Assembly: GCA_021156365.1 (NCBI GenBank)
Contig: JAJNDK010000008.1
Location: 62,001 to 126,000 of the forward strand
Direction of reading: 5' to 3'
From: Bacteroidota bacterium
GTDB taxonomy: Bacteria; Bacteroidota; Bacteroidia; B-17B0; Aurantibacillaceae
Length of the DNA: 64,000 nt
Shown: positions 1-64,000 of the stretch, piece by piece
How positions within the stretch are numbered: position 1 is the stretch's first letter
How the letters are laid out: every line of letters starts with the position of its first letter
Notes under the pieces: generated by a model
Told to the model about the DNA's origin: nothing
The model's input: only the letters and a program-made list of their open reading frames with translations
Database searches by the model: none
Position numbers and translations under genes: made by a program

Positions 1-2
1 CC

Positions 3-557
3 CAGACCTTACGCGTATCTCCCAATGCAAATGTGTTTGTGGATGTTCCGGAGCCGGGAATCACTCCTTTGAACAACATTAAAAAATTCTATGCTACGGC
101 GCTCTCCATTACCGATACTTCGAAAGTATGGAAAGCCGGACCGGATACCAATGCGATAAGCCCTGTGTTCAACAGCACCGATCAGAAATACTATTACCAT
201 GCGCGCCTGGATTCTGCGGTATGGCTCAATACGGGTTATGCATGGGATACAGTGGCTCCAAAAACCACCGTTACAGTTACACTTGGCAATACGTTTGATG
301 CAACAAGCGGTGCAGTTTATATCTCACTGAACGGATCTACAACGGTAGGTGCATTGTATCATCTTGGACAGGGTGTTTACTCTATCTCCAATATCCCGAT
401 TGGCAAAAATGTGGTCCTCGTGGCCCTGGGTGTCAAAAACGGAACTTATTATTATGCTTCATCAGCCACCGTCATCACTGCCAATCATTCTCAAACTCTG
501 ACGCCGCAGACCAGCACACTGAGCGCTATAGAAAGCCAGCTTCTCTTACTCCCCTGA
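3..557 (+). CDS. C-terminal part of an unrecognised secreted protein (5' end outside window)
   Basis: The reading frame is open from the first bases of the window to a TGA at 555-557, so the gene starts upstream; the internal GTG at 33 is not a convincing start. About 184 residues are visible. They are rich in Thr, Ser, Val and Tyr, with alternating beta-strand-like segments and a transthyretin/carboxypeptidase-regulatory-like stretch (around YSISNIPIGKNVVLVALGV). The end (SAIESQLLLLP) has no T9SS sorting-domain signature. It is probably an extracellular or cell-surface protein, but I do not recognise the family. A clear intrinsic terminator follows at 580-610. Confidence 0.6.
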   Translation, partial: QTLRVSPNANVFVDVPEPGITPLNNIKKFYATALSITDTSKVWKAGPDTNAISPVFNSTDQKYYYHARLDSAVWLNTGYAWDTVAPKTTVTVTLGNTFDATSGAVYISLNGSTTVGALYHLGQGVYSISNIPIGKNVVLVALGVKNGTYYYASSATVITANHSQTLTPQTSTLSAIESQLLLLP

Positions 558-579
558 TGTTATTTATAGTATATCTCAA

Positions 580-610
580 AAAGGCTGTTCCCTATGAACG
601 GCCTTTTTTT
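580..610 (+). terminator. Rho-independent terminator after the partial first gene
   Basis: An 11-bp stem (580-590 with 596-606, one G-U pair) and the 5-base loop CCTAT are followed by a run of T. It separates the first gene from the TPR/SpoIIE gene and argues that the latter does not start at the upstream ATG at 557. Confidence 0.85.
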
Positions 611-611
611 A

Positions 612-619
612 TATCTTTA
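612..619 (+). promoter_or_regulatory. -7 promoter element TATCTTTA
   Basis: It matches the Bacteroidota -7 consensus TAnnTTTG except for the last base. It lies after the terminator and only 6 bases before the ATG at 626, so the transcript would be nearly leaderless. Confidence 0.5.
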
Positions 620-625
620 GTGCGT

Positions 626-3076
626 ATGGTTTCGCGAACGTATCCTTTAAATACATTCTTTTTCAGCTGCTGCCTTGTGATCGGATTGTTCGCAGGGGTT
701 TCCTGTTCCAACGAAAGAACAAAGGAACCGGCAGCTGTTTTTCAGAATACAATCATCCCATCCCCGGATATTGAAGAGATCCTGAAAGACACCACAGCTG
801 TAAATCCACAGGTAGACAGCCTGAAGAAAGCTTTTTTCAGGGTTAATGATTCCACGCGTATCGACATCCTGGCGCAGCTTTCCGAAAACTGGCGCGATTT
901 CTCTTATCCGCTGGCACAGGAAATTTTGCTGCAAAGTAAAAAGAACAAGGATGCTTATGCCGAAGCGCTGGCCTATTGCAAATACGGGATCTATTATTAC
1001 AGAGCTTATAAGCTGGACTCGGCCAATTACTTCTTCGATAAAGCGTTGGAGCTGGGCAAAAAAAACAAGCTCGAGCTGATCAATGCGGAAGCCAGCGGCT
1101 GGAAAGGTGAAGCCGAGCGCCGAGCAGGCCACACAGAGAAAAGTCTTGAGCTACAAAATGAGGCACTGCAGATAGCCCAACGGATAAAAGCAGAAAAAAT
1201 ACAGGCCTTTATTTATATGTCGAAAGGAGAAGCCTTCCGGAGCCATAATGAATATGAACAGGCTTATGACTGTTATAACAAGTGTATTGCCATTTCGCAA
1301 AAAATAAACGACAGCTATAAGATCATCATCTGCTACAATGGTATCGGCGACATAAACCGGGTAAAAGGCGATTATGTAAAGTCCCTGGACTATTTCAACC
1401 AGTCGATGGAGCTGGCTAAAAAGAACGGGCACAAACGTCCGCTGGCATATATCCTCAACACCATGGGTGATGTGTACAATGCACAGAAGGAGTTTTCAAA
1501 AGCACTATCCTACTATAAAGAAGCCATTAAGATAGCCGAAGAGATCGAAGACCGGATGCGCATGTCCGGCATCTACAACAGCATGGGGAGCACATATCAC
1601 TTGTCGGGCGATAATGATATGGCGTTTGAGTGTTTCAAACGTTCCATCAAATTATCGGAAGAGATCGGCAATACGGATAACCTCGCATTTGCATACAACG
1701 GCCTGGGTATTCTCCGTGAAGATGAAAAGAAATACCGGGAGGCATTGGACTATTTCCTTAAATCTTACGGGCTGGCGAAAGAATCAGGCAATGCAGGGCT
1801 GATGTGTGGCGACCTGCGTGACATCGGCGAATGTTATTATGAGCTGAAGGACTATGCAAAAGCAAAAGAAGCTGCGCAGGAAGGATTGGAAACAGCCAAA
1901 GAAGCGCAGCTTATGGAAGTGATCAAATCCACTTCGTTCCTGCTATACAAGATCAACTCCGAGCTGCACCGGTCGGACGATGCGCTGAAAATGCTTTCGC
2001 TCTATATCGAAACAAAAGATTCGCTCAGCAACGAAGAGCAGGTGAAAAAATTTGCGGCAGTTGAATACGAAGCAAAAGAAAAAGGACTGAAAGCAGAACA
2101 GAAAGCAAAAGAAGATACCTACAAAGCAGAACAGGCCCGCAGGGAGGAAGAGCTGAAACGTCAGAAAACCATCCGCTATGCTTTCACCATTGGTTTTGTG
2201 CTGGTGCTTGCCCTTGCCGTGATCGTATACCGGAACCTGAGAGAAGGCAAACGGAAAAACAAGATCATCACCGAGCAGAAAAAAGAAGTAGAGCATGCCA
2301 AAGAGCTGGTAGAAGAAAAGCACAAAGAGATTACCGACAGTATCAACTATGCGGAAAGGATCCAGCGCAGCTTTCTTGCCACCAAAGAAATGCTGGATGA
2401 AAACCTGAAAGACTATTTTGTGCTCTTTCAGCCGAAAGATGTGGTGAGTGGGGACTTCTACTGGACACATCAATTATCGAACGGAGCTTTTGCTTTGGCC
2501 ACTGCCGATAGCACCGGGCATGGCGTACCGGGTTCCATTATGAGCCTGCTCAACATTACCAGCCTCGAAAAGGCCTGCGAATATTCATCGCAGCCGGCAG
2601 AGATCCTGAACCATACACGTAAAACGATCATCGAGCGATTGAAAAAAGACGGCAGCCCCGAAGGCGGCAAGGATGGCATGGACTGTAGCCTGCTGAGCTT
2701 CGATTTCGCCAACAAAACAATGACCTATGCAGCCGCCAACAATCCGGTATGGATAGTACGCGACTCCGGATTGTTAGAATTTGCGCCCGATAAAATGCCC
2801 GTAGGCAAACATGATAAAGACCAGGTTCCTTTTACACAACATACCGTTCAGCTGCATGCAGGCGATGTTGTATATGCGCTTACCGATGGTTTGCCGGATC
2901 AGTTCGGCGGCCCGAAAGGAAAAAAATTCATGTATAAGCAGCTGAAGGAATTACTGGTCTCTGTTTCCATGTTACCAATGCAGGAGCAACAACAAAAGCT
3001 CAGCAACGCTTTTAATGAATGGAAAGGTGCGCTGGAACAGGTGGATGACGTTACAGTCATAGGCATTCGCCTTTGA
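626..3076 (+). CDS. TPR-containing SpoIIE family protein phosphatase, lipoprotein-anchored
   Basis: 816 residues. The start at 626 is chosen because the frame extends upstream only through a terminator, and because this start gives a lipoprotein signal peptide (hydrophobic core, then GVSC with Cys27). Several tetratricopeptide repeats fill roughly residues 90-430, with the pattern A..Y...A......D....A..YN.mG. A charged Lys/Glu coiled coil follows, then one membrane segment near 515-537 and a second coiled coil. A SpoIIE/PP2C-type phosphatase domain runs from about 570 to the end, with metal-binding signatures GDFYW near 608, DSTGHGVPG near 629 and DGLPDQFGG near 754. Such proteins are known in Bacteroidota as sensor phosphatases acting on anti-sigma-antagonist-like partners; the partner is not visible here. 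It stands alone, with terminator-like sequence upstream and an adhesin array downstream. Confidence 0.88.
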   Translation: MVSRTYPLNTFFFSCCLVIGLFAGVSCSNERTKEPAAVFQNTIIPSPDIEEILKDTTAVNPQVDSLKKAFFRVNDSTRIDILAQLSENWRDFSYPLAQEILLQSKKNKDAYAEALAYCKYGIYYYRAYKLDSANYFFDKALELGKKNKLELINAEASGWKGEAERRAGHTEKSLELQNEALQIAQRIKAEKIQAFIYMSKGEAFRSHNEYEQAYDCYNKCIAISQKINDSYKIIICYNGIGDINRVKGDYVKSLDYFNQSMELAKKNGHKRPLAYILNTMGDVYNAQKEFSKALSYYKEAIKIAEEIEDRMRMSGIYNSMGSTYHLSGDNDMAFECFKRSIKLSEEIGNTDNLAFAYNGLGILREDEKKYREALDYFLKSYGLAKESGNAGLMCGDLRDIGECYYELKDYAKAKEAAQEGLETAKEAQLMEVIKSTSFLLYKINSELHRSDDALKMLSLYIETKDSLSNEEQVKKFAAVEYEAKEKGLKAEQKAKEDTYKAEQARREEELKRQKTIRYAFTIGFVLVLALAVIVYRNLREGKRKNKIITEQKKEVEHAKELVEEKHKEITDSINYAERIQRSFLATKEMLDENLKDYFVLFQPKDVVSGDFYWTHQLSNGAFALATADSTGHGVPGSIMSLLNITSLEKACEYSSQPAEILNHTRKTIIERLKKDGSPEGGKDGMDCSLLSFDFANKTMTYAAANNPVWIVRDSGLLEFAPDKMPVGKHDKDQVPFTQHTVQLHAGDVVYALTDGLPDQFGGPKGKKFMYKQLKELLVSVSMLPMQEQQQKLSNAFNEWKGALEQVDDVTVIGIRL

Positions 3077-3210
3077 CTTTGTAAGTCACCATCATAACAT
3101 TAAAATGTAAGTAGAAAGAACGCCGGCAAAAAACATACCCGGACCGGTGATCGAAGGTATTTACAAATAAGGATCCGGAATATATCACATCGGGTGGAAG
3201 TGAGCCCTGC

Positions 3211-3296
3211 ATGTTAGCAGGCGTTTATTTTATCAACATCACAAATAATAACAAAAAGTATACACAGCGCCTCATCACGGTGCATACTTTTCTGTT
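3211..3296 (+). pseudogene. Orphan remnant of a T9SS C-terminal sorting domain
   Basis: The frame beginning at 3211 encodes LAGVYFINITNNNKKYTQRL, which is the last strand and tail of the sorting domain found in all five downstream adhesins (LxAGVYFISVxNxNKKYTQRLVVxE). No start codon, signal peptide or upstream body belongs to it, and stop codons interrupt the region before it. An intrinsic-terminator-like hairpin follows at 3307-3342, as after the intact genes. This looks like the decayed 3' end of a lost sixth array member. Confidence 0.7.
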
Positions 3297-3306
3297 CCTT
3301 TCTAAA

Positions 3307-3342
3307 ATCCCACAGATCATACGGTTTGTGGGATGTTTATTT
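3307..3342 (+). terminator. Terminator-like hairpin after the sorting-domain remnant
   Basis: A perfect 8-bp stem ATCCCACA/TGTGGGAT (3307-3314 with 3327-3334) is followed by GTTTATTTT. Its position matches that of terminators after the intact adhesin genes. Confidence 0.6.
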
Positions 3343-3420
3343 TCCTGCAGGTCCTGTTGCACATTACTACTACTTTTCAGGAGGTAATGCACTTTCTTTT
3401 AGATACTTCACGATTTTTTA

Positions 3421-3428
3421 TATATTCG
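3421..3428 (+). promoter_or_regulatory. -7 promoter element TATATTCG
   Basis: It has one mismatch to TAnnTTTG and lies 24 bases before the ATG at 3453. It is the likely promoter of the first intact array gene. Confidence 0.55.
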
Positions 3429-3452
3429 CTTACCAAAACAAACTACTCTTAA

Positions 3453-6400
3453 ATGAATACCTCGAAAATTATCCTTTTCAGGACAACACTTGCCTTACTG
3501 ATAGTAACAGGACTCTGCAAAAAGTCGGAGGCACAAAGCACCCTTACCTTCGATCAGCCTTTTTTCACCCAGAACTGGGTGGAGAACAGCTACACCTTTT
3601 TCTTCGACGGGAATGACGATATACGACAATATTTCCCCCGCAACGGTGCCGGACACTGGTATGCACGCGGCGATATGAACGCCGGTCATCTGGGTACCAT
3701 CATGAACGACATAAGAGTAAACGGCATTTACCTCTATGCCGATAATGCCTCCGACATCAGTAACCTTATCATCAGGGGCTATGATGAAACCGGAAGCAAT
3801 GTCATAAGCAGCAGCATTCTGAATCCGATGTCTTACATGTCTTACACGTATGTTCCATTGAATTTCACACGTGTACGAACAATAAAGATCGAGTATACCA
3901 CCGGTACAGGCATAGGCGCCATATATGCCGATGACATGGATTATTGCCCATTGCCAACCGTCGTTACCAATCCTTCCAACTACGTGATCTGCACTAACGG
4001 CATGAGCGCGGATTTCAGCATCACCGATTTCAGCGCCTACAATTACCAGTGGCAGGAAGACCAGGGAAGCGGATTCGCCAATCTCAGCGAAGCCGGAATT
4101 TATACGGGAACGAACACCAGCGCACTCCATATCAGCAGTGCAACAGCTTCTATGAACAACTGGCACTACCGCTGTATTGCAATGGGAGGCTGCTCACCTT
4201 CCGACACCAGTTCTTCAGCTGATCTTATTTTCACCAATTTTGTTACGGCTACCCTTACTTCCAGTACCAATGTCACCTGCAGCGGAGGTAATAACGGTAC
4301 CGCTCTTGTAACACCCGGCACTTTTGTTGCTCCACCTATAAGTTATATCTGGTCGTATGGAGGAAGCACTACCAATTCGGCAACAGGACTGATTGACGGC
4401 GCGCACACCTGTATTGTATTCAACGGGTGCTCCAACTCCTACACGGTAAGCGTTCCTATTTCCTCGCCTTTACCTTTAGGAGCAACTCTTGTTTCGCAGA
4501 ACGATCCTACCTGTTATGGATATAACAACGGTGAGGTCAGCCTTAATGTTTCGGGTGGTACCGCTCCGTACACCATGGGCTGGCACATAAGCGGCAGTCT
4601 TTTATTCACCGATAATAATCAATCGCACAACGATCTGCCTGCCGGAACACCCTATATAGAGCTAACGGATGTCAATGGATGTACGGGCTCCTATACTTCT
4701 TACGATCTGAACAACCCGCCACAGGTAGGCGGTTCCATAGTATCACAAACAAATGTGGACTGTAACGGTAATGCCAACGGATCTGCTACAGTGTCGGGCA
4801 ATGGGGGTGACGGAGGTCCTTATAGCTATAACTGGTTATTCTCAGGCAATACAACAGATACAGAATCGGGTTTGTTCGCAGGTACTTATTCCTGCTCCAT
4901 TTCCGATATGACCGGATGTTCTTATGTCCTCAATGTTCCGATCACCCAACCCTCACCTCTCTCGTATAGTGTGGGTACGGTAGGAAATGCCAGCTGTTTT
5001 AACCTTGCCGATGGGTTTGCCAGTTTTATCGGGATGGGAGGAGCCGGTGGTTATACATTCAGCTGGGCTCCATCCGGAGCTACAACCTCTTCGGCTACCA
5101 ATTTAGCGGCGGGCACTCATACGCTTACCATTACTGATATGAACGGATGTGCTGTAATGCCTACGGCCACTATCTTTGAACCCGCCGAAGTGCTTCCGAA
5201 TTTCAGCGTAACAGATGTAAGCTGTAATGGCGCCTCCGACGGAGCTATAACAACAGCGGCTACAGGCGGTACCGGAACCCTTTATTATAACTGGATCGGA
5301 CACGGAACCAATTCCTTTATCAGTGGTGTACCTGCCACCAGCTATAACCTCGAAATTACCGATGACAACAGTTGTTTTCGTTCATTTTCCACCACAGTTA
5401 ATGAACCCGCGGTGTTGAGTACTATTATTAACGGCACCGATGTTCAATGCAACGGTTTGTCAAACGGATCAGCCACAGTTACTCCATCGGGAGGAACACC
5501 TTCCTACACATATAGCTGGGCACCCAATGGAGAAATTTCTGCCGGTATTATCAATTTACTGCCGGGCAGCTATACGGTTAATGTTACCGACCTGAACGGC
5601 TGTTTCACTTCCAATACAGTTACCATCAATGAACCATCATCACTTTTGGGCGCAGGTTCCTCTACGGATGCTTTGTGTTTCGGAGCAACGGATGGAACTG
5701 CAAGCAACGGCGCTTCAGGCGGTGTAGCTCCATATACTTATTTGTGGGCTCCTTCCGGGCAAACCACAGCAACAGCTACTGGTCTCGGAGCAGGCGTCTA
5801 CACGGTTACGATCACCGATATGAATGGATGCGTGATCACTGATTTTTCTACCGTGAACGAACCGGCTTTGCTTACCGCAGGCATTATACAAACAGATACA
5901 GCCTGTGCAGGTTCCAATGCAGGAGTAGCCCAGGTGAGTGCAACGGGAGGAACATTGCCACATACCTTTTTATGGTCATCGGGAGGTACCGGAACAACAG
6001 AGGGCGGACTCGACGGCCAGCCTTATACCTGTACAGTTACGGACAACAACGGATGTATTATGGTCCCGACTGTCAATATATATGAGTTCTCTACAAACAT
6101 CACCGGGCATATCTCCACACAATCTCTTCCATCGGTATCCATGGGATCCGGATCTGTATACATATTCAAATACCAGCCGGGAGCTGCGGGCTACGATACG
6201 GTAACTATTGCAGGTATCGATGCCGCCAGCGAGTATTTTGCATTCAACCTCGACAGCGGGCAATACCTCGTGAAAGCCATTCTGAACCCGGCAACTTATC
6301 CGCTGGCTATTCCTACCTATAACGGGAACGCCTTCCAGTGGGATTCTTCACTGGTGGTAAATCACGGCTGTGTTACGAATACAGTTGCAAACATTGAAGT

Positions 6401-7079
6401 GCTGGAATTGCCGGTTGCAACAGGACCCGGTGTTGTATCGGGTTATGTATTAGAAGGTGATAGCTTTGGAGTGGGTGCACGTTACAATGGTCATGTCGGA
6501 CCTATCTATCCCTGTGTACCGGGAGGTCCGCTCAAAGGTATCGATGTGAAGCTGGGTAAAAATCCTGGTGGCGGAATTCAGGCGCGTATGATGACCGACT
6601 CTACCGGGAAATATGAATTCACCAACCTGCCTTTGTATGGATACAAGATCTATGTAGACATACCGAACCTTCCTATGGATTCGACAAGAGAGATCATCCT
6701 CGATGCCACCAACAATGTAAGTGTGCAGAATAATTATTATGCAGATTCCGCCAGTGTATATGTAGCGGATACTACGATCATTCCGGTAGGGATCTACTCT
6801 TCCGAAAAAGTATACGGGAATAATTTCACGGTATTCCCGAACCCTGCTAAAGATCGTTTATCCATAAGCTTCGATCTCAGCAAGGCAGGCGATGTAAGCA
6901 TTGAGTTGACAGATGCACTCGGGCAAACAATCCTTTCCGGGCAAAGAAAAAACAGTTCTGCCGGAACATTCACACACAAGCTGGATATCGCTTCGCTGCA
7001 TTTAAGGGCCGGTGTGTATTTCATTTCGGTAGTGAATGAGAATAAAAAGTATACACAAAGGCTGGTGGTGATCGAGTAG
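3453..7079 (+). CDS. T9SS-secreted SprB-repeat adhesin-like protein, array member 1
   Basis: 1208 residues. There is a signal peptide (cleavage after SEAQ near residue 28). An N-terminal jelly-roll-like region (about 30-170) and an Ig/PKD-like segment (about 175-270) are followed by eight SprB repeats (about 270-875, each with TxVxCxGxxxGxA...GGxxPYxYxW). Two transthyretin/Cna-B-like stalk domains start near 881 and 994, and the type A sorting domain near 1120-1208 (VFPNPAKDRLSISFDLS ... QRLVVIE). SprB repeats are known from the gliding adhesin of Flavobacterium johnsoniae. The sorting domain directs export by T9SS and surface attachment or release. The stalk is nearly identical to that of the next gene, while the sorting domain resembles that of the gene at 14453 more closely. 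A ligand cannot be inferred. Confidence 0.88.
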   Translation: MNTSKIILFRTTLALLIVTGLCKKSEAQSTLTFDQPFFTQNWVENSYTFFFDGNDDIRQYFPRNGAGHWYARGDMNAGHLGTIMNDIRVNGIYLYADNASDISNLIIRGYDETGSNVISSSILNPMSYMSYTYVPLNFTRVRTIKIEYTTGTGIGAIYADDMDYCPLPTVVTNPSNYVICTNGMSADFSITDFSAYNYQWQEDQGSGFANLSEAGIYTGTNTSALHISSATASMNNWHYRCIAMGGCSPSDTSSSADLIFTNFVTATLTSSTNVTCSGGNNGTALVTPGTFVAPPISYIWSYGGSTTNSATGLIDGAHTCIVFNGCSNSYTVSVPISSPLPLGATLVSQNDPTCYGYNNGEVSLNVSGGTAPYTMGWHISGSLLFTDNNQSHNDLPAGTPYIELTDVNGCTGSYTSYDLNNPPQVGGSIVSQTNVDCNGNANGSATVSGNGGDGGPYSYNWLFSGNTTDTESGLFAGTYSCSISDMTGCSYVLNVPITQPSPLSYSVGTVGNASCFNLADGFASFIGMGGAGGYTFSWAPSGATTSSATNLAAGTHTLTITDMNGCAVMPTATIFEPAEVLPNFSVTDVSCNGASDGAITTAATGGTGTLYYNWIGHGTNSFISGVPATSYNLEITDDNSCFRSFSTTVNEPAVLSTIINGTDVQCNGLSNGSATVTPSGGTPSYTYSWAPNGEISAGIINLLPGSYTVNVTDLNGCFTSNTVTINEPSSLLGAGSSTDALCFGATDGTASNGASGGVAPYTYLWAPSGQTTATATGLGAGVYTVTITDMNGCVITDFSTVNEPALLTAGIIQTDTACAGSNAGVAQVSATGGTLPHTFLWSSGGTGTTEGGLDGQPYTCTVTDNNGCIMVPTVNIYEFSTNITGHISTQSLPSVSMGSGSVYIFKYQPGAAGYDTVTIAGIDAASEYFAFNLDSGQYLVKAILNPATYPLAIPTYNGNAFQWDSSLVVNHGCVTNTVANIEVLELPVATGPGVVSGYVLEGDSFGVGARYNGHVGPIYPCVPGGPLKGIDVKLGKNPGGGIQARMMTDSTGKYEFTNLPLYGYKIYVDIPNLPMDSTREIILDATNNVSVQNNYYADSASVYVADTTIIPVGIYSSEKVYGNNFTVFPNPAKDRLSISFDLSKAGDVSIELTDALGQTILSGQRKNSSAGTFTHKLDIASLHLRAGVYFISVVNENKKYTQRLVVIE

Positions 7080-7100
7080 ATCATGGATTTGCCAATACAT

Positions 7101-7135
7101 GAAAGCCGGTTTCAACGAAGCCGGCTTTCCTTTTG
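7101..7135 (+). terminator. Rho-independent terminator after array member 1
   Basis: A perfect 9-bp stem GAAAGCCGG/CCGGCTTTC (7101-7109 with 7121-7129) is followed by a T-rich tract. Confidence 0.85.
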
Positions 7136-7209
7136 TCTGAAAAATTGACCGATTGAACGAATATTTGTGCCGATTAGGAAACAAGCTAAAACCTCCTTTT
7201 TCTATTTTG

Positions 7210-7217
7210 TATCTTCG
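7210..7217 (+). promoter_or_regulatory. -7 promoter element TATCTTCG
   Basis: It has one mismatch to TAnnTTTG and is followed by CGTTCCG, a continuation shared with the promoters of the array genes at 10707 and 14453. The ATG at 7238 is 20 bases downstream. Confidence 0.65.
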
Positions 7218-7237
7218 CGTTCCGAAAAAAATCAATT

Positions 7238-10200
7238 ATGAAAAAAATCTACCTCTTATTTCTTCTCTCAGTATTTACGGCCGGCCTTCTGCCTGCACAA
7301 ACCATTTGCCTCGACACGCTCTACAAGTCGTCCGACATGTTTGGCGATACCCGCGACATTGCAGCAATAGACTGGAACCATGACGGGGCCATGGATTATG
7401 TATTCGGCAATACCGACAGCAACAAAGTGTATATTCACCTGCGGAATACAAGCGACAGGGTATTCGATCCGGCTGCACTCAGCACTTTTGCAAACATCAA
7501 TGACCCTAATAAGATCCGGACAGCCGACTTTAACAACGATACCTACATGGATATCGCAGTGCTGTATACCGGCGTGGGATTCGATGATTCGGTAAAAGTG
7601 TTTTTCAGCGACGGGAGCGGCGGCATTCTTTCCGTAAGCAACCTCGATGTACCTTTCGCGATGTTTATGGAAGTGGCCGATCTGAACATGGACGGCAGTC
7701 CCGACCTTGTTGTGTCCGAATCTGTTTCGGGAGGAAGCCCGAATATTATTTATACCTTCAGGAACCTGGGATCCGGAAGCTTTATCACCAATGCATCCAG
7801 CTCCATTCCTTATTCTTCGATAAAAGGAATAAGGCTGGCAGATATGGACGGCGACGGCGACATGGATATTTTTGCAGGAAGCTCCGACTCCTTTTTTGAT
7901 GGCAGCGGATTTATCGACACCAGCAAGGTGTTTGTGATCGAAAACACCACAACTCCCCTGGCGAGCACCTTCAGCTTTTCCAATCAGTACAGCTTTATGT
8001 TCCCCCCGGATATCGAAAAACGGGTGAGCGGGATCTGTGCCGGCGATTTCAACGGCGACGGCAAAGCGGATATGGCCGTGAGTCTCGACCTGTCGAATAA
8101 AGTAGCTGTTTTCCTGAACGATGGCAGTAACGGATACGGCACACCGGTCTATTTTTCGGCCGGTAACTACCCGCAGGCTATCGATTGCGGCGATATGGAC
8201 AATGACGGGGATATGGATATTGTTACCACGCTTTATTATGGAGCCGCCGACCAGGTGTTCCTGAACGATGCAGCCGGAAATTTCTCTGCTGGACTTACGC
8301 ATATCAGCCTGCCTTATTACACCATCCTGCATCTCGTGGATATGGATAACGACGGTTATAAGGACCTGCTGAAATGTTCATTCGTTAATAACCCGACATT
8401 CGATGCGCGCCCGGCTGTTATTTACAATAACACGAATGCTTCCGCCAGTATGACTTCCTACAACGGTAACATCCTGTGTGCAGGCGCAGCGGGTATTTTC
8501 TATGTATCGAGCACCCATCCCGGTTTCCAAACGGGTCTCAGCTATGCATGGCAGGATGCGAGCACCAATGATTCATTGATCTTTAACACAACAAGTCCCG
8601 GAGTCTACACCCTCAACGTAACGATCACCAACACAAGCGGATGTACTGTCGGCGCCGGGGTAAGTGTAACTGTTAATGCTCTTCCTGCGGATCCCAACCT
8701 GGGCCCGGATATTGATACCTGCGCTAATTCAATGATGATAGGTGTTCCGGACGATGGCGTATCCAGCTACATATGGAGCTCCAACCCGCCTTACTTAGGT
8801 TCCTCCAACTCCATGGAATCGGTTACCGTACACAGCAATGCCGCTGTAGAATATGCACTCACGGTTATAGACGGCACTACCGGCTGTTTTTCTGAAGACA
8901 CGGTTACAGTAACTTTAAAGGAAACACCAAACCCGTCTTTAGGCAATGATCTCATCCGTTGTAATTTCAGCCCGGTAACACTTTCCCCGGGCCTGGATCC
9001 AAACACCGATTATTCATGGACCTCCAATCCTGCAGGTTTCACAAGCACGTCCTACACCGTGAACGTTACACCCGGCGCTGCTACTTTTTATTATGTAGTG
9101 GCTACCAACAGCGTTACGGGCTGCTCCAACTCCGATACGATCAGTGTGTATTCGAACGGATCTCCTTCCCTGACACTTACCGGGTCTTTTATGAACCATG
9201 TTTGCCTGGGTGATTCCATTCGCATGGGGACACTCATGACGGCAAATGGTGGTACTCCTCCGTATTCGTTCAACTGGTTCTATGGTGCGGGCACGCTTCC
9301 GAATGTGCCGGATCCGCTATATACTCCTACATCAACCGCCACCTTCAGTGTAGGTATTGTTGATGCCAACTCCTGTACACAAGGCTTCAGCACTTCCGTT
9401 TCTGTGATCGTGGATGGAAGCAACACTGACCTCAGAGGTCATGTAACCACTCCCCTGCCGGCCGATGTAGACAATGGATTGGTATACGCATTCCGTTACC
9501 AGCCGGGAGCTGCAGGCTATGATACATTGGGAGCAGTTCCATTGGATGCAAACGGTGAATACAATTTCGTGAGCATGGACAACGGAACTTACCTCATCAA
9601 AGCCATTGCAGATGAAACGGATTTCCCTCTATTGGTGCCTACGTATTTCGGTGATGCATTCCAGTGGGATTCATCTGTTGTTGTCAACCATGGTTGCACA
9701 CAGATCGATACAGCTGACATTGAGATGATCGAACAATCCATTCTGACAGGGCCGGGAGTTGTTTCGGGATATATATTAGAAGGTGACAGCTTTGGTGTAG
9801 GAGCACGTTACAATGGTCATGTCGGGCCTATCTATCCCTGTGTACCGGGAGGTCCGCTCAAAGGTATCGATGTAAAACTCGGGAAAAATCCCGCGGGTGG
9901 AATCCAGGCACGTATGATGACCGACTCTACCGGTAAATATGAATTCACCAACCTGCCTTTAATGGGCTATAAAATTTATGTAGACATTCCGAACCTGCCG
10001 ATGGATTCAACAAGGGAGATCACTCTTGATGCCACCAACAATGTAAGTGTGCAGAACAATTATTATGCGGATTCGGCAAGTGTGTATATCGCCGATACAA
10101 CGGTCATCCCGGTTGGCATCTACTCTTCCGAAAAAGTATACGAGAATAATTTCACCGTATTCCCGAACCCTGCAAAAGATCACCTGTCACTCAGCTTCGA

Positions 10201-10405
10201 CCTCAGCAAGGCAGGAGATGTGGAAATTGAAATAAGCAATGCTATCGGGCAATCCATCTGCTCCGAAAGGATCAACGATGCACCCGCTGGCAATTTTGTC
10301 CGCCCTGTGGATATCCGTTCACTGCATCTTAAAGCAGGCGTGTATTTCATCTCTGTATTGAATGATAATAAAAAGTGTACTCAACGAGTGGTGGTGATGG
10401 AATAA
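7238..10405 (+). CDS. T9SS-secreted FG-GAP beta-propeller adhesin-like protein, array member 2
   Basis: 1055 residues. The signal peptide ends at LLPAQ (residue 21). Seven FG-GAP/VCBS motifs with calcium-binding-type loops (for example DWNHDGAMD, DMDGDGDMD, DFNGDGKAD, DMDNDGDMD, DMDNDGYKD) span about residues 45-380, as expected for one seven-bladed, integrin-alpha-like propeller. Ig/PKD-like modules fill about 400-725. The shared two-domain stalk starts near 731 and the type A sorting domain near 969. The protein lacks SprB repeats. FG-GAP propellers are known to bind proteins or glycans, but the partner here is unknown. The stalk is nearly identical to that of array member 1, whereas the sorting domain matches array member 3 (GDVEIEISNAIGQSI, APAGNFVRPVDIRSLHLKAG). 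Confidence 0.88.
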   Translation: MKKIYLLFLLSVFTAGLLPAQTICLDTLYKSSDMFGDTRDIAAIDWNHDGAMDYVFGNTDSNKVYIHLRNTSDRVFDPAALSTFANINDPNKIRTADFNNDTYMDIAVLYTGVGFDDSVKVFFSDGSGGILSVSNLDVPFAMFMEVADLNMDGSPDLVVSESVSGGSPNIIYTFRNLGSGSFITNASSSIPYSSIKGIRLADMDGDGDMDIFAGSSDSFFDGSGFIDTSKVFVIENTTTPLASTFSFSNQYSFMFPPDIEKRVSGICAGDFNGDGKADMAVSLDLSNKVAVFLNDGSNGYGTPVYFSAGNYPQAIDCGDMDNDGDMDIVTTLYYGAADQVFLNDAAGNFSAGLTHISLPYYTILHLVDMDNDGYKDLLKCSFVNNPTFDARPAVIYNNTNASASMTSYNGNILCAGAAGIFYVSSTHPGFQTGLSYAWQDASTNDSLIFNTTSPGVYTLNVTITNTSGCTVGAGVSVTVNALPADPNLGPDIDTCANSMMIGVPDDGVSSYIWSSNPPYLGSSNSMESVTVHSNAAVEYALTVIDGTTGCFSEDTVTVTLKETPNPSLGNDLIRCNFSPVTLSPGLDPNTDYSWTSNPAGFTSTSYTVNVTPGAATFYYVVATNSVTGCSNSDTISVYSNGSPSLTLTGSFMNHVCLGDSIRMGTLMTANGGTPPYSFNWFYGAGTLPNVPDPLYTPTSTATFSVGIVDANSCTQGFSTSVSVIVDGSNTDLRGHVTTPLPADVDNGLVYAFRYQPGAAGYDTLGAVPLDANGEYNFVSMDNGTYLIKAIADETDFPLLVPTYFGDAFQWDSSVVVNHGCTQIDTADIEMIEQSILTGPGVVSGYILEGDSFGVGARYNGHVGPIYPCVPGGPLKGIDVKLGKNPAGGIQARMMTDSTGKYEFTNLPLMGYKIYVDIPNLPMDSTREITLDATNNVSVQNNYYADSASVYIADTTVIPVGIYSSEKVYENNFTVFPNPAKDHLSLSFDLSKAGDVEIEISNAIGQSICSERINDAPAGNFVRPVDIRSLHLKAGVYFISVLNDNKKCTQRVVVME

Positions 10406-10520
10406 GACCAGCAAAGTCAACACTTCATATAAACTCCCTGAGAGAATCGGGGGATTTTTTGTTTCGCGAAATGTCAGGTCCGGATTGAGATCTGGGGATC
10501 ACGTTTATTCCGCAGCATGC

Positions 10521-10538
10521 CTCCCGAGTCTTCGGGGG
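10521..10538. repeat. Dispersed short palindrome (CTCCCGA stem, GTCT loop)
   Basis: A 7-bp stem with a 4-base loop, followed by a G run. It is a diverged member of a palindrome family also at 31282, 38852, 50549 and 58338. It lies in the 301-bp gap between array members 2 and 3 (10406-10706), which otherwise holds only a weak terminator-like hairpin near 10433-10460. Confidence 0.5.
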
Positions 10539-10679
10539 GGACATACTGCGGAGCGGAGATTTTTTTTATAAAGCAGGAAGCAAAGTGAGTTAAGATCCTG
10601 TGATAGGATAACACGCCGAATAGTAGTTGAAACATCCTTGTCCCCTGCCTGCTTACACCTTTTTCTGCTTTAAATGTAT

Positions 10680-10687
10680 TATCTTCG
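10680..10687 (+). promoter_or_regulatory. -7 promoter element TATCTTCG
   Basis: It is followed by TTCCGCAA as at other array promoters. It overlaps the upstream in-frame ATG at 10674, which shows that the real start is the ATG at 10707. Confidence 0.65.
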
Positions 10688-10706
10688 TTCCGCAAGTTAT
10701 AACCCC

Positions 10707-13700
10707 ATGAAAAAACTCATACAGCTGCTTACTTTCGTGTTTTTATTTGGTGCATCTGCGGGCCATTCCCAGAATTTTCAATGGGCTCAAACCGTTGGTG
10801 GCTCCGGGGATGATTTTGGTCTTTCGGTAACAGCAACCGATGCATCGGGCAATGTATATATAGGCGGGAGCTTTGAAGGAATGGTTGATTTTGATCCGGG
10901 ACCCGGTACGCACAACCTTAGCTCCATAGGGTCAGGAGACGCTTTCGTTCTTAAGCTTGACCGGGAAGGAAATTTTGTATGGGTATCCCGGATAGGAGGC
11001 CTGGAAAACGACGTCGTTAGTGGGATAGCAGTGGATGCGTCCGGCAATCCATTCCTTACCGGTTATTTTAATTCCACTGCCTGCGATTTCGATCCGGGAC
11101 CGGGCACCCACTATTTGGCCAGCAATGGCAGCGACCTGCAGGCTTTTGTTGCCAGGCTTAACCAGTCGGGCGGATATGCATGGGCCTTTGGCATTGGGAA
11201 CCAGAGCTACAACGATATCGGAAACAATATTATACTGGATGCATCCGGCAATGTATACGTTTGCGGATACTTTCGGGGCACGGTAGATTTTGATCCGGGT
11301 GCGGCTGCTGCTTTGATGACTGCTGCCGACCAAGACGGTTTTTTAATAAAAACAACTGCACTCGGGTCATTGGTGTTCGCTAAACAATTTGCTGGCACCG
11401 GTGCCGCATCGCCCACAGGTATCTCCCTTGATCCTTCGGGAAATATATTGCTAAGCGGTGAATACAGCGGCACCATTGATCTCGACCCAACTGCAGCCGC
11501 TGACAACCACGTGTCCAACGGAAGCACCGACGCTTTTTTCTGCATGCTGAATAGTGTGGGAAACCTTACTTTCGGCAGCACCTTTGGCAGTAGCGGATCC
11601 GACCAGGCCCAATCGATAGCTGCCGATCTTCCGGGGAACATTTATGTAAGCGGACATTTTACAGGAACAGTGGATTTCGGGGGAAGCAGCGCAACCAGCA
11701 ATTTTTCTTCGAAGGACCTGTATATTGCCAGATACAACCCTGCAGGAGTACTAAGCTGGGTAAAAAGCTGGGGAGGTGACAGTAACGAGTATACAGAAAA
11801 TATGGCCATCGATCGTCAATCTAATATTTACATGATCGGCGGTTTTTTAGGTACTGTTGATTTTGACCCTGCCCCTGCCGATACCTTTAACCTGAGTGTG
11901 AATGGCAGTCCTTTTTACCAGGATATATACATTACCAAGCTCGACGGGGTCACAGGCAACTTTAAATGGGCTGTGAGCTTTGGAAGCAACCTTACCAACG
12001 ACATGGGATTTGGGATCGGTGTCGATACGTCCTATAATGTATATGCCACCGGTCTTTACCGCGCCACTGTCGATTTTAACCCGGGCGCCGGAACTGACAA
12101 CCACACGTATGGCGGCGGGATCTGGGATGCCTGGGTAATGAAGCTCGACCAATGTTATGTAGCAACCAGTGCAGGTCCGGATCAAACTCTTTGTGCAGGC
12201 TCTTTAACAACGCTGACGGCTGCCGGGGCAGGCTCGTATGTGTGGAGTACGGGCGCAGCAAGTTCAGCCATTGCTGTAGGTCCGCTAACAACCACCACTT
12301 ATGTAGTAACGGGGACGGATTTTCCGGGATGCAGCTTAAACGATACAGTTGTGATCACGGTAAACCCGCTCCCGAATGTAGAAATGGGAATGGACAGCTT
12401 CTTCTGCTCAAATTCCTATGTGATAGGTGTATTACCCGAAGCATCTGTTACCTATACTATCACCGCAAACCCAAACTATATTTACTCCAATAACTCACAG
12501 TATACAATTAATCCGGTGGGTGATACGGTAACTTATTTTCTCCAGGCGCAAAATACCGTCAGCGGTTGCGTTGCGCTTGATTCCGTTCATATATATATCA
12601 GGCCTGAGCCCACCGTTAGTTTGGGAAACGATATAATTATGTGCGGCGATTCGGTAAGCATAGGAACAGCTAATGAACTATTCGTAACATATTCGTGGAC
12701 CTCTAACCCACCCGGCTTTTTTAGCACGCTGAATTCGCAATACGTGTCGCCGGCGGTTCCTACCGGGTATGTTATTACTGCCGTAGGATCGGTATATAAT
12801 TGCACAGTTACAGATACCATTAATGTTACCCTTCATCACAACCCTTCGCTTACCCTTAACGGACAGTCCGCCATCCACGCCTGCTTTGGCGACACCCTGC
12901 AGTTAGGCAGCATTCTTACACCAGGCGGCGGTACCCCTCCCTATACCCTCGACTGGTGGTACGGACCTGCACATTTGTACGGATCTAATCCAACGTATAC
13001 GGTAACCGGCAGCTATACATTCAATGTATCTGTTGCAGATTCAAATTCCTGTACCGGTTTCACTACTTCCTTCTCAGTGCTTATGGACGGTAGCTCGAAT
13101 GCTGATCTGGTCGGACATGTTACTACACCATTGCCGGCCGATGTCACCAATGGCCTCGTCTACGCATTCCGTTACCACCCGGGCAGGGCGGGCGGTGACA
13201 CTATCGCCAATGTACCTTTGGATGCCAGCGGCAAATACATCTTCACAGCTTTGGACAACGGAAGCTACCTTATCAAAACTCTTCCTGACACTGCTGCCTA
13301 TCCGCAGGCTGTTCCTACTTATTACGGCAATGAATTCCAATGGGACTCTTCCGTAGTAGTGATACATGGCTGCATGCAAACAGACACAGCAGATATAGAG
13401 GTGCTGGAAGTTTTTAGTGCCACAGGTCCGGGAAGCATCTCCGGCTATATATTTGAACAGCTTGGATATGGAAACGGCGGGAGCAGGCTGAACGGCGGCA
13501 TTCACCACCCTGATGTGCCCTGCGTACCAGGCAGCCCTTTGAAAGGCATAGATATAAAGCTTGGCAAGTACCCGGGCACTGGCATCCAGGCACGAACCAC
13601 GTCTGATACTGCAGGCTATTACCAGTTCGACAATCTTCCTTTGCAGGGCTATAGAATTTATGTAGACATTCCCAACCTGCCTATGGATACTATCCGGGTG

Positions 13701-14087
13701 GTTGTGCTGGATGCGGGCAACAGTGTAAGCGTGCAGAATAACTATTATGCGGATTCGGCCAGTGTGTATATCGCCGATACAACGATCATCGCGGTTGGTA
13801 TCTACTCTTCCGAAAAAGTATACGAGAATAATTTCACGGTGTTCCCGAACCCTGCAAAAGATCAGTTGTCACTTAGCTTCGACCTCAGCAAGGCCGGTGA
13901 TGTGGAAATTGAAATAAGCAATGCTATTGGACAATCCATCAGCTCCGAAAGGATCAAAGATGCGCCGGCTGGCAATTTTGTCCGCCCTGTAGATATCCGT
14001 TCACTGCATCTTAAAGCAGGCGTGTATTTTATTTCGGTATTGAATGAGAATAAAAAATATACACAACGACTGGTAGTGATGGAATAA
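10707..14087 (+). CDS. T9SS-secreted SBBP-type beta-propeller adhesin-like protein, array member 3
   Basis: 1126 residues from the ATG at 10707, chosen because the earlier in-frame ATG overlaps the promoter and this one gives a clean signal peptide (MKKLIQLL ... GHSQ). Seven SBBP-like repeats occupy about residues 25-470, with the pattern D.SGN.Y..G.F.GTVDFDPG (for example DASGNVYIGGSFEG and VDFDPGPGTHNL). This is consistent with a seven-bladed propeller. Ig/PKD-like domains follow (about 480-795), then the shared stalk from about 800 and the type A sorting domain from about 1040. The sorting domain is nearly identical to that of array member 2, while the second stalk domain has diverged (a YGNGGSRLNGG insertion region). 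Function beyond a surface or secreted role is not visible. Confidence 0.88.
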   Translation: MKKLIQLLTFVFLFGASAGHSQNFQWAQTVGGSGDDFGLSVTATDASGNVYIGGSFEGMVDFDPGPGTHNLSSIGSGDAFVLKLDREGNFVWVSRIGGLENDVVSGIAVDASGNPFLTGYFNSTACDFDPGPGTHYLASNGSDLQAFVARLNQSGGYAWAFGIGNQSYNDIGNNIILDASGNVYVCGYFRGTVDFDPGAAAALMTAADQDGFLIKTTALGSLVFAKQFAGTGAASPTGISLDPSGNILLSGEYSGTIDLDPTAAADNHVSNGSTDAFFCMLNSVGNLTFGSTFGSSGSDQAQSIAADLPGNIYVSGHFTGTVDFGGSSATSNFSSKDLYIARYNPAGVLSWVKSWGGDSNEYTENMAIDRQSNIYMIGGFLGTVDFDPAPADTFNLSVNGSPFYQDIYITKLDGVTGNFKWAVSFGSNLTNDMGFGIGVDTSYNVYATGLYRATVDFNPGAGTDNHTYGGGIWDAWVMKLDQCYVATSAGPDQTLCAGSLTTLTAAGAGSYVWSTGAASSAIAVGPLTTTTYVVTGTDFPGCSLNDTVVITVNPLPNVEMGMDSFFCSNSYVIGVLPEASVTYTITANPNYIYSNNSQYTINPVGDTVTYFLQAQNTVSGCVALDSVHIYIRPEPTVSLGNDIIMCGDSVSIGTANELFVTYSWTSNPPGFFSTLNSQYVSPAVPTGYVITAVGSVYNCTVTDTINVTLHHNPSLTLNGQSAIHACFGDTLQLGSILTPGGGTPPYTLDWWYGPAHLYGSNPTYTVTGSYTFNVSVADSNSCTGFTTSFSVLMDGSSNADLVGHVTTPLPADVTNGLVYAFRYHPGRAGGDTIANVPLDASGKYIFTALDNGSYLIKTLPDTAAYPQAVPTYYGNEFQWDSSVVVIHGCMQTDTADIEVLEVFSATGPGSISGYIFEQLGYGNGGSRLNGGIHHPDVPCVPGSPLKGIDIKLGKYPGTGIQARTTSDTAGYYQFDNLPLQGYRIYVDIPNLPMDTIRVVVLDAGNSVSVQNNYYADSASVYIADTTIIAVGIYSSEKVYENNFTVFPNPAKDQLSLSFDLSKAGDVEIEISNAIGQSISSERIKDAPAGNFVRPVDIRSLHLKAGVYFISVLNENKKYTQRLVVME

Positions 14088-14112
14088 GACCAACAAAGTA
14101 AACACTTCATAC

Positions 14113-14143
14113 AAAAGGCCGGAATACCATCCGGCCTTTTTTT
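14113..14143 (+). terminator. Rho-independent terminator after array member 3
   Basis: A strong 10-11-bp stem AAAGGCCGGA/TCCGGCCTTT with loop ATACCA is followed by seven or more T. Confidence 0.9.
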
Positions 14144-14242
14144 ATGGTTATTATAGAAAAGGTTGAATTAATTTATACTGATTATTTTCTTCCTTGCAGG
14201 AACTTCTTTTCTGCGAAGCAGAACCAAAAAATCTGTTGTCTT

Positions 14243-14277
14243 GGTTTCCCTCTCCCTCCAGCAGGGAGAGGGAAACC
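14243..14277. repeat. Perfect 15-bp-stem inverted repeat in intergenic region
   Basis: The arms at 14243-14257 and 14263-14277 are exact reverse complements (GGTTTCCCTCTCCCT and its complement) around the 5-base spacer CCAGC. No T tract follows, so it is not a simple terminator. It is the only marked structure in the 365-bp gap 14088-14452 apart from the terminator and the promoter at 14399. Confidence 0.8.
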
Positions 14278-14398
14278 ACACAGGGCTATGCTCCCGGCCT
14301 TCCGCCGGAATGTAATTTCGTTAAGAACATAACATGTACTTTCGCAGGCTTACGGGATTATGCACAATCCTACCATTTTCCTGCTTCTTTAAATTCCT

Positions 14399-14406
14399 TA
14401 TCTTGC
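14399..14406 (+). promoter_or_regulatory. -7 promoter element TATCTTGC
   Basis: It is a relative of TAnnTTTG followed by GTTCCGC, matching the array promoters at 7210 and 10680. The ATG at 14453 lies 46 bases downstream. Confidence 0.5.
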
Positions 14407-14452
14407 GTTCCGCAAAAATCACTAACAGCTCATTATTCCCCTTATCACAAAC

Positions 14453-17400
14453 ATGACAAAAAAAACATCTTTTTTCTTAAGCACAGCACTCGCCTTTTTA
14501 TCGTTCAGTACCATAGCGCAAACCCCGGTTTTAATAGGAACAACATCGGTTGGCGGGGGAGCAGGTAACGGAAGCGTTTATTATGTTCCTACCGGTGCTT
14601 CTTCATCCAGCCATTTAACGGGACTTCCCGGCGGTTCGGGCGGATCACATCCTTACGGGTCTATTGCCAAAGCTGCGAATGGTAAATTCTACGGTATGGC
14701 TTATGATGGCGGGGCAAATGGTTATGGCGGTATCTATGAATTTGGTTATACCGGTCCATATGTTATTAAATACAGCTTTACAGGAACAAGCACCGGCGCT
14801 AATCCCAATGGCGCACTGGTGATGGCGAACAATGGATTGATGTACGGAATGACCAGGCAAGGTGGGGTCAATGGCTATGGAATATTGTTCAGCTATGCTC
14901 CCGGCTCCGGGACCATCACCGTGTTGAGAAGCTTTGGCAACCCGGATGGGATCTATCCCAACGGCAGCCTTATACAATCCATCAATGGCAAACTATACGG
15001 CTTAACTACCAACGGCGGCGCATACGGATACGGTACTTTGTTTTCTTTCGACATTGGCACCAGCTCCTACACCGTACTGCATGATTTCAACTCTTCGATA
15101 GACGGAGGCGCTCCCAAGGGGAGCTTACTGGAGGCCAGTAACGGGAAATTATATGGCCTTACAAGCACCGGTGGCTCAAACTCTTCAGGAACTATTTTCG
15201 AATACAATATCGGCAGCACCGTCTATACTGCTTTACATCATTTCAATACGGCACTGCAGGGAGCCAACCCGGAGGGAGACCTCGTAGAAAGCGGAATACC
15301 CGGCCGCCTATGGGGATTAACAAAAGCAGGCGGAGCAAACGGATTCGGAACAATCTTTGAATACGTGATAGGTGGAGGATTCACCAGGCATTTTGATTTC
15401 CAGAACGGGCTCGCTGATGGCGGACAACCTTCAGGCTCATTGACCTACTCCGCCTATAGCGGAAACCTGTATGGTGTAACCAATACCGGGGGATTAAACA
15501 GTGTGGGAACCTTTTTTGAATTCACAACAACCGGAAGCTTCTCGAAAAAATTTGACTTTAATAACTTCATCCAGGGTAGCAATCCGCTTTTCGTAAAGCT
15601 GCTTGAGTATGAGCCATTAACAGCATCTATCAGCGGGAGCGGTCTTGCACTCCAGTGCAACGGTATGACTACTGCTTCTGCTACAGTTACACCAACCGGG
15701 GGCACACCTCCATACACATACAGCTGGGCGCCAAGCGGCGGAACCGGCCCGGTAGCATCAGGCTTAGGCGCCGGTAATTATACCTGTACGATCACAGAGC
15801 TTGGTGGTTACCAGATCACAAAAAACATCAGCGTTACACAACCACCTGCATTGTTCAACAACACAAGCGGAACGAATATCCTTTGCAATGGAATGGCTAC
15901 CGGTTCTGCCACCATCACTCCTTCCGGAGGCACAGGCGGATATACGTATTCATGGGCGCCTTCGGGCGGAACCGGGCTTACTGCTACCGGGCTCGGACCT
16001 GCCACCTACACCTCCTCCGTAACAGATGCCAATGGATGTATAGCAACCTATACGGTTTCTATCACAGAACCGGTTTCGCCATTGACCGTTTCTTTGAATT
16101 ATATCACCAACGCCGGATGTTATGGCGCCAATAACGGGGAGATCTCCATGACCGCTTCGGGAGGAACACCCGGCTATACCTATAGCTGGTCTTCCAGCGG
16201 AACTTCAGCCACAGAATCCTGGCTTGTTGCGGGCAACTATACGCTTACCGTTACGGATGCAAACGGTTGTGTTGAATTACAAAATGCCACGGTCACAGAG
16301 CCTACGCAGATCATTACCACACCTTCCGGAACGAATCCTTCCTGCTTTGGCGGAAACGACGGAACGGCTACAATGGGCGTAAGCGGGGGAACACCCGGAT
16401 ACACCTATTCGATCGATGGCGGAACTACTTATTTTCCTTCCAATACATTCACTAATCTTAACAGTGGTTCCTTTAGCATCTTTATAGTAGATGCAGTCGG
16501 CTGTTTTGCAGCGGATGTAGTAAACCTGAGCGATCCTCCTGCTTTATTGGGCGCAGGCTCTTCGACTGACGTAACCTGCTTTGGCGGAGCGGATGGAACT
16601 GTCACCACAGCCCCTACTGGCGGTGTGCAGCCCTATACTTATTTATGGAATTCCGGGCAGACCACCGCTACCGCCACAGGAGTGATCGCGGGCAATTACA
16701 CCGTTAACGTAACAGACGCGAACAGTTGTGTCATCCAGGATTTTGCCACTGTCAACGAACCTACAGAGTTAGTTGTTTCGCCTTCGCAAACCTTCCAGGG
16801 ATGTGCGGGTACCAACCTCGGATCTGCCGACGCCAATGCTTCAGGAGGTTCGCCTCCTTACGGCTATTCATGGTCTTCGGGTGGTTCGGCTGCCAATGAA
16901 GTGAATATCCCTGCAGGCAGCTATACGGTGGCGGTAACGGACGATCATGGTTGTGTGACGAATGGAAATGTAACCATTACTGAGTTCGCCAGCACCGACC
17001 TTACCGGATTGGTTACAGCGCTTACACTTAATATCACAAGCGGAACCGTATACGCTTTTAAACAACAAGGCTCCCTGAATGGTATCGATACCGTAGCCAC
17101 GATCCCCATCGCTTCCGGTCCGCCTAATTCATATACATTCAGCAGTCTGCCTGCCGATAATTATTATATCAAAGTGATCGCAGACACCTTGTTATTCCCT
17201 ACGGCTGTTCCTACTTATTACGGCGATGAATTCCAATGGGATTCTTCACTGGTGGTTTCACATGGCTGCTCCGTTACCGATGTAGCCAATATCGAAGTGA
17301 TCGAACTATTGCCTCCCGGAGGAAGCGGTTTCGTTTCGGGATATGTATTTGAAGGAGAAGGTTACGGGGCGCTGCGTATCATGCACAACGGGAATACGCC

Positions 17401-17983
17401 TAACCTGCCTTTTGTTCCGGGTGGCCCGCTGAAAGGCATCGATGTGAAGCTTGGAAAAAATCCTGCAGGAGGAATCCAGGCGCGTGTGATGACGGACACT
17501 TCGGGTTATTATGAATTTGAGAACGTACCCGATGGTGATTACAGGATCTATGTGGATATTCCGAACCTGCCGATGGATTCGTTACGTGAAGTATCAGTTG
17601 GTGGCGCAGCGCCTGATTCCAGCGTACAAAACAATTACATCGCCGACTCGCTTAGTATTTTTATCATAGACACGATCGTTCCGGAGCCGGTTGGCATCTA
17701 TTCTTCGGCAAAGGCCTACGACAATAAATTCAGCATTTATCCGAACCCTGCAAAAGATCGTTTGTCGCTCAGCTTCGACCTTGGCAAAGCAGGTGATGTA
17801 AGCATTGAGTTGACGGATGCACTCGGACAAACGATCCTGCACGAGCAAAGAAAAAACAGCGCTGCGGGAACGTTTACACATCAGGTTGACATTACATCTC
17901 TTCACCTGAACACCGGTGTTTATTTTGTAAGCATTCTTTCGGAAAACAGACGGTATACCCAACGGATCGTGGTGATAGAATAA
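14453..17983 (+). CDS. T9SS-secreted GloVer-propeller and SprB-repeat adhesin-like protein, array member 4
   Basis: 1176 residues. There is a signal peptide (ending near STIAQ). About residues 24-385 hold seven GloVer-type repeats (core YGxTxxGGxNxxGTxFEY, for example YGLTSTGGSNSSGTIFEY), again suggesting a seven-bladed propeller. Six SprB repeats follow (about 390-845), then the shared stalk (first domain near 849, second near 961) and the type A sorting domain from about 1090 (IYPNPAKDRLSLSFDL ... QRIVVIE). The head and stalk resemble array member 5 most, whereas the sorting domain (GDVSIELTDALGQTIL) resembles array member 1. GloVer repeats are known mainly as tandem repeats in Bacteroidota secreted proteins with no assigned ligand. 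Confidence 0.88.
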   Translation: MTKKTSFFLSTALAFLSFSTIAQTPVLIGTTSVGGGAGNGSVYYVPTGASSSSHLTGLPGGSGGSHPYGSIAKAANGKFYGMAYDGGANGYGGIYEFGYTGPYVIKYSFTGTSTGANPNGALVMANNGLMYGMTRQGGVNGYGILFSYAPGSGTITVLRSFGNPDGIYPNGSLIQSINGKLYGLTTNGGAYGYGTLFSFDIGTSSYTVLHDFNSSIDGGAPKGSLLEASNGKLYGLTSTGGSNSSGTIFEYNIGSTVYTALHHFNTALQGANPEGDLVESGIPGRLWGLTKAGGANGFGTIFEYVIGGGFTRHFDFQNGLADGGQPSGSLTYSAYSGNLYGVTNTGGLNSVGTFFEFTTTGSFSKKFDFNNFIQGSNPLFVKLLEYEPLTASISGSGLALQCNGMTTASATVTPTGGTPPYTYSWAPSGGTGPVASGLGAGNYTCTITELGGYQITKNISVTQPPALFNNTSGTNILCNGMATGSATITPSGGTGGYTYSWAPSGGTGLTATGLGPATYTSSVTDANGCIATYTVSITEPVSPLTVSLNYITNAGCYGANNGEISMTASGGTPGYTYSWSSSGTSATESWLVAGNYTLTVTDANGCVELQNATVTEPTQIITTPSGTNPSCFGGNDGTATMGVSGGTPGYTYSIDGGTTYFPSNTFTNLNSGSFSIFIVDAVGCFAADVVNLSDPPALLGAGSSTDVTCFGGADGTVTTAPTGGVQPYTYLWNSGQTTATATGVIAGNYTVNVTDANSCVIQDFATVNEPTELVVSPSQTFQGCAGTNLGSADANASGGSPPYGYSWSSGGSAANEVNIPAGSYTVAVTDDHGCVTNGNVTITEFASTDLTGLVTALTLNITSGTVYAFKQQGSLNGIDTVATIPIASGPPNSYTFSSLPADNYYIKVIADTLLFPTAVPTYYGDEFQWDSSLVVSHGCSVTDVANIEVIELLPPGGSGFVSGYVFEGEGYGALRIMHNGNTPNLPFVPGGPLKGIDVKLGKNPAGGIQARVMTDTSGYYEFENVPDGDYRIYVDIPNLPMDSLREVSVGGAAPDSSVQNNYIADSLSIFIIDTIVPEPVGIYSSAKAYDNKFSIYPNPAKDRLSLSFDLGKAGDVSIELTDALGQTILHEQRKNSAAGTFTHQVDITSLHLNTGVYFVSILSENRRYTQRIVVIE

Positions 17984-18003
17984 GATCATGAAAACAACCG
18001 AAG

Positions 18004-18036
18004 AAAGCCCTGTGCCTTATGGTACGGGGCTTTTTT
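18004..18036 (+). terminator. Rho-independent terminator after array member 4
   Basis: The stem AAAGCCCTGTGCC with GGTACGGGGCTTT has a TTAT loop and two G-U pairs, and is followed by six T. Confidence 0.85.
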
Positions 18037-18123
18037 ATTTTCTCAAAAAGAGAATGGATCTCTTGAATACCCGACAGCCATTTTGCTCCTTATTTTAATT
18101 CCACATTAATTTAATCTCCGGAC

Positions 18124-18153
18124 TTGCCTTGTTTTCGCAATTTTGTATATTTA
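18124..18153 (+). promoter_or_regulatory. Bacteroidota-type promoter, -33 TTG and -7 TATATTTA
   Basis: TTG at 18124-18126, a 19-bp spacer and TATATTTA at 18146-18153 fit the consensus spacing. It lies 42 bases upstream of the ATG at 18196. Confidence 0.65.
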
Positions 18154-18195
18154 AAACTTAATTCTCAGAAACCTGAATCTGAAATACTAAAACCT

Positions 18196-21100
18196 ATGAA
18201 AAAAATTTTATCCCTGTTCCTTTTTCCTGTCTTGTTTTTTTTCGCCTTTACTGTTAAAGCGCAGGACCTGCTTATCGGTGCAAGTGTAGTCGGTGGATCC
18301 GGCTTCGGTTCCGTGTGGAAGATCCCGGTTAACGGTTCTGTTGTAACAGGCACCAACCTTATTAACTCTGCTGCCGGCAGTGGCCCATACGCCTCTCCGG
18401 TAAAAGCGAATAACGGTAAATTTTATACGGTAACAAGTACCGGAGGCGCCAACAACCTGGGGGCAATTATAGAAGTAAGCCCGGCCTTTACCGGAATTAC
18501 AACAAAAGTAAACTTCACGGGAACCGGCAATGGCTCTGCTCCTTATGGTGCCCTGTACCTTAGCATAAGCACAGGCGAACTGTGGGGTACCACTTCTACC
18601 GGCGGCGCCAACAATGCCGGTACTATATTCAAGTACACGCCCGGGGCAACCAGTGTTACTACCGTATACAGCTTTGTTACTGCATCAGGCGCCACACCAA
18701 AAGGTGGCCTTTTTGAGAACGGGGGGTTTTTATATGGAGTTACTGCGACTGGTGGTGCCAATTCGAACGGTGTCTTATTCAGGATCAACATGAGCACCAA
18801 CGCCTATACGCTGATCAGCTCGTTTACCACTGCCCAGGGCAGGGTATCTACCAGTAAGCCTGTGATGAGCCCGAACGGCTACATATTATGGACCTGTAAG
18901 AACGGAGGTACGGGCAATTACGGCACTATTATGAAATACGATTTCACCACGGTAAGCTCCGTATACAGCTTTACCAACCTGGCCACCTCGGGATCCTACC
19001 CCGAAGGGGATCTTTTATCAATGAGCCAGAACGTAATGGTGGGCATGTGCCCTACCGGCGGACAATACGGAAATGGATGTATCTATGAATTCAATACGCT
19101 TACGAACACCCTTACCGTGACATACTCGTTTCCAAGCACTGCCACTACTGTAGGAAGAAATCCCAAAGGAGGGCTTACCTGGGCTCCGGCCATCAGTAAA
19201 TATGTAGGTGTTACCAATAGCGGGGGGGTCAATGGCTATGGAACAGTTTTCAACTATGATGAGGCAAGTCATATGGTAACCAAAATGGCGGACTTCACAT
19301 CCTCTACGGGAACAGGGGCTGCCAATATCAACCTTACCTATTACGCTCCGCTCAGCGCTACTATCAATAAAACCAATGTAGCCTGTTCGGGATTCTCTAC
19401 CGGCTCCGCAACTGTTACAGCGGTCGGGGGCACTGCACCCTACACTTACAGCTGGAACCCGGGTGGACAAACCACCGCAGTACGGACAGGCATGGGCGCG
19501 GGCACGTATACCTGCACCGTTACCGAAATGGGAGGAACTACTTACACAATCAGTACAACCATTACGCAGCCGGGTACGACGGTTTCAGCACTTGCTTCAA
19601 CCACCAGCGTTACCTGCAATGGCGCGAGCACAGGTTCCGCTTCTGTATCGGCCGCTAACGGAACACCGGGTTACACCTACCTATGGACGCCGGGGGGACA
19701 AACCACTGCAACCATCACAGGAAAACCGGCGGGTGGCTATACGGTTACCGTAACTGATGCGAATGGCTGTACAACAAACCAACAGGTCTCCATTAACCAA
19801 CCGGCAGCCATGACCACTTCCGGCTCATCATCCAGTCCTACCTGTAACGGAGGAACCAATGGCATTGCTACTGCAGGTGTTACCGGCGGTGGAATATCGC
19901 CTTATACCTACCTCTGGAATACAGGCTGGACGGGTTCATCATTGAACGGAATTGGTGCCGGCACCTATACCTGCACGATCACGGATAATAACGGATGTCC
20001 GAAAACACAAACAGTTACTGTCACCCAGCCTACGGCTATTACGTCCACAGTGACTTCGGTTACAAATGTACTCTGTAACGGAGCATCTACCGGAGCGGCA
20101 ACACTAAGCGCGAGTGGTGGAACACCCGGCTATACCTATAGCTGGTCACCGTCAAGCGGTACTGCAGCTTCTATTTCAAGCAGACCCGCAGCTACTTACA
20201 CCTGCACCATCCGCGATCTGAATAACTGTACGGCTACTCAAACCTTAACGATCTCACAACCTGCTCTGCTTACATCCACGATGAGCTCGCAAACCAACAT
20301 TACCTGCAACGGAGGCACAAACGGAGCCGCTACGGTACTTGCAGGTGGCGGAACGACTCCCTACAGCTACAACTGGACGCCTTCCGGCGGAATATCAGCC
20401 ACCACAACGGGAAGAACGGCAGGAACCTATACCTGCACGATCACGGATAACAACGGCTGTGTGAAAACACAAACCGTTACACTCACCCAGCCTGCAGCGA
20501 TCACCAGCAGCATCAGCGGGCAAACCAATGTTACCTGCAACGGCGGAACCAATGGAAGCGCTTCAGTACTTGCAGGCGGAGGAACAATCCCCTATGTTTA
20601 CAACTGGACACCATCCGGCGGAACATCATCCACCACAACGGGAAGAACGGCAGGAACCTATACCTGCACGATCACGGATGGCGCAGGTTGTGTAAAAACA
20701 CAAACAGTAACAATCTCCCAACCGGCAGCCATTACATCCAGCATCAGTTCATCAACCAATGTTACCTGCAACGCGGGCACCAACGGGGCGGCTACAGTGC
20801 TTGCCGGCGGAGGAACAAGTCCTTATACATACAGCTGGGCACCATCAGGCGGAAACGCAGCCACCATCACAGGAAGAACAGCAGGCACCTATACCTGCAC
20901 TATTACAGATAATGCACTCTGTGTGAAAACCCAAACTGTTACACTCACCCAACCGGCAGCGATCACATCCAGCATCAGCTCACAAACAAATGTTACCTGC
21001 AATGGTGGCACAAACGGAGCTGCTACAGTGCTTGCAGGAGGAGGAACAGCACCTTATACATACAGCTGGGCACCTTCGGGCGGAAACGCAGCCACCATCA

Positions 21101-24100
21101 CAGGAAGGACGTCAGGAACCTATACCTGCACGATCACAGATAATGTGGGTTGCACCAAACTGCAAGCCGTTAATCTTACGCAACCGACAGCGATCACCAG
21201 CAGCATCAGCTCACAAACCAATATTACCTGCAACGGTGGCACAAACGGCGCTGCTACAGTGCTTGCCGGCGGAGGAATAACTCCCTACACCTACAACTGG
21301 ACACCATTGGGTGGAATTGCTGCAACAACAACAGGAAGATCAGCAGGCACTTATACCTGCACCATTACGGATAATGCAGGTTGTGTGAAAACCCAAACGG
21401 TAACACTCTCTCAGCCAAGCGCCATAACGGTTAACTTTTCTACGGCCAATGCAAGCTGCGGCGCACCGAACGGATCGGCCACTGCTATTCCTTCCGGTGG
21501 AAACCCTGGCTATACTTATCAATGGAATGCTGCTGCCGGAAATCAAACCACTGCAACAGCAACAGCACTGCTGGCCGGGCCTTACCAGGTAACGGTAACG
21601 GATCTGAGCGGCTGTACCAGGGTTGGCAGTGTAAGTGTAAGCAACTCGAGCGGCCCTTCGCTCACTGTTTCTTCCACACCTGCAAGCTGTAGCGGTTTGT
21701 GCAATGGTACAGCAACTGTAACACCAACAGGTGGAACACTTCCCTACACCTATAACTGGACACCTGCAGGAGGAACCGCCGCGATCACTACCAGTCGCTG
21801 CGCAGGAACCTATACGATCACGGTTATCGACAACATCGGCTGTGCAGCCAGCTCCACAGTTGCTATCACAGAGCCGACAGCGGTTACTTCTTCTTTCACT
21901 CATACAGATGTAAGCTGCAATGGCGGAAGCAATGGAACGGCAACAATAACTGCTTCTGGGGGAACACCAGGATATATGTATAGCTGGGCTCCTTCGGGAG
22001 GAACCGGCACCACCGCTACCGGTCTCATCGCAGGAACTTACACCTGTACTGTAACGGACGCGAATTCGTGTGTTACCATACACACGGTTACCATCAATCA
22101 ACCAACAGCCCTCTCTGCTACCAATAGCCATACGGATGTGAGCTGTAATGGAGGAAGCGATGGTACCGCAACAGCCATACCTTCGGGTGGAACAATGCCT
22201 TATTCATTCAGCTGGTTGCCGGTAGGCGGATCTTCTGCAATAGCTTCGGGATTGAGTGCAGGCAATTTCACCTGCACCGTTACGGATGCCAACTCCTGTG
22301 TTACTACTACTTCGCTTACGATCTCAGCGCCATCAGCACTCGCGGCCGGGAGCTCTCAAACGGATGTTACCTGCAATGGTTTGAACAACGGCTCCGCTAC
22401 AGTTACTCCTTCCGGAGGAACAATACCCTATTCCTACAGCTGGTCTCCGGCGGGAGGAACGGCCGCTACAGCATCCAATCTCTCTCCTACAAGCTACACC
22501 TGTGTGATCACTGATAACAACGGTTGTTTCATCAGTCGGTCGTTCACCATCAGCGAACCTCCTGTACTCAGTGCATCTTCTGCTCAAACAGATGTGAGCT
22601 GTACCGGCGGTACTAACGGATCAGCTACGGCTACTCCTGCCGGTGGAACAGGCCCATACACCTATAGCTGGGATCCTGCCGGTACGGGAACAACTGCAAC
22701 AGTAAACGGACTGAGCGCGGGCACTTATACCTGCACCATTACAGATGTCAATACCTGCACCACTCCATTGGTAATTACTATCAATGAGCCAACTCTTATG
22801 AGCACTTCCACTTTCGGCTCCAACGTGCTTTGCAATGGCGGTAATTCGGGAACAGCCGGCATCTCGGTAAGCGGCGGTACACCTACCTACATATACAGCT
22901 GGGCGCCGGCAGGAGGAACAGGTTCCACTACCAGCAACATCGCAGCCGGAACCTATACCTGCACAGTTACCGATGCCAACGGTTGTATTACTTCAAACAC
23001 TATTACGATCGCCGAACCTTCTGCTTTAAGCGTTTCCACTGCTTCCACCAATGCAAGCTGTAACGGAGGCGCCGATGGATCAGCAACAGTTACTCCTTCC
23101 GGCGGAACACCGGGATATACCTACAGCTGGTCTTCGGGCGGAGTTGGCGCAACAGAAAACAATCTCGCAGCCGGAAATTACACCTGCACTACTATTGATG
23201 TAAACGGCTGCAGCTCTACCAACTTTGTCACCGTCAATGAGCCATCCGCAGTATCTGTTTCCATTACTCCTGCAGATGTAAGCTGCAACAGCGGTAACGA
23301 TGGCTCTGCAATTGGCGCAGCGAGCGGCGGTACGGGTGGTTATACATTCAGCTGGTCTTCGGGTGGAACAGGAACCTCTGAAGGCGGCCTCGTAGCAGGA
23401 ACCTATACTTTAACAGCAACAGATGCAAACAGCTGTACCGGCTCCAATACATTTACGCTCAATGAGCCTTCAGCGATCACAACTACTATAACAGGAACAG
23501 ATGCAAGCTGCCCGGGTGGCAACAATGGTACCTCCACGATTTCTGCAAGCGGAGGTACGGGTGCATTCAGCTATAACTGGCTTCCTTCGGGCGGAACAGC
23601 TGCTACTGCGTCAGGACTCATTGCCGGCACCTATACCTGCGATGTAACCGATGCCAATGGTTGTCCTGCATCGGATGTATATACTGTAAACGAACCGGCA
23701 GCATTCAATGCGAGTATCGTACAATTAACGAATGCGGGTTGTTCGGGTGATAACAACGGATCGGCACAGATCACTGTAGCAGGCGGCACAGCTCCTTATT
23801 TCTATACATGGAGCTCTGGCAGCAACACTGACACAGAGACAGGTCTCGTTGCCAATACCTATACCTGTTCCTTCACCGACAACAACTCCTGTCCCGGATC
23901 GGCAACCGTTACTATCACACAAAACACCGACGCCGACCTGTATGGCGCACTCAGCTTTCCCGGCGGGACCATCACCAGCGGATTTGTTTATGTATTCAAA
24001 CAGCAAAGCTCATTGAACGGTATTGATACAGTGGCCATTGTTCCTGTTAATACCGCCTCTCCGATCAGCTACCTGTTCCCTGCCCTGCCTGCTGACAATT

Positions 24101-24909
24101 ATTTAGTGAAGGTCGTTCTTGATACCAATGCGCATCCGACTTCAGTGCCTACATACTACGGCAATGTCTTCCAGTGGGATTCTTCCATTGTTGTTACACA
24201 CGGTTGTTTGCAAACGGACACAGCGAATATCAATGTGCTCGAATTACTTCCACCGGGCGGCAGCGGTTTCATTTCCGGTTTTGTCATCGAAGGACTGGGC
24301 TTCCAGAACCTGCGACTGAATGGTACTGTTGTGCCAAACCTGCCTTTCGTTCCGGGCGGACCTTTGAAAGGCATTGATGTAAAGCTTGGCAAAAATCCTT
24401 CAGGTGGCATCCAGGCACGTGTAATGACGGACTCATCAGGATACTACGCGTTCGAAAATGTTCCGGATGGCGACTACCGTATCTTCGTTGATATCCCGAA
24501 CCTGCCAATGGATTCGCTGAGAGAAGTAACGATCGCTCCGGGCGGAGACACCAGCCTGCAGAATAATTACTATGCAGATTCTGTGATGATCTTTATTGAC
24601 ACTAATCAATATGTAGGGATTTACTCATCTGCGAAATCATACGGGAATAAATTCACGATCTATCCGAATCCAACTACAGGCGCAATGAACCTGCAATTTA
24701 CGATTGCGGAAGAGTCGACGCCTGTTTCTTTTGAGGTCACGGATGCGATCGGGAACGTAATTCACTCTGTAAAAAAACAAGACTATGCAAAAGGTGATAA
24801 TACGGTGCATATAAATGCAGCCGCATTAAATTTGAGAGCAGGTGTATATTTTGTAAGCATCCTTTCCGGCAACACGCGCTATACACAACGGATCATCGTG
24901 CTGGAATAA
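18196..24909 (+). CDS. Giant T9SS-secreted GloVer-propeller protein with 20 SprB repeats, array member 5
   Basis: 2237 residues. The ATG at 18196 is chosen over 18124 because the promoter overlaps the longer start and MKKILSLFLFPVLF...VKAQ is a good signal peptide. Seven GloVer motifs (about 24-380; for example YTVTSTGGANNLGAIIEV) form a probable propeller head. Twenty SprB repeats of about 75-77 residues then run to about 1910, each centred on TxVxCNGGxxGxAxxxxxGGxxPYxYxW. Repeats 5-9 are nearly identical in DNA. The shared stalk domains begin near 1914 and 2025, and the type A sorting domain near 2150 (IYPNPTTGAMNLQFTI ... QRIIVLE). That sorting domain is the most diverged in the array. By analogy with SprB it could be a long, flexible surface adhesin, but this is inference. 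Confidence 0.9.
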   Translation: MKKILSLFLFPVLFFFAFTVKAQDLLIGASVVGGSGFGSVWKIPVNGSVVTGTNLINSAAGSGPYASPVKANNGKFYTVTSTGGANNLGAIIEVSPAFTGITTKVNFTGTGNGSAPYGALYLSISTGELWGTTSTGGANNAGTIFKYTPGATSVTTVYSFVTASGATPKGGLFENGGFLYGVTATGGANSNGVLFRINMSTNAYTLISSFTTAQGRVSTSKPVMSPNGYILWTCKNGGTGNYGTIMKYDFTTVSSVYSFTNLATSGSYPEGDLLSMSQNVMVGMCPTGGQYGNGCIYEFNTLTNTLTVTYSFPSTATTVGRNPKGGLTWAPAISKYVGVTNSGGVNGYGTVFNYDEASHMVTKMADFTSSTGTGAANINLTYYAPLSATINKTNVACSGFSTGSATVTAVGGTAPYTYSWNPGGQTTAVRTGMGAGTYTCTVTEMGGTTYTISTTITQPGTTVSALASTTSVTCNGASTGSASVSAANGTPGYTYLWTPGGQTTATITGKPAGGYTVTVTDANGCTTNQQVSINQPAAMTTSGSSSSPTCNGGTNGIATAGVTGGGISPYTYLWNTGWTGSSLNGIGAGTYTCTITDNNGCPKTQTVTVTQPTAITSTVTSVTNVLCNGASTGAATLSASGGTPGYTYSWSPSSGTAASISSRPAATYTCTIRDLNNCTATQTLTISQPALLTSTMSSQTNITCNGGTNGAATVLAGGGTTPYSYNWTPSGGISATTTGRTAGTYTCTITDNNGCVKTQTVTLTQPAAITSSISGQTNVTCNGGTNGSASVLAGGGTIPYVYNWTPSGGTSSTTTGRTAGTYTCTITDGAGCVKTQTVTISQPAAITSSISSSTNVTCNAGTNGAATVLAGGGTSPYTYSWAPSGGNAATITGRTAGTYTCTITDNALCVKTQTVTLTQPAAITSSISSQTNVTCNGGTNGAATVLAGGGTAPYTYSWAPSGGNAATITGRTSGTYTCTITDNVGCTKLQAVNLTQPTAITSSISSQTNITCNGGTNGAATVLAGGGITPYTYNWTPLGGIAATTTGRSAGTYTCTITDNAGCVKTQTVTLSQPSAITVNFSTANASCGAPNGSATAIPSGGNPGYTYQWNAAAGNQTTATATALLAGPYQVTVTDLSGCTRVGSVSVSNSSGPSLTVSSTPASCSGLCNGTATVTPTGGTLPYTYNWTPAGGTAAITTSRCAGTYTITVIDNIGCAASSTVAITEPTAVTSSFTHTDVSCNGGSNGTATITASGGTPGYMYSWAPSGGTGTTATGLIAGTYTCTVTDANSCVTIHTVTINQPTALSATNSHTDVSCNGGSDGTATAIPSGGTMPYSFSWLPVGGSSAIASGLSAGNFTCTVTDANSCVTTTSLTISAPSALAAGSSQTDVTCNGLNNGSATVTPSGGTIPYSYSWSPAGGTAATASNLSPTSYTCVITDNNGCFISRSFTISEPPVLSASSAQTDVSCTGGTNGSATATPAGGTGPYTYSWDPAGTGTTATVNGLSAGTYTCTITDVNTCTTPLVITINEPTLMSTSTFGSNVLCNGGNSGTAGISVSGGTPTYIYSWAPAGGTGSTTSNIAAGTYTCTVTDANGCITSNTITIAEPSALSVSTASTNASCNGGADGSATVTPSGGTPGYTYSWSSGGVGATENNLAAGNYTCTTIDVNGCSSTNFVTVNEPSAVSVSITPADVSCNSGNDGSAIGAASGGTGGYTFSWSSGGTGTSEGGLVAGTYTLTATDANSCTGSNTFTLNEPSAITTTITGTDASCPGGNNGTSTISASGGTGAFSYNWLPSGGTAATASGLIAGTYTCDVTDANGCPASDVYTVNEPAAFNASIVQLTNAGCSGDNNGSAQITVAGGTAPYFYTWSSGSNTDTETGLVANTYTCSFTDNNSCPGSATVTITQNTDADLYGALSFPGGTITSGFVYVFKQQSSLNGIDTVAIVPVNTASPISYLFPALPADNYLVKVVLDTNAHPTSVPTYYGNVFQWDSSIVVTHGCLQTDTANINVLELLPPGGSGFISGFVIEGLGFQNLRLNGTVVPNLPFVPGGPLKGIDVKLGKNPSGGIQARVMTDSSGYYAFENVPDGDYRIFVDIPNLPMDSLREVTIAPGGDTSLQNNYYADSVMIFIDTNQYVGIYSSAKSYGNKFTIYPNPTTGAMNLQFTIAEESTPVSFEVTDAIGNVIHSVKKQDYAKGDNTVHINAAALNLRAGVYFVSILSGNTRYTQRIIVLE
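20278..21432 (+). repeat. Five near-identical 231-bp tandem repeats inside array member 5
   Basis: SprB repeats 5-9 recur with an exact 231-base period: AGCATCAGC-type junctions occur at 20509, 20740, 20971 and 21202. They are much more alike in nucleotide sequence than the other fifteen repeats, as expected from recent tandem duplication or homogenisation. The boundaries are approximate. Confidence 0.85.
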
Positions 24910-24930
24910 AAATTTCCCCAGCATGAATTC

Positions 24931-24980
24931 AATCAAAAAAAGCAGGGACAGGTCGCGACCTGTCCCTGCTTTTTTTGATT
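24931..24980. terminator. Perfect 50-bp palindrome, bidirectional terminator
   Basis: The arms 24931-24955 and 24956-24980 are exact reverse complements with no loop bases. The GC-rich core GCAGGGACAGGTCG is flanked by A7 on the left and T7 on the right, so it can terminate both array member 5 (+) and the convergent cupin gene (-). Confidence 0.9.
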
Positions 24981-24987
24981 CCTGCTT

Positions 24988-25335
24988 TCAACAATTGACC
25001 CTGTCGCCATGTGACTTCGGCTCGGAGATCACCAGGAAATGCAGGTCAGCTATAGTCCTGTTACTGATCCGGTGTTTTTGGCCTGCCTGTATATGAATGC
25101 TTTGGCCTGCAACGAGGGTGTGCTCCACTCCTTCTATTTCCATTACCGCAGTTCCACTCAGCATATAGAACAGCTGCTGCGTCTTTTCATGATAATGCCT
25201 TGCTTCTGAAGTACCGGGCGGCATACGTTCTTCGATCACGCTCAAAGAATCGGACTTTAGCAAATGCCAGCCATCACAGGCATTGCCCCAGGTATAATGT
25301 TCGGAATTCGTTTTATCTTTCATATGACTTCTCAA
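24988..25335 (-). CDS. Small cupin-domain protein
   Basis: 115 residues (an in-frame ATG at 25323 gives 111). It is a single cupin_2 barrel with motif 1 PPGTSEARHYHEKTQQLFYMLSG, in which the two His of HYH are kept and the usual Glu is replaced by Gln, and motif 2 AGQSIHIQAGQKHRISN with a conserved His. Cupins of this size bind a metal and often a small ligand; the substrate cannot be told from sequence. It is monocistronic, convergent with array member 5, and shares the palindromic terminator. Confidence 0.8.
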   Translation of the reverse strand: MRSHMKDKTNSEHYTWGNACDGWHLLKSDSLSVIEERMPPGTSEARHYHEKTQQLFYMLSGTAVMEIEGVEHTLVAGQSIHIQAGQKHRISNRTIADLHFLVISEPKSHGDRVNC

Positions 25336-25395
25336 TTAATTTAAACTTTTCGCAAACGCTGCTCTTTAGCAAAACGAATATATCATTTTTTGATT

Positions 25396-25403
25396 TAATT
25401 TTG
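25396..25403 (+). promoter_or_regulatory. -7 promoter element TAATTTTG
   Basis: It is an exact match to TAnnTTTG, ending 4 bases before the ATG at 25408, so the acetyltransferase mRNA is predicted to be leaderless or nearly so. Confidence 0.65.
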
Positions 25404-25407
25404 TCTT

Positions 25408-25875
25408 ATGATCCACATTACCGAAACAAAAGACGCACTCCTTATTGCTTCCCTCAATGAAGATGTACAAAACCTCCATGCAGAGATCCACCCGGAGATG
25501 TTCAAACGCTATAATAAAACCGCTATGGAACAGGCGATCGCTGAAATGATGAAAGATCCGGATTGCCGTGCATTTGTTGCGATGAAAGATGCAGTTGCGA
25601 TCGGTTACATACTTTTATTTATACGCGAAGCAAAAGAAAACGCCTTTCATTATACGATCCGTTCACTCTACATTGATCAGATAGCTGCTTTACCAGGGCA
25701 GCGGAGATCCGGAGCAGGAAAACTACTGATGGAACAGGCCGAAAAACTGGCAAAAGAGCTGGACATCAAAAAGCTGGAATTGGATCACTGGAGCGCCAAT
25801 ACAGTGGCTGCTGCTTACTTCCGGAAGAATGGCTACGAGCTGTGCAAAGAGCGCCTGTGTAAATTTATTCCCTGA
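25408..25875 (+). CDS. GNAT family N-acetyltransferase
   Basis: 155 residues with the GNAT fold order: an N-terminal substrate region, the beta4 strand (RSLYIDQIAALPGQRRSGAGKLLMEQAEKLA) with the acetyl-CoA pyrophosphate loop Q-R-R-S-G-A-G near residue 95, and a C-terminal AAAYFRKNGYE motif near 135. It transfers an acetyl group from acetyl-CoA to an amine; the acceptor is unknown. It is a single gene between the cupin and response-regulator genes. Confidence 0.85.
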   Translation: MIHITETKDALLIASLNEDVQNLHAEIHPEMFKRYNKTAMEQAIAEMMKDPDCRAFVAMKDAVAIGYILLFIREAKENAFHYTIRSLYIDQIAALPGQRRSGAGKLLMEQAEKLAKELDIKKLELDHWSANTVAAAYFRKNGYELCKERLCKFIP

Positions 25876-25880
25876 ATTAT

Positions 25881-26315
25881 TTATACCCGGATCAGAAAAT
25901 CGGAAGACCCGGAAGGTCCTTCGAAACGGGCTATTACATCCATGATTATTTTCTGCAGGTTCCTTAGATTATCCGGTTTTCCCGAATAATAGTTTGCTCC
26001 TAAGTCCCGGCTGATAGACACCGAAGTAGAATCCACACTGGTTGAATACATAACCACCACCACAGAATCGAATTCTTTTTTTTCTCGTATTGCCTTCAGT
26101 ATAATAAAACCGGTTTTCACGGGCATATTAATATCAAGGAATACAATTGTTCTGTTCACAGGACTTCTTTCCAGCATCTCAAAAAAAACAGAAAAATCGG
26201 TGGTCGTATATATTTGCTGTATGTTCTCTACCGATTCTGCCGCCAGTTTGAATAGCTCAAGATCGTCCTCATCGTCATCCAGATATATAAAGGTCATGTG
26301 GTTGGGTTCCTTCAC
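25881..26315 (-). CDS. Stand-alone response regulator receiver protein
   Basis: 144 residues (an alternative ATG at 26297 gives 138). It is a single receiver domain without an output domain. Acidic pocket residues lie in YLDDDEDD near 12-18, the phospho-acceptor Asp61 in FLDINMP, Ser/Thr at 91-92 (MYSTS) and Lys113 in SGKP. This rcp1/CheY-like subfamily usually works with a hybrid or orphan histidine kinase; none is nearby. It is convergent with the GNAT gene, with 5 bases between stops. Confidence 0.88.
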   Translation of the reverse strand: MKEPNHMTFIYLDDDEDDLELFKLAAESVENIQQIYTTTDFSVFFEMLERSPVNRTIVFLDINMPVKTGFIILKAIREKKEFDSVVVVMYSTSVDSTSVSISRDLGANYYSGKPDNLRNLQKIIMDVIARFEGPSGSSDFLIRV

Positions 26316-26378
26316 ACGTAAAGGTAAAAAGTAAAAGAAGAATCCCGGTTACAATATTTACAGATTCGCTTATAAATT

Positions 26379-26990
26379 TTACTGCTTCTTTCTCTTAGCA
26401 TGCGGTGTAAGCTCATGCACGGCCAATCGCCTTTTCTCTTTCAATTCCATATAATGAGAAGGACTGAAGCCTGTGACCTTTTTGAATTGTGCAGTGAAAT
26501 GCGAAGGATAACTGTAATGCAGCTTTTCGGATACCTCTGCGATCTTCAGGTTGCCAAACAGGATGAGCTCCTTGGCATACTCCACCTTCAAAGCAGAAAG
26601 ATAATGAGTGATCGTAACACCTTCGATCTCTGTGAACAGATTCGACAGGTACGTATAATCATATTTTAATTTTGCCGACAAATAATCGGAAAGATTCAGG
26701 GAAGGACGGCGATTGCTGTGAACATAATCCCGGATCGCACCTTTTATTTTTTCGATCAGCACGCCTCCCTGGTTTTCCACCAACTCCAGTCCTGCTTTCC
26801 GGATCAATCCGTTGAATTTTTTTTTCTTTTCTTCACTCAGCTTCTCTTTGATGTCCACTTCTCCAAGCTCCACTTTTAAGGGATGCAGCTTCATATCCTG
26901 GAGCACATCTTTTATATATATTTTACAGCTTTCACAAGCCATATTCCGGATGAATAGTTTCATACACTCTCTATTTAAAATTTCTTCCAT
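26379..26990 (-). CDS. AraC family transcriptional regulator with N-terminal CxxC (HMA-like) domain
   Basis: 203 residues from the ATG at 26990. The longer reading from 27023 overlaps a perfect -7 element at 27000-27007, so 26990 is preferred (the ATG at 26963, MKLFIRN, is also possible). The first about 75 residues contain NMACESC and a beta-alpha-beta-like pattern reminiscent of heavy-metal-associated domains. A linker and a C-terminal AraC double helix-turn-helix follow (about 95-190, with KIAEVSEKLHYSYPSHFTAQFKKVTGFSPSHY). The two cysteines suggest metal or redox sensing, which is inference. No metal-transport gene adjoins it. Confidence 0.8.
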   Translation of the reverse strand: MEEILNRECMKLFIRNMACESCKIYIKDVLQDMKLHPLKVELGEVDIKEKLSEEKKKKFNGLIRKAGLELVENQGGVLIEKIKGAIRDYVHSNRRPSLNLSDYLSAKLKYDYTYLSNLFTEIEGVTITHYLSALKVEYAKELILFGNLKIAEVSEKLHYSYPSHFTAQFKKVTGFSPSHYMELKEKRRLAVHELTPHAKRKKQ

Positions 26991-26999
26991 AGAGAAAAC

Positions 27000-27007
27000 C
27001 AAATTTA
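27000..27007 (-). promoter_or_regulatory. -7 promoter element TAAATTTG (minus strand)
   Basis: It is an exact TAnnTTTG match read on the minus strand, about 10 bases before the ATG at 26990. Confidence 0.6.
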
Positions 27008-27191
27008 TGCCACCAGGGAACAAAACAGGATTTACTGCTGATTATAGTGAGTACAAATAGCCGGGGCGGTAAATATGTAGTGCATTGTTTTCTACACTTT
27101 GGGGAAGAAGACCAGGATGCATATATCAATAAGGGGGATTTTACTGCCCGGATCCGAAAACAAGTAAAAAAGTCAACAAAATAAAAAATCT

Positions 27192-27425
27192 CTATCTCTC
27201 CCGGATAATAGTGGATTTACGGAACCTGCAATACTTCACAAAAATGACGATCGTAAGGATAAATGCCACAAGCAAAAGAACAGCCGCTCCCAATAATGCA
27301 AAACCGGGATAAAATCCATTCATCTCATCGTATTCCTTTCTTCCTGCTTTGGTGAAAACGCCCCAATAACCAAAAGAGCCGAGAAAAATGGCAACTACAT
27401 ACAAGAGGATGGTTAAGATCTTCAT
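27192..27425 (-). CDS. Small membrane protein, function unknown
   Basis: 77 residues with two predicted membrane helices (about 3-22 and 42-66) and a basic C-terminal tail (KYCRFRKSTIIRER). No recognised family. It lies 44 bases after the 27470-27859 gene on the same strand and may be co-transcribed with it. Confidence 0.55.
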   Translation of the reverse strand: MKILTILLYVVAIFLGSFGYWGVFTKAGRKEYDEMNGFYPGFALLGAAVLLLVAFILTIVIFVKYCRFRKSTIIRER

Positions 27426-27469
27426 TGGATTAAAGGTAGGCTTTTATCCACAAAAACCACATAAAGAGA

Positions 27470-27859
27470 TCAGCCTTTCAGTATATAGAATTTAAAGGAT
27501 TTCGTCAACTCGCTTCTTACTTTTTTATCAGAAATAACGACTACTTTCTCAATAAATATTTTCCTTACTCCCTTCGAATCTCCCGCTTTCAATTCCTGAA
27601 AATTATCTAAAGCAGAAAGTGGCAATTTATTTCCAAAATAATGTATCTCCCGAATAGAACCTTTGATCGGAACGACGACCAAATAGGAAAGGATCCTGTA
27701 ATTAGTGCTGCCAGGCCCTTTAAGCACAAGACTATCACAACTATCGATCTCGCTGTAATACAAAGCCGTATCGCCATGAGCACAATCCATGCTTACCTTC
27801 AGTTGGGCTTTGCAATTGAATAAAAACAGGAGGAAAACGGAAAGAAAAAACAGTTTCAT
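27470..27859 (-). CDS. Small secreted protein with possible GldM C-terminal-like domain
   Basis: 129 residues with an N-terminal signal peptide or lipid-attachment-like segment (LFLFNCKAQ). The body contains a pattern (SYLVVVPIKG ... GNKLPLSALDNFQELKAGD ... IFIEKVVVI) that resembles the C-terminal beta domain of GldM, in which GNKhs, KxGs and hhIEdIkh motifs recur. The resemblance is by eye and moderate. If real, it is a stand-alone copy of a domain otherwise found in the T9SS/gliding motor, which fits the many T9SS cargo genes here; otherwise it is an unrecognised secreted protein. Confidence 0.55.
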   Translation of the reverse strand: MKLFFLSVFLLFLFNCKAQLKVSMDCAHGDTALYYSEIDSCDSLVLKGPGSTNYRILSYLVVVPIKGSIREIHYFGNKLPLSALDNFQELKAGDSKGVRKIFIEKVVVISDKKVRSELTKSFKFYILKG

Positions 27860-27931
27860 TCGATAAAATTAACTGATCCTATAATGCCGGTTGCTTATAA
27901 AAGATACAAAAGCCTGGCACACCGAATAAAA

Positions 27932-27964
27932 AAACCGTCCCGCGAGAAGCTGCCGGGACGGTTT
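27932..27964 (-). terminator. Rho-independent terminator after the PSD gene
   Basis: A perfect 10-bp stem AAACCGTCCC/GGGACGGTTT with a 13-base loop. Read on the minus strand it is followed by a T run, so it ends the 27987-28643 transcript. Confidence 0.85.
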
Positions 27965-27986
27965 CGAATATATTGAATCGTAAAAT

Positions 27987-28643
27987 TTATATCTCGGCGA
28001 TCACACTCTGCGATCCTTTCACCACATCATCGATCTTCACATTTACTTTGGTTCCCAACGGCAGAAAAATATCCACACGCGATCCGAATTTGATGAAGCC
28101 GAATTGCTCGCACTGCACCGCCACATCACCTTCCTTGCAATACCAAACGATACGGCGGGCCAGCGCACCTGCGATCTGGCGGAACAATACCTGCTTTCCG
28201 TTCTTGTGTTCTACCACTACCGTTGTACGCTCGTTCTCCGTACTGGATTTAGGTTCCCAGGCTGCAAGGAATTTACCCGGATGGTATTTAAAGAATTTTA
28301 CGATCCCGGAAATAGGATAACGGTTTACATGCACATTGATCGGCGACATAAAAATGGAGATCTGCAGGCGTTTGTCTTTGAAATATTCACCTTCCTCTGT
28401 TTCTTCGATCACCACTACTTTTCCATCAGCAGGTGCGATCACCAGGTTCTCACCGGTGGTGAAAGCACGTGTCGGGTGACGAAAGAACTGCAATATGGTA
28501 ATGATCAGGAATCCACTGAGCAAATACGCAAACAAATGAGCGATAAAATAGGCAGGGAAGAAAAAGTGAGCAATAAATGTGATGATAGCACTGAATACAA
28601 GTACCAGGATCAAACTGGCAATACCTTCTTTGTGGAATTTCAT
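27987..28643 (-). CDS. psd: Phosphatidylserine decarboxylase family protein
   Basis: 218 residues, the length of the short PSD family found in Bacteroidota and archaea. Two N-terminal membrane helices (about 8-28 and 32-52) precede the catalytic domain. Key residues are Asp72 in APADG, His105 in NVHVNR, His121 in KYHPG, and the self-cleavage site Gly187-Ser188 in FGSRVD, where Ser188 becomes the pyruvoyl prosthetic group. The enzyme makes phosphatidylethanolamine from phosphatidylserine at the inner membrane. It is a single gene with its own promoter and terminator. Confidence 0.93.
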   Translation of the reverse strand: MKFHKEGIASLILVLVFSAIITFIAHFFFPAYFIAHLFAYLLSGFLIITILQFFRHPTRAFTTGENLVIAPADGKVVVIEETEEGEYFKDKRLQISIFMSPINVHVNRYPISGIVKFFKYHPGKFLAAWEPKSSTENERTTVVVEHKNGKQVLFRQIAGALARRIVWYCKEGDVAVQCEQFGFIKFGSRVDIFLPLGTKVNVKIDDVVKGSQSVIAEI

Positions 28644-28662
28644 AGTAGTAATTTAATTCCGG

Positions 28663-28670
28663 CAAAGATA
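28663..28670 (-). promoter_or_regulatory. -7 promoter element TATCTTTG (minus strand)
   Basis: Exact consensus, 19 bases upstream of the psd ATG at 28643. Confidence 0.75.
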
Positions 28671-28889
28671 ATAATTTGATTTGAAACGTAGCATTGGGAT
28701 CCTAAGAAGCAGTGTGTGCCCACGAAGCATCACAATAGTATCGTAAAATGACAAAAAAGATCTCAAATCATTAAAAACCTGAAACCTAAAAATTGAACCA
28801 TATAAGACATATAAGGGCATATAAGGTTTTTGTAAAAGAAGGCCGGTCTCAAAATACAAAAACAATAAGAAACCCGAAACATGAAATAA

Positions 28890-31358
28890 TTAACCGACTG
28901 CTCCGCCTGCCCTTTGTTTCACATCATCTGCCCCGCCTGTTCTTCTTCTTACAGGAGCCACATTGCTGTTGCCGAATTTATAGGTAAATGAAACAGTTGC
29001 CACACGCGTTTCTCTCGACACTACAAACTTTTCTTTGTAATCCGTAAATGCCACCGAAGCAGTTGTTTTATTGCTAAAGAAAATATCGGACATATTCAGT
29101 TTCAGCACCGCCCTGTTGTCCCACATCTTTTGCTGGAAACCAAGCGACACAAACCAGATCTGCTTCAGTTTGTCGTAAGCATACCATTCCGGTGCGCGAT
29201 AATTGCCGGTAAGCTCCATCGAGCTTTTTTTGCCTAGTGCAAAGCTGTTCACCCAGTTGATATTAAAAGTAGGACGTCCTGAGTTGCGCAATGTTGTGTT
29301 GGCCACTCTTCCGCTGTAACTGGCGTAGTAGGAGCTGATATCCGTATTCATGTTCCACCATTTTTTTATTTCCAGCGGTAGGGAGAGGTTAAGTGCATAC
29401 ACATCCACCTGCGCCAGGTTGATGTTGGTTTGCACAGTGGTATTCTGTATTGTCGGTGAAGGTGCGAGGACTTCTGTGATATTATTGATCGTGCGTCCGT
29501 ATCCGAGGGTCGTGTAGATCTTTTGTTTAAAGACATGACTGAACTCAAACGAATGTGTGGTCTGCGGTTTCAGGTAGGGATTACCTTCCTTGTAGGTGGA
29601 AGGATCAAGGAAAAATTTGAAAGGGTTCAGCTGATCATACCCTGGTCTGTTGATCCGGCGGCTATACGTGAGCTCCAGGCCGTTCTTATCATTGATCGTA
29701 TATCCTACAAAAGCGCTTGGGAACAGCTGGATATAGGAAGTATCAAAACCCGTATTATAAACGATCTGCTTGCCGGTAACATGGGTCTGCTCACACCGCA
29801 GTCCGAGCTGGGTACTCCATTTTTTATATTCCTTGCTGACATTGAAATACGCAGCGTTTATATTCTCCGTGTAAATGAAATGATTGCTTTTCGTGGAGTC
29901 GTAAGTATTCTGTCCGCTGCTTTGATTGTAGAAAGCAAGGTTATTATCGGCTGCCACATAGCTTGATTTGATGCCCGCTTCCATCTTCGCATCTTTTTTC
30001 AAGGGTTTCGCAAAATCCGATTTCACCGAATAAATATCCAGTCCTCCTTGAATATCGCCATACAGCAGGTACACCGGCTGGTATTCCGATCCGGCAAGAT
30101 CATAATAACGCGTAGTGAATTTCTGGTCAGTCTCATTCCCGAAATGTGCGTAATCCAGGTCGGTGGTGAGCTCCGTACCCGAGGAATCAAACACATGCTT
30201 GTAGTTCAGGTTGGCAGAATAATTATACCAGTTGTCCTTCGACCTGTTACTGGTTTTGAAGCTCGATACTTTTTGATGCGTCTGATCATACACATCCGAT
30301 ACATTCTCACCGATCGGGGTGAATTTATTACTGGTACCGTTCAGTACAAGGCCTACTGTATTTTTCGGATTGATATAAAAATCGGCCCCCGTACGTGCAA
30401 TGTGATTCTGTACAGGAAATATAAGATAATTGTCCTGCAGATAGGCCCCGTTAAAAGTATCGTTCTTATAGAACTGCCTGTCGAGCACGAGGTGATTGAA
30501 GCCTTTGCGGTTCGTGTAATTATAGCTGGCAAATACGTTTATTTTCTTTTCCCGGTGATTCAGGTTAAGTCCTTCGCTAGTTTTATGGTACACACCATGC
30601 CCGAAGCTTGCCGTGAGGCTTCCGTTGGTACCCATACGTTTGTCTTTCTTCAGCTTTATGTTGATGATACTGCCACCTGCTGCATCGTATCTGGAAGAAG
30701 GGTTGGCAATGAATTCGATCTTTTCTATAGCCGAAGAAGGAATGCCCCGCAGGTAATTCGCAAGATCTGTCCCCGTCATAGGAGTTGGTTTTCCATCGAT
30801 CTGTACGGCAATACCCGAACGTCCTTTGAACGAAATATTGTCGGTGGAATTGACCGTAATGCCCGGTGATTTTTCAATGATCTCGAAAGCCGATGAGCCC
30901 GCGGCATTAATGCTGTTCTCCACATTTACGATCACCTTGCCATGGTCATGCTCGATATACGGTTTCTTCACTTCCACCGTTACTTCGCTCAGATTAATGT
31001 TTGTTTTGGATAGCCGGGTGACAGGCAATACCAGATCTCCCTGCACAACAAACACTGCAGAAGCGTAGGCAGGATAATTCAGCAGGTTGGTGCGGATAAA
31101 ATAATTCCCGCTGTCTACATTCGGAAAAATGAAGGTTCCTTTTTCGTCTGTGAACTCTGTTTTCACCAGCACAGAGTCTTTGCTGCGGATGAGCTGCACA
31201 ATAACATCGCTCAGCGGTAAACCGGATTGTTCATCGGTAATCTGTCCCGAAACGATATACTTTGTTGCCTTGATCAGCGTGCTCCCGAGGCTTCGGGAGG
31301 AGGCCATTCCGCTTAGCAATGCAAAAGCAAAAATCATATATAATTTAGAGCCGCTCAT
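28890..31358 (-). CDS. Outer-membrane beta-barrel protein, TonB-dependent receptor family
   Basis: 822 residues. The signal peptide is MSGSKLYMIFAFALLSGMASS. A carboxypeptidase-regulatory-like domain (about 33-115, VSGQITDEQSGLPLSDVIVQL) is followed by a TonB plug-like domain (about 130-235, with SAIEKIEFIANPSSRYDAAGGSIINIKLKK) and an outer-membrane beta-barrel 3-type domain to the end. Such proteins import large ligands or act as surface receptors; the ligand is unknown. The gene is divergent from a short AraC-type regulator at 31481, which may control it. A short palindrome of a dispersed family (31282-31299) sits within the coding sequence just after the signal peptide and encodes SRSLGS. 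The C-terminus (ARRRTGGADDVKQRAGGAVG-like) is unusual and lacks the common terminal aromatic residue. Confidence 0.87.
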   Translation of the reverse strand: MSGSKLYMIFAFALLSGMASSRSLGSTLIKATKYIVSGQITDEQSGLPLSDVIVQLIRSKDSVLVKTEFTDEKGTFIFPNVDSGNYFIRTNLLNYPAYASAVFVVQGDLVLPVTRLSKTNINLSEVTVEVKKPYIEHDHGKVIVNVENSINAAGSSAFEIIEKSPGITVNSTDNISFKGRSGIAVQIDGKPTPMTGTDLANYLRGIPSSAIEKIEFIANPSSRYDAAGGSIINIKLKKDKRMGTNGSLTASFGHGVYHKTSEGLNLNHREKKINVFASYNYTNRKGFNHLVLDRQFYKNDTFNGAYLQDNYLIFPVQNHIARTGADFYINPKNTVGLVLNGTSNKFTPIGENVSDVYDQTHQKVSSFKTSNRSKDNWYNYSANLNYKHVFDSSGTELTTDLDYAHFGNETDQKFTTRYYDLAGSEYQPVYLLYGDIQGGLDIYSVKSDFAKPLKKDAKMEAGIKSSYVAADNNLAFYNQSSGQNTYDSTKSNHFIYTENINAAYFNVSKEYKKWSTQLGLRCEQTHVTGKQIVYNTGFDTSYIQLFPSAFVGYTINDKNGLELTYSRRINRPGYDQLNPFKFFLDPSTYKEGNPYLKPQTTHSFEFSHVFKQKIYTTLGYGRTINNITEVLAPSPTIQNTTVQTNINLAQVDVYALNLSLPLEIKKWWNMNTDISSYYASYSGRVANTTLRNSGRPTFNINWVNSFALGKKSSMELTGNYRAPEWYAYDKLKQIWFVSLGFQQKMWDNRAVLKLNMSDIFFSNKTTASVAFTDYKEKFVVSRETRVATVSFTYKFGNSNVAPVRRRTGGADDVKQRAGGAVG
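31282..31299. repeat. Dispersed palindrome inside the TonB-receptor gene
   Basis: The stem CTCCCGA/TCGGGAG closes the loop GGCT. The same loop and a co-varying stem occur at 50549 and 58338. It lies in frame, near codons 20-26 of the receptor. Confidence 0.75.
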
Positions 31359-31480
31359 ACTTTTTTTGATACAAAGTTTCCTTTTTGTACGGAACTTGCG
31401 CTTGTAAAATCCTGCTATTTACTTGTGCAGCGGTTTTCATCGGTCGGCGGGTATTTATAAATGATGATCGGGAAACAAAC

Positions 31481-31864
31481 ATGAATGAACCATACATAAA
31501 TCATGAGCATATCAGATCGCTCGCACTCGGGTTAAAGATATCTACCCGTGAAGAAGCTGTCCGGAAGATCGAACAGGCGCTGTCGTACATTCACTCGAAC
31601 TGGAACCGGTCACTTTCCATAAAAGAGATCGCCCGGCATGTTTCTTCGGGCGAATCCCGCTTTCACTTCCTTTTCAAAGCGCTTACGGGCCGGAGCCCTT
31701 ATGAATACATTACCTGCCTGAAAATGGAAAAAGCGCTGGAGCTGCAGCAGTCAAGTCTTTACACCTGGACCGAAATAGCCGAATTATGCGCCTATACCGA
31801 CATTTCGGCTTTCAGCAAGCAGTTCAAAAAACACTACGGTGTGAGTCCGAAAAATTTCAGGTAG
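31481..31864 (+). CDS. Short AraC-type transcriptional regulator
   Basis: 127 residues from the ATG at 31481; the longer frame upstream lacks conserved sequence. The protein is essentially the AraC DNA-binding domain with two helix-turn-helix units (LSIKEIARHVSSGESRFHFLFKALTGRSPYEYI and WTEIAELCAYTDISAFSKQFKKHYGVSPKNFR). No ligand-binding domain is present, so its signal is unknown. It is divergently transcribed from the TonB-type receptor (122 bp between starts), which suggests it regulates that gene. Confidence 0.85.
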   Translation: MNEPYINHEHIRSLALGLKISTREEAVRKIEQALSYIHSNWNRSLSIKEIARHVSSGESRFHFLFKALTGRSPYEYITCLKMEKALELQQSSLYTWTEIAELCAYTDISAFSKQFKKHYGVSPKNFR

Positions 31865-32300
31865 CGTTCTGAATATAGACACAGATTACACTGATCTCAC
31901 TGATCATAATTGCGGGTAGAAATTAACGCAGATATGGGTTGGAAGATATACGTGGGGGAATGCAGCCGCAGCCCCGATAGCTATCGGGGGCGAATTTCAC
32001 AGATCTTATTTCCTACAGATCATAATTAAGGTTAGAAACTAACACGGATATAGATTGGAAGGATATGTTTGCCTTATTCTGCAACGCATAGCAGATTATC
32101 CGCGTCAATTTAATTCACAGCCCTTATCTGCGCCATCAGTGAAATCTGTGTCTGGTCAGCTAAATCTTGTCGTTCCTGAGGAGCTATCATTTTTTCACCC
32201 CGACCATCTGCGTTAATTTAATCCGGTACTCCACCGCTTATCTGCGCAATCTGTGTCTGGTCAGCTATCTCGCATCCTTGCCAGACCGGAAATTCTGCCG
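31865..32300. repeat. Intergenic region of degenerate dispersed repeats
   Basis: It holds two direct copies of a roughly 50-bp unit (near 31905-31955 and 32022-32071: ATCATAATT...GGTTAGAAA...GGATAT...GGTTGGAAG-like) and two copies of a unit containing the 20-mer AATCTGTGTCTGGTCAGCTA (32143-32162 and 32248-32267). That 20-mer recurs exactly in inverse orientation at 46189-46208. A perfect CCCCGATAG/CTATCGGGG palindrome lies at 31972-31989. No gene is seen. Confidence 0.7.
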
Positions 32301-32367
32301 GGCGCCCTAAAACCCCACTTTTTCGAAAATAATTATAGCTTTTTAGGCATATTTTGCCCAAAAAATA

Positions 32368-32375
32368 TATATTTG
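32368..32375 (+). promoter_or_regulatory. -7 promoter element TATATTTG
   Basis: Exact TAnnTTTG match, 35 bases upstream of the isocitrate dehydrogenase ATG at 32411. Confidence 0.75.
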
Positions 32376-32410
32376 GCTTCGCAATTAACTAACAAATCAC
32401 TATAAACAAT

Positions 32411-33643
32411 ATGAGCAAAATTAAAGTGGCCAATCCCGTAGTGGAACTCGATGGCGATGAAATGACACGTATCATCTGGAAATTTATCAAAGACAAGCTG
32501 ATCCTTCCTTACCTGGATGTGGATATTAAATACTATGACCTTGGAATGGAGCATCGTGATGCCACCAACGACCAGGTTACCATTGATGCGGCAGAAGCTA
32601 TCAAAAAATACGGTGTAGGGATCAAATGTGCTACCATTACCCCGGATGAGGCCCGTGTAAAAGAATTCAACCTGAAACAAATGTGGAAATCACCAAACGG
32701 TACGATCCGTAATATCCTGGATGGTACGGTATTCCGCGAGCCGATCGTTTGCAAGAACGTTCCACGTTTGGTGACCAACTGGACAGCTCCTATTATCGTT
32801 GGCCGTCACGCATTCGGCGATCAGTACCGCGCTACGGATATGGTGGTAAAAGGAAAAGGAAAACTGACCATGACCTTCACTCCTGAAGATGGCAGCGCTC
32901 CGGTTACACACGAAGTATACAATTACAAAGGGAACGGTGTTGCATTGTCCATGTACAATACAGAAGAGTCGATCCGTGGGTTTGCACATTCCTGCTTCAA
33001 CCTCGCTTTAACCAAAAAATGGCCGCTGTACCTGTCTACAAAAAATACCATCCTGAAAAAATACGATGGTTTCTTCAAAGACATTTTCCAGGAAATCTAC
33101 GAAAAAGACTACAAAGCTAAAATGGATGCAGCAGGTATCGTTTACGAACACCGACTGATCGATGATATGGTGGCATCTGCACTGAAATGGAACGGGAATT
33201 TTATCTGGGCATGTAAAAACTACGATGGTGATGTACAATCGGACAGCGTTGCACAGGGCTTCGGTTCATTGGGTCTGATGACTTCCGTACTGATCACTCC
33301 TGACGGGAAGATCATGGAAGCAGAAGCTGCTCACGGAACGGTTACACGTCACTTCCGCGATCACCAGGCAGGAAAACCAACCTCTACCAACCCGGTTGCT
33401 TCCATCTATGCCTGGACAAGAGGTCTTGAATTCCGTGGAAAACTGGACGGGAACCAGGATCTGATCAAATTCTGTAATGCATTGGAAGAAGTGTGTGTGG
33501 AAACGATCGAAAGCGGTAAAATGACTAAAGACTTAGCAGTTTGCGTTCATGGGAACAATGTGAAATTAGGCGAGCATTACCTGAACACAGAAGATTTCTT
33601 AACTGCATTGGATGAGAACCTGAAGAAAAAATTAGGTAAATAA
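32411..33643 (+). CDS. icd: NADP-dependent isocitrate dehydrogenase (eukaryote-like type)
   Basis: 410 residues, matching the length of the homodimeric eukaryotic-type (IDH1-like) subfamily. Recognisable blocks are [14 protein letters not shown] near the N-terminus, the substrate region [19 protein letters not shown] near 95-113, IDDMVA with metal-binding Asp near 250, and the NADP-binding [23 protein letters not shown] near 310-330. The enzyme oxidises isocitrate to 2-oxoglutarate with NADP+ in the TCA cycle. It is monocistronic, with a good promoter and a strong terminator, and is followed by the triplicate RNA-like elements. Confidence 0.95.
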
Positions 33644-33666
33644 TCAAATACGCTTTTAAAATACGG

Positions 33667-33700
33667 AAAAGCCCGTTTACCTCAGGTAGACGGGCTTTTT
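33667..33700 (+). terminator. Rho-independent terminator after icd
   Basis: A long stem AAAAGCCCGTTTACC paired with GGTAGACGGGCTTTT (one G-U pair) and a tiny loop, followed by T5. Confidence 0.92.
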
Positions 33701-33737
33701 ACTTACCGCAAAATATTCTCTTTTTACCTCAAAGTAT

Positions 33738-33767
33738 TTGGTCAATTCAATGAAGTGTGTACATTTA
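33738..33767 (+). promoter_or_regulatory. Promoter of RNA element copy 1: TTG, 19 bp, TACATTTA
   Basis: TTG at 33738-33740 and TACATTTA at 33760-33767 have the canonical Bacteroidota spacing. The first hairpin of copy 1 begins 18 bases downstream. Confidence 0.55.
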
Positions 33768-33784
33768 CCCCTGAAAAACAATAA

Positions 33785-33861
33785 GACATTAGGGGTAATG
33801 TCGGTTTTTTCATGATTAGTAAGGATAGTAATGAGCCGTTAAGCAATTAACGGCTTTTTAC
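33785..33861 (+). ncRNA. Two-hairpin RNA element, copy 1 of 3 (candidate small RNA)
   Basis: Hairpin 1 is GACATTAGGGGTAATGTC (33785-33802), a perfect 7-bp stem with a GGGG loop. It is followed by GG, a T run and the conserved single-stranded tract CATGATTAGTAAGGATAG. Hairpin 2 is a perfect 8-9-bp stem GCCGTTAA/TTAACGGC closed by a GCAA (GNRA) tetraloop (33835-33854) and followed by T5, so it can act as a terminator. No open reading frame is conserved: the T run has 6 bases here and 7 in the other copies, which shifts any frame. Confidence 0.75.
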
Positions 33862-33962
33862 TTTATCAGATTCGTCTGCGGAGCCCGGCTACACGATTTC
33901 CGGCTACAACCATACATTTTCCCGGCTCACCTAAAATCCGTCCGGATCGCTTGTAAAGTATA

Positions 33963-33970
33963 TACCTTTA
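33963..33970 (+). promoter_or_regulatory. -7-like element TACCTTTA of RNA element copy 2
   Basis: It lies within AAAGTATATACCTTTA, a context shared with copy 3 (AAAGTATATACTTTTA). No TTG at the expected -33 distance. Confidence 0.45.
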
Positions 33971-33996
33971 TATCCGAAAGCCACCCGAAGAGGGAA

Positions 33997-34082
33997 GACA
34001 TTAGGGGTAATGTCGGTTTTTTTCATGATTAGTAAAGATAGCAAGGGCCGTTGTTTTGGTAATTCAGAACAGCGGTTTTTTG
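33997..34082 (+). ncRNA. Two-hairpin RNA element, copy 2 of 3 (candidate small RNA)
   Basis: Hairpin 1 (33997-34014) and the linking tract are identical to copy 1 except for one extra T and one base (AGTAAAGATAG). Hairpin 2 differs in sequence but keeps pairing: CCGTTGTTTT (34048-34057) pairs with AGAACAGCGG (34066-34075) through ten pairs including two G-U, with an 8-base loop, then T6. Conserved pairing despite changed sequence supports an RNA structure. Confidence 0.75.
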
Positions 34083-34299
34083 CTTCCAGACTGTACAACT
34101 AATTCCGACGGGAAAAGAAAATTACCCTATAAACAACAAAACCGCATAGACTTAAAGCCCTCCTGCCCTTTACCAGCAACAAAAGCAGCAGAATTGCCTA
34201 TAATACAGGCTTGCAGAAGGCTTGACTATAAAATTACCAGTTACGACGCATTTTTTGCCGATCCCACCTAAAAGTATTTTACAATGCCCGGAAAGTATA

Positions 34300-34307
34300 T
34301 ACTTTTA
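34300..34307 (+). promoter_or_regulatory. -7-like element TACTTTTA of RNA element copy 3
   Basis: It lies within AAAGTATATACTTTTA, 17 bases before hairpin 1 of copy 3. Confidence 0.5.
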
Positions 34308-34323
34308 CATCAGAAACCACAAA

Positions 34324-34400
34324 GACATTAGGGGTAATGTCGGTTTTTTTCATGATTAGTAAGGATAGCAAAAGCCGTTGAGAGATCAGCGGCTTTCTGC
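34324..34400 (+). ncRNA. Two-hairpin RNA element, copy 3 of 3 (candidate small RNA)
   Basis: Hairpin 1 (34324-34341) and the tract CATGATTAGTAAGGATAG are identical to copy 1. Hairpin 2 is AAGCCGTTGA (34372-34381) with TCAGCGGCTT (34386-34395), ten pairs with one G-U, closed by the GNRA tetraloop GAGA and followed by a T-rich tail. The 241-bp gap between copies 2 and 3 holds no convincing gene; the open frame 34056-34271 overlaps hairpin 2 of copy 2. Confidence 0.75.
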
Positions 34401-34416
34401 TTTTATGTCATTTTTT

Positions 34417-34518
34417 CGCCGCGGATTAACGCAGATTTCGCAGATATTTACTTTTATAAAAACCGTCATAAGTATACGAAGTGTTTAAATCTGCGAAATC
34501 TGCGCAAATCTGTGGCGG
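34417..34518. repeat. Large imperfect inverted repeat between copy 3 and pabB
   Basis: The arms near 34417-34450 and 34484-34518 are imperfect reverse complements (CGCAGATTTCGCAGAT on the left, ATCTGCGAAATCTGCG on the right). The words match the CAGATTT/AAATCTG family of intergenic repeats at 31865-32300 and 46100-46330. It lies immediately after the pabB stop and may end that transcript. Confidence 0.7.
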
Positions 34519-34521
34519 CTA

Positions 34522-35763
34522 TTATCCTTCCAGCACCTTCCGCATAGCATTCGCTTTCAGCAGGCATTCCACGTATTCATCTTCGGGATTGCATTTGTCC
34601 GTAATGGCGCTTCCTGCTGCATACGATACCTGTTTTTCTTTTTCGTTGTAGAGGATAGAACGGATCACTACATTAAAATCAAGATCGCCGTTTGGAGTAA
34701 TATAGCCAGATATACCCGAATAAATACCACGTTTAAACGATTCCGTTTCTTCTATGATCTGCATCGCGCGGATCTTCGGTGCACCCGTCATGGAAGCCGG
34801 CGGAAAAGCAGCCTGCAGTAGTTCTCCGAATGTGCGGTTGTCTTTCAATTCGCAGCTTACAGTGGAAATGAGCTGATGCACCTGCCGGAAACTGTATACC
34901 CCAAACAGCTCGTCTACTTTCACCGTCCCCTTTTTTGCGATCCGTGAAAGATCGTTGCGGGAAACGTCCACGATCATTACATTTTCATTCCGCTCCTTTT
35001 CATTGTTGCGAAGCATTTCTTTTAATCGCTCATCTTCTTTCGGATCAGCCGAGCGTGGTGCTGTTCCCTTGATAGGTTGGGTGATCAGCTTCCCTCCTTC
35101 TTTCTTCAGAAAACGCTCCGGACTGGAACCTATCGCATATATATCCCGGAACCTTGAGTAGAACGAAAAAGGAGCCTGTGAAATGGCATTCAGATCTAAA
35201 TACGTATGCGCAGGAGAAAGTTTCGCTTCCGCAAAAAATTCCATACAGAAATTCATTTCATAAATATCGCCCCTGCGGATGTGTTCCTTAATAGTTGTGA
35301 TCTTCATGAGGTACTCCTGCCGTGACAGACTCTCCTGCAAATGAACGGGCTGAGATACAGGCGCTGCTTCCAAAAAAGAAGTGCAGAGCTTCCGGAAGAT
35401 CGCAGCTTCCTGATCGCTGCTGCCGGCAATGATCTCTATCGTAGAAGGTTTCCACACGATCACGATCTCCGGCACGAACAGGAAGGTATCCGGGGCTTTG
35501 ATCCGATCGGGATTGACGGAGCTCAGCCGTTCGATCCTGTTCTTAAGATCGTAGCTTACATACCCGAACTTCCACTGACCATCATCCAAACGCACCTGCT
35601 CTGTAGTTAGCAGCTCTTTCATCCCGAAAGCAGCGAGGAGCTCAAAGGATTCGCCCTGTCCGTTGGAATTCAGGATAGTGAACACTTCGTAAGATCCGGA
35701 AAAAGAAAGAAGCGCTTCTACAGGTGTTGAAGAAAATGAATGACTGTTGTATTCAAACTCCAT
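34522..35763 (-). CDS. pabB: Aminodeoxychorismate synthase component I
   Basis: 413 residues with a chorismate-binding domain in the C-terminal two thirds. The motif QPIKGTAPR carries Lys232, the active-site lysine diagnostic of PabB (anthranilate synthase has Ala there). Other family blocks are NVMIVDVSRNDLSRIA, FPPASMTGAPKIRAM and GIYSGISGYITPNGDLDFNVVIRS. It makes 4-amino-4-deoxychorismate for folate synthesis with a glutaminase partner (PabA), which is not in the window. It is the last gene of a four-gene minus-strand operon; its ATG lies one base after the preceding stop. Confidence 0.92.
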   Translation of the reverse strand: MEFEYNSHSFSSTPVEALLSFSGSYEVFTILNSNGQGESFELLAAFGMKELLTTEQVRLDDGQWKFGYVSYDLKNRIERLSSVNPDRIKAPDTFLFVPEIVIVWKPSTIEIIAGSSDQEAAIFRKLCTSFLEAAPVSQPVHLQESLSRQEYLMKITTIKEHIRRGDIYEMNFCMEFFAEAKLSPAHTYLDLNAISQAPFSFYSRFRDIYAIGSSPERFLKKEGGKLITQPIKGTAPRSADPKEDERLKEMLRNNEKERNENVMIVDVSRNDLSRIAKKGTVKVDELFGVYSFRQVHQLISTVSCELKDNRTFGELLQAAFPPASMTGAPKIRAMQIIEETESFKRGIYSGISGYITPNGDLDFNVVIRSILYNEKEKQVSYAAGSAITDKCNPEDEYVECLLKANAMRKVLEG

Positions 35764-35764
35764 A

Positions 35765-36895
35765 TCATATCATGTTATAAAGTTTGCTCGCCTGGATCTG
35801 TTTATACCAGGTCGGATACTTCACTTTGAACCGGTAGCCGATCGTAAAGTTGCCCGAATAAAAGGTAGAGCTGATAAACAGCTTACCGCTGTTATAAAGA
35901 TTCATGTCGTTGAGCGAGCTAAGTGTCAGGAAGAAGTTTTTATTATTGATTCCCAGTGAAGCCCGCAGGTCAAAAGAAGAGGTAAAATAGGCAACTTCGT
36001 TATCCGAATTATCAAGCCAGTCGTTCTTTCTCCATTGCGATTCCAGATTGGCTATCCCCGTTAAATTAAAGAACACTGCTTTCCACAATACAATATTTAC
36101 AGAAAAACCACCGCCACCCGAAACACCCAACATCCGCATTCCTTTCAGGTTCGCATAGGCATCATAATATTTTCTTACCAGCGGTGACACAAAGCCCGAA
36201 TCGGTTCGCAGGCTGTTGTAATACAGGTTGGAAGTAAGCACCCAGGAGGCGGAAGAACGTATCTGCCTGTACACACAGGTATACGAAGATTTGTAGGCAA
36301 ACCTTTTGTTATTGGTAAAGTAGAAAAATTTTGCTTTTACACTTTCATTCACCATCGAAGAATTTTGATAATACGCATCGCCTGCATCGTAGGTAGTATC
36401 GTATGCGCTGGTGTTCTTATCATAAAAGCCTTTGAACTTCCGGTAGGAGCCTTCGAGGAACCATTTGTTGCCTCCTACCGAAACACCGAAATTGGAATAC
36501 GTGGTCTTGCCTTTTAATGCCGCATTTTGTGGAGCTTCGGAACGGAAACCAAAAGAAACCGAGATCTTATCAAAATCCACCTCTATGCCCGTTACTTTAT
36601 TGGCATCGGCATAATAATTCTGGTTGGCCTTTCCACTGTCAGCAGGATTTTGCGGATCCAGCTCTATATGATAATTCCGGGCCGACTGGTAAACAGCAAT
36701 GATCAGCCGGTCGGAATATTTTTTATAATAATTGGTATCCCATTTAAGTTTTTTGACACCTTTCACTGCACGGCTTGTATCTATAGCTTCCTGAACCTGC
36801 GGATCCTGGGCAAAGGCAAAAAAAGTACTAAGCAGTATAAAAATTAAAAGCGGTATTTTGATCTTGTTTGTTTGCATACGGCTGTTCTGCATCAC
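35765..36895 (-). CDS. DUF4421 family outer-membrane-associated protein
   Basis: 376 residues; the ATG at 36877 (MQTNKIK) may be the true start, as it leads into the signal peptide LLIFILLSTFFAFAQ. The body has alternating beta-strands with aromatic residues typical of an outer-membrane barrel (NKWFLEGSYRKFKGFYDKN, TGYRFKVKYPTWYK-like end). It matches the DUF4421 pattern known in Bacteroidota, which has no assigned function. It is nested between pepT (4 bases upstream) and pabB (1 base downstream) and is thus co-transcribed with them. Confidence 0.8.
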   Translation of the reverse strand: MMQNSRMQTNKIKIPLLIFILLSTFFAFAQDPQVQEAIDTSRAVKGVKKLKWDTNYYKKYSDRLIIAVYQSARNYHIELDPQNPADSGKANQNYYADANKVTGIEVDFDKISVSFGFRSEAPQNAALKGKTTYSNFGVSVGGNKWFLEGSYRKFKGFYDKNTSAYDTTYDAGDAYYQNSSMVNESVKAKFFYFTNNKRFAYKSSYTCVYRQIRSSASWVLTSNLYYNSLRTDSGFVSPLVRKYYDAYANLKGMRMLGVSGGGGFSVNIVLWKAVFFNLTGIANLESQWRKNDWLDNSDNEVAYFTSSFDLRASLGINNKNFFLTLSSLNDMNLYNSGKLFISSTFYSGNFTIGYRFKVKYPTWYKQIQASKLYNMI

Positions 36896-36899
36896 AAAC

Positions 36900-38147
36900 T
36901 TACGAATTTTCCTCCCAAACCTGGCAAAGGTGTACTATCGTGTCTACTGCCCTTTGCATATCCTGCACACTCACCCACTCCTGCTTGCTATGGAAAGCGT
37001 GCTCACCTGCAAAAATATTCGGACAAGGCAATCCCATATATGAAAGGCGCGAGCCATCCGTTCCCCCACGAATGCTTGACAGAACCGGTGTTACACCTGC
37101 GCGTTTAACCGCTTCCATGGCATAGTCGATGATACGGGGTTCTTTATCCAATACTTCCTTCATATTGCGGTATTGTTCTTTCACCACAAAGCCGAAAGAA
37201 CATTTGTCGTACTTCGCTACTTCTTTTGCCACAATAGCTTTCAGCTCATCTTCCAGCTGTAGCAGGCCCTCCGTAGAGAATGCACGGATGATGAACTGGA
37301 TCGTAACCGTTTCAAGTCCACCATTGATAGCAACCGGGTGAATGAAGGGTTCCATCTTTTCCGTTGTTTCAGGGCTTTTTGAGGCAGGTAATTGCCCTAC
37401 AATAGCTGCTGCGATCTTAATGGCATGTTGCATCTTATTTTTCGCAAATCCGGGGTGTGTAGGAAAACCGTGTATGGTAACGGTAACCCCGTCTGCCGAA
37501 AACGTTTCATTCTCGATATGGCCAAGCGTTTCACCGTCCATGGTATAGCCATAATCGGCTCCTAATTTTTTCATATCCACTTTATCCACTCCTCTGCCGA
37601 TCTCTTCATCGGGTGTGAACAGGATACGGATCTTTCCATGCTTTACTTCCGGGTGTTTCATCAGGTAATAGGCTGCATCCATGATCTCCGCTATTCCGGC
37701 TTTGTTGTCGGCACCCAACAGAGTAGTTCCGTCCGTAGTGATGATATCATTCCCGATCTGGTTTTTGAGCTCTGCATGTTCGTCAAAGCGGATCACCTGG
37801 GAAGGATCTTTCGGCAGTACGATATCACCGCCCGCATATTTGCTATGCAGCACAGGGTGTACATCTTTTCCACTGCAATCAGGCGATGTATCCATATGCG
37901 AGCAGAAACAAAGTACTGGTACTTTTTTGCGGGTGGTAGCAGGGATCGTCGCATATACATATCCGTAGTTGTCTATTTCCGCATCCTGTATGCCCATGTC
38001 TTTCAGCTCACGTACCAGCTCGCGTCCGAGCGTTTTTTGCTTTTCGGTTGATGGCACCGTTGGAGATGCGGGATCCGATTGTGTATCGATCTTTACATAC
38101 CGCAGGAAACGATCACTTACTGTATAACTGTATTTTTCGAGGCTCAT
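36900..38147 (-). CDS. pepT: Peptidase T (tripeptide aminopeptidase)
   Basis: 415 residues, full length for the M20B family. Zinc-site motifs are visible: CSHMDTSPD near 85 (His and the catalytic Asp), the bridging Asp in LLGADNKAGIAEIMDA near 145, TPDEEIGRGVD near 180 with the general-base Glu, and SSIRGGTDGSRLSYMGLPCPNIFAGEHAFHS with the C-terminal His ligand. It removes the N-terminal residue from tripeptides in the cytoplasm. It is the second gene of a tight operon with the 38152 gene upstream and the DUF4421 gene downstream. Confidence 0.95.
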   Translation of the reverse strand: MSLEKYSYTVSDRFLRYVKIDTQSDPASPTVPSTEKQKTLGRELVRELKDMGIQDAEIDNYGYVYATIPATTRKKVPVLCFCSHMDTSPDCSGKDVHPVLHSKYAGGDIVLPKDPSQVIRFDEHAELKNQIGNDIITTDGTTLLGADNKAGIAEIMDAAYYLMKHPEVKHGKIRILFTPDEEIGRGVDKVDMKKLGADYGYTMDGETLGHIENETFSADGVTVTIHGFPTHPGFAKNKMQHAIKIAAAIVGQLPASKSPETTEKMEPFIHPVAINGGLETVTIQFIIRAFSTEGLLQLEDELKAIVAKEVAKYDKCSFGFVVKEQYRNMKEVLDKEPRIIDYAMEAVKRAGVTPVLSSIRGGTDGSRLSYMGLPCPNIFAGEHAFHSKQEWVSVQDMQRAVDTIVHLCQVWEENS

Positions 38148-38151
38148 ATAT

Positions 38152-38625
38152 TTAATAGGGTTGATTATTAAGCTCTTCTTTTGTTTCTTCTGCTGAAACC
38201 TGGTTCGATGGCTGCTCCCGTATATGCATACGATGAGGTCTCAGCCAGTTCAATCCATCCTGGAAACTGGATACTGCTTTGAAAGGTTTGTTGGGTTTAT
38301 GTACCCGGTGATAGAATTCTGCCACCAGGCGGTAGCCAAGATTGTTGACCACGGTGACTATGGATCTCACAGGCGTACGACCTTCATAATGGTTTGCATG
38401 CTCCCGTGCTTCCTTTGTCAGAGAAACATGCTCGCCGGCTTCAAAAATAAAATCGTGTGGTTTTCCTTCGGTTATCAGGAGAAGGTGCTCCATCAATATT
38501 TCCTGCAGACGGACATTCACTTCCGTGCCGGATTTTAAGTACACGTGCCCGATGCCGTCTTCCCGGAGCCCGATGATCGCTTCCTCTATCTCGATCTCCT
38601 TTATCAACATCTCTCTTTCCTCCAT
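38152..38625 (-). CDS. Conserved hypothetical protein, STAS/SEC14-like (DUF7793-like)
   Basis: 157 residues from the ATG at 38625 (MEERE); a longer frame begins at 38673 but adds only a poorly conserved leader. The pattern (a short strand, GHVYLKSGTEVNVRLQEILMEHLLLI, AREHANHYEGRTPVRSIVTVVNNLGYRLVAEFYHRVHKP, SFQDGLNWL) resembles a family of small STAS-like proteins common in Bacteroidota. No catalytic residue is evident. The C-terminal tail is Glu/Asn/Gln-rich. It is the first gene of the pepT operon, 4 bases before pepT. Confidence 0.65.
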   Translation of the reverse strand: MEEREMLIKEIEIEEAIIGLREDGIGHVYLKSGTEVNVRLQEILMEHLLLITEGKPHDFIFEAGEHVSLTKEAREHANHYEGRTPVRSIVTVVNNLGYRLVAEFYHRVHKPNKPFKAVSSFQDGLNWLRPHRMHIREQPSNQVSAEETKEELNNQPY

Positions 38626-38673
38626 ATTCGGTATTGTGGGGTGTACAATTTCAAATATCGAAAAATAAATCAA

Positions 38674-39020
38674 GAATGCAAATAAAAAAGAAAAGAGATA
38701 CGCAAACTAATAATCTCTATACCGGAACAAACTGACTTCCGATTGCCCTATTATTATGTTATAGGGGAAAAGGTTGGATTTTTTAGCAGACGTCGGGTCG
38801 AGTGCCGCGTCGCGAGAGACCCGTGTAATATGCTCTCCGAAATAGTCTCTTCCGATGGCTATCGGGAGTCCCGATGCCGTATTTAAGAGCAAGGGCACAA
38901 AATTGAAGAGAATTCTCTCCGTCAGGAAAGTATCTCACGCTATGGCGTAATCGACCTGACAGGCGGGTAAGTAGGGATTACTGATCAACCAGAAACCCGC
39001 AACCGGAAACTCCTGACAAA
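38674..39020. other. Intergenic region with dispersed palindrome, no gene seen
   Basis: The 347 bases hold a CCGAT-GGCT-ATCGG hairpin (38852-38865) overlapping ATCGGG-AGT-CCCGAT (38861-38874), relatives of the dispersed CCCGA/TCGGG palindromes, and the short palindrome AGAGAATTCTCT near 38908. Open frames here are short and unconvincing. Confidence 0.5.
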
Positions 39021-41900
39021 TTACTTCACCGGTTCCCCGTCGGTTGTGAGCTCTTCTACTTCATAACCCAGCTTCTTCACTTTCTCCAGGTTACTTTCCT
39101 TGTCTCCTACTACCACGATCACGAGGTTATCATATTTGATGTATTCCTTGGCGATCATATTGATCTCCCGCTCCGACATCATTTCGAGAATAGCATTCTG
39201 TTTCGACGGAAAATCCGGGCTTAGTTTGTAATCCATCAGCAGCTTCAGGAAATACAATTTCTGAACAGGTGTTTCATATTTCAACGCTTCCGAATTGGTG
39301 ATCCCTTTTTTGGTGAAATCCAGCTCTGCAGTTGTGATCCCTTTGTTAGTATATTTTTTCAGTTCATCCATTACAAAATACAGCGACGAATCGGTCGCAT
39401 TGCTTCGCACCCCGGCATTTACAAAGTAATAACCTTCGTATTCATTCCCCGCAAAACGACCGCGGATACCGTATGTATATCCTTTCACTTCGCGGATCAG
39501 GGTATTGATACGGCTGTTGAAATTTCCGGCCAGGGGATAATTGGCAATACCGGTTTTGTAGTAGATGCCCGTTGCATCATACGGATTGGCAGGAGCGCCG
39601 AAACGGATCTCCGACTGGGCAGCACCTTTCTTATCTACGAAATACACCTTCGTTTTTGCAACAGGCGGAATAGCCGGCTGCGTGCTGCTTTTCGGAGCGT
39701 CTTTTTTCCAGGTGTTCAAAAAAGCAAGCTCTTTCAATGCACTTTCTTTTTTCACATCGCCCACTACGATCACTTTGGTAACGGAAGGAGCCATTTTCTG
39801 GTTGTAATAGTTTTTCACATCGTCGATCGTGATACCAGCTACCGTAGCAGCAGTACCGTTGAGCGGGCTGGACAAAATGTGTTTATTTCCGTACAGCACT
39901 TTATTGAATACCTTATCGGCGATCGGCGCTGCCTGCGTGTTCTGGTTGGCCAACAGATCCAGTAATTCTTTCTTCACTCTCCTGAATTCGGAAGTATCGA
40001 ATTTAGGTTTCAGCAATATCTCTTCTGCAATTTTCATGGTAGCAGCAAGGTTAACCGATAAGGACGAAATATTGATATTGATCTCCGTATTATCGGTAGA
40101 CACATCAATCTTCGATCCCATTTTATCCAGCAGGTCTGAGATCTGTTCTGCCGTATGCAGCTGTGTCGATTCGTTCAACAGATCGGCCATCAGGTAGGCG
40201 GTCCCGGCTTTCCCGGCATCTTCAAAACGGTGGCCGGCGCTGATACTGATCAGTATGTTCACTTTCGGTATTTCGCTTTCGGAACTGCCGATGAGCCGGG
40301 CGCCATTTGCAAATTTTTCTTCCCAATAAGCAGGAGCTTTCACTACGGGACGGTTTTGCGCTTCCGGTTTTTTGAACCAGTCGAATTTTTCTTCCATAGG
40401 CCGTGGTGTCAATGCTTTGTACTCTGCCGACTCCGATTCGATCTTACGCTCATACATTTTCCAGTTGTCGGGAGCAGCGATGAGATCGCTTTTTCCTTTC
40501 GGCACACAGCTCAATACGATACAGTTCTTGTTTTTGATATACGTTGTATAAACACGCATCAGGTCCTCCTTCGTTACTTTCAGGTAACGGTTCAGGTCGT
40601 AGTTCAGGTAGTTGGCATTTCCGGTAAAGGTCTGGTAAGCTGCGAGGCGCCCGCCTTTTCCTCTTACACTGGTAAGGCCGTTATAAAAATCACTCTGGAT
40701 CTGTGCTTTGGCTTTTTTCAATTCGTCCTCACTCACTCCTTTATTTTCCCAATCGCTCAGTACTTTTTTTACATCGGCTTCCAGGTCGGCTAACTTTGTA
40801 TCCTTATTACCGCGGAGCGTGATCTCGAATTTGCCGGCAAGCTCACTTGAGCTGTTGTATACATTCACCGAACTGGCTTTCTGGCTTTTTACAAAAGCAG
40901 TATAGAACGGAGTGGATTTACCGCCATACAGGATACTGCCTAAGATATCCAATGCAGCCTCATCCTTGCTGTAGGCAGGTCCGGTAGGCCACACCATCTT
41001 CAGCATCGGGAATTTCACATTGTCTTCATACGAAATGTAACGTGTTGATTCGAGCTTAACCGGAGTCACTGTTTGCTTTTTCACTTCAGGGCCCACCGGC
41101 ACGCCTGCAAAATATTTTTCTGCTAACAGCAGGGCCTGATCGGTATTCACATCTCCCGAAATAGTGAGCGTGGCATTGTTCGGCCCGTACCATCGAAGGT
41201 AAAAGCGCTTCAGGTCGTTCACATCCACCCGGTTCAGATCCTCGATATAGCCGATGGTTGTCCAGGAATACGGATGTCCCTGCGGATACAATGCTTCTCC
41301 GATCTTTTCCGGCACTACTCCATACGGAGCATTATCATAGCGTTGCCCGCGCTCGTTTTTCACGGTGGAGCGCTGCACTTCAAATTTGGGCTGGGTTACG
41401 GAATCCAGCAGGAAGGCCATACGATCCGCTTCCAGCCACAATGCCATTTCGAGGTTGTTGGAAGGAATTACTTCCCAGTAATTGGTCCGGTCAGGGTTTG
41501 TGCTTCCATTGAGCTCACCGCCCGATTCGGAAACATGCTTAAAATGCATTTCATCACCTACGTGCCGGGATCCCTGGAACATCATATGCTCGAAAAAATG
41601 TGCAAATCCGCTGCGTCCCTGCTGTTCGCGTGCAGAGCCTACATGATAGGTAACATCCACATACACCACCGGATCACTGTGATCTTCATGCACGATGATC
41701 GTGAGTCCGTTGGGGAGACTGTATTTTTTATAGGGGATCACCAGCTCTCCGGCTTTTGCCTTCACTTCCTCTACCAGCTTTGCATTGCTCAGTACAGGTA
41801 CGTTTGCTATCGGCTTCAACGCTCCGGTGAGTGGTTTGACCTGGGCTATTGCCGACTGGATACTCAGAACACTTAGTACGGACAGAATTAATTGCTTCAT
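39021..41900 (-). CDS. M16 family (insulinase-like) zinc metallopeptidase, double-domain, secreted
   Basis: 959 residues. The signal peptide is MKQLILSVLSVLSIQSAIAQ. The first M16 domain (about 55-290) has the inverted zinc motif HFFEH (His101, Glu104, His105) with the downstream Glu in the NLEMALWLEADRM region. Inactive-type M16C domains follow, and a second M16-like half starts near 540 without an HxxEH motif, as usual in these tandem proteases. It is predicted to be a periplasmic peptidase that degrades peptides. It is a single gene transcribed convergently with nothing; its terminator was not identified. Confidence 0.92.
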   Translation of the reverse strand: MKQLILSVLSVLSIQSAIAQVKPLTGALKPIANVPVLSNAKLVEEVKAKAGELVIPYKKYSLPNGLTIIVHEDHSDPVVYVDVTYHVGSAREQQGRSGFAHFFEHMMFQGSRHVGDEMHFKHVSESGGELNGSTNPDRTNYWEVIPSNNLEMALWLEADRMAFLLDSVTQPKFEVQRSTVKNERGQRYDNAPYGVVPEKIGEALYPQGHPYSWTTIGYIEDLNRVDVNDLKRFYLRWYGPNNATLTISGDVNTDQALLLAEKYFAGVPVGPEVKKQTVTPVKLESTRYISYEDNVKFPMLKMVWPTGPAYSKDEAALDILGSILYGGKSTPFYTAFVKSQKASSVNVYNSSSELAGKFEITLRGNKDTKLADLEADVKKVLSDWENKGVSEDELKKAKAQIQSDFYNGLTSVRGKGGRLAAYQTFTGNANYLNYDLNRYLKVTKEDLMRVYTTYIKNKNCIVLSCVPKGKSDLIAAPDNWKMYERKIESESAEYKALTPRPMEEKFDWFKKPEAQNRPVVKAPAYWEEKFANGARLIGSSESEIPKVNILISISAGHRFEDAGKAGTAYLMADLLNESTQLHTAEQISDLLDKMGSKIDVSTDNTEININISSLSVNLAATMKIAEEILLKPKFDTSEFRRVKKELLDLLANQNTQAAPIADKVFNKVLYGNKHILSSPLNGTAATVAGITIDDVKNYYNQKMAPSVTKVIVVGDVKKESALKELAFLNTWKKDAPKSSTQPAIPPVAKTKVYFVDKKGAAQSEIRFGAPANPYDATGIYYKTGIANYPLAGNFNSRINTLIREVKGYTYGIRGRFAGNEYEGYYFVNAGVRSNATDSSLYFVMDELKKYTNKGITTAELDFTKKGITNSEALKYETPVQKLYFLKLLMDYKLSPDFPSKQNAILEMMSEREINMIAKEYIKYDNLVIVVVGDKESNLEKVKKLGYEVEELTTDGEPVK

Positions 41901-41981
41901 TTTTCGGGTGTGTTTTTATGTCTTTTTTACAGGTCTCCTGCTATCAACAGGAAGAGCGCTGAGAACAAATATAAAACAAAA

Positions 41982-42004
41982 AAAGCCCGTAAAATACGGG
42001 CTTT
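41982..42004 (-). terminator. Rho-independent terminator after the small lipoprotein gene
   Basis: A perfect 10-bp stem AAAGCCCGTA/TACGGGCTTT with an AAA loop. Read on the minus strand it is followed by T7, so it ends the 42045-42191 transcript before the M16 gene. Confidence 0.88.
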
Positions 42005-42044
42005 GAGAAATCAAAGAAGATTTTATATAAACGGTAAAAGCGTA

Positions 42045-42191
42045 CTAATGTGTGGTATTCGGGTTGTTCCCGGTACCATTGTCCTGTGAATATCCAACAG
42101 AAGCACCATCGTTACTTTCCTTTTTGCAGGCAACAAAAACAGTTGCCGCGAAAGCGAGGCATACGAAAACGAAAAACAGTTTCTTTTTCAT
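42045..42191 (-). CDS. Small predicted lipoprotein (48 residues)
   Basis: The ATG at 42191 opens MKKKLFFVFVCLAFAATVFVACKKE, a clean lipoprotein signal with lipobox FVAC (Cys22). A short polar tail rich in Asn, Ser and Gly follows and ends at a TAG (42045-42047). A -7-like element TATCTTAG lies upstream and a strong terminator downstream, so it is an independent transcription unit. The function is unknown; such tiny lipoproteins are common and often unannotated in Bacteroidota. Confidence 0.75.
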   Translation of the reverse strand: MKKKLFFVFVCLAFAATVFVACKKESNDGASVGYSQDNGTGNNPNTTH

Positions 42192-42221
42192 GGGTATTTT
42201 TTTTGTGTGTTTATTAGAATA

Positions 42222-42229
42222 CTAAGATA
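42222..42229 (-). promoter_or_regulatory. -7-like element TATCTTAG (minus strand)
   Basis: One mismatch to TAnnTTTG, 30 bases upstream of the small lipoprotein ATG. Confidence 0.45.
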
Positions 42230-42448
42230 GTGTTTTTTCTATGTAAAACCACAAAATTACCTGGAAATTAACAAGGTAGCGGATATTTCTCCCTCTTTTA
42301 TGTGTTTGACTTGCCTGCCGGACGATCTCCCGGACAACAAAGCGGTAAACTTAATTTTACATACCAACAGCGAATTAATCCTTTCATAATATTTAAACAG
42401 GCTATAGCTTACACTGTCTTGCGAAAATTGCAGTTCAAAACAAGCAAC

Positions 42449-45400
42449 ATGAAAAAACAAGTATGTATTCTTTTTACCCTGATCTCCGGAATGAGTGTGT
42501 GGGCGCAAACCACGATCGCTTCCTGGGATTTTAATTCTACAGTTAACGACGGCTTACCTTCAACCGGTGTGATCACCCCGGTAAGCGGCGCAGGAACATT
42601 AAGCATGATCGGCGGAACAACTGCTACTTATGCAGCGGGTAATGCTGCAGATCCTAACACCACAGATAATTCAGGATGGAATATTACGACCTGGCCAGCG
42701 CAGGGAATCAATCCGAAAACAGCCGGGATACAGATCGCTGTAAACACAACCGGCCTACAGAATATAAACATCGAGTTCCTGCAACGCTTAAGCAATACAG
42801 GCGCCAATACCTGGGTGCTTCAATATACGCTTGATAATTCGGTTGGCGTGCCGGTATGGACAGATGCCCAAACCTTTACATTTGTTCCTGCTGTTACCGG
42901 TACGGGCGATACCTGGCATACTAGGACCTGCAATCTTTCTGCCGTTACAGGTCTGAATAACAATGCCAATGTTTCTTTCCGCTGGGTTTCTGATTTCGAT
43001 CCCATTGCCGGGCAATACCTCGCTGCAAAATCAGGAAGTACTTACGGAACGGGCGGTACCAGCCGTTTTGATATGATGAAGATCGAAAGCCTTCCTACGG
43101 TTGTGCCTTATGTTCTCAACTTTGTAAAAGCTGATTACACAACAGGTGAAGCAGCCGGAACAGCAAAAGTATGGCTGAAAGTAACAACTGCAGGGAACAC
43201 CACAGGTTCTATCGATCTGAGCATCTCCAACTGGAGCAATGCATCGGCTACCGATTACACCGTTGCTTCTGTTACGATCCCGGTTACCGACACACTTGTA
43301 GTGAACGACACCATCGCTTTCACCATTAACCTCAATGATGATATATTAGCAGAATCGGACGAGTACCTGATCTGCAAGCTCGCAAACGGTGTTAACGCAA
43401 GTTTCTCCGCAACTGCACAACACACGCTCTATATCCGCGACAATGACCGTATGGCTCCGACTGCCACCAATCAATTATCCCTGAACCTGCTGGGGAGTTT
43501 TAACAACGGCGCTTTCGCCACCAACTCTGCAGAAATTTCCGCATACGACAGTACCAGCAAACGTATCTTCATTGCCAACAGTATCGGCTCGAAGCTGGAC
43601 ATTGTAAACTTTGCCAATCCTGCTGCTCCTTCACTGATCTCTTCTATCGATATCACACCTTACGGCGCTATCAATAGCGTAGCGGTAAGAAACGGATTGG
43701 TAGCATTAGCTATCGAGAATATGCCAAACCGGCAGGATCCGGGTAAAGTTGTTTTCATGAACAGTGCCGGTACATTTATCAGCCAGGTGGATGTAGGTGT
43801 TCAGCCCGATATGATCACATTTAACCATGCAGGCGACAAAGTATATACAGCTAATGAAGGTGAGCCAAGCGATGATTATACCAACGATCCGGACGGCTCT
43901 GTGAGTATTATCGACATTTCGGGTGGCGCTGCAGGAATAACAGCAGCTAATGTTTCACACATTACCTTCACCTCTTTCAACGGGCAGGAAACAGTATTAC
44001 GCGGACAAGGTATTCGTATCTACGGTGTGGCAGGTATTGCATCAAAAGACTTCGAACCGGAGTATATCACTATTTCCGATGACGATAGCAAAGCCTGGGT
44101 AACGCTGCAGGAAAACAATGCAATGGCGGAATTAAATCTTACTACCAATACGGTAACACAACTGATACCATTGGGAACAAAAAACCATAACACCGTAACG
44201 AACGGAATGGATGCTTCCAACCAAACCAGCGCAGTAAATCTTTCCAATTTCCCGGTAAAAGGTATGTACCTGCCGGATGCCATCTCCCACTATACAATGG
44301 GTGGCAATGTATACCTGATAACTGCCAACGAAGGTGATACACGAGCCTGGACAGGACTGAATGAAGAAGCAAGGATCGGTTCCGGAGGATATGTACTGGA
44401 TCCTGTTCTTTTCCCGAATGCAGCTGAACTGAAAAACAACTCGGTACTGGGCCGTCTGAATGCAAGCAACAAATTAGGTGATATAGACAACGACGGTGAT
44501 TTTGACGAGATCTATACATTCGGTTCCCGTTCGTTCTCTATCTGGAATGCAACAACCGCAAGTCTTACGTATGACAGCGGTGATGATTTCGAACGTATTA
44601 CTTCCACTACTCCCGGATTCAGTAGTATGTTCAATGCCAGCAACGGAGCGGGCATCACTGTGAAAGACCGCAGCGATGACAAAGGTCCGGAGCCGGAAGG
44701 TGTTGCAACCGGTGTGATCAATGGAAAAACTTATGCATTTATCGCACTGGAACGTATCGGCGGTGTAATGGTATACGACATCACCAATCCCGCTATGCCG
44801 GTGTATGTAACCTATATGAACAACCGCGGCCCGGACAGAGGATCGGAAGGGATCATTTTTATTCCTGCTGCCGAAAGCCCGAACGGAAAGAACCTCGTAA
44901 TCCTGTCGAATGAAACCAGCAGCACACTGAGTATCTATGAGATCGAAGCCTGCCAGGCAGCGGGAGTTGCAAACATTGCAAACAACAGCGCTTTGAATTT
45001 CTGTACGGGTGATTCTGTAAAGCTGTTTAACATCAACAGCGATCCTTCTCTAACTTACCAGTGGTTCATGAACGGACAAGAGATCAACGGAGAAACGGAT
45101 TCTGTTTATTATGCAAATACTTCCGGCGCTTATGAATTGTTTGCATACAATGCTATGGGCTGCGAGGATACTTCTGCAAGCATGAATGTGATGACCGCTC
45201 CTGTTCCGACTACAACCGTAACAACCATCGGAACCACTACTTTCTGTGCAGGCGACTCGGTTGCATTTATTACTGGCCCTCTTTCAGGTTATACCTTCCA
45301 GTGGCTGAACAACAATGCCCCGATCGGCGGAGCTACTACGAACGCTTATACCACAACCGCTTCCGGTTCGTATGCAGTGATCGTTACCAATAACGGTATT

Positions 45401-45940
45401 TGTTCCGATACTTCGGCTGCAACGGCAGTAACCGTAAATCTTTCTCCTGCCATGCCTACGATCAATATAACAGGCAACGGAGTTGTATTGGATTGCCCCT
45501 CGACTGGTGTAACATTCCTGTGGTATATGGGACCAACACCGATCAGTGGAGCCACTGCTTCTACATATACAGCTACACAAAACGGCAGCTATGCTGTAGA
45601 GATCACAGATGCAAACGGTTGTACTGCTATCTCGAATACAGTAGCTGTTAACTCGGTAGGTCTTGCAAAAAACAATGCATCCATTCAATCGAACCTGTAT
45701 CCGAATCCGAGTGCCGGTTCACTGAACATCGAATTACATACTTCTTCTGCAGATGTATTCACTGTGGAGGTTTATAATCTTGTCGGACAAAAAGTGGATG
45801 TAATTGCATCTAAACTAAATGTAACACGCCATGATTCGATCAGCTATGAATTCCCTGCTGCCTTAAACGACGGTGTTTATTTTATAAAGATCCGTAACAA
45901 TGCTGGTGAAACTACCAAACGTGTGGTATTGCAGCGATAA
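42449..45940 (+). CDS. T9SS-secreted choice-of-anchor I family protein
   Basis: 1163 residues from the ATG at 42449; the 49-codon upstream extension lacks a signal peptide, whereas MKKQVCILFTLISGMSVWAQ is one. An N-terminal jelly-roll-like segment (about 25-210) is followed by a Calx-beta-like domain (about 220-335, ending in LYIRDND). The long choice-of-anchor I region (about 340-835) has a beta-propeller-like pattern and motifs such as VYTANEGEPSDDY and LITANEGDTRAW. Two Ig-like modules and a type A sorting domain (from about 1075, LYPNPSAGSLNIELHTSS ... KRVVLQR) follow. Relatives are secreted surface glycoprotein-like proteins of unknown role. Its sorting domain is unlike those of the 3453-24909 array. 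Confidence 0.87.
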   Translation: MKKQVCILFTLISGMSVWAQTTIASWDFNSTVNDGLPSTGVITPVSGAGTLSMIGGTTATYAAGNAADPNTTDNSGWNITTWPAQGINPKTAGIQIAVNTTGLQNINIEFLQRLSNTGANTWVLQYTLDNSVGVPVWTDAQTFTFVPAVTGTGDTWHTRTCNLSAVTGLNNNANVSFRWVSDFDPIAGQYLAAKSGSTYGTGGTSRFDMMKIESLPTVVPYVLNFVKADYTTGEAAGTAKVWLKVTTAGNTTGSIDLSISNWSNASATDYTVASVTIPVTDTLVVNDTIAFTINLNDDILAESDEYLICKLANGVNASFSATAQHTLYIRDNDRMAPTATNQLSLNLLGSFNNGAFATNSAEISAYDSTSKRIFIANSIGSKLDIVNFANPAAPSLISSIDITPYGAINSVAVRNGLVALAIENMPNRQDPGKVVFMNSAGTFISQVDVGVQPDMITFNHAGDKVYTANEGEPSDDYTNDPDGSVSIIDISGGAAGITAANVSHITFTSFNGQETVLRGQGIRIYGVAGIASKDFEPEYITISDDDSKAWVTLQENNAMAELNLTTNTVTQLIPLGTKNHNTVTNGMDASNQTSAVNLSNFPVKGMYLPDAISHYTMGGNVYLITANEGDTRAWTGLNEEARIGSGGYVLDPVLFPNAAELKNNSVLGRLNASNKLGDIDNDGDFDEIYTFGSRSFSIWNATTASLTYDSGDDFERITSTTPGFSSMFNASNGAGITVKDRSDDKGPEPEGVATGVINGKTYAFIALERIGGVMVYDITNPAMPVYVTYMNNRGPDRGSEGIIFIPAAESPNGKNLVILSNETSSTLSIYEIEACQAAGVANIANNSALNFCTGDSVKLFNINSDPSLTYQWFMNGQEINGETDSVYYANTSGAYELFAYNAMGCEDTSASMNVMTAPVPTTTVTTIGTTTFCAGDSVAFITGPLSGYTFQWLNNNAPIGGATTNAYTTTASGSYAVIVTNNGICSDTSAATAVTVNLSPAMPTINITGNGVVLDCPSTGVTFLWYMGPTPISGATASTYTATQNGSYAVEITDANGCTAISNTVAVNSVGLAKNNASIQSNLYPNPSAGSLNIELHTSSADVFTVEVYNLVGQKVDVIASKLNVTRHDSISYEFPAALNDGVYFIKIRNNAGETTKRVVLQR

Positions 45941-45984
45941 ATTAACCACAAAGCACGCAGAGATCTACGCAAAGAACACAAAGG

Positions 45985-46014
45985 AAATGCCCTTCAAAAT
46001 GAAGGGCATTTTTT
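45985..46014 (+). terminator. Rho-independent terminator after the choice-of-anchor I gene
   Basis: A perfect 11-bp stem AATGCCCTTCA/TGAAGGGCATT with an AAA loop, followed by T4 and an AT-rich tail. Confidence 0.92.
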
Positions 46015-46033
46015 ATATATAAACTTATTTGCC

Positions 46034-46057
46034 TTTGCCGGTGTTGTCACCGGCAAA
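46034..46057. repeat. Perfect intergenic hairpin TTTGCCGGTG/CACCGGCAAA
   Basis: A 10-bp stem with TTGT loop, 20 bases after the terminator. It may be a second terminator or a processing site; no T run follows on the + strand. Confidence 0.6.
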
Positions 46058-46100
46058 ATTACTGTATACGAAAGGATGTCGCTCCTATGGAGTGATGGTT

Positions 46101-46330
46101 TAACTGACCAGACGCAGATTTCGCCGATTGTGTTACTTGTTAAAAATTAATAGGATTGTATCTGTGAGAGAAGAGAGTTTATTTGGGTTAGCTGACCAGA
46201 CACAGATTCGCCGATTGTACACAGATTCGCCGATTGTGTTACTTGTTAAAAATTAATAGGATTGTATCTTTGAGAATTACATTCCTGATACATTTATATC
46301 TGCGTCATCTGTGAAATCTGTGTCTGCATT
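46101..46330. repeat. Direct repeats of the CAGACACAGATT intergenic family
   Basis: Two copies of a unit of about 65-80 bp (46101-46168 and 46189-46273) share GATTGTGTTACTTGTTAA and the following AT-rich tract. The second copy has an extra 18-19-bp duplication of CACAGATTCGCCGATTGT. The 20-mer TAGCTGACCAGACACAGATT at 46189 is the exact complement of two 20-mers at 32143 and 32248. The rest of the 441-bp gap 45941-46381 holds no gene. Confidence 0.8.
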
Positions 46331-46381
46331 TTAGTTTCTCTTTGCTCCTTCGCTATAGCTTCGGCGTAAGCGATGCGGTTA

Positions 46382-47353
46382 TCAAAGCTTCACCATCCAG
46401 AATGCCCCTGGTTCTTTTCCTTCCTGGATGTCAAACACAGGGCATTTATCTGCGAATTCTTTCCGGTGGTTACATTTCAGGTAGTTCAATGCACCGATGA
46501 TCTTAAAGCCGGCATTACCGGTTAAAAAGGCTTCCAGTAAATACTGCTCGTTCCACAACAAATGATAATTATATACCCAGGTATCCGGATAATCCTTTGG
46601 TGTGAATATATCATGCACATGCACAATAACACCTGGTTTTAATGTGGGCAGTAATTCGAGGTATTCAAATAGCACATCACCCTGCGGACGGATAATATGT
46701 GAAGAGTCAATAAATAAAATATCGTTGGCTTCCAACTGCTGAAAAAACGCAAGATCCACATCCTCCACTTTTTTTCGAAGCAATTCGATCTCTAATTTCT
46801 CGAGCCAAGGCTGTTCATACGGCTCGATGCAGATATGATGACAGCTATACTCCGGCTGATCTTTTTTGTTCTGTGTGATCGCATTCCTTGTCATCAGGGT
46901 AGAATGTCCGCTGCCGATCTCGATGATGCGTTTCGGTTTAAAATGACGGATGATATTGTAGAGGTATTCCGAATCCCCGGAACCATAGGATGTATTATTG
47001 TAATGGTATTCTGTGTCTTTTTGTTTATCCAAAGAAAAACTCAGCAGCTCATTATTGTAGTTGAAAGAAGCCAGCAGGCTCAATTGCTCTGCGGTATTCA
47101 GATCAATGCCATTCAGCGGGCGATCCTGCCGTAATGGTTTCTTTAAATGTTTTTTCGGATTGATCATCGGCTGGTAATAATGATCTTCAACCGGTAAAAC
47201 GCCCAGCGTCATAAAGATCGTATCCTCGATCTTACCGGGACGTGCAAGTTTTACAAGCTTCAGCCAGAGGGTGGCGAAAAAAGTGAAAGGAATTCCTATA
47301 AACAGGAAAACCTTCGAGCCAAGTAGTATGGACTTTATAGCAATTTGCTTCAT
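46382..47353 (-). CDS. Class I SAM-dependent methyltransferase, membrane-anchored
   Basis: 323 residues from the ATG at 47353; the frame extends upstream to 47413 across a perfect -7 element, so the shorter start is preferred. An N-terminal hydrophobic segment (about 8-30, VFLFIGIPFTFFATLWL) probably anchors it. The Methyltransf_24-like domain has motif I RIIEIGSGHSTLM near 145, an acidic end of the second strand (CIEPYEQ) and DILFIDSSHI near 215. The substrate is unknown; relatives occur in polysaccharide or lipid modification. Confidence 0.83.
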   Translation of the reverse strand: MKQIAIKSILLGSKVFLFIGIPFTFFATLWLKLVKLARPGKIEDTIFMTLGVLPVEDHYYQPMINPKKHLKKPLRQDRPLNGIDLNTAEQLSLLASFNYNNELLSFSLDKQKDTEYHYNNTSYGSGDSEYLYNIIRHFKPKRIIEIGSGHSTLMTRNAITQNKKDQPEYSCHHICIEPYEQPWLEKLEIELLRKKVEDVDLAFFQQLEANDILFIDSSHIIRPQGDVLFEYLELLPTLKPGVIVHVHDIFTPKDYPDTWVYNYHLLWNEQYLLEAFLTGNAGFKIIGALNYLKCNHRKEFADKCPVFDIQEGKEPGAFWMVKL

Positions 47354-47362
47354 AGGGTTTTG

Positions 47363-47370
47363 CAAAAATA
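47363..47370 (-). promoter_or_regulatory. -7 promoter element TATTTTTG (minus strand)
   Basis: Exact TAnnTTTG match ending 9 bases before the methyltransferase ATG at 47353. Confidence 0.65.
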
Positions 47371-47506
47371 ATAAAATTCCCGAAAAAAACCGGAACCACT
47401 CGCGAGAGCGCAAAGAGTTTACGCAAAGGCCGCAAAGTTTGTTTTAGGTTTATATATTGTTTGACGGGCTCATTGGAGATTGTCTTCGGGAACTTTGCAC
47501 TAAAAA

Positions 47507-49639
47507 TTATTTCCAGGTAAGCGGCTTCAGGCTTTTCAGATCGACAGTATAAGGTTGTGCTTCTTTCTTTTCCCACACTTCACATTTGCCATCCGAGATC
47601 GTTCCTATATCGGCGTATTTATTTTCGAGTATCAATTCTCCCTTTGCATTCATCAGACCTTTCAATCCTTTTTTATCTGTGAAAAGATAATACACCTCTT
47701 TGCTTTGCATGTCATACTCCATATAAGCTATTTTAGCTTCGCTCATCTTTCCGAGCTCCCTTCCTTTAAAATCATACAAGCCCGGTGCGTTTTGTTTTTT
47801 CAGTCTTTTCACAAAGATGTATCCTCTTTCGTGATCGTAATGATCGGGGGGAACTTCAAAACCTGCACTCATTTCACCGTATTTATTGATGATAAAATAA
47901 CGGTTGAGACAAAAGGCGATGGCATAATGATGCTCCGTATTCAGATCCTCCACCCGGTTGAGGGAAGCAAGCGGTGTTATATTCAGGGGAATCTCATTCA
48001 GTGTTTTTTCCTCCAGCGCTACATAATTATTATCATGTTCCGTAATACTCACTTTACTGAAATCAAAATAAGCTTTGCCGGTAGAATCGATAAGGAACTT
48101 TTGTCCGTTCTTCACTCCCATATCCGGCTTGTTTTTGCGCCAGCCGATACTGCTACTGTACTCCGTATTCAGTAGCAGGGTATCGTATCCGTAGGGACTA
48201 AGAAATTTATCGGCATATCTGTAGAGATGCCATTGCTTTCCTTTTTTCAGTGCAAACTCCCTATACATTAAGCGATCATTGAAATTCATGCCCGAGATCC
48301 CGTCGTATTCGAAAGGGACGAGTGTCTGCAGATCACTGCCTATGAAACCGGTTTTCCCGTTTCGCACTGCTACATGTGCCCCGATCGTATCGTTCCAATA
48401 GCTCGTAAGTAACGAACGGCTCAGGAACTCATATTCGAAGGAATGAATGATATTCCCTTTCAGATCGATCAGTCCGTATTTGCCGTTTTGTTTAACAGCA
48501 AGCAGGTAGTGGTTTTTGGAGATACTATAGAAAAATACATCCGTATAAGCAGAGGTGCCAAGCACCGAACGATCATATGGATTGTAGACAAACACACATT
48601 TCTCTGTAGCGCCCGAAATGGCATATACGTAGAAAGGCAGGAGATCGTAACTACCTTTTGTTTGATAAACGGTAGAAGGTGTTTTGGAAAGAGCCGTTAC
48701 CAGCCTGCCTCTTTCATAAAAGAACACCGAGTCCTTTTTGTGCGCAACGATCAGCTGGTGGCCATACAATGTATCAAAAACAGCCGGCAGGATATCTTTT
48801 CCATAAGGCGAAACAAGCCCGTATTTGCCTTTCTTTTTTACAGGTACCAGGTCGCTGCCCTCTATGAACAGGATCTCTTCGCTTTCCGCTATTTTGTGCA
48901 TCAGGCTGTTGTACACATCATAGGTAGTTCCTTTCAGTGCATAAGCCCTGCTGTACAATTCCACCTTATCGTAAACCGGGGCAGCAAACACTTTTGCTTT
49001 GGTGCCGGAGCTCAGATGCGAGATCCCGTACAGGGTTTTGTTACCTGTCTTTTTGCTGATGACCCCGATGTTCTTGATATAGATGCCGCCGTAATTACTG
49101 AGCCAGTACATGGTGCCCTCTGCGTTCTTCAGCCAAAGCTCATCATTGATCATCGCATTAAATACCGGTTTGAACTGCGGCAGCTCATCGCTCCATTCTT
49201 CTTCTACAGGAAGTATATCTTCCATACCGGTACTGAACAGTACACAATTTTCCAATACATTCCTGCCTTCCGTGACCGAATAAACGGAATAGGTCTTCCC
49301 GTTCTTTGAAATAAACAGATCAGCGCCCAGGTATTTTTTTGCAGGCACACGAAACGGTGAAGTGCCAAAGTCAAGTTTATACCAGGCCGAATCCTTTCTG
49401 CCCAGGTAGCCCGGCTCCGGGTATCCCTCATACCTGCATACACATTCATAAACAGCAGGGATCGTATCCGTTTTATCTCCATCGCCATAGCGCACCAGTC
49501 CGTAACGTAGCGAAGCCTCGCTACCTTGTTTGATCCGTTTCACAAACATATTTGTGAATGCATCCGGTTCCCAGGGTTGCGCGAAAGAACCCAATTGCAA
49601 CAAAAGAAAAAGTGCGGTGAAAATGCGGATGGTATACAT
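47507..49639 (-). CDS. WG-repeat protein, secreted (large paralogue)
   Basis: 710 residues with a signal peptide ending near GSFAQ. Several WG-type repeats (consensus KYGLIDxxGxxxxPxxYDxI) are visible, for example KYGLVSPYGKDILPAVFD, KYGLIDLKGNIIHSFEYE, KTGFIGSDLQTLVPFEYD and the C-terminal KGLKGLMNAKGELILENKYAD. The last about 140 residues align by eye with the whole of the next gene (YFIINKYGEMSAGFEVPP / YYVINRYAEISTGFGREP; DFKGRELGKMS / DMNGNELGQIS; ending LKPLTWK / LKPHAWK). WG-repeat proteins are usually surface or secreted and of unknown function. Upstream is a perfect promoter. Confidence 0.85.
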   Translation of the reverse strand: MYTIRIFTALFLLLQLGSFAQPWEPDAFTNMFVKRIKQGSEASLRYGLVRYGDGDKTDTIPAVYECVCRYEGYPEPGYLGRKDSAWYKLDFGTSPFRVPAKKYLGADLFISKNGKTYSVYSVTEGRNVLENCVLFSTGMEDILPVEEEWSDELPQFKPVFNAMINDELWLKNAEGTMYWLSNYGGIYIKNIGVISKKTGNKTLYGISHLSSGTKAKVFAAPVYDKVELYSRAYALKGTTYDVYNSLMHKIAESEEILFIEGSDLVPVKKKGKYGLVSPYGKDILPAVFDTLYGHQLIVAHKKDSVFFYERGRLVTALSKTPSTVYQTKGSYDLLPFYVYAISGATEKCVFVYNPYDRSVLGTSAYTDVFFYSISKNHYLLAVKQNGKYGLIDLKGNIIHSFEYEFLSRSLLTSYWNDTIGAHVAVRNGKTGFIGSDLQTLVPFEYDGISGMNFNDRLMYREFALKKGKQWHLYRYADKFLSPYGYDTLLLNTEYSSSIGWRKNKPDMGVKNGQKFLIDSTGKAYFDFSKVSITEHDNNYVALEEKTLNEIPLNITPLASLNRVEDLNTEHHYAIAFCLNRYFIINKYGEMSAGFEVPPDHYDHERGYIFVKRLKKQNAPGLYDFKGRELGKMSEAKIAYMEYDMQSKEVYYLFTDKKGLKGLMNAKGELILENKYADIGTISDGKCEVWEKKEAQPYTVDLKSLKPLTWK

Positions 49640-49658
49640 ACTGATGAGCGTTTAAGCC

Positions 49659-49666
49659 CAAAGATA
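49659..49666 (-). promoter_or_regulatory. -7 promoter element TATCTTTG (minus strand)
   Basis: Exact consensus, 19 bases upstream of the ATG at 49639. Confidence 0.75.
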
Positions 49667-49725
49667 ATCATCTTATGGATTGCGGCCGGATAGTAGTAAG
49701 AAAAACGGGAATTGGTTTTACTCAT

Positions 49726-50376
49726 TTATTTCCACGCATGCGGCTTCAGCTTATCGAGGTAGGCTTTCCCTTCCCTGCCGTTGATAGCAATGGTACATAC
49801 ACCATCCGTAATGGCAGAGATATGATCATAGATACATTCCATCATCAGCTCGCCTTTGGAGTTCACGAGTCCCTGCTTGTCGTTCTTGTCATAGATCCGG
49901 ATATAGGTTTCCGCATCTTTGTCGTTATTTTTCACCAGCTCTGCATACACGTACTTACTAATCTGTCCCAGCTCGTTGCCATTCATATCGTAGAGGCAGG
50001 CGGTTTTTGATCTTTTTGTTTTGTAGGTAAAAATGCTGTTGTTGTGCGAAATAAAGGCGATCGGCTCACGTCCGAAACCGGTGCTGATCTCTGCATACCG
50101 GTTTATCACATAGTAGTTTTTGCCCGAACGGACAATGGCCCCGGATATTTCTTTGCTGATAGAGCAGAGCTTGTCGATGGGAAGCTGCGGACAGATATTC
50201 AGCGGTGTTCTGTTCCCTGAAGTATCTTCCAGCATCACTTTTCCGTGGCTTTTGTGAATGCGGATATTTTTGAAATCGTAGGCTGTTTTGGATATAGTGT
50301 CGACCTGGGCAAAAGAAGGTAATACAGCTGCCAACAGGCATAGCAGTATACAATATTTTCTAATTCCGGATCGCAT
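49726..50376 (-). CDS. WG-repeat protein, secreted (short paralogue)
   Basis: 216 residues from the ATG at 50376; an in-frame TTG lies two codons upstream. The signal peptide (ILLCLLAAVLPSFAQ) is followed by WG-type repeats (KQGLVNSKGELMMECIYDHISAI). It corresponds to the C-terminal part of the neighbouring 710-residue protein, so the two arose by tandem duplication. Its -7 element (50380-50387) ends 4 bases before the ATG, predicting a leaderless mRNA. Confidence 0.82.
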   Translation of the reverse strand: MRSGIRKYCILLCLLAAVLPSFAQVDTISKTAYDFKNIRIHKSHGKVMLEDTSGNRTPLNICPQLPIDKLCSISKEISGAIVRSGKNYYVINRYAEISTGFGREPIAFISHNNSIFTYKTKRSKTACLYDMNGNELGQISKYVYAELVKNNDKDAETYIRIYDKNDKQGLVNSKGELMMECIYDHISAITDGVCTIAINGREGKAYLDKLKPHAWK

Positions 50377-50379
50377 ACC

Positions 50380-50387
50380 CAAAGATA
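50380..50387 (-). promoter_or_regulatory. -7 promoter element TATCTTTG (minus strand)
   Basis: Exact consensus, ending 4 bases before the ATG at 50376. The next 246 bases (to 50628) hold a CATATAAGAGCATATAAGG repeat and a CTCGCGA/TCGCGAG palindrome but no gene. Confidence 0.7.
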
Positions 50388-50548
50388 GCTATTTTCAACC
50401 GCAAACGGCCGCAAGGGATTTAATTAGCAAACCTTTGAACCATATAAGAGCATATAAGGTTAGTGGGTTAAAAAAGCAGGCTAAAAAATTTCGCGAAACA
50501 AAAACACTTGCACCCCTTCAAAAAACTTTGCACTCTTCACGGGCATTT

Positions 50549-50566
50549 CCTCGCGAGGCTTCGCGA
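50549..50566. repeat. Dispersed palindrome CTCGCGA-GGCT-TCGCGAG
   Basis: It has the same GGCT loop as the copies at 31282 and 58338. The stem differs by a compensated C-to-G/G-to-C change. Confidence 0.75.
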
Positions 50567-50612
50567 GCGCCCTTTGCGATTACCCATGTTAGTTTTTCCG
50601 CCGGAAAATACC

Positions 50613-50620
50613 TACTTTTG
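50613..50620 (+). promoter_or_regulatory. -7 promoter element TACTTTTG
   Basis: Exact TAnnTTTG match, 8 bases before the glycyl-tRNA synthetase ATG. Confidence 0.75.
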
Positions 50621-50628
50621 CCCCCATT

Positions 50629-52227
50629 ATGAGTACACCTGAAGATCAATTCAAAAATGTGATTTCCCATGCCAAAGAGTATGGCTATATTTTCCAGAGC
50701 AGTGAGATTTACGACGGCTTAAGCGCAGTTTACGACTATGGTCAGAACGGAGCCGAGCTGAAAAAGAACATACGCGACTACTGGTGGCGCAGCATGGTGC
50801 AGATGCACGAGAACATTGTGGGCATCGATGCCGCCATCTTTATGCACCCGACTACCTGGAAAGCCAGCGGGCACGTGGATGCTTTCAACGATCCGCTGAT
50901 CGACAACAAGGACAGCAAAAAAAGATACCGTGCCGATGTACTGATCGAGGATCATGTAAAAAAGATCGAAGAGAAGATCAAAAAAGAAGTGGAGAAAGCC
51001 GCCAAACGTTTCGAAGGTTTTGACGAAGCGATGTTCCGCAGTACTAATGCACGTGTGCTGGAATACCAGGCTAAGGCCGATGAGATCGAAGCGCGTTTTA
51101 AAACTGCTTTAGAAAATAACGACCTTGCAGAAGTAAAACAGATCATTGTTGATTTAGAGATCGTTTGCCCGATCAGCGGAAGCCGCAACTGGACGGATGT
51201 ACGCCAGTTCAACCTGATGTTCTCCACCTCGATGGGAGCGGTTACCGATGAATCAAATATAATTTACCTGCGCCCGGAAACAGCACAGGGAATTTTTGTA
51301 AACTACCTGAATGTACAAAAATCTGGAAGGATGAAAATTCCTTTCGGTATTGCACAAACCGGTAAAGCATTCCGTAACGAGATCGTGGCAAGGCAGTTCA
51401 TTTTCCGGATGCGCGAGTTCGAACAGATGGAAATGCAGTTCTTTGTGAAACCAGGAACTGAAATGGAATGGTACGAAACCTGGAAGACCAGGCGAATGGC
51501 ATGGCACAAGGCTTTGGGTATAGATGAAAAGAAATATAAATTTAAAGATCATATTAAAGTTGCGCATTATGCCAATGCAGCTGCCGATATCGAATTCGAG
51601 TTCCCGTTTGGCTTCAAAGAGTTGGAAGGCATTCACTCACGTACGGATTTCGATTTGAGACAACACGAGCAATTCAGCGGAAAAAAATTACAGTACTTCG
51701 ATCAGGATTATACCGGCCCGCTCAATTCGGAGCTGGCCAAAACTCAAACACCTGAAGACTGGAAAGACAATCATAGCTACGTTCCTTATGTAGTGGAAAC
51801 ATCGGTTGGTCTGGATCGTTTGTTTCTGGCGATATTATCTACATCTCTGCAGGAAGAAAAGTTGGAAGATGGTGAAACACGTACATTACTGAGCCTGCCT
51901 CCACAACTGGCACCGATCAAAGTTGCGATTTTCCCTTTGATGGGAAAAGATGGTATGCCGGAAAAAGCAATGGAGATCTTCAACCTGCTACGCTTCGACC
52001 ACAATGTCACCTACGAAGAAAAAGACAATATCGGTAAACGTTACCGCCGGCAGGATGCCATCGGTACGCCGTATTGTATCACCGTAGATCAGCAAAGCTT
52101 AGAAGATAATACTGTTACCATCCGTGACCGTGATACCATGAAGCAGGAGCGTGTGAGCATTGACAAGATCGCTGCTATTGTGGATGAAAAGGTGAATATG
52201 AAATACCTATTAAAAAAAACATCATAA
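50629..52227 (+). CDS. glyS: Glycine--tRNA ligase (dimeric, class II)
   Basis: 532 residues, the length of the homodimeric archaeal/eukaryotic-like bacterial type rather than the two-subunit form. The class II motifs are visible: SGHVDAFNDP near 83, YLRPETAQGIFVNYLNV near 207, the motif 2 region GIAQTGKAFRNEI near 240 with FRMREFEQMEMQFF, and the C-terminal anticodon-binding domain (LAPIKVAIFPLMGKDGMP). It charges tRNA-Gly in the cytoplasm. It is preceded by a good promoter and is monocistronic; the terminator at 52350-52380 lies beyond a short leftover frame. Confidence 0.96.
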   Translation: MSTPEDQFKNVISHAKEYGYIFQSSEIYDGLSAVYDYGQNGAELKKNIRDYWWRSMVQMHENIVGIDAAIFMHPTTWKASGHVDAFNDPLIDNKDSKKRYRADVLIEDHVKKIEEKIKKEVEKAAKRFEGFDEAMFRSTNARVLEYQAKADEIEARFKTALENNDLAEVKQIIVDLEIVCPISGSRNWTDVRQFNLMFSTSMGAVTDESNIIYLRPETAQGIFVNYLNVQKSGRMKIPFGIAQTGKAFRNEIVARQFIFRMREFEQMEMQFFVKPGTEMEWYETWKTRRMAWHKALGIDEKKYKFKDHIKVAHYANAAADIEFEFPFGFKELEGIHSRTDFDLRQHEQFSGKKLQYFDQDYTGPLNSELAKTQTPEDWKDNHSYVPYVVETSVGLDRLFLAILSTSLQEEKLEDGETRTLLSLPPQLAPIKVAIFPLMGKDGMPEKAMEIFNLLRFDHNVTYEEKDNIGKRYRRQDAIGTPYCITVDQQSLEDNTVTIRDRDTMKQERVSIDKIAAIVDEKVNMKYLLKKTS

Positions 52228-52349
52228 AGACATCATGACAAAATCTTTGATTTTCGTCAGTGATGAAGTATTGGCTGAAGAAGATCGCACAATAGGTGAT
52301 CATTTAAAAGAAAAAGATCACTTTACAGAACATTATAAAATAAAGAAAC

Positions 52350-52380
52350 ACCCGGTCAATACACCGGGTGTCCTTTTTTC
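52350..52380 (+). terminator. Rho-independent terminator after glyS
   Basis: A stem ACACCCGG/CCGGGTGT with loop TCAATACA, followed by CC and T6. Confidence 0.88.
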
Positions 52381-52398
52381 AGATCGGGCAAATTTGAG

Positions 52399-52406
52399 TA
52401 TCTTTA
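52399..52406 (+). promoter_or_regulatory. -7 promoter element TATCTTTA
   Basis: One mismatch to consensus, 16 bases before the ATG at 52423. Confidence 0.6.
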
Positions 52407-52422
52407 CACAAAGCATTTTACA

Positions 52423-55203
52423 ATGAAACTAAAACTACTGCTCTTCGCTTTTTTTATCAGCTCATCCGTTTTTTCCCAGTTCGAACTCAACTGGGCACGT
52501 CATACCGGTTCTTCCGCTTCAAATTATTCTTTCACCTCAAGTGACATGATCGAATACGATAATTTCATTTATGGTACAGGAGCCTATTTGGGTACTTTTA
52601 CCTTCGGTGACACCGCATCCAATGTATCGCTTCAAAGCTGGGGCATTTCGCCGTATATCGTAAAACACGACACTGCGGGGAAGCTTATCTGGGCGAAGGA
52701 ATTCAAAACCGACGCAACTTACAGTTTTAGCAGCACAAAGATAGCCGCGAAAAACGGGTATCTGTATGTAACCGGGTGCCTCAAAGATTCGACGGACTTC
52801 GATCCGGGCCCGGGCGAATACAAGCTGTACAATCCCAATCCTCAGGTTAATCTTCAGAACAATCTTGATGTTTTTGTATGCAAGCTGGATACAGCAGGTA
52901 ATCTTATCTGGGCGAAAAGCTTTGGCGGAGCAGACAGGATAGAGCCACAGTCCATAGCCATAGGCCTGAACGACGAGGTGATCATTGGTGGATTTTTTAC
53001 CGATACGGTTGATTTCGATCCCGGCGCAGGTACAGCCTTGCTTGCTTTACCTCCATTTATGCAACAACCTTATATAACAATATTGGATGCAAGCGGCAAT
53101 TTTGTGAAGGTCATTCACTTAAACACCGGTGGCCGCGTAATGAGCCTGGCTGTTGCACCTAATGGAGCTATACTCGCTACAGGACTGTACGCGGGCTTAG
53201 GTGATTTTGATCCGGGACCAGGGCAGCTGATCTTCTCCAGCCAGGTGGGAGATGCTCTCAATGCATTCGTATGGGCCCTGGATCCGGCCCTGGATCTCCT
53301 GTGGGCGAAAAATCTCGATGCAACAATGAACGTGGAACCGCGTTACATCGTGTCGGACAGTGCAGGAAATATATATGTGTGCGGCGCATATAACGGAACA
53401 CTCGATATGGATCCCGGAAGCAGCACCAGCAACCAGACTTCATCCGGCCTCTCCGACGGATATGTGATCAGGCTCGATTCACTGGGAAATTATGTGTGGG
53501 GAAAATCCATCGGCGGTACAGTCTATGACTATATAATGAAAGTTATTCCCACCAATTACGGCACAATAAATATTTCAGGAGTTTTCCAGGCAACCTGCGA
53601 TTTTGATCCGGGTCCCGGCATGTATAATCTTTCTACGACTTCCAATATGGCAGGTAATTATGATATATATCTGTGCAGCTATACTACAGAAGGACATTTC
53701 ATCTCTGCCGGAACTGTAGGATCCTTAGGTTCTGATATGGTAACTGGTTTGTGTATGGATCAGAGCAACAGGCTGTATATTACAGGAGCGGTATTGTCCG
53801 AAGCCGACTTCGATATGGGCGCAGGTATCAGCCTATTGGGGAGCAGCAGCGCAGAGAGTTATTTCCTTGCGAAGTACGCTCCGGGTGTATGCCCGACTTT
53901 TGCTGCTGTTGTTGAATTTGTTACCGACATCAGCTGTTCGGCAAGCGGGTTTGCAGCGGCCCATGCTATTAATGGCAGCGGCAACTACACATACGACTGG
54001 GAAAATGTGGCGGATAGCTCAAACACTTCGGCCACATTTATTTATCCGGGAATTTATCAGCTTACTATCAGCGATACGACAGGTTGTACCAGTATACGCC
54101 AGATCCTGGTAAACGGTCCTGACACGTCTATGATAAATGCGATCGAGCTGCAGGTCAATGCATTTGCAGGTCCTTTCCAGACGGGGTTTCCGGCCTTTGT
54201 GAGCGTTAGTGCCTGGAACAACGGCTGCCTGCCGGCCAGCGGTTCTTTACAGATCGTTACCAATCCTCTGCTGCTGATTGACTCTATAGTTCCGCCACCC
54301 GATGCTGTTTCGGGAGACACCTTAACCTGGAACCTGAATAACCTTATTTATGGAAGCACAGTGCAGGCATATATAGCCGCGCATATATCTGTTTCGGCGG
54401 GCATTGGCGATACGATCTGTATACAGGCATGGGTGACACCGGCCGCAGATACATACCCGGATAATAATAGCATCGGATTCTGCGTCCCGGTGATCAACGC
54501 TTACGATCCGAACATAAAAAGTGTAATTCCACAGGGTGAATGCGCTGAACATTATACACTAAAAAACGAAACACTGAATTATACGGTCCAGTTTCAGAAT
54601 ACAGGGAACACCGCAGCCACGCATATTTATATACTTGACACACTTGATGCTTCACTGGATCTGAGTACGCTCGGGATCCTTGAAAAAAGCCATGACATGG
54701 TAACTGAAATACTGCCGGGCAATGTGATGAAATTCCGTTTCGATAATATCATGCTTCCCGACAGTACAAGCAATGAAGCGGCAAGCCACGGGCATGTGAC
54801 ATATGAAGTAAAAGCCTATGCCGGTGTGAGCGAAGGAACTGTTGTGGAGAACACTTCCTATATCTATTTTGACTTCAATGAGCCGGTTGTTACCAACACT
54901 ACTTATAACAAACTGGTAAGCAGCATTCCTGCCTGTTCTGCTGTGGGGCTCAACAAACCTGCTCAATCAAATGAGATCTCCTTGTATCCGAATCCCTGCA
55001 GGAATGAGTTGAACATTCGCTTCAGCAACAGCGCCGAACGAACACTTAGTGTCCTCTCGCTGCAGGGGCAGGAAATGCTCGCTGTAAAATGCACCGGGCT
55101 TAGCTGCGAATTGGACCTGGGATCTCTGGCTCCGGGTTTTTATATGATCAAAATAACAGAAGGCAAAAAACATAGTCTTCATAAACTGATCAAAGCAGAG
55201 TAG
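52423..55203 (+). CDS. T9SS-secreted SBBP-propeller protein with DUF11-like stalk
   Basis: 926 residues with a signal peptide (MKLKLLLFAFFISSSVFSQ). Seven SBBP-like motifs (G.F...TVDFDPGPG pattern) cover about residues 25-490, matching a seven-bladed propeller and the head type of the array gene at 10707. An Ig-like SprB-related module and an immunoglobulin-like region follow. A DUF11/DUF7619-like repeat (about 690-835, YDPNIKSVIPQGE ... YIYFDFNEPVVTNTT) precedes the type A sorting domain (from about 845, LYPNPCRNELNIRFSNS ... LHKLIKAE). The stalk and sorting domain differ from the 3453-24909 array, so it is a separate lineage. Confidence 0.87.
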   Translation: MKLKLLLFAFFISSSVFSQFELNWARHTGSSASNYSFTSSDMIEYDNFIYGTGAYLGTFTFGDTASNVSLQSWGISPYIVKHDTAGKLIWAKEFKTDATYSFSSTKIAAKNGYLYVTGCLKDSTDFDPGPGEYKLYNPNPQVNLQNNLDVFVCKLDTAGNLIWAKSFGGADRIEPQSIAIGLNDEVIIGGFFTDTVDFDPGAGTALLALPPFMQQPYITILDASGNFVKVIHLNTGGRVMSLAVAPNGAILATGLYAGLGDFDPGPGQLIFSSQVGDALNAFVWALDPALDLLWAKNLDATMNVEPRYIVSDSAGNIYVCGAYNGTLDMDPGSSTSNQTSSGLSDGYVIRLDSLGNYVWGKSIGGTVYDYIMKVIPTNYGTINISGVFQATCDFDPGPGMYNLSTTSNMAGNYDIYLCSYTTEGHFISAGTVGSLGSDMVTGLCMDQSNRLYITGAVLSEADFDMGAGISLLGSSSAESYFLAKYAPGVCPTFAAVVEFVTDISCSASGFAAAHAINGSGNYTYDWENVADSSNTSATFIYPGIYQLTISDTTGCTSIRQILVNGPDTSMINAIELQVNAFAGPFQTGFPAFVSVSAWNNGCLPASGSLQIVTNPLLLIDSIVPPPDAVSGDTLTWNLNNLIYGSTVQAYIAAHISVSAGIGDTICIQAWVTPAADTYPDNNSIGFCVPVINAYDPNIKSVIPQGECAEHYTLKNETLNYTVQFQNTGNTAATHIYILDTLDASLDLSTLGILEKSHDMVTEILPGNVMKFRFDNIMLPDSTSNEAASHGHVTYEVKAYAGVSEGTVVENTSYIYFDFNEPVVTNTTYNKLVSSIPACSAVGLNKPAQSNEISLYPNPCRNELNIRFSNSAERTLSVLSLQGQEMLAVKCTGLSCELDLGSLAPGFYMIKITEGKKHSLHKLIKAE

Positions 55204-55240
55204 TTTATTTATTTATTCAATTCTTTGATGGAAGATAGAA

Positions 55241-55274
55241 AGCCGGTCTGCCTGAGGCGGATCGGCATTTTTTT
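55241..55274 (+). terminator. Rho-independent terminator after the 52423 gene
   Basis: The stem AGCCGGTCTGCC with GGCGGATCGGC (two G-U pairs) has a TGA loop and is followed by T7. Confidence 0.82.
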
Positions 55275-55285
55275 AAACTTTATAT

Positions 55286-56287
55286 ATGCACTTTCCTGTA
55301 AGCAATTCCAATCTTTCCGCTAAGCACCTTGCAAGGTTTGTACAGGAAACCTATGCATTGGACAAAGACATTTCCTGCAGCCTCATCCGTGCTGGTATCA
55401 ATGACACCTATCTCATACAGGACGATAAACACCGTTATGTATTCAGGGTATACAGCCTCAACTGGCGCACAAAAACAGAAATAGAGGAAGAGATCAGCTT
55501 ACTGAACCTGCTCAAAGAAAACAAGATTTCCATCTCCTACCCTATTAGGGATAAAAACAATAATTACATACAGATTTTAAATGCTCCGGAAGGAGATCGC
55601 TTTGCTGTGCTGTTTTCCTATGCCGACGGAAAGAAGATCTACAATTATCCCGAAGAGACCCATTTCCGGATCGGGCAGCTGATGGCGAATATGCATCAGC
55701 TCACCCATAACAGGACACTGCAAAGAACAAGCTATACACCGGAAGTGCTGCTGGTAGATTCCCTCACAGAGATCGCAAAATTCCTGGGAGCAGACACGGA
55801 AGAAATGCGTTTCCTGCAATCGACACAAAGCTATTTATTGAAGGAACTTGCACAAGCGGATGTGAACGCAATCCGAAAAGGTATTATACACCTCGATATC
55901 TGGTTCGACAACCTGAACATAAATGAAAAAGAGGAAGTGACCATTTTCGATTTCGATTTTTGCGGGAATGGCTGGCTCTGCCTCGACACCGCCTATTACC
56001 TGATGCAGCTGGCACAAACGGAGCGCTACGATGAAAAATTGTACAAGCCTAAAACGCAGCAATTCCTGGCTGGCTATGAAAGTATATGTCCCCTGAGCGC
56101 AGAAGAAAAACGACTGCTACCCCTGTTAGGTGTCTGCCTCTATTATTTCTACCTGGGCATACAGTGCAGGCGTTATGACAACTGGTCCAATTCTTTTTTA
56201 AGTGAAGACTATCTTAAGCGGTTCGTAAATGGGATTGTGAAGAGGTATTTTGAATTGGGGCAGGTGCAAAATCCGAAGAGTAAGTAA
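55286..56287 (+). CDS. Aminoglycoside phosphotransferase/choline kinase-like kinase
   Basis: 333 residues with an APH-type kinase fold: an N-terminal lobe (NDTYLIQDDKHRYVFRVYS, with the ATP-binding Arg/Lys strand), the catalytic loop HLDIWFDNLNIN near 203 and the metal-binding FDFDFCGNGW near 222. It phosphorylates a small hydroxyl- or amino-containing substrate with ATP. Homoserine-kinase-type and spectinomycin-kinase-like enzymes share this pattern; the substrate is not determinable. The next two genes follow at gaps of 40 and 25 bases and may be co-transcribed. Confidence 0.82.
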   Translation: MHFPVSNSNLSAKHLARFVQETYALDKDISCSLIRAGINDTYLIQDDKHRYVFRVYSLNWRTKTEIEEEISLLNLLKENKISISYPIRDKNNNYIQILNAPEGDRFAVLFSYADGKKIYNYPEETHFRIGQLMANMHQLTHNRTLQRTSYTPEVLLVDSLTEIAKFLGADTEEMRFLQSTQSYLLKELAQADVNAIRKGIIHLDIWFDNLNINEKEEVTIFDFDFCGNGWLCLDTAYYLMQLAQTERYDEKLYKPKTQQFLAGYESICPLSAEEKRLLPLLGVCLYYFYLGIQCRRYDNWSNSFLSEDYLKRFVNGIVKRYFELGQVQNPKSK

Positions 56288-56327
56288 TGGACTAACCGTT
56301 GAAAATAAGCAACAAATAATTTAAACA

Positions 56328-56783
56328 ATGAATCAAGACCAACTAACAGTCAGACTCCGCCACGAAAAATTCGTTAAACGCATCTGTGAGACAACTATCG
56401 TATACGGATTAGAATCCGAAGAAGGCTTTGCAACTTCCGGTTCCAACGAATATGATGATGAGAACGACGAACCGGTTGAGATAATTTGTTTCTGGTCGGA
56501 AAAAGCCCTGGCGAAAGCTTGTATAAAAGACGACTGGACAGAATACCAGGTCACAGAAATACCGCTTTCCGAATTTATAGAGAACTGGTGTATAGGAATG
56601 AATAATGATGGCTTACTTATAGGCACCGATTTTGACCAAAACATGTTTGGTTTTGAAACAGAACCACTGGACCTCGCCCTGGAATTGGTGAAGAAATTAA
56701 AAACAAACGGAAGCAGTATCGCATTTCAAAAGTTTGAAAGTCTGGAGGAATTGGAGCAACAAATCAGTGGTGCAAATACCTAA
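56328..56783 (+). CDS. DUF2750 domain-containing protein
   Basis: 151 residues spanning the whole DUF2750 family: FVKRICETTIVYGLESEEGFATSGS, an acidic stretch, IICFWSEKALAKAC and IPLSEFIENWCIGMNNDGLLIGTDFDQNMFG. No function is known. It lies between the kinase and a GNAT acetyltransferase in a likely operon. Confidence 0.85.
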   Translation: MNQDQLTVRLRHEKFVKRICETTIVYGLESEEGFATSGSNEYDDENDEPVEIICFWSEKALAKACIKDDWTEYQVTEIPLSEFIENWCIGMNNDGLLIGTDFDQNMFGFETEPLDLALELVKKLKTNGSSIAFQKFESLEELEQQISGANT

Positions 56784-56808
56784 TTAAAAACAATCTACCG
56801 TTTTACAA

Positions 56809-57291
56809 ATGGAAGAAATGACATTTAAGTACCAACACCTAACGTTCACAAAGCAGGATAAGAATGAACCAAGGGAGTATGAACTTTTATTGCTGGCCGA
56901 TCCTTCAAAAGACCTGGTTGACCAGTACCTGGAACAATCAGACACTTTCATTGCAAGGCAAAACGAAGAAACGCTTGGAATAGTAATATTGCTCCCATTG
57001 ACAGAAGAAATCATTGAAATCAAGAATATTGCTGTAAAACCGGAATTTCAGGGCCAGGGAATTGGTAGCTACCTGATAGAAAATGCAATCAAAGTGGCTG
57101 CTCTTAAGAAATATAAAAAGATCCTTATCGGAACAGCAAATTCAAGTATCGGACAACTTTATTTATACCAGAAACTTGGCTTTGAAATAAGTGAAATACG
57201 AAAGAATTTTTTTACAGACAATTACGCCGAACCAATTTATGAAAATGGTGTTCAGGCCAAACACATGTTGATATTGGCAAAACAACTATAA
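56809..57291 (+). CDS. GNAT family N-acetyltransferase
   Basis: 160 residues. The acetyl-CoA site is clear: IAVKPEFQGQGIGSYLIENAIK near 80-100 (Q-x-x-G-x-G), followed by ILIGTANSSIGQLYLYQKLGFE near 120. The acceptor substrate is unknown. A second start three codons downstream (MTFKYQH) is possible. Confidence 0.88.
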   Translation: MEEMTFKYQHLTFTKQDKNEPREYELLLLADPSKDLVDQYLEQSDTFIARQNEETLGIVILLPLTEEIIEIKNIAVKPEFQGQGIGSYLIENAIKVAALKKYKKILIGTANSSIGQLYLYQKLGFEISEIRKNFFTDNYAEPIYENGVQAKHMLILAKQL

Positions 57292-57405
57292 AACAGCATG
57301 TCGCACAAGCCCCACCCCGTGGCATGTCACGCAGGGCAATTACAAAAATTGTTAAGTCATCTGCCTGCCACAGCCCGATGGAGGCCTTATGCAACAACAA
57401 ATCTG

Positions 57406-57413
57406 TACTTTTG
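57406..57413 (+). promoter_or_regulatory. -7 promoter element TACTTTTG
   Basis: Exact TAnnTTTG match ending 3 bases before the ATG at 57417, so a leaderless transcript is predicted. Confidence 0.7.
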
Positions 57414-57416
57414 CAC

Positions 57417-58157
57417 ATGCGATTTTTTTATTCTCCTGCACTCATTATTTTTCTGCTCATTCCACTGCTGCTTCCGGCTCAGAAAGGTCCCGATGAAAGC
57501 CGGCCATACATTATCGAGCCTTACTGGATGGCACTCAACAACCGATCCTATTCCGACTGCAAGACAGCCTGCCTGTTTTCACAAACCGGTGTGTGGACCG
57601 TGAGCGTATACAAGCTACAGCCATCCGACAATGGAAAAGACAGTGCGAAGATCCTGGACAGGAAAATAGTTGTGCTTTCCAATGGCTTCTCCGATTCGAT
57701 CTGGTATGCGCAAAAAAGAGAAGGATTTAAATACAGGAAAGTGGGCGGGCGTGAGCAGAAAAACATGAGCTGTGACTGCAACGACCTTTTGCCCGCCAAA
57801 GGTGAGCCCAACAGTACACTTACGGTCAATGATTCGATCTACAGCGATATGGAAGATATCTACCAGTTTGGGGCCGATGGCTACCTGCATTCCAAAACCC
57901 GCATGCTGAAAGGAAAGATCAAACACAACAACTCCTTTGCCGGGAGCTGGAACACCAAAACGATCTATACCACCGGCAGCAAAGGACAGCTTCTCGGAGC
58001 TGACTATTACCATTCACACAGCCGGTTTTTTCATGAACCTTACAAAAAAGTGCTGTATACATATGATGCAGAGGGGCGGTTGATCAGCCAGCGAACCTTT
58101 GACCCGCAGAACAAAACGAGCGAGCTATACCGTATCGAGTATACAACCGGTAGGTAG
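57417..58157 (+). CDS. Secreted protein of unknown function
   Basis: 246 residues from the ATG at 57417; the longer frame from 57324 crosses the promoter. There is a signal peptide (FYSPALIIFLLIPLLLPAQ). The body contains CDCNDLLPAKGEPN and a C-terminal stretch with YD/Rhs-like character (YTYDAEGRLISQRTFDPQNKTSELYRIEY). It is probably periplasmic or extracellular and has no recognised family. Confidence 0.75.
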   Translation: MRFFYSPALIIFLLIPLLLPAQKGPDESRPYIIEPYWMALNNRSYSDCKTACLFSQTGVWTVSVYKLQPSDNGKDSAKILDRKIVVLSNGFSDSIWYAQKREGFKYRKVGGREQKNMSCDCNDLLPAKGEPNSTLTVNDSIYSDMEDIYQFGADGYLHSKTRMLKGKIKHNNSFAGSWNTKTIYTTGSKGQLLGADYYHSHSRFFHEPYKKVLYTYDAEGRLISQRTFDPQNKTSELYRIEYTTGR

Positions 58158-58337
58158 CGACAGCCGGATCGAATGTCTGTGTGTTCAGTCTTTTTACCTG
58201 CCTTTCAATTCATCAAACCAGTCCATCACATCAGCAGCATTGCCAAAATTCAGCAGCTGGCTTTCGGCTATTTCACAGGCTGTTGCCTCATACCTCGCTT
58301 CGTACTTAAAAGGATCGGTCCCGCTCCAGCATGTCCC

Positions 58338-58355
58338 GTCCCGAGGCTTCGGGAC
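58338..58355. repeat. Dispersed palindrome GTCCCGA-GGCT-TCGGGAC
   Basis: A perfect 7-bp stem with the GGCT loop shared with 31282 and 50549. Confidence 0.8.
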
Positions 58356-58612
58356 TGCAGAGCAAATCCTGCACAATTAACACAACCAGTCTCCGCAATA
58401 GATACCATTCCTGCTTAATTAGGACAATCGTATAATGAAGAATCGCTACCACTCAGCAATCTGCCCCGCAGCGCATTCCAACGCTTCAGGATGGATTACA
58501 ATAACCATCGGAATCGCCGCAACAAATGGTCGATCGGCAGATCCAGCCAGCCGTTGATACAGAAGCCCATCCACTTAAACTAGACCGGCTTTTTTTGTCG
58601 GAGAAAATTTGG

Positions 58613-58620
58613 TAAATTTG
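58613..58620 (+). promoter_or_regulatory. -7 promoter element TAAATTTG
   Basis: Exact TAnnTTTG match, 41 bases upstream of the ATG at 58662. Confidence 0.65.
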
Positions 58621-58661
58621 AGTATCCTGCCATATAGGGAGGAAAGATTAAGTGAATAAAA

Positions 58662-59018
58662 ATGAAAACAGATTTAGCAAGAGTATTTGCCTACTCTTTT
58701 TCGGGCATCTATAAGCTGTATATACAAAAAGTCGAAAAAAAGGGGCGCACAAAAGAAGAGTTGGATACCGTTCTTTTATGGCTGACCGGGTATACAAAAA
58801 AAACATTGCAACAACAGATCGATAAGAACAACGATCTGGAAACCTTTTTCGCCCAGGCGCCGCAGATCAATTCAAATGCTTCAAAAATCACAGGTGTAAT
58901 TTGTGGATACCGTGTCGAAGAGATCGAAGACAAGCTCATGCAAAAGATCCGGTATATGGATAAGCTGGTGGATGAACTGGCAAAAGGAAAGAAAATGGAG
59001 AAGATCTTAAGGAGCTAA
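58662..59018 (+). CDS. DUF2200 domain-containing protein
   Basis: 118 residues covering the DUF2200 family end to end: RVFAYSFSGIYKLYIQKVEKKGRTKEELD, VLLWLTGY, APQINSNASKITGVICGYRVEEIEDKLMQKIRYMDKLVDELAKGK. It is small, basic and cytoplasmic, of unknown function. The next gene follows 26 bases downstream and may share its transcript. Confidence 0.9.
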   Translation: MKTDLARVFAYSFSGIYKLYIQKVEKKGRTKEELDTVLLWLTGYTKKTLQQQIDKNNDLETFFAQAPQINSNASKITGVICGYRVEEIEDKLMQKIRYMDKLVDELAKGKKMEKILRS

Positions 59019-59044
59019 GGAGCATCCGGTATAAAACAATTGAT

Positions 59045-60820
59045 ATGAAAAAGTACACAGTAATATATAAACTTCTCCTTTTAACATCGTCATTCATACT
59101 GATGACGGTATCAAACGTAGATGCTCAAACAACCCGTAAAGTTTTGTTTTTGGGGAACAGCTACACCGGGGTAAATAACTTACCACAGCTGGTGCATGAT
59201 GTGGCTTTATCAACGGGAGATACCCTGATCTTTGACAGCAATACTCCCGGAGGATATCAATTAATAAATCACTGGATGGACGCTACCAGCAAAAACAAAA
59301 TAATGGCAGGCGGATGGGATTATATAGTGCTGCAGGGACAAAGCCAGGAACCGATCGCACAAAACAGTGATTTCCGAAACGGTATCGCCCAGTTAAATAC
59401 ATTAATACTGCAATACGACCCTTGTTCGGTACTTATGTTCTATATGACCTGGGGAAGAAAAAACGGGGATCTCTCGAGCGCCTGCAATTACTTTCCGGTG
59501 ATATGCACCTATGATGGCATGGACACTACACTAAGGAATGAGTACCTGGATGTAACATCCCGCCTGAAGGCGGAGGTATCTCCTGTTTCTATGGTTTGGA
59601 GGTACCTCCGGCAAAATCACCCGGGCATTGAATTGTATCAGCCGGACGAAAGCCATCCATCCGTAGCAGGATCCTATGCTGCTGCCTGCTGTTTTTATGC
59701 AACCATTTTCAAAAAAGATCCTACCCTGATCTCTTTCAATCCCGGTTTACCTGCAGCCGATGCAGCTGTTATAAGAAGCGCTGTTAAAACACAGGTTTTC
59801 GACCATTTGAATTTGTGGGATTATAGCCAGCCACCTGCCTCTGATTTTCTCTACACCATAGGTACCGGTGTAAATGAATTTATTTTCAATCCTGTAAATA
59901 ACGGTTACCACGAAACTTATTTCTGGAATTTAGGTGACGGTACTACTTCCACTTCAAGCTATTCACAACATTCCTATGCAGCCAGTGGAACATATACGGT
60001 GTCCTTAACCACAACATTCTGTGATCTGCAGGGATTGCATTCCAGCACTTCGGATACGGTTATCCAGATTTGTAATCATACGCCAACTATTTACACCTCT
60101 CATCCCTGGTTGTGCCAACATGATACACTCTGGACCCAGGCCGCGGATTCTTACCAATGGTTTCACCAGGGAATGCCTATACCCGAAACCGATCAATTCG
60201 TGGATTTTCGTCAATACGGTAGTATAGGGTCCTTTTATGTGATCAGTACTGTCAATGGCTGTTCTGAAATGTCAACAGCATTCTCGGAAAATGCAGACTG
60301 GTCGGGTTATTACTTTGACGCAATATCCACAACCGGTCCCTGCGAGGGAGGCACAGCACCCTTTGCGGTATTACATACAAATGGCTCCTTACCCGGTTCT
60401 GAGATCATACAATGGTATATGAATGATACGCTTTTACCATGGGCGAACAATGAGGACACCTTATTTATAACTACAGGAGGAACCTATGAGTGCCAGGTAG
60501 TCAATCCGAATTCGAACTGTCCTTTAGACACCACTTATTCCGTTGTTACATTTAATTGTGGAGCGGTTGGCATGGAAGATAACATCCAGGATCCATTTTG
60601 GAACGTATTTCCAAACCCTGCATCGGAAAGCATTACCATTGAATTTGCAAACTACCCTGTAAAAGAACAGCTTGAAATTTACAGCGCGATCGGGCGTACA
60701 CTAAAAATAGTGGAAACAGCAGGAACAACAAGCATTGATATTGCAGACCTACCGGATGGACTTTATTTTATCCGGCTGAAAAACAATAAGCAGCATCCGG
60801 TAAAATTTATTAAGCAGTAA
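59045..60820 (+). CDS. T9SS-secreted SGNH-hydrolase-like protein with PKD domain
   Basis: 591 residues with a signal peptide (ending SNVDAQ near 28). The N-terminal domain (about 30-240) resembles SGNH/GDSL hydrolases: the GNSYTGVNN block I Ser region near 38-46, VLQGQSQEP, and PDESHPSVAGSYAAA with Asp and His near 205. A PKD-like domain follows (about 270-345, FWNLGDGTTSTSSYSQHSYAASG), then Ig-like modules and a type A sorting domain (about 515-591, VFPNPASESITIEFANY ... VKFIKQ). It may remove acyl or acetyl groups from an extracellular substrate; this is inferred from the fold. Confidence 0.83.
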   Translation: MKKYTVIYKLLLLTSSFILMTVSNVDAQTTRKVLFLGNSYTGVNNLPQLVHDVALSTGDTLIFDSNTPGGYQLINHWMDATSKNKIMAGGWDYIVLQGQSQEPIAQNSDFRNGIAQLNTLILQYDPCSVLMFYMTWGRKNGDLSSACNYFPVICTYDGMDTTLRNEYLDVTSRLKAEVSPVSMVWRYLRQNHPGIELYQPDESHPSVAGSYAAACCFYATIFKKDPTLISFNPGLPAADAAVIRSAVKTQVFDHLNLWDYSQPPASDFLYTIGTGVNEFIFNPVNNGYHETYFWNLGDGTTSTSSYSQHSYAASGTYTVSLTTTFCDLQGLHSSTSDTVIQICNHTPTIYTSHPWLCQHDTLWTQAADSYQWFHQGMPIPETDQFVDFRQYGSIGSFYVISTVNGCSEMSTAFSENADWSGYYFDAISTTGPCEGGTAPFAVLHTNGSLPGSEIIQWYMNDTLLPWANNEDTLFITTGGTYECQVVNPNSNCPLDTTYSVVTFNCGAVGMEDNIQDPFWNVFPNPASESITIEFANYPVKEQLEIYSAIGRTLKIVETAGTTSIDIADLPDGLYFIRLKNNKQHPVKFIKQ

Positions 60821-60856
60821 AGAATACCAGCGTATCCACAACACAACATCCGAAAA

Positions 60857-61384
60857 ATGAAGATCGGCCTGGTAAGACATTTCAAAGTCAAACATACATT
60901 TCCAAAAAAATTGTTACTCACGGCAGATGAAGTGGTGGAATGGTTTGTGGCATATGAGTCGGCCGAAGTAGAGCATAAGCAGGTTGATCTGTGCGGGATA
61001 GAATGGACAAAGTGTTTTAGCAGCCCGCAGGAAAGAGCGGTAAGAACGGCCTGCACTCTCTTTAGCGGAGACATCCTGAGATCTGAGAAACTAAAAGAGT
61101 GGGAACATTTGCCCTCTATGAATAAAGCCGTAAAGCTGCCGTTCTTAGTATGGGGACTGATCGTTCGTCGCAAGGTTTCTTCATCGGCTAAGACAAGTAA
61201 AGAATTCAGCGCCAGGATCAGTGCTTTTGCAGATGAGCTGCTTTCCGGAGAACAGAGTGATACACTTATTGTCAGTCATTTCTTTGTAATGATCCGGCTG
61301 CAAAAAGAATTGCTGAAAAGAGGATTCAGGGGCACTGCATTTACATCCCCGGATCATGGGATCGTTTACCTGTTTGAGAAATGA
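60857..61384 (+). CDS. Histidine phosphatase family protein
   Basis: 175 residues with the phosphoglycerate-mutase-like pattern: LVRHF (Arg7, catalytic His8) in place of the usual RHG, SSPQERAVRTA near 55-65, and IVSHFFVMIRL with the second His near 140. The substrate is unknown. It starts 36 bases after the SGNH-protein gene on the same strand. The last 35 residues (AFTSPDHGIVYLFEK) are consistent with the fold. Confidence 0.78.
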   Translation: MKIGLVRHFKVKHTFPKKLLLTADEVVEWFVAYESAEVEHKQVDLCGIEWTKCFSSPQERAVRTACTLFSGDILRSEKLKEWEHLPSMNKAVKLPFLVWGLIVRRKVSSSAKTSKEFSARISAFADELLSGEQSDTLIVSHFFVMIRLQKELLKRGFRGTAFTSPDHGIVYLFEK

Positions 61385-61419
61385 TCTGAAGATCTCCGCT
61401 TCGCCTAAAACCACAAAAA

Positions 61420-61445
61420 AACGGGACACCTTCCGATGTCCCGTT
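61420..61445 (-). terminator. Rho-independent terminator between convergent genes
   Basis: A perfect 9-bp stem AACGGGACA/TGTCCCGTT with loop CCTTCCGA. The A run on its left gives a T run on the minus strand, so it ends the 61507-62202 transcript. Confidence 0.85.
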
Positions 61446-61506
61446 CTGACTGCAGGAATCGGGAGCAGAGCCCCACCTGCTCCCTTGTCAACAAACAAAC
61501 CCAAAT

Positions 61507-62202
61507 CTATATTCTTTTTACTACTACTTTTTTTACATCACTCACGATGCCGACATGTTCGTTATCGATCACGTAGATCGCTTTATACTCCCATTCGGCC
61601 AGGGAAATATTGGCAGGCAAAGCAGTGGTGTCTATATAATCGGTTTTCGTCAGACGGCCTACCAATACGAAACCGTTTCCATCCTTTCGATCGGACCAGA
61701 GATCGATGGCATCTGCTTTCCCCTGTGTACAACGGATCCTCGGCTTACCTCCTTCTAACTTCACTGTGAGGTTCGGTTGCAGGGTATCTGTGTTCACTGT
61801 TTGCGTAGCAGCTATGATCCCTAAGTCGCTTCCGATCGCTTCCGTGTAAGCGGGACTTGCCTTAATACGTTTAGCCAGCTTACTGATGCGGTCGAAGATC
61901 CCTTCGGGCACTGCAGGTGGAGCAGCGGTCAGTGTGGGCATAACCGGTACTCCGCCGATATTAGGCTGACCCGAAGAATGCCGGAGCAGGTTCTTATAGC
62001 TGGTCATCGTGATCGCCATTTGTTTATAGATATCCAGCGCATTCATTACGTAGCTGTACATCGCATTGTCTTTTTGCACCGAGGTTATTTCTGCGGCTGT
62101 GATGCCCAGAACGGTTGCATAACCGGGCAACTTTATAGTGAAATTATTCAGCCAGATCCCCCTCTCGCTATCGGATTGAGGGATAAAAGTCATTGCTTTC
62201 AT
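61507..62202 (-). CDS. Conserved Bacteroidota hypothetical protein with fibronectin-like C-terminus
   Basis: 231 residues (an ATG three codons in is also possible). The N-terminal part is helical (DNAMYSYVMNALDIYKQMAITMTSYKNLLRHSS). A Pro/Ala linker (VMPTLTAAPPAVPEGIFDRISKLAKRIKASP) follows. The C-terminal beta region (KPRIRCTQGKADAIDLWSDRKDGNGFVLVGRLTKTDYID ... KAIYVIDNEHVGIVSDVKKVVVKR) resembles a fibronectin-type or viral/phage-tail beta domain. I recall similar proteins in many Bacteroidota genomes without a known function. No signal peptide. Confidence 0.7.
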   Translation of the reverse strand: MKAMTFIPQSDSERGIWLNNFTIKLPGYATVLGITAAEITSVQKDNAMYSYVMNALDIYKQMAITMTSYKNLLRHSSGQPNIGGVPVMPTLTAAPPAVPEGIFDRISKLAKRIKASPAYTEAIGSDLGIIAATQTVNTDTLQPNLTVKLEGGKPRIRCTQGKADAIDLWSDRKDGNGFVLVGRLTKTDYIDTTALPANISLAEWEYKAIYVIDNEHVGIVSDVKKVVVKRI

Positions 62203-62566
62203 TTGATCTTTATTTTGATTTTAATTCCGGGGTTCTTAAGACCTATTGCACCTGTGCACTGTCTTAAGCGAAGCCCTTGTTCACCCTGAACAAATTACCC
62301 GCGCCTCTATCGTTCTTCACTTTTTTTGTATGGTGGCATTTATTTTTGTTTAATTACTTTCTTTAACGCGAAAAATAGTTCGGTGGTTTCAGTGCTCCGG
62401 AGCTCAAAACAATAAGTGGCCGGGATCGGGGAATTAAGTGGTGGAAATGGATTTATATCCGGTCATACTGACTTGATAATTGGCGATCATACGAAGCACC
62501 ACAACGATAAAAAATCATGCTTTACCAGTTTTTTTGGTCTTCAGACAGCTATAACATAGTTACGTA
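62203..62566. other. Intergenic region, no gene seen
   Basis: The 364 bases before the minisatellite contain AT-rich sequence and no convincing reading frame, hairpin terminator or promoter on the minus strand. Confidence 0.4.
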
Positions 62567-62860
62567 GTAGCATCGCAGGGCAAAATAGTACTTGTGGATG
62601 ATTGCACAGGACTATTGTCTCCAGGTGTAGTAGTATTGGCCGGTTCCGTAGTAGTATCGGGCAGGAGATTAGTACCCGCAGGTGACTGCGTAGCACTATT
62701 GTCTCCGTATATAGTAGTATTGGACAGTTGAGTAGGAGTATCGCGCCGGAGAATAGCACTCGTGGATAATTGCGTAGTACTACTGTCCCTGTAAATAGTA
62801 GTATTGGATAATTGCGTAGCAGTATTCGACGGCACAATAGTACTCATAGATGACTGCTTA
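62567..62860. repeat. 42-bp minisatellite, seven units
   Basis: Exactly seven 42-base units (294 bp) lie in tandem. Odd and even units differ, giving a higher-order period of 84 bp: even units contain TATTGTCTCC-like and TAGTAGTATTGG words, odd units TATCG and AATAGTACT words. On the minus strand two frames stay open throughout: one reads as Ser/Thr-rich 14-residue repeats (TQLSNTTIYRDSST), the other as hydrophobic 14-residue repeats (LRNYPILLFTGTVV). Neither has an obvious signal peptide, promoter or homologue. Confidence 0.9.
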
Positions 62861-62908
62861 GTACTTTTGAATGGTAAAGCAGGCGAAACACATTTTACAA
62901 AATTCCAT

Positions 62909-62916
62909 TATATTTG
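62909..62916 (+). promoter_or_regulatory. -7 promoter element TATATTTG
   Basis: Exact TAnnTTTG match, 25 bases before the ATG at 62942, just after the minisatellite. Confidence 0.7.
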
Positions 62917-62941
62917 ATATGGGGAACAAACACGCAATACG

Positions 62942-63430
62942 ATGGGACTATTCAGCAGGAACAAAGACAACAATAAAAAGCCGGATGAGCAACAACCGGC
63001 GGTGGATGAATTTACACAACGAATGATAGATACCGCAGCTGCCTGTGTGGAGCATTTTGAGATCAGGTCCGGAGGCAAGCTGGATTATAGCGAACAAAGC
63101 CTGCATATAGTGGATTCGATATTAGATGAGGCAGCCGATCATTATGAAGACATGGAACCCGAACAGCAGAAATGGCTCGTCAGCTCCTTTGGTGCCTACA
63201 TTTTTGAAGTGGCCCGCCGGAATTACGGAGGCCGCTATTATTGGTACGATGCCGGCAACCAGCCTATCTTCGTAACAGGACAACCCAAATTCGAGATCTC
63301 CATTATTGTTTTCGACAAAGTAAAAGGCCGTATGGTAAATGGTAAGGAAGATCATATTCCTTTTTTCTTTAAAGGCTACACCGAACGGCTCGCAACTGCA
63401 AAAGAAGGCGATCGTGCTACTATTGTATAA
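62942..63430 (+). CDS. Conserved hypothetical protein
   Basis: 162 residues, soluble and acidic. Visible blocks are LDYSEQSLHIVDSILDEAADHYEDM near 50-70, FGAYIFEVARRNYGGRYYWYD near 85-105 and IIVFDKVKGRMVNGKEDHIPFFFKGY near 125-150. The arrangement recalls DUF3806-like proteins but I cannot confirm it. It is the first gene of a probable operon with 63447 and 63560. Confidence 0.6.
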   Translation: MGLFSRNKDNNKKPDEQQPAVDEFTQRMIDTAAACVEHFEIRSGGKLDYSEQSLHIVDSILDEAADHYEDMEPEQQKWLVSSFGAYIFEVARRNYGGRYYWYDAGNQPIFVTGQPKFEISIIVFDKVKGRMVNGKEDHIPFFFKGYTERLATAKEGDRATIV

Positions 63431-63446
63431 ATACGAGGCTCAGGGT

Positions 63447-63563
63447 ATGCCCAAAGATCTTTCCGAAAAAAAACATCCGTTGATCCGGAAGAAAAAACCG
63501 TTGGTCATTATCTGTTTCACTTTATGTGGCTTTTACTTATATTTGATCAATAAACCCTTATGA
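63447..63563 (+). CDS. Small single-pass membrane protein (38 residues)
   Basis: The ATG at 63447 opens a lysine-rich N-terminus (MPKDLSEKKHPLIRKKK) followed by one membrane helix (LVIICFTLCGFYLYLI) and a stop at 63561-63563. It starts 16 bases after the preceding gene and its stop overlaps the next start (ATGA at 63560), which supports a real, translationally coupled gene. The positive-inside rule puts the N-terminus in the cytoplasm. Function unknown. Confidence 0.6.
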   Translation: MPKDLSEKKHPLIRKKKPLVIICFTLCGFYLYLINKPL

Positions 63564-64000
63564 ATAAGATCCTTCTGATAGTGTTTCTCTTTGCCGGTAG
63601 CTTTTGCCTGCAGGCACAAAAAGAAAACCCGAAATACAACAAAGCCCTGGCCGACTCGATGGGAGCCGATGTATATGGCATGAAAAACTATGTGTTCGTG
63701 ATCCTGAAATCCGGGCCTGTGAAGATCAGCGACAAGGCAAAGAACGACAGTCTGTTTGCAGGACATATGGCCAACATCGAACGGCTGGCGAAAAAAGGCA
63801 TTCTCACTGTAGCCGGACCTATGGGCAAGAATGACAAAGGGTATCGCGGCATTTTTATTTTCAATGTAAAGACCGTGGAAGAAGCAGTGAAGCTATTGGA
63901 TACGGATCCTACCATTAAAGCCAAGGTGCTGGAGGCCGAGTGTTATCCCTGGTATGGTTCTGCGGCCCTGCCCCTTTACCTCCCCTATCATGATGAGGTT
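63560..64000 (+). CDS. Secreted YCII-related domain protein (3' end outside window)
   Basis: 147 codons are visible from the ATG at 63560 to the window edge without a stop. A signal peptide (MNKILLIVFLFAGSFCLQAQ) is followed by a YCII-type domain: YVFVILKSGPVKISDKAKNDSLFAGHMANIERLAKKGILTVAGPMG (with the conserved His of the H-x-x-x-I-x-x-L pattern), YRGIFIFNVKTVEEAVKLLDTDPTIKAKVLEAECYPWYGS. YCII proteins are small dimeric proteins with a proposed active-site His-Asp pair; secreted ones are common in Bacteroidota. Its ATG overlaps the stop of the small membrane-protein gene. Confidence 0.8.
   Translation, partial: MNKILLIVFLFAGSFCLQAQKENPKYNKALADSMGADVYGMKNYVFVILKSGPVKISDKAKNDSLFAGHMANIERLAKKGILTVAGPMGKNDKGYRGIFIFNVKTVEEAVKLLDTDPTIKAKVLEAECYPWYGSAALPLYLPYHDEV

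Follow-up and report, generated by a model that had tools for sequence, protein, structure and literature searches.

Three tandem copies of a short element downstream of icd in Bacteroidota bacterium GCA_021156365.1 probably represent a previously undescribed three-copy small-RNA (sRNA) gene, which is predicted to act by start-codon blocking, a mode already known from FopS. In the 64,000-nt stretch of contig JAJNDK010000008.1 that we analyzed (the window), taken from a genome of 5.3 Mb, the copies lie on the same strand, and their hairpins start at 33785, 33997, and 34324. An earlier reading made from these letters alone (the sequence-only reading) had claimed that the copies share an exact stem-loop and an invariant tract; this was confirmed at those positions, and both parts were rare by chance. 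The 18-nt hairpin GACATTAGGGGTAATGTC was exact in all three copies and had no other site in the window at three or fewer mismatches (0.06 expected), and the linker CATGATTAGTAAGGATAG was found at 33811, 34024 (with one mismatch), and 34351 (0.04 expected in the window). Exact copies in the whole 5.3-Mb genome were limited to these three. In the alignment, the core was near-identical over 49–50 nt in all three copies, and the spacers between copies aligned with scores no better than those of shuffles; therefore, selection or very local conversion acting on the core is needed as an explanation.

Each copy showed the same architecture in the same order, namely a promoter-like module, hairpin 1, an unpaired tract, and hairpin 2, which ends in a T-rich tail. 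Folding of the three copies, with z-scores of −4.9 to −6.1, gave both hairpins and left the linker between them unpaired. Hairpin 1, located by sequence match and fold, has a 7-bp stem and a GGGG loop (as RNA, GACAUUA-GGGG-UAAUGUC) and occupies 33785..33802, 33997..34014, and 34324..34341 on the plus strand, as do all features of the copies described below. It is followed by the shared tract GG-U6/7-CAUGAUUAGUAARGAUAG, which was left open in the predicted fold. This putative seed and linker runs from 33803 to 33828 in copy 1 (GGTTTTTTCATGATTAGTAAGGATAG; from the fold, the antisense match to start codons, and the alignment with FopS R1′), from 34015 to 34041 in copy 2 (GGTTTTTTTCATGATTAGTAAAGATAG; from the linker match, the fold, and the T-run comparison), and from 34342 to 34368 in copy 3 (GGTTTTTTTCATGATTAGTAAGGATAG; from the peak of antisense 8-mers and the FopS alignment). 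Hairpin 2 varies in sequence and remains paired, as the sequence-only reading had noted (2 of 21 consensus pairs were altered on both sides and several on one side); however, it is better described as a rho-independent terminator than as the second functional hairpin of that reading. Both the fold and the terminator scan placed an intrinsic terminator in copy 1 at 33833..33866 (GAGCCGTTAA-GCAA-TTAACGGCTT TTTACTTT) and in copy 3 at 34371..34406 (AAAGCCGTTGA-GAGA-TCAGCGGCTTT CTGCTTTTAT), and the terminator of copy 2, at 34048..34085, with an 11-bp stem (CCGTTGTTTTG/CAGAACAGCGG) followed by T6, was recognized from the fold and by reading the sequence and was absent from the list of a simple scan. 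Directly after copy 3, the window also carries, at 34417–34517, an imperfect inverted repeat of 29 nt (86%; CGCCGCGGATTAACGCAGATTTCGCAGAT) whose arms are 43 nt apart.

The upstream neighbor, outside the element, is icd (isocitrate dehydrogenase, a name taken from the earlier reading), which occupies 32411..33643 of the plus strand in the gene list. It is separated from copy 1 by a terminator-like inverted repeat (I3) on the same strand at 33667..33699 (16-nt arms, 94%), which a T run follows, and beyond the locus the genes lie on the opposite strand. Thus, with a terminator belonging to icd on one side and opposite-strand genes on the other, no gene is placed for control in cis. Ahead of each hairpin 1 we found a promoter-like module that consists of ACCT(A/C)AAA, 19 nt, AAGT(A/G)T(A/G)TAC, and NTTTA, with identical spacing in all three copies, within which TACNTTTA resembles the Bacteroidota −7 element. 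Copy 1 carries the module at 33726..33767, with ACCTCAAA, TTTG (33737), N19, TACATTTA (the −7-like part, 33760–33767), and the palindromic AAGTGTGTAC, and with the same spacing as copies 2 and 3. By this shared spacing and the pattern scan, the module was assigned to 33929..33970 in copy 2 (ACCTAAAA...AAGTATATACCTTTA, with no TTG at −33) and to 34266..34307 in copy 3 (ACCTAAAAGTATTTT...AAGTATATACTTTTA). In the 2.46 Mb of genome scanned, the combined pattern was found solely at the three copies. The −33 TTTG is at the usual distance in copy 1 alone, and copy 3 has TTTT there. The sequence-only reading, which had assigned a −7-like box to each copy and a TTG to copy 1, understated the extent of conservation, which runs from ACCT(A/C)AAA through NTTTA. 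The switch that it had proposed between ACCCCT and the AGGGGT loop found no support: copies 2 and 3 lack the ACCCCT of copy 1, which there lies past the −7 box and ahead of the probable start.

The promoter-like module, the lack of coding capacity, the terminator, and the conserved unpaired seed are hallmarks of a trans-acting Bacteroidota sRNA gene that can be read from sequence alone, and the −33 box was present in copy 1 only. We consider it very likely that the copies are sRNA genes. The tandem family of small RNAs of about 90–110 nt that had been suggested stands as the best reading, although its presumed working part, the antisense seed with its likeness to FopS, had been overlooked.

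Searches for the element elsewhere returned little. Rfam gave no match in the window at its curated cutoffs, and neither Flavo-1 nor Bacteroidales-1, which had been named for comparison, matched. A nucleotide search of 60 relatives yielded short chance matches only. Covariance models were applied to a wider set of genomes, the whole-element model to 87 family genomes and that of the core to the same family, the order, and ~395 genomes sampled across the phylum. The many matches of the whole-element model among the 87 family genomes were, the three copies excepted, terminator look-alikes, and the only real covariance-model matches were the three copies (80–110 bits). The core was not found in the other 86 family genomes or in the ~395 sampled phylum genomes, and in the order and the phylum sample the core model gave nothing above 28 bits outside the genome of origin. 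Further copies with compensatory changes in hairpin 2, to which the sequence-only reading had looked, were likewise not found elsewhere in the covariance-model search of the family, the order, and the phylum sample. Based on the search of 60 relatives and the covariance-model searches, the element is not kept downstream of icd in relatives, and it was not seen among the matches listed for the icd downstream regions of 27 relatives. The exact 18-nt hairpin occurred three times in 84,980 genomes, in unrelated contexts, and viral, plasmid, and phage searches gave no match. The element is apparently confined to this species or to its unsampled neighbors, and, because no homologues were found, there was no cross-species covariation and there were no conserved targets to draw on. 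Two hairpin loci were observed separately. In a Bacteroidetes MAG (L013:5376–5412, minus strand), the same 18-nt hairpin lacks the linker, is lengthened to AGACATTAGGGGTAATGTCT, and has a T run after it; this hairpin is terminator-like and lies upstream of a 399-aa ORF. In a Lachnospiraceae MAG (L014:4080–4240, minus strand), four hairpins have ATTAGGGGTAAT in common and different but complementary lower stems; they lie within a long stretch ahead of a secreted-protein-like gene, gave no Rfam match, and have a loop identical to that of hairpin 1, which is probably a coincidence. The weak matches of the core model elsewhere covered mostly the U-CAUGAUU part (UUUUUUUCAUGAUU) alone, and this led to start codons.

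When reverse-complemented, UUUUUUUCAUGAUU becomes AATCATGAAAAAAA, which can be read as a start codon with Lys-Lys after it. Many secreted proteins have the Met-Lys-Lys start AAUCAUGAAAAAAAC, to which the conserved unpaired stretch GGUUUUUUUCAUGAUUAG is antisense. We compared the tract with 1578 predicted starts, called mechanically in 2.46 Mb (46%) of the genome. At least nine contiguous complementary nucleotides were found at 141 of the 1578 starts, whereas control positions gave 12 in the interiors of these genes and 18 at their ends, in a test that was devised after the match had been seen and for a match that rests on few bases. When the tract was dinucleotide-shuffled 100 times, 1 shuffle reached 141, and 17 of 933 noncoding runs of T6–8, with copies of the element among these 17, did as well as the tract. 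Ordinary noncoding T runs match starts equally in ~1.5% of cases, and any U-run followed by CAU matches AUGAAAAAA starts. In a scan of the transcript by 8-mers, enrichment at starts was confined to the seed, with its peak in copy 3 at 34342..34368, where UUUUUCAU counted 138 versus 10.7, UUUUCAUG 57 versus 3.0, and UCAUGAUU 9 versus 0.7; the GGGG loop, the 3′ linker, and the terminator showed no such 8-mer enrichment. Hybridization energy failed to separate starts from gene interiors, and specificity was poor, with ~9% of starts matching 9 nt. Many of the matched genes have signal-peptide-like starts. Among the best extended matches were a minus-strand gene on C13 (28527 in the assembled stretch; AATCATGAAAAAAA), an exported glutathione-peroxidase-like protein (C13:164049), and C1:189537 (MKKTDIAKYV...), for which the match extends into the 3′ arm of hairpin 1.

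FopS RNAs are paralogous, multicopy Bacteroides sRNAs with a seed followed by a terminator, and experiments showed that they pair beside the start codon of susC mRNAs and thereby stop translation (PMC11697453). The trio resembles them in having several paralogues per genome in a Bacteroidota host, in having an unpaired, similar-looking seed (GU-rich/U5-CAUG-AUUAG-UAAGG) directly before an intrinsic terminator, and in a seed that is antisense to start regions beginning AUGAAAAA, which for the trio is a sequence match only. It differs in that its seed is predicted to lie behind a stable 5′ hairpin in all three copies, whereas the FopS seed is at the 5′ end, in that its copies stand in tandem in one locus, whereas the Bacteroides-type FopS loci found here are mostly scattered over the genome, and in that CAUG and UAAGG lie 5 nt closer together in its seed. 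GibS (RF04182), which was shown experimentally to pair with translation initiation regions (PMC7366714), is a comparable trans-acting sRNA: an unpaired, AU-rich seed lies near its 5′ end and pairs over start codons, as is predicted for the trio. However, it scored 21.8 bits against a cutoff of 115, and it is single copy, has two seeds, and is of another length. A literature search revealed nothing closer than FopS, GibS, and Flavobacterium papers. Tandem multicopy sRNAs are also known in other phyla, as LhrC of Listeria and NmsR of Neisseria, whose adjacent paralogues act on translation initiation regions; these differ from the trio in being unrelated in sequence, as far as is known, and in that their seeds, C-rich or otherwise, target ribosome-binding sites, some of them with Hfq. 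Two further sets of genes were noted. FopS-like genes, scoring 29–36 bits and thus below the Rfam cutoff, occur outside the families in which FopS passes it (L281 and L283 in G498, and L284 in G197). They carry UUUUUCAUAGGAUAAGGUUUAAUGGUUAAUGGUAUUUGAUUAG ahead of strong terminators; G498 has two near-identical copies, and TATATTTG lies just upstream of one of the genes. At L261 and L263, both near 1501 (G024, G013), and at L262, a stop codon is followed by a U-run, CAUAGU, ...GGUUAA, and a terminator; this arrangement follows apparently the same gene in two species, and these may be 3′-UTR-derived start-codon antisense sRNAs.

With moderate confidence, we proposed that the trio consists of paralogous, trans-acting, start-codon-occluding sRNAs with an added 5′ hairpin, similar to FopS and GibS in action. 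The three genes would be separately transcribed into RNAs of ~95–110 nt each, and the seed U6-7-CAUGAUU would pair in trans with AAUC-AUG-AAA-AAA around the start codon. The targets would be mRNAs beginning Met-Lys-Lys (AATCATGAAAAAAAC, (A)ATCATGAAAAAAA), mostly of exported proteins, and the pairing would block ribosome entry and thereby repress them. Protection of the 5′ end is the probable role of the 5′ hairpin, whose 3′ arm might open and lengthen the pairing on some targets (AUGAAAAAAAC(G/C)GACAU). We infer that the three copies are transcribed, used in vivo for repression, and regulated in common, and that an RRM protein takes part.

Other explanations keep the sRNA genes and differ in what the seed does or where it came from. 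The U-tract and linker might mainly bind a protein, such as an RRM protein in a sponge or stability element, and the start match would then be a by-product. FopS RNAs bind RbpB through their 5′ portion (PMC11697453), the one RRM_1 protein found in this genome (86 aa; L230:1495–1755, C3:208034) has the domain type of Bacteroides RbpB and is a candidate sRNA partner, and identical, repeated unpaired tracts between hairpins would suit a protein ligand. Moreover, the linker is conserved beyond its start-matching part, and, because its 3′ half UAGUAAGGAUAG showed no antisense enrichment at starts, another role for this half is indicated. We nevertheless regarded a mainly protein-binding tract as rather unlikely, given that the antisense match spans exactly the conserved U-tract and CAUGAUU and beats nearly all noncoding T runs, and that start-region pairing is proven for the similar-looking seed of FopS. 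It is equally doubtful that the copies are diverged members of FopS or GibS by descent that gained a 5′ hairpin. They are multicopy, terminator-ended, and AU-rich, as FopS is, the FopS-like genes L281, L283, and L284 lie in other families of the class, and a permissive search with the FopS model (RF04319) gave full-length alignments to copy 3 (23.0 bits) and copy 1 (20.7 bits), with GU.UUUUUCAUG..AUUAG...UAAGG.UA..AAA in order; in detail, GUGUUUUUCAUGGUAUUAGAUUUAAGGUUAAUAAA aligned with GUUUUUUUCAUG--AUUAG---UAAGGAUAGCAAA, the R1′ seed being aligned in order with two gaps. In pairwise comparison with the FopS seed, copies 3 and 1 ranked first and second among 2633 noncoding T-run contexts, and their score was reached by 1 of 100,000 random genome windows and by 4 of 1815 antisense starts. 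However, the model score is far from the cutoff of 56 and at chance level genome-wide (E ~0.8), with no FopS match in the genome itself at E 0.05, and the seed is internal rather than at the 5′ end. Without the T-run, the likeness to the FopS seed fell to the 1% level, with 14 of 1815 reverse-complemented starts and 287 of 20,000 shuffles aligning equally; therefore, convergence on start codons can explain it. The trio is thus FopS-like in action as far as the sequence tells, and homology to or membership of FopS is not established.

The remaining explanations dispense with an sRNA and seemed much less probable. Short or leader peptides (MISKDS...) encoded from the conserved ATG are highly unlikely: the codons ATG ATT AGT AAR GAT AGY contain two substitutions, both synonymous and at third positions, but two such changes are weak evidence, and the frames diverge at once, stop within the terminator stem or beyond it (after 12, 25, and 9 codons), and precede no gene that a leader could control. 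The change from 6 to 7 T, which the sequence-only reading took to rule out a conserved reading frame, leaves such a plus-strand ORF possible, as it lies upstream of the ATG, but breaks the frame of the minus-strand ORF starting ATGAAAAAA. That break counts against a functional minus strand, in which the copies would be remnants of a duplicated gene 5′ end (CTAATC-ATG-AAA-AAA-ACC-GAC). The reverse complement does resemble a start region, and the gene at C1:189537 begins ATGAAAAAAACGGACATCGCC, yet the frame shifts between copies, nothing is common beyond hairpin 1, and hairpin 2 has a T run on the plus side in every copy and no consistent one on the minus side, which leaves very little probability for such remnants. 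Repeated hairpins within an intergenic region could also suggest a nonautonomous mobile or repetitive element or a cis-regulatory attenuator; this is the least credible explanation, since the three copies are the only ones genome-wide, in a single orientation and at a single locus with no plasmid or phage match, and an attenuator would lack a plus-strand gene downstream.

Few trans-acting sRNAs are understood in Bacteroidota, where initiation is little driven by Shine-Dalgarno sequences and Hfq is commonly lacking. If our preferred explanation is right, the start-codon-occluding trio would be a lineage-restricted set of sRNAs outside Bacteroidaceae that uses the logic of FopS and pairs at the start codon itself, and start-codon antisense seeds would be suggested as a general solution in the phylum. 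Exported proteins would be natural targets, because so many begin AUGAAAAAA. We tentatively suggest, as a possibility short of a probable one, that Bacteroidota lineages repeatedly and independently evolved multicopy sRNAs with a U-run/CAU seed against Met-Lys-Lys starts and that the trio is a separate, hairpin-capped origin of this kind. If true, such convergent evolution would have provided a way to lower the translation of many exported proteins at once.
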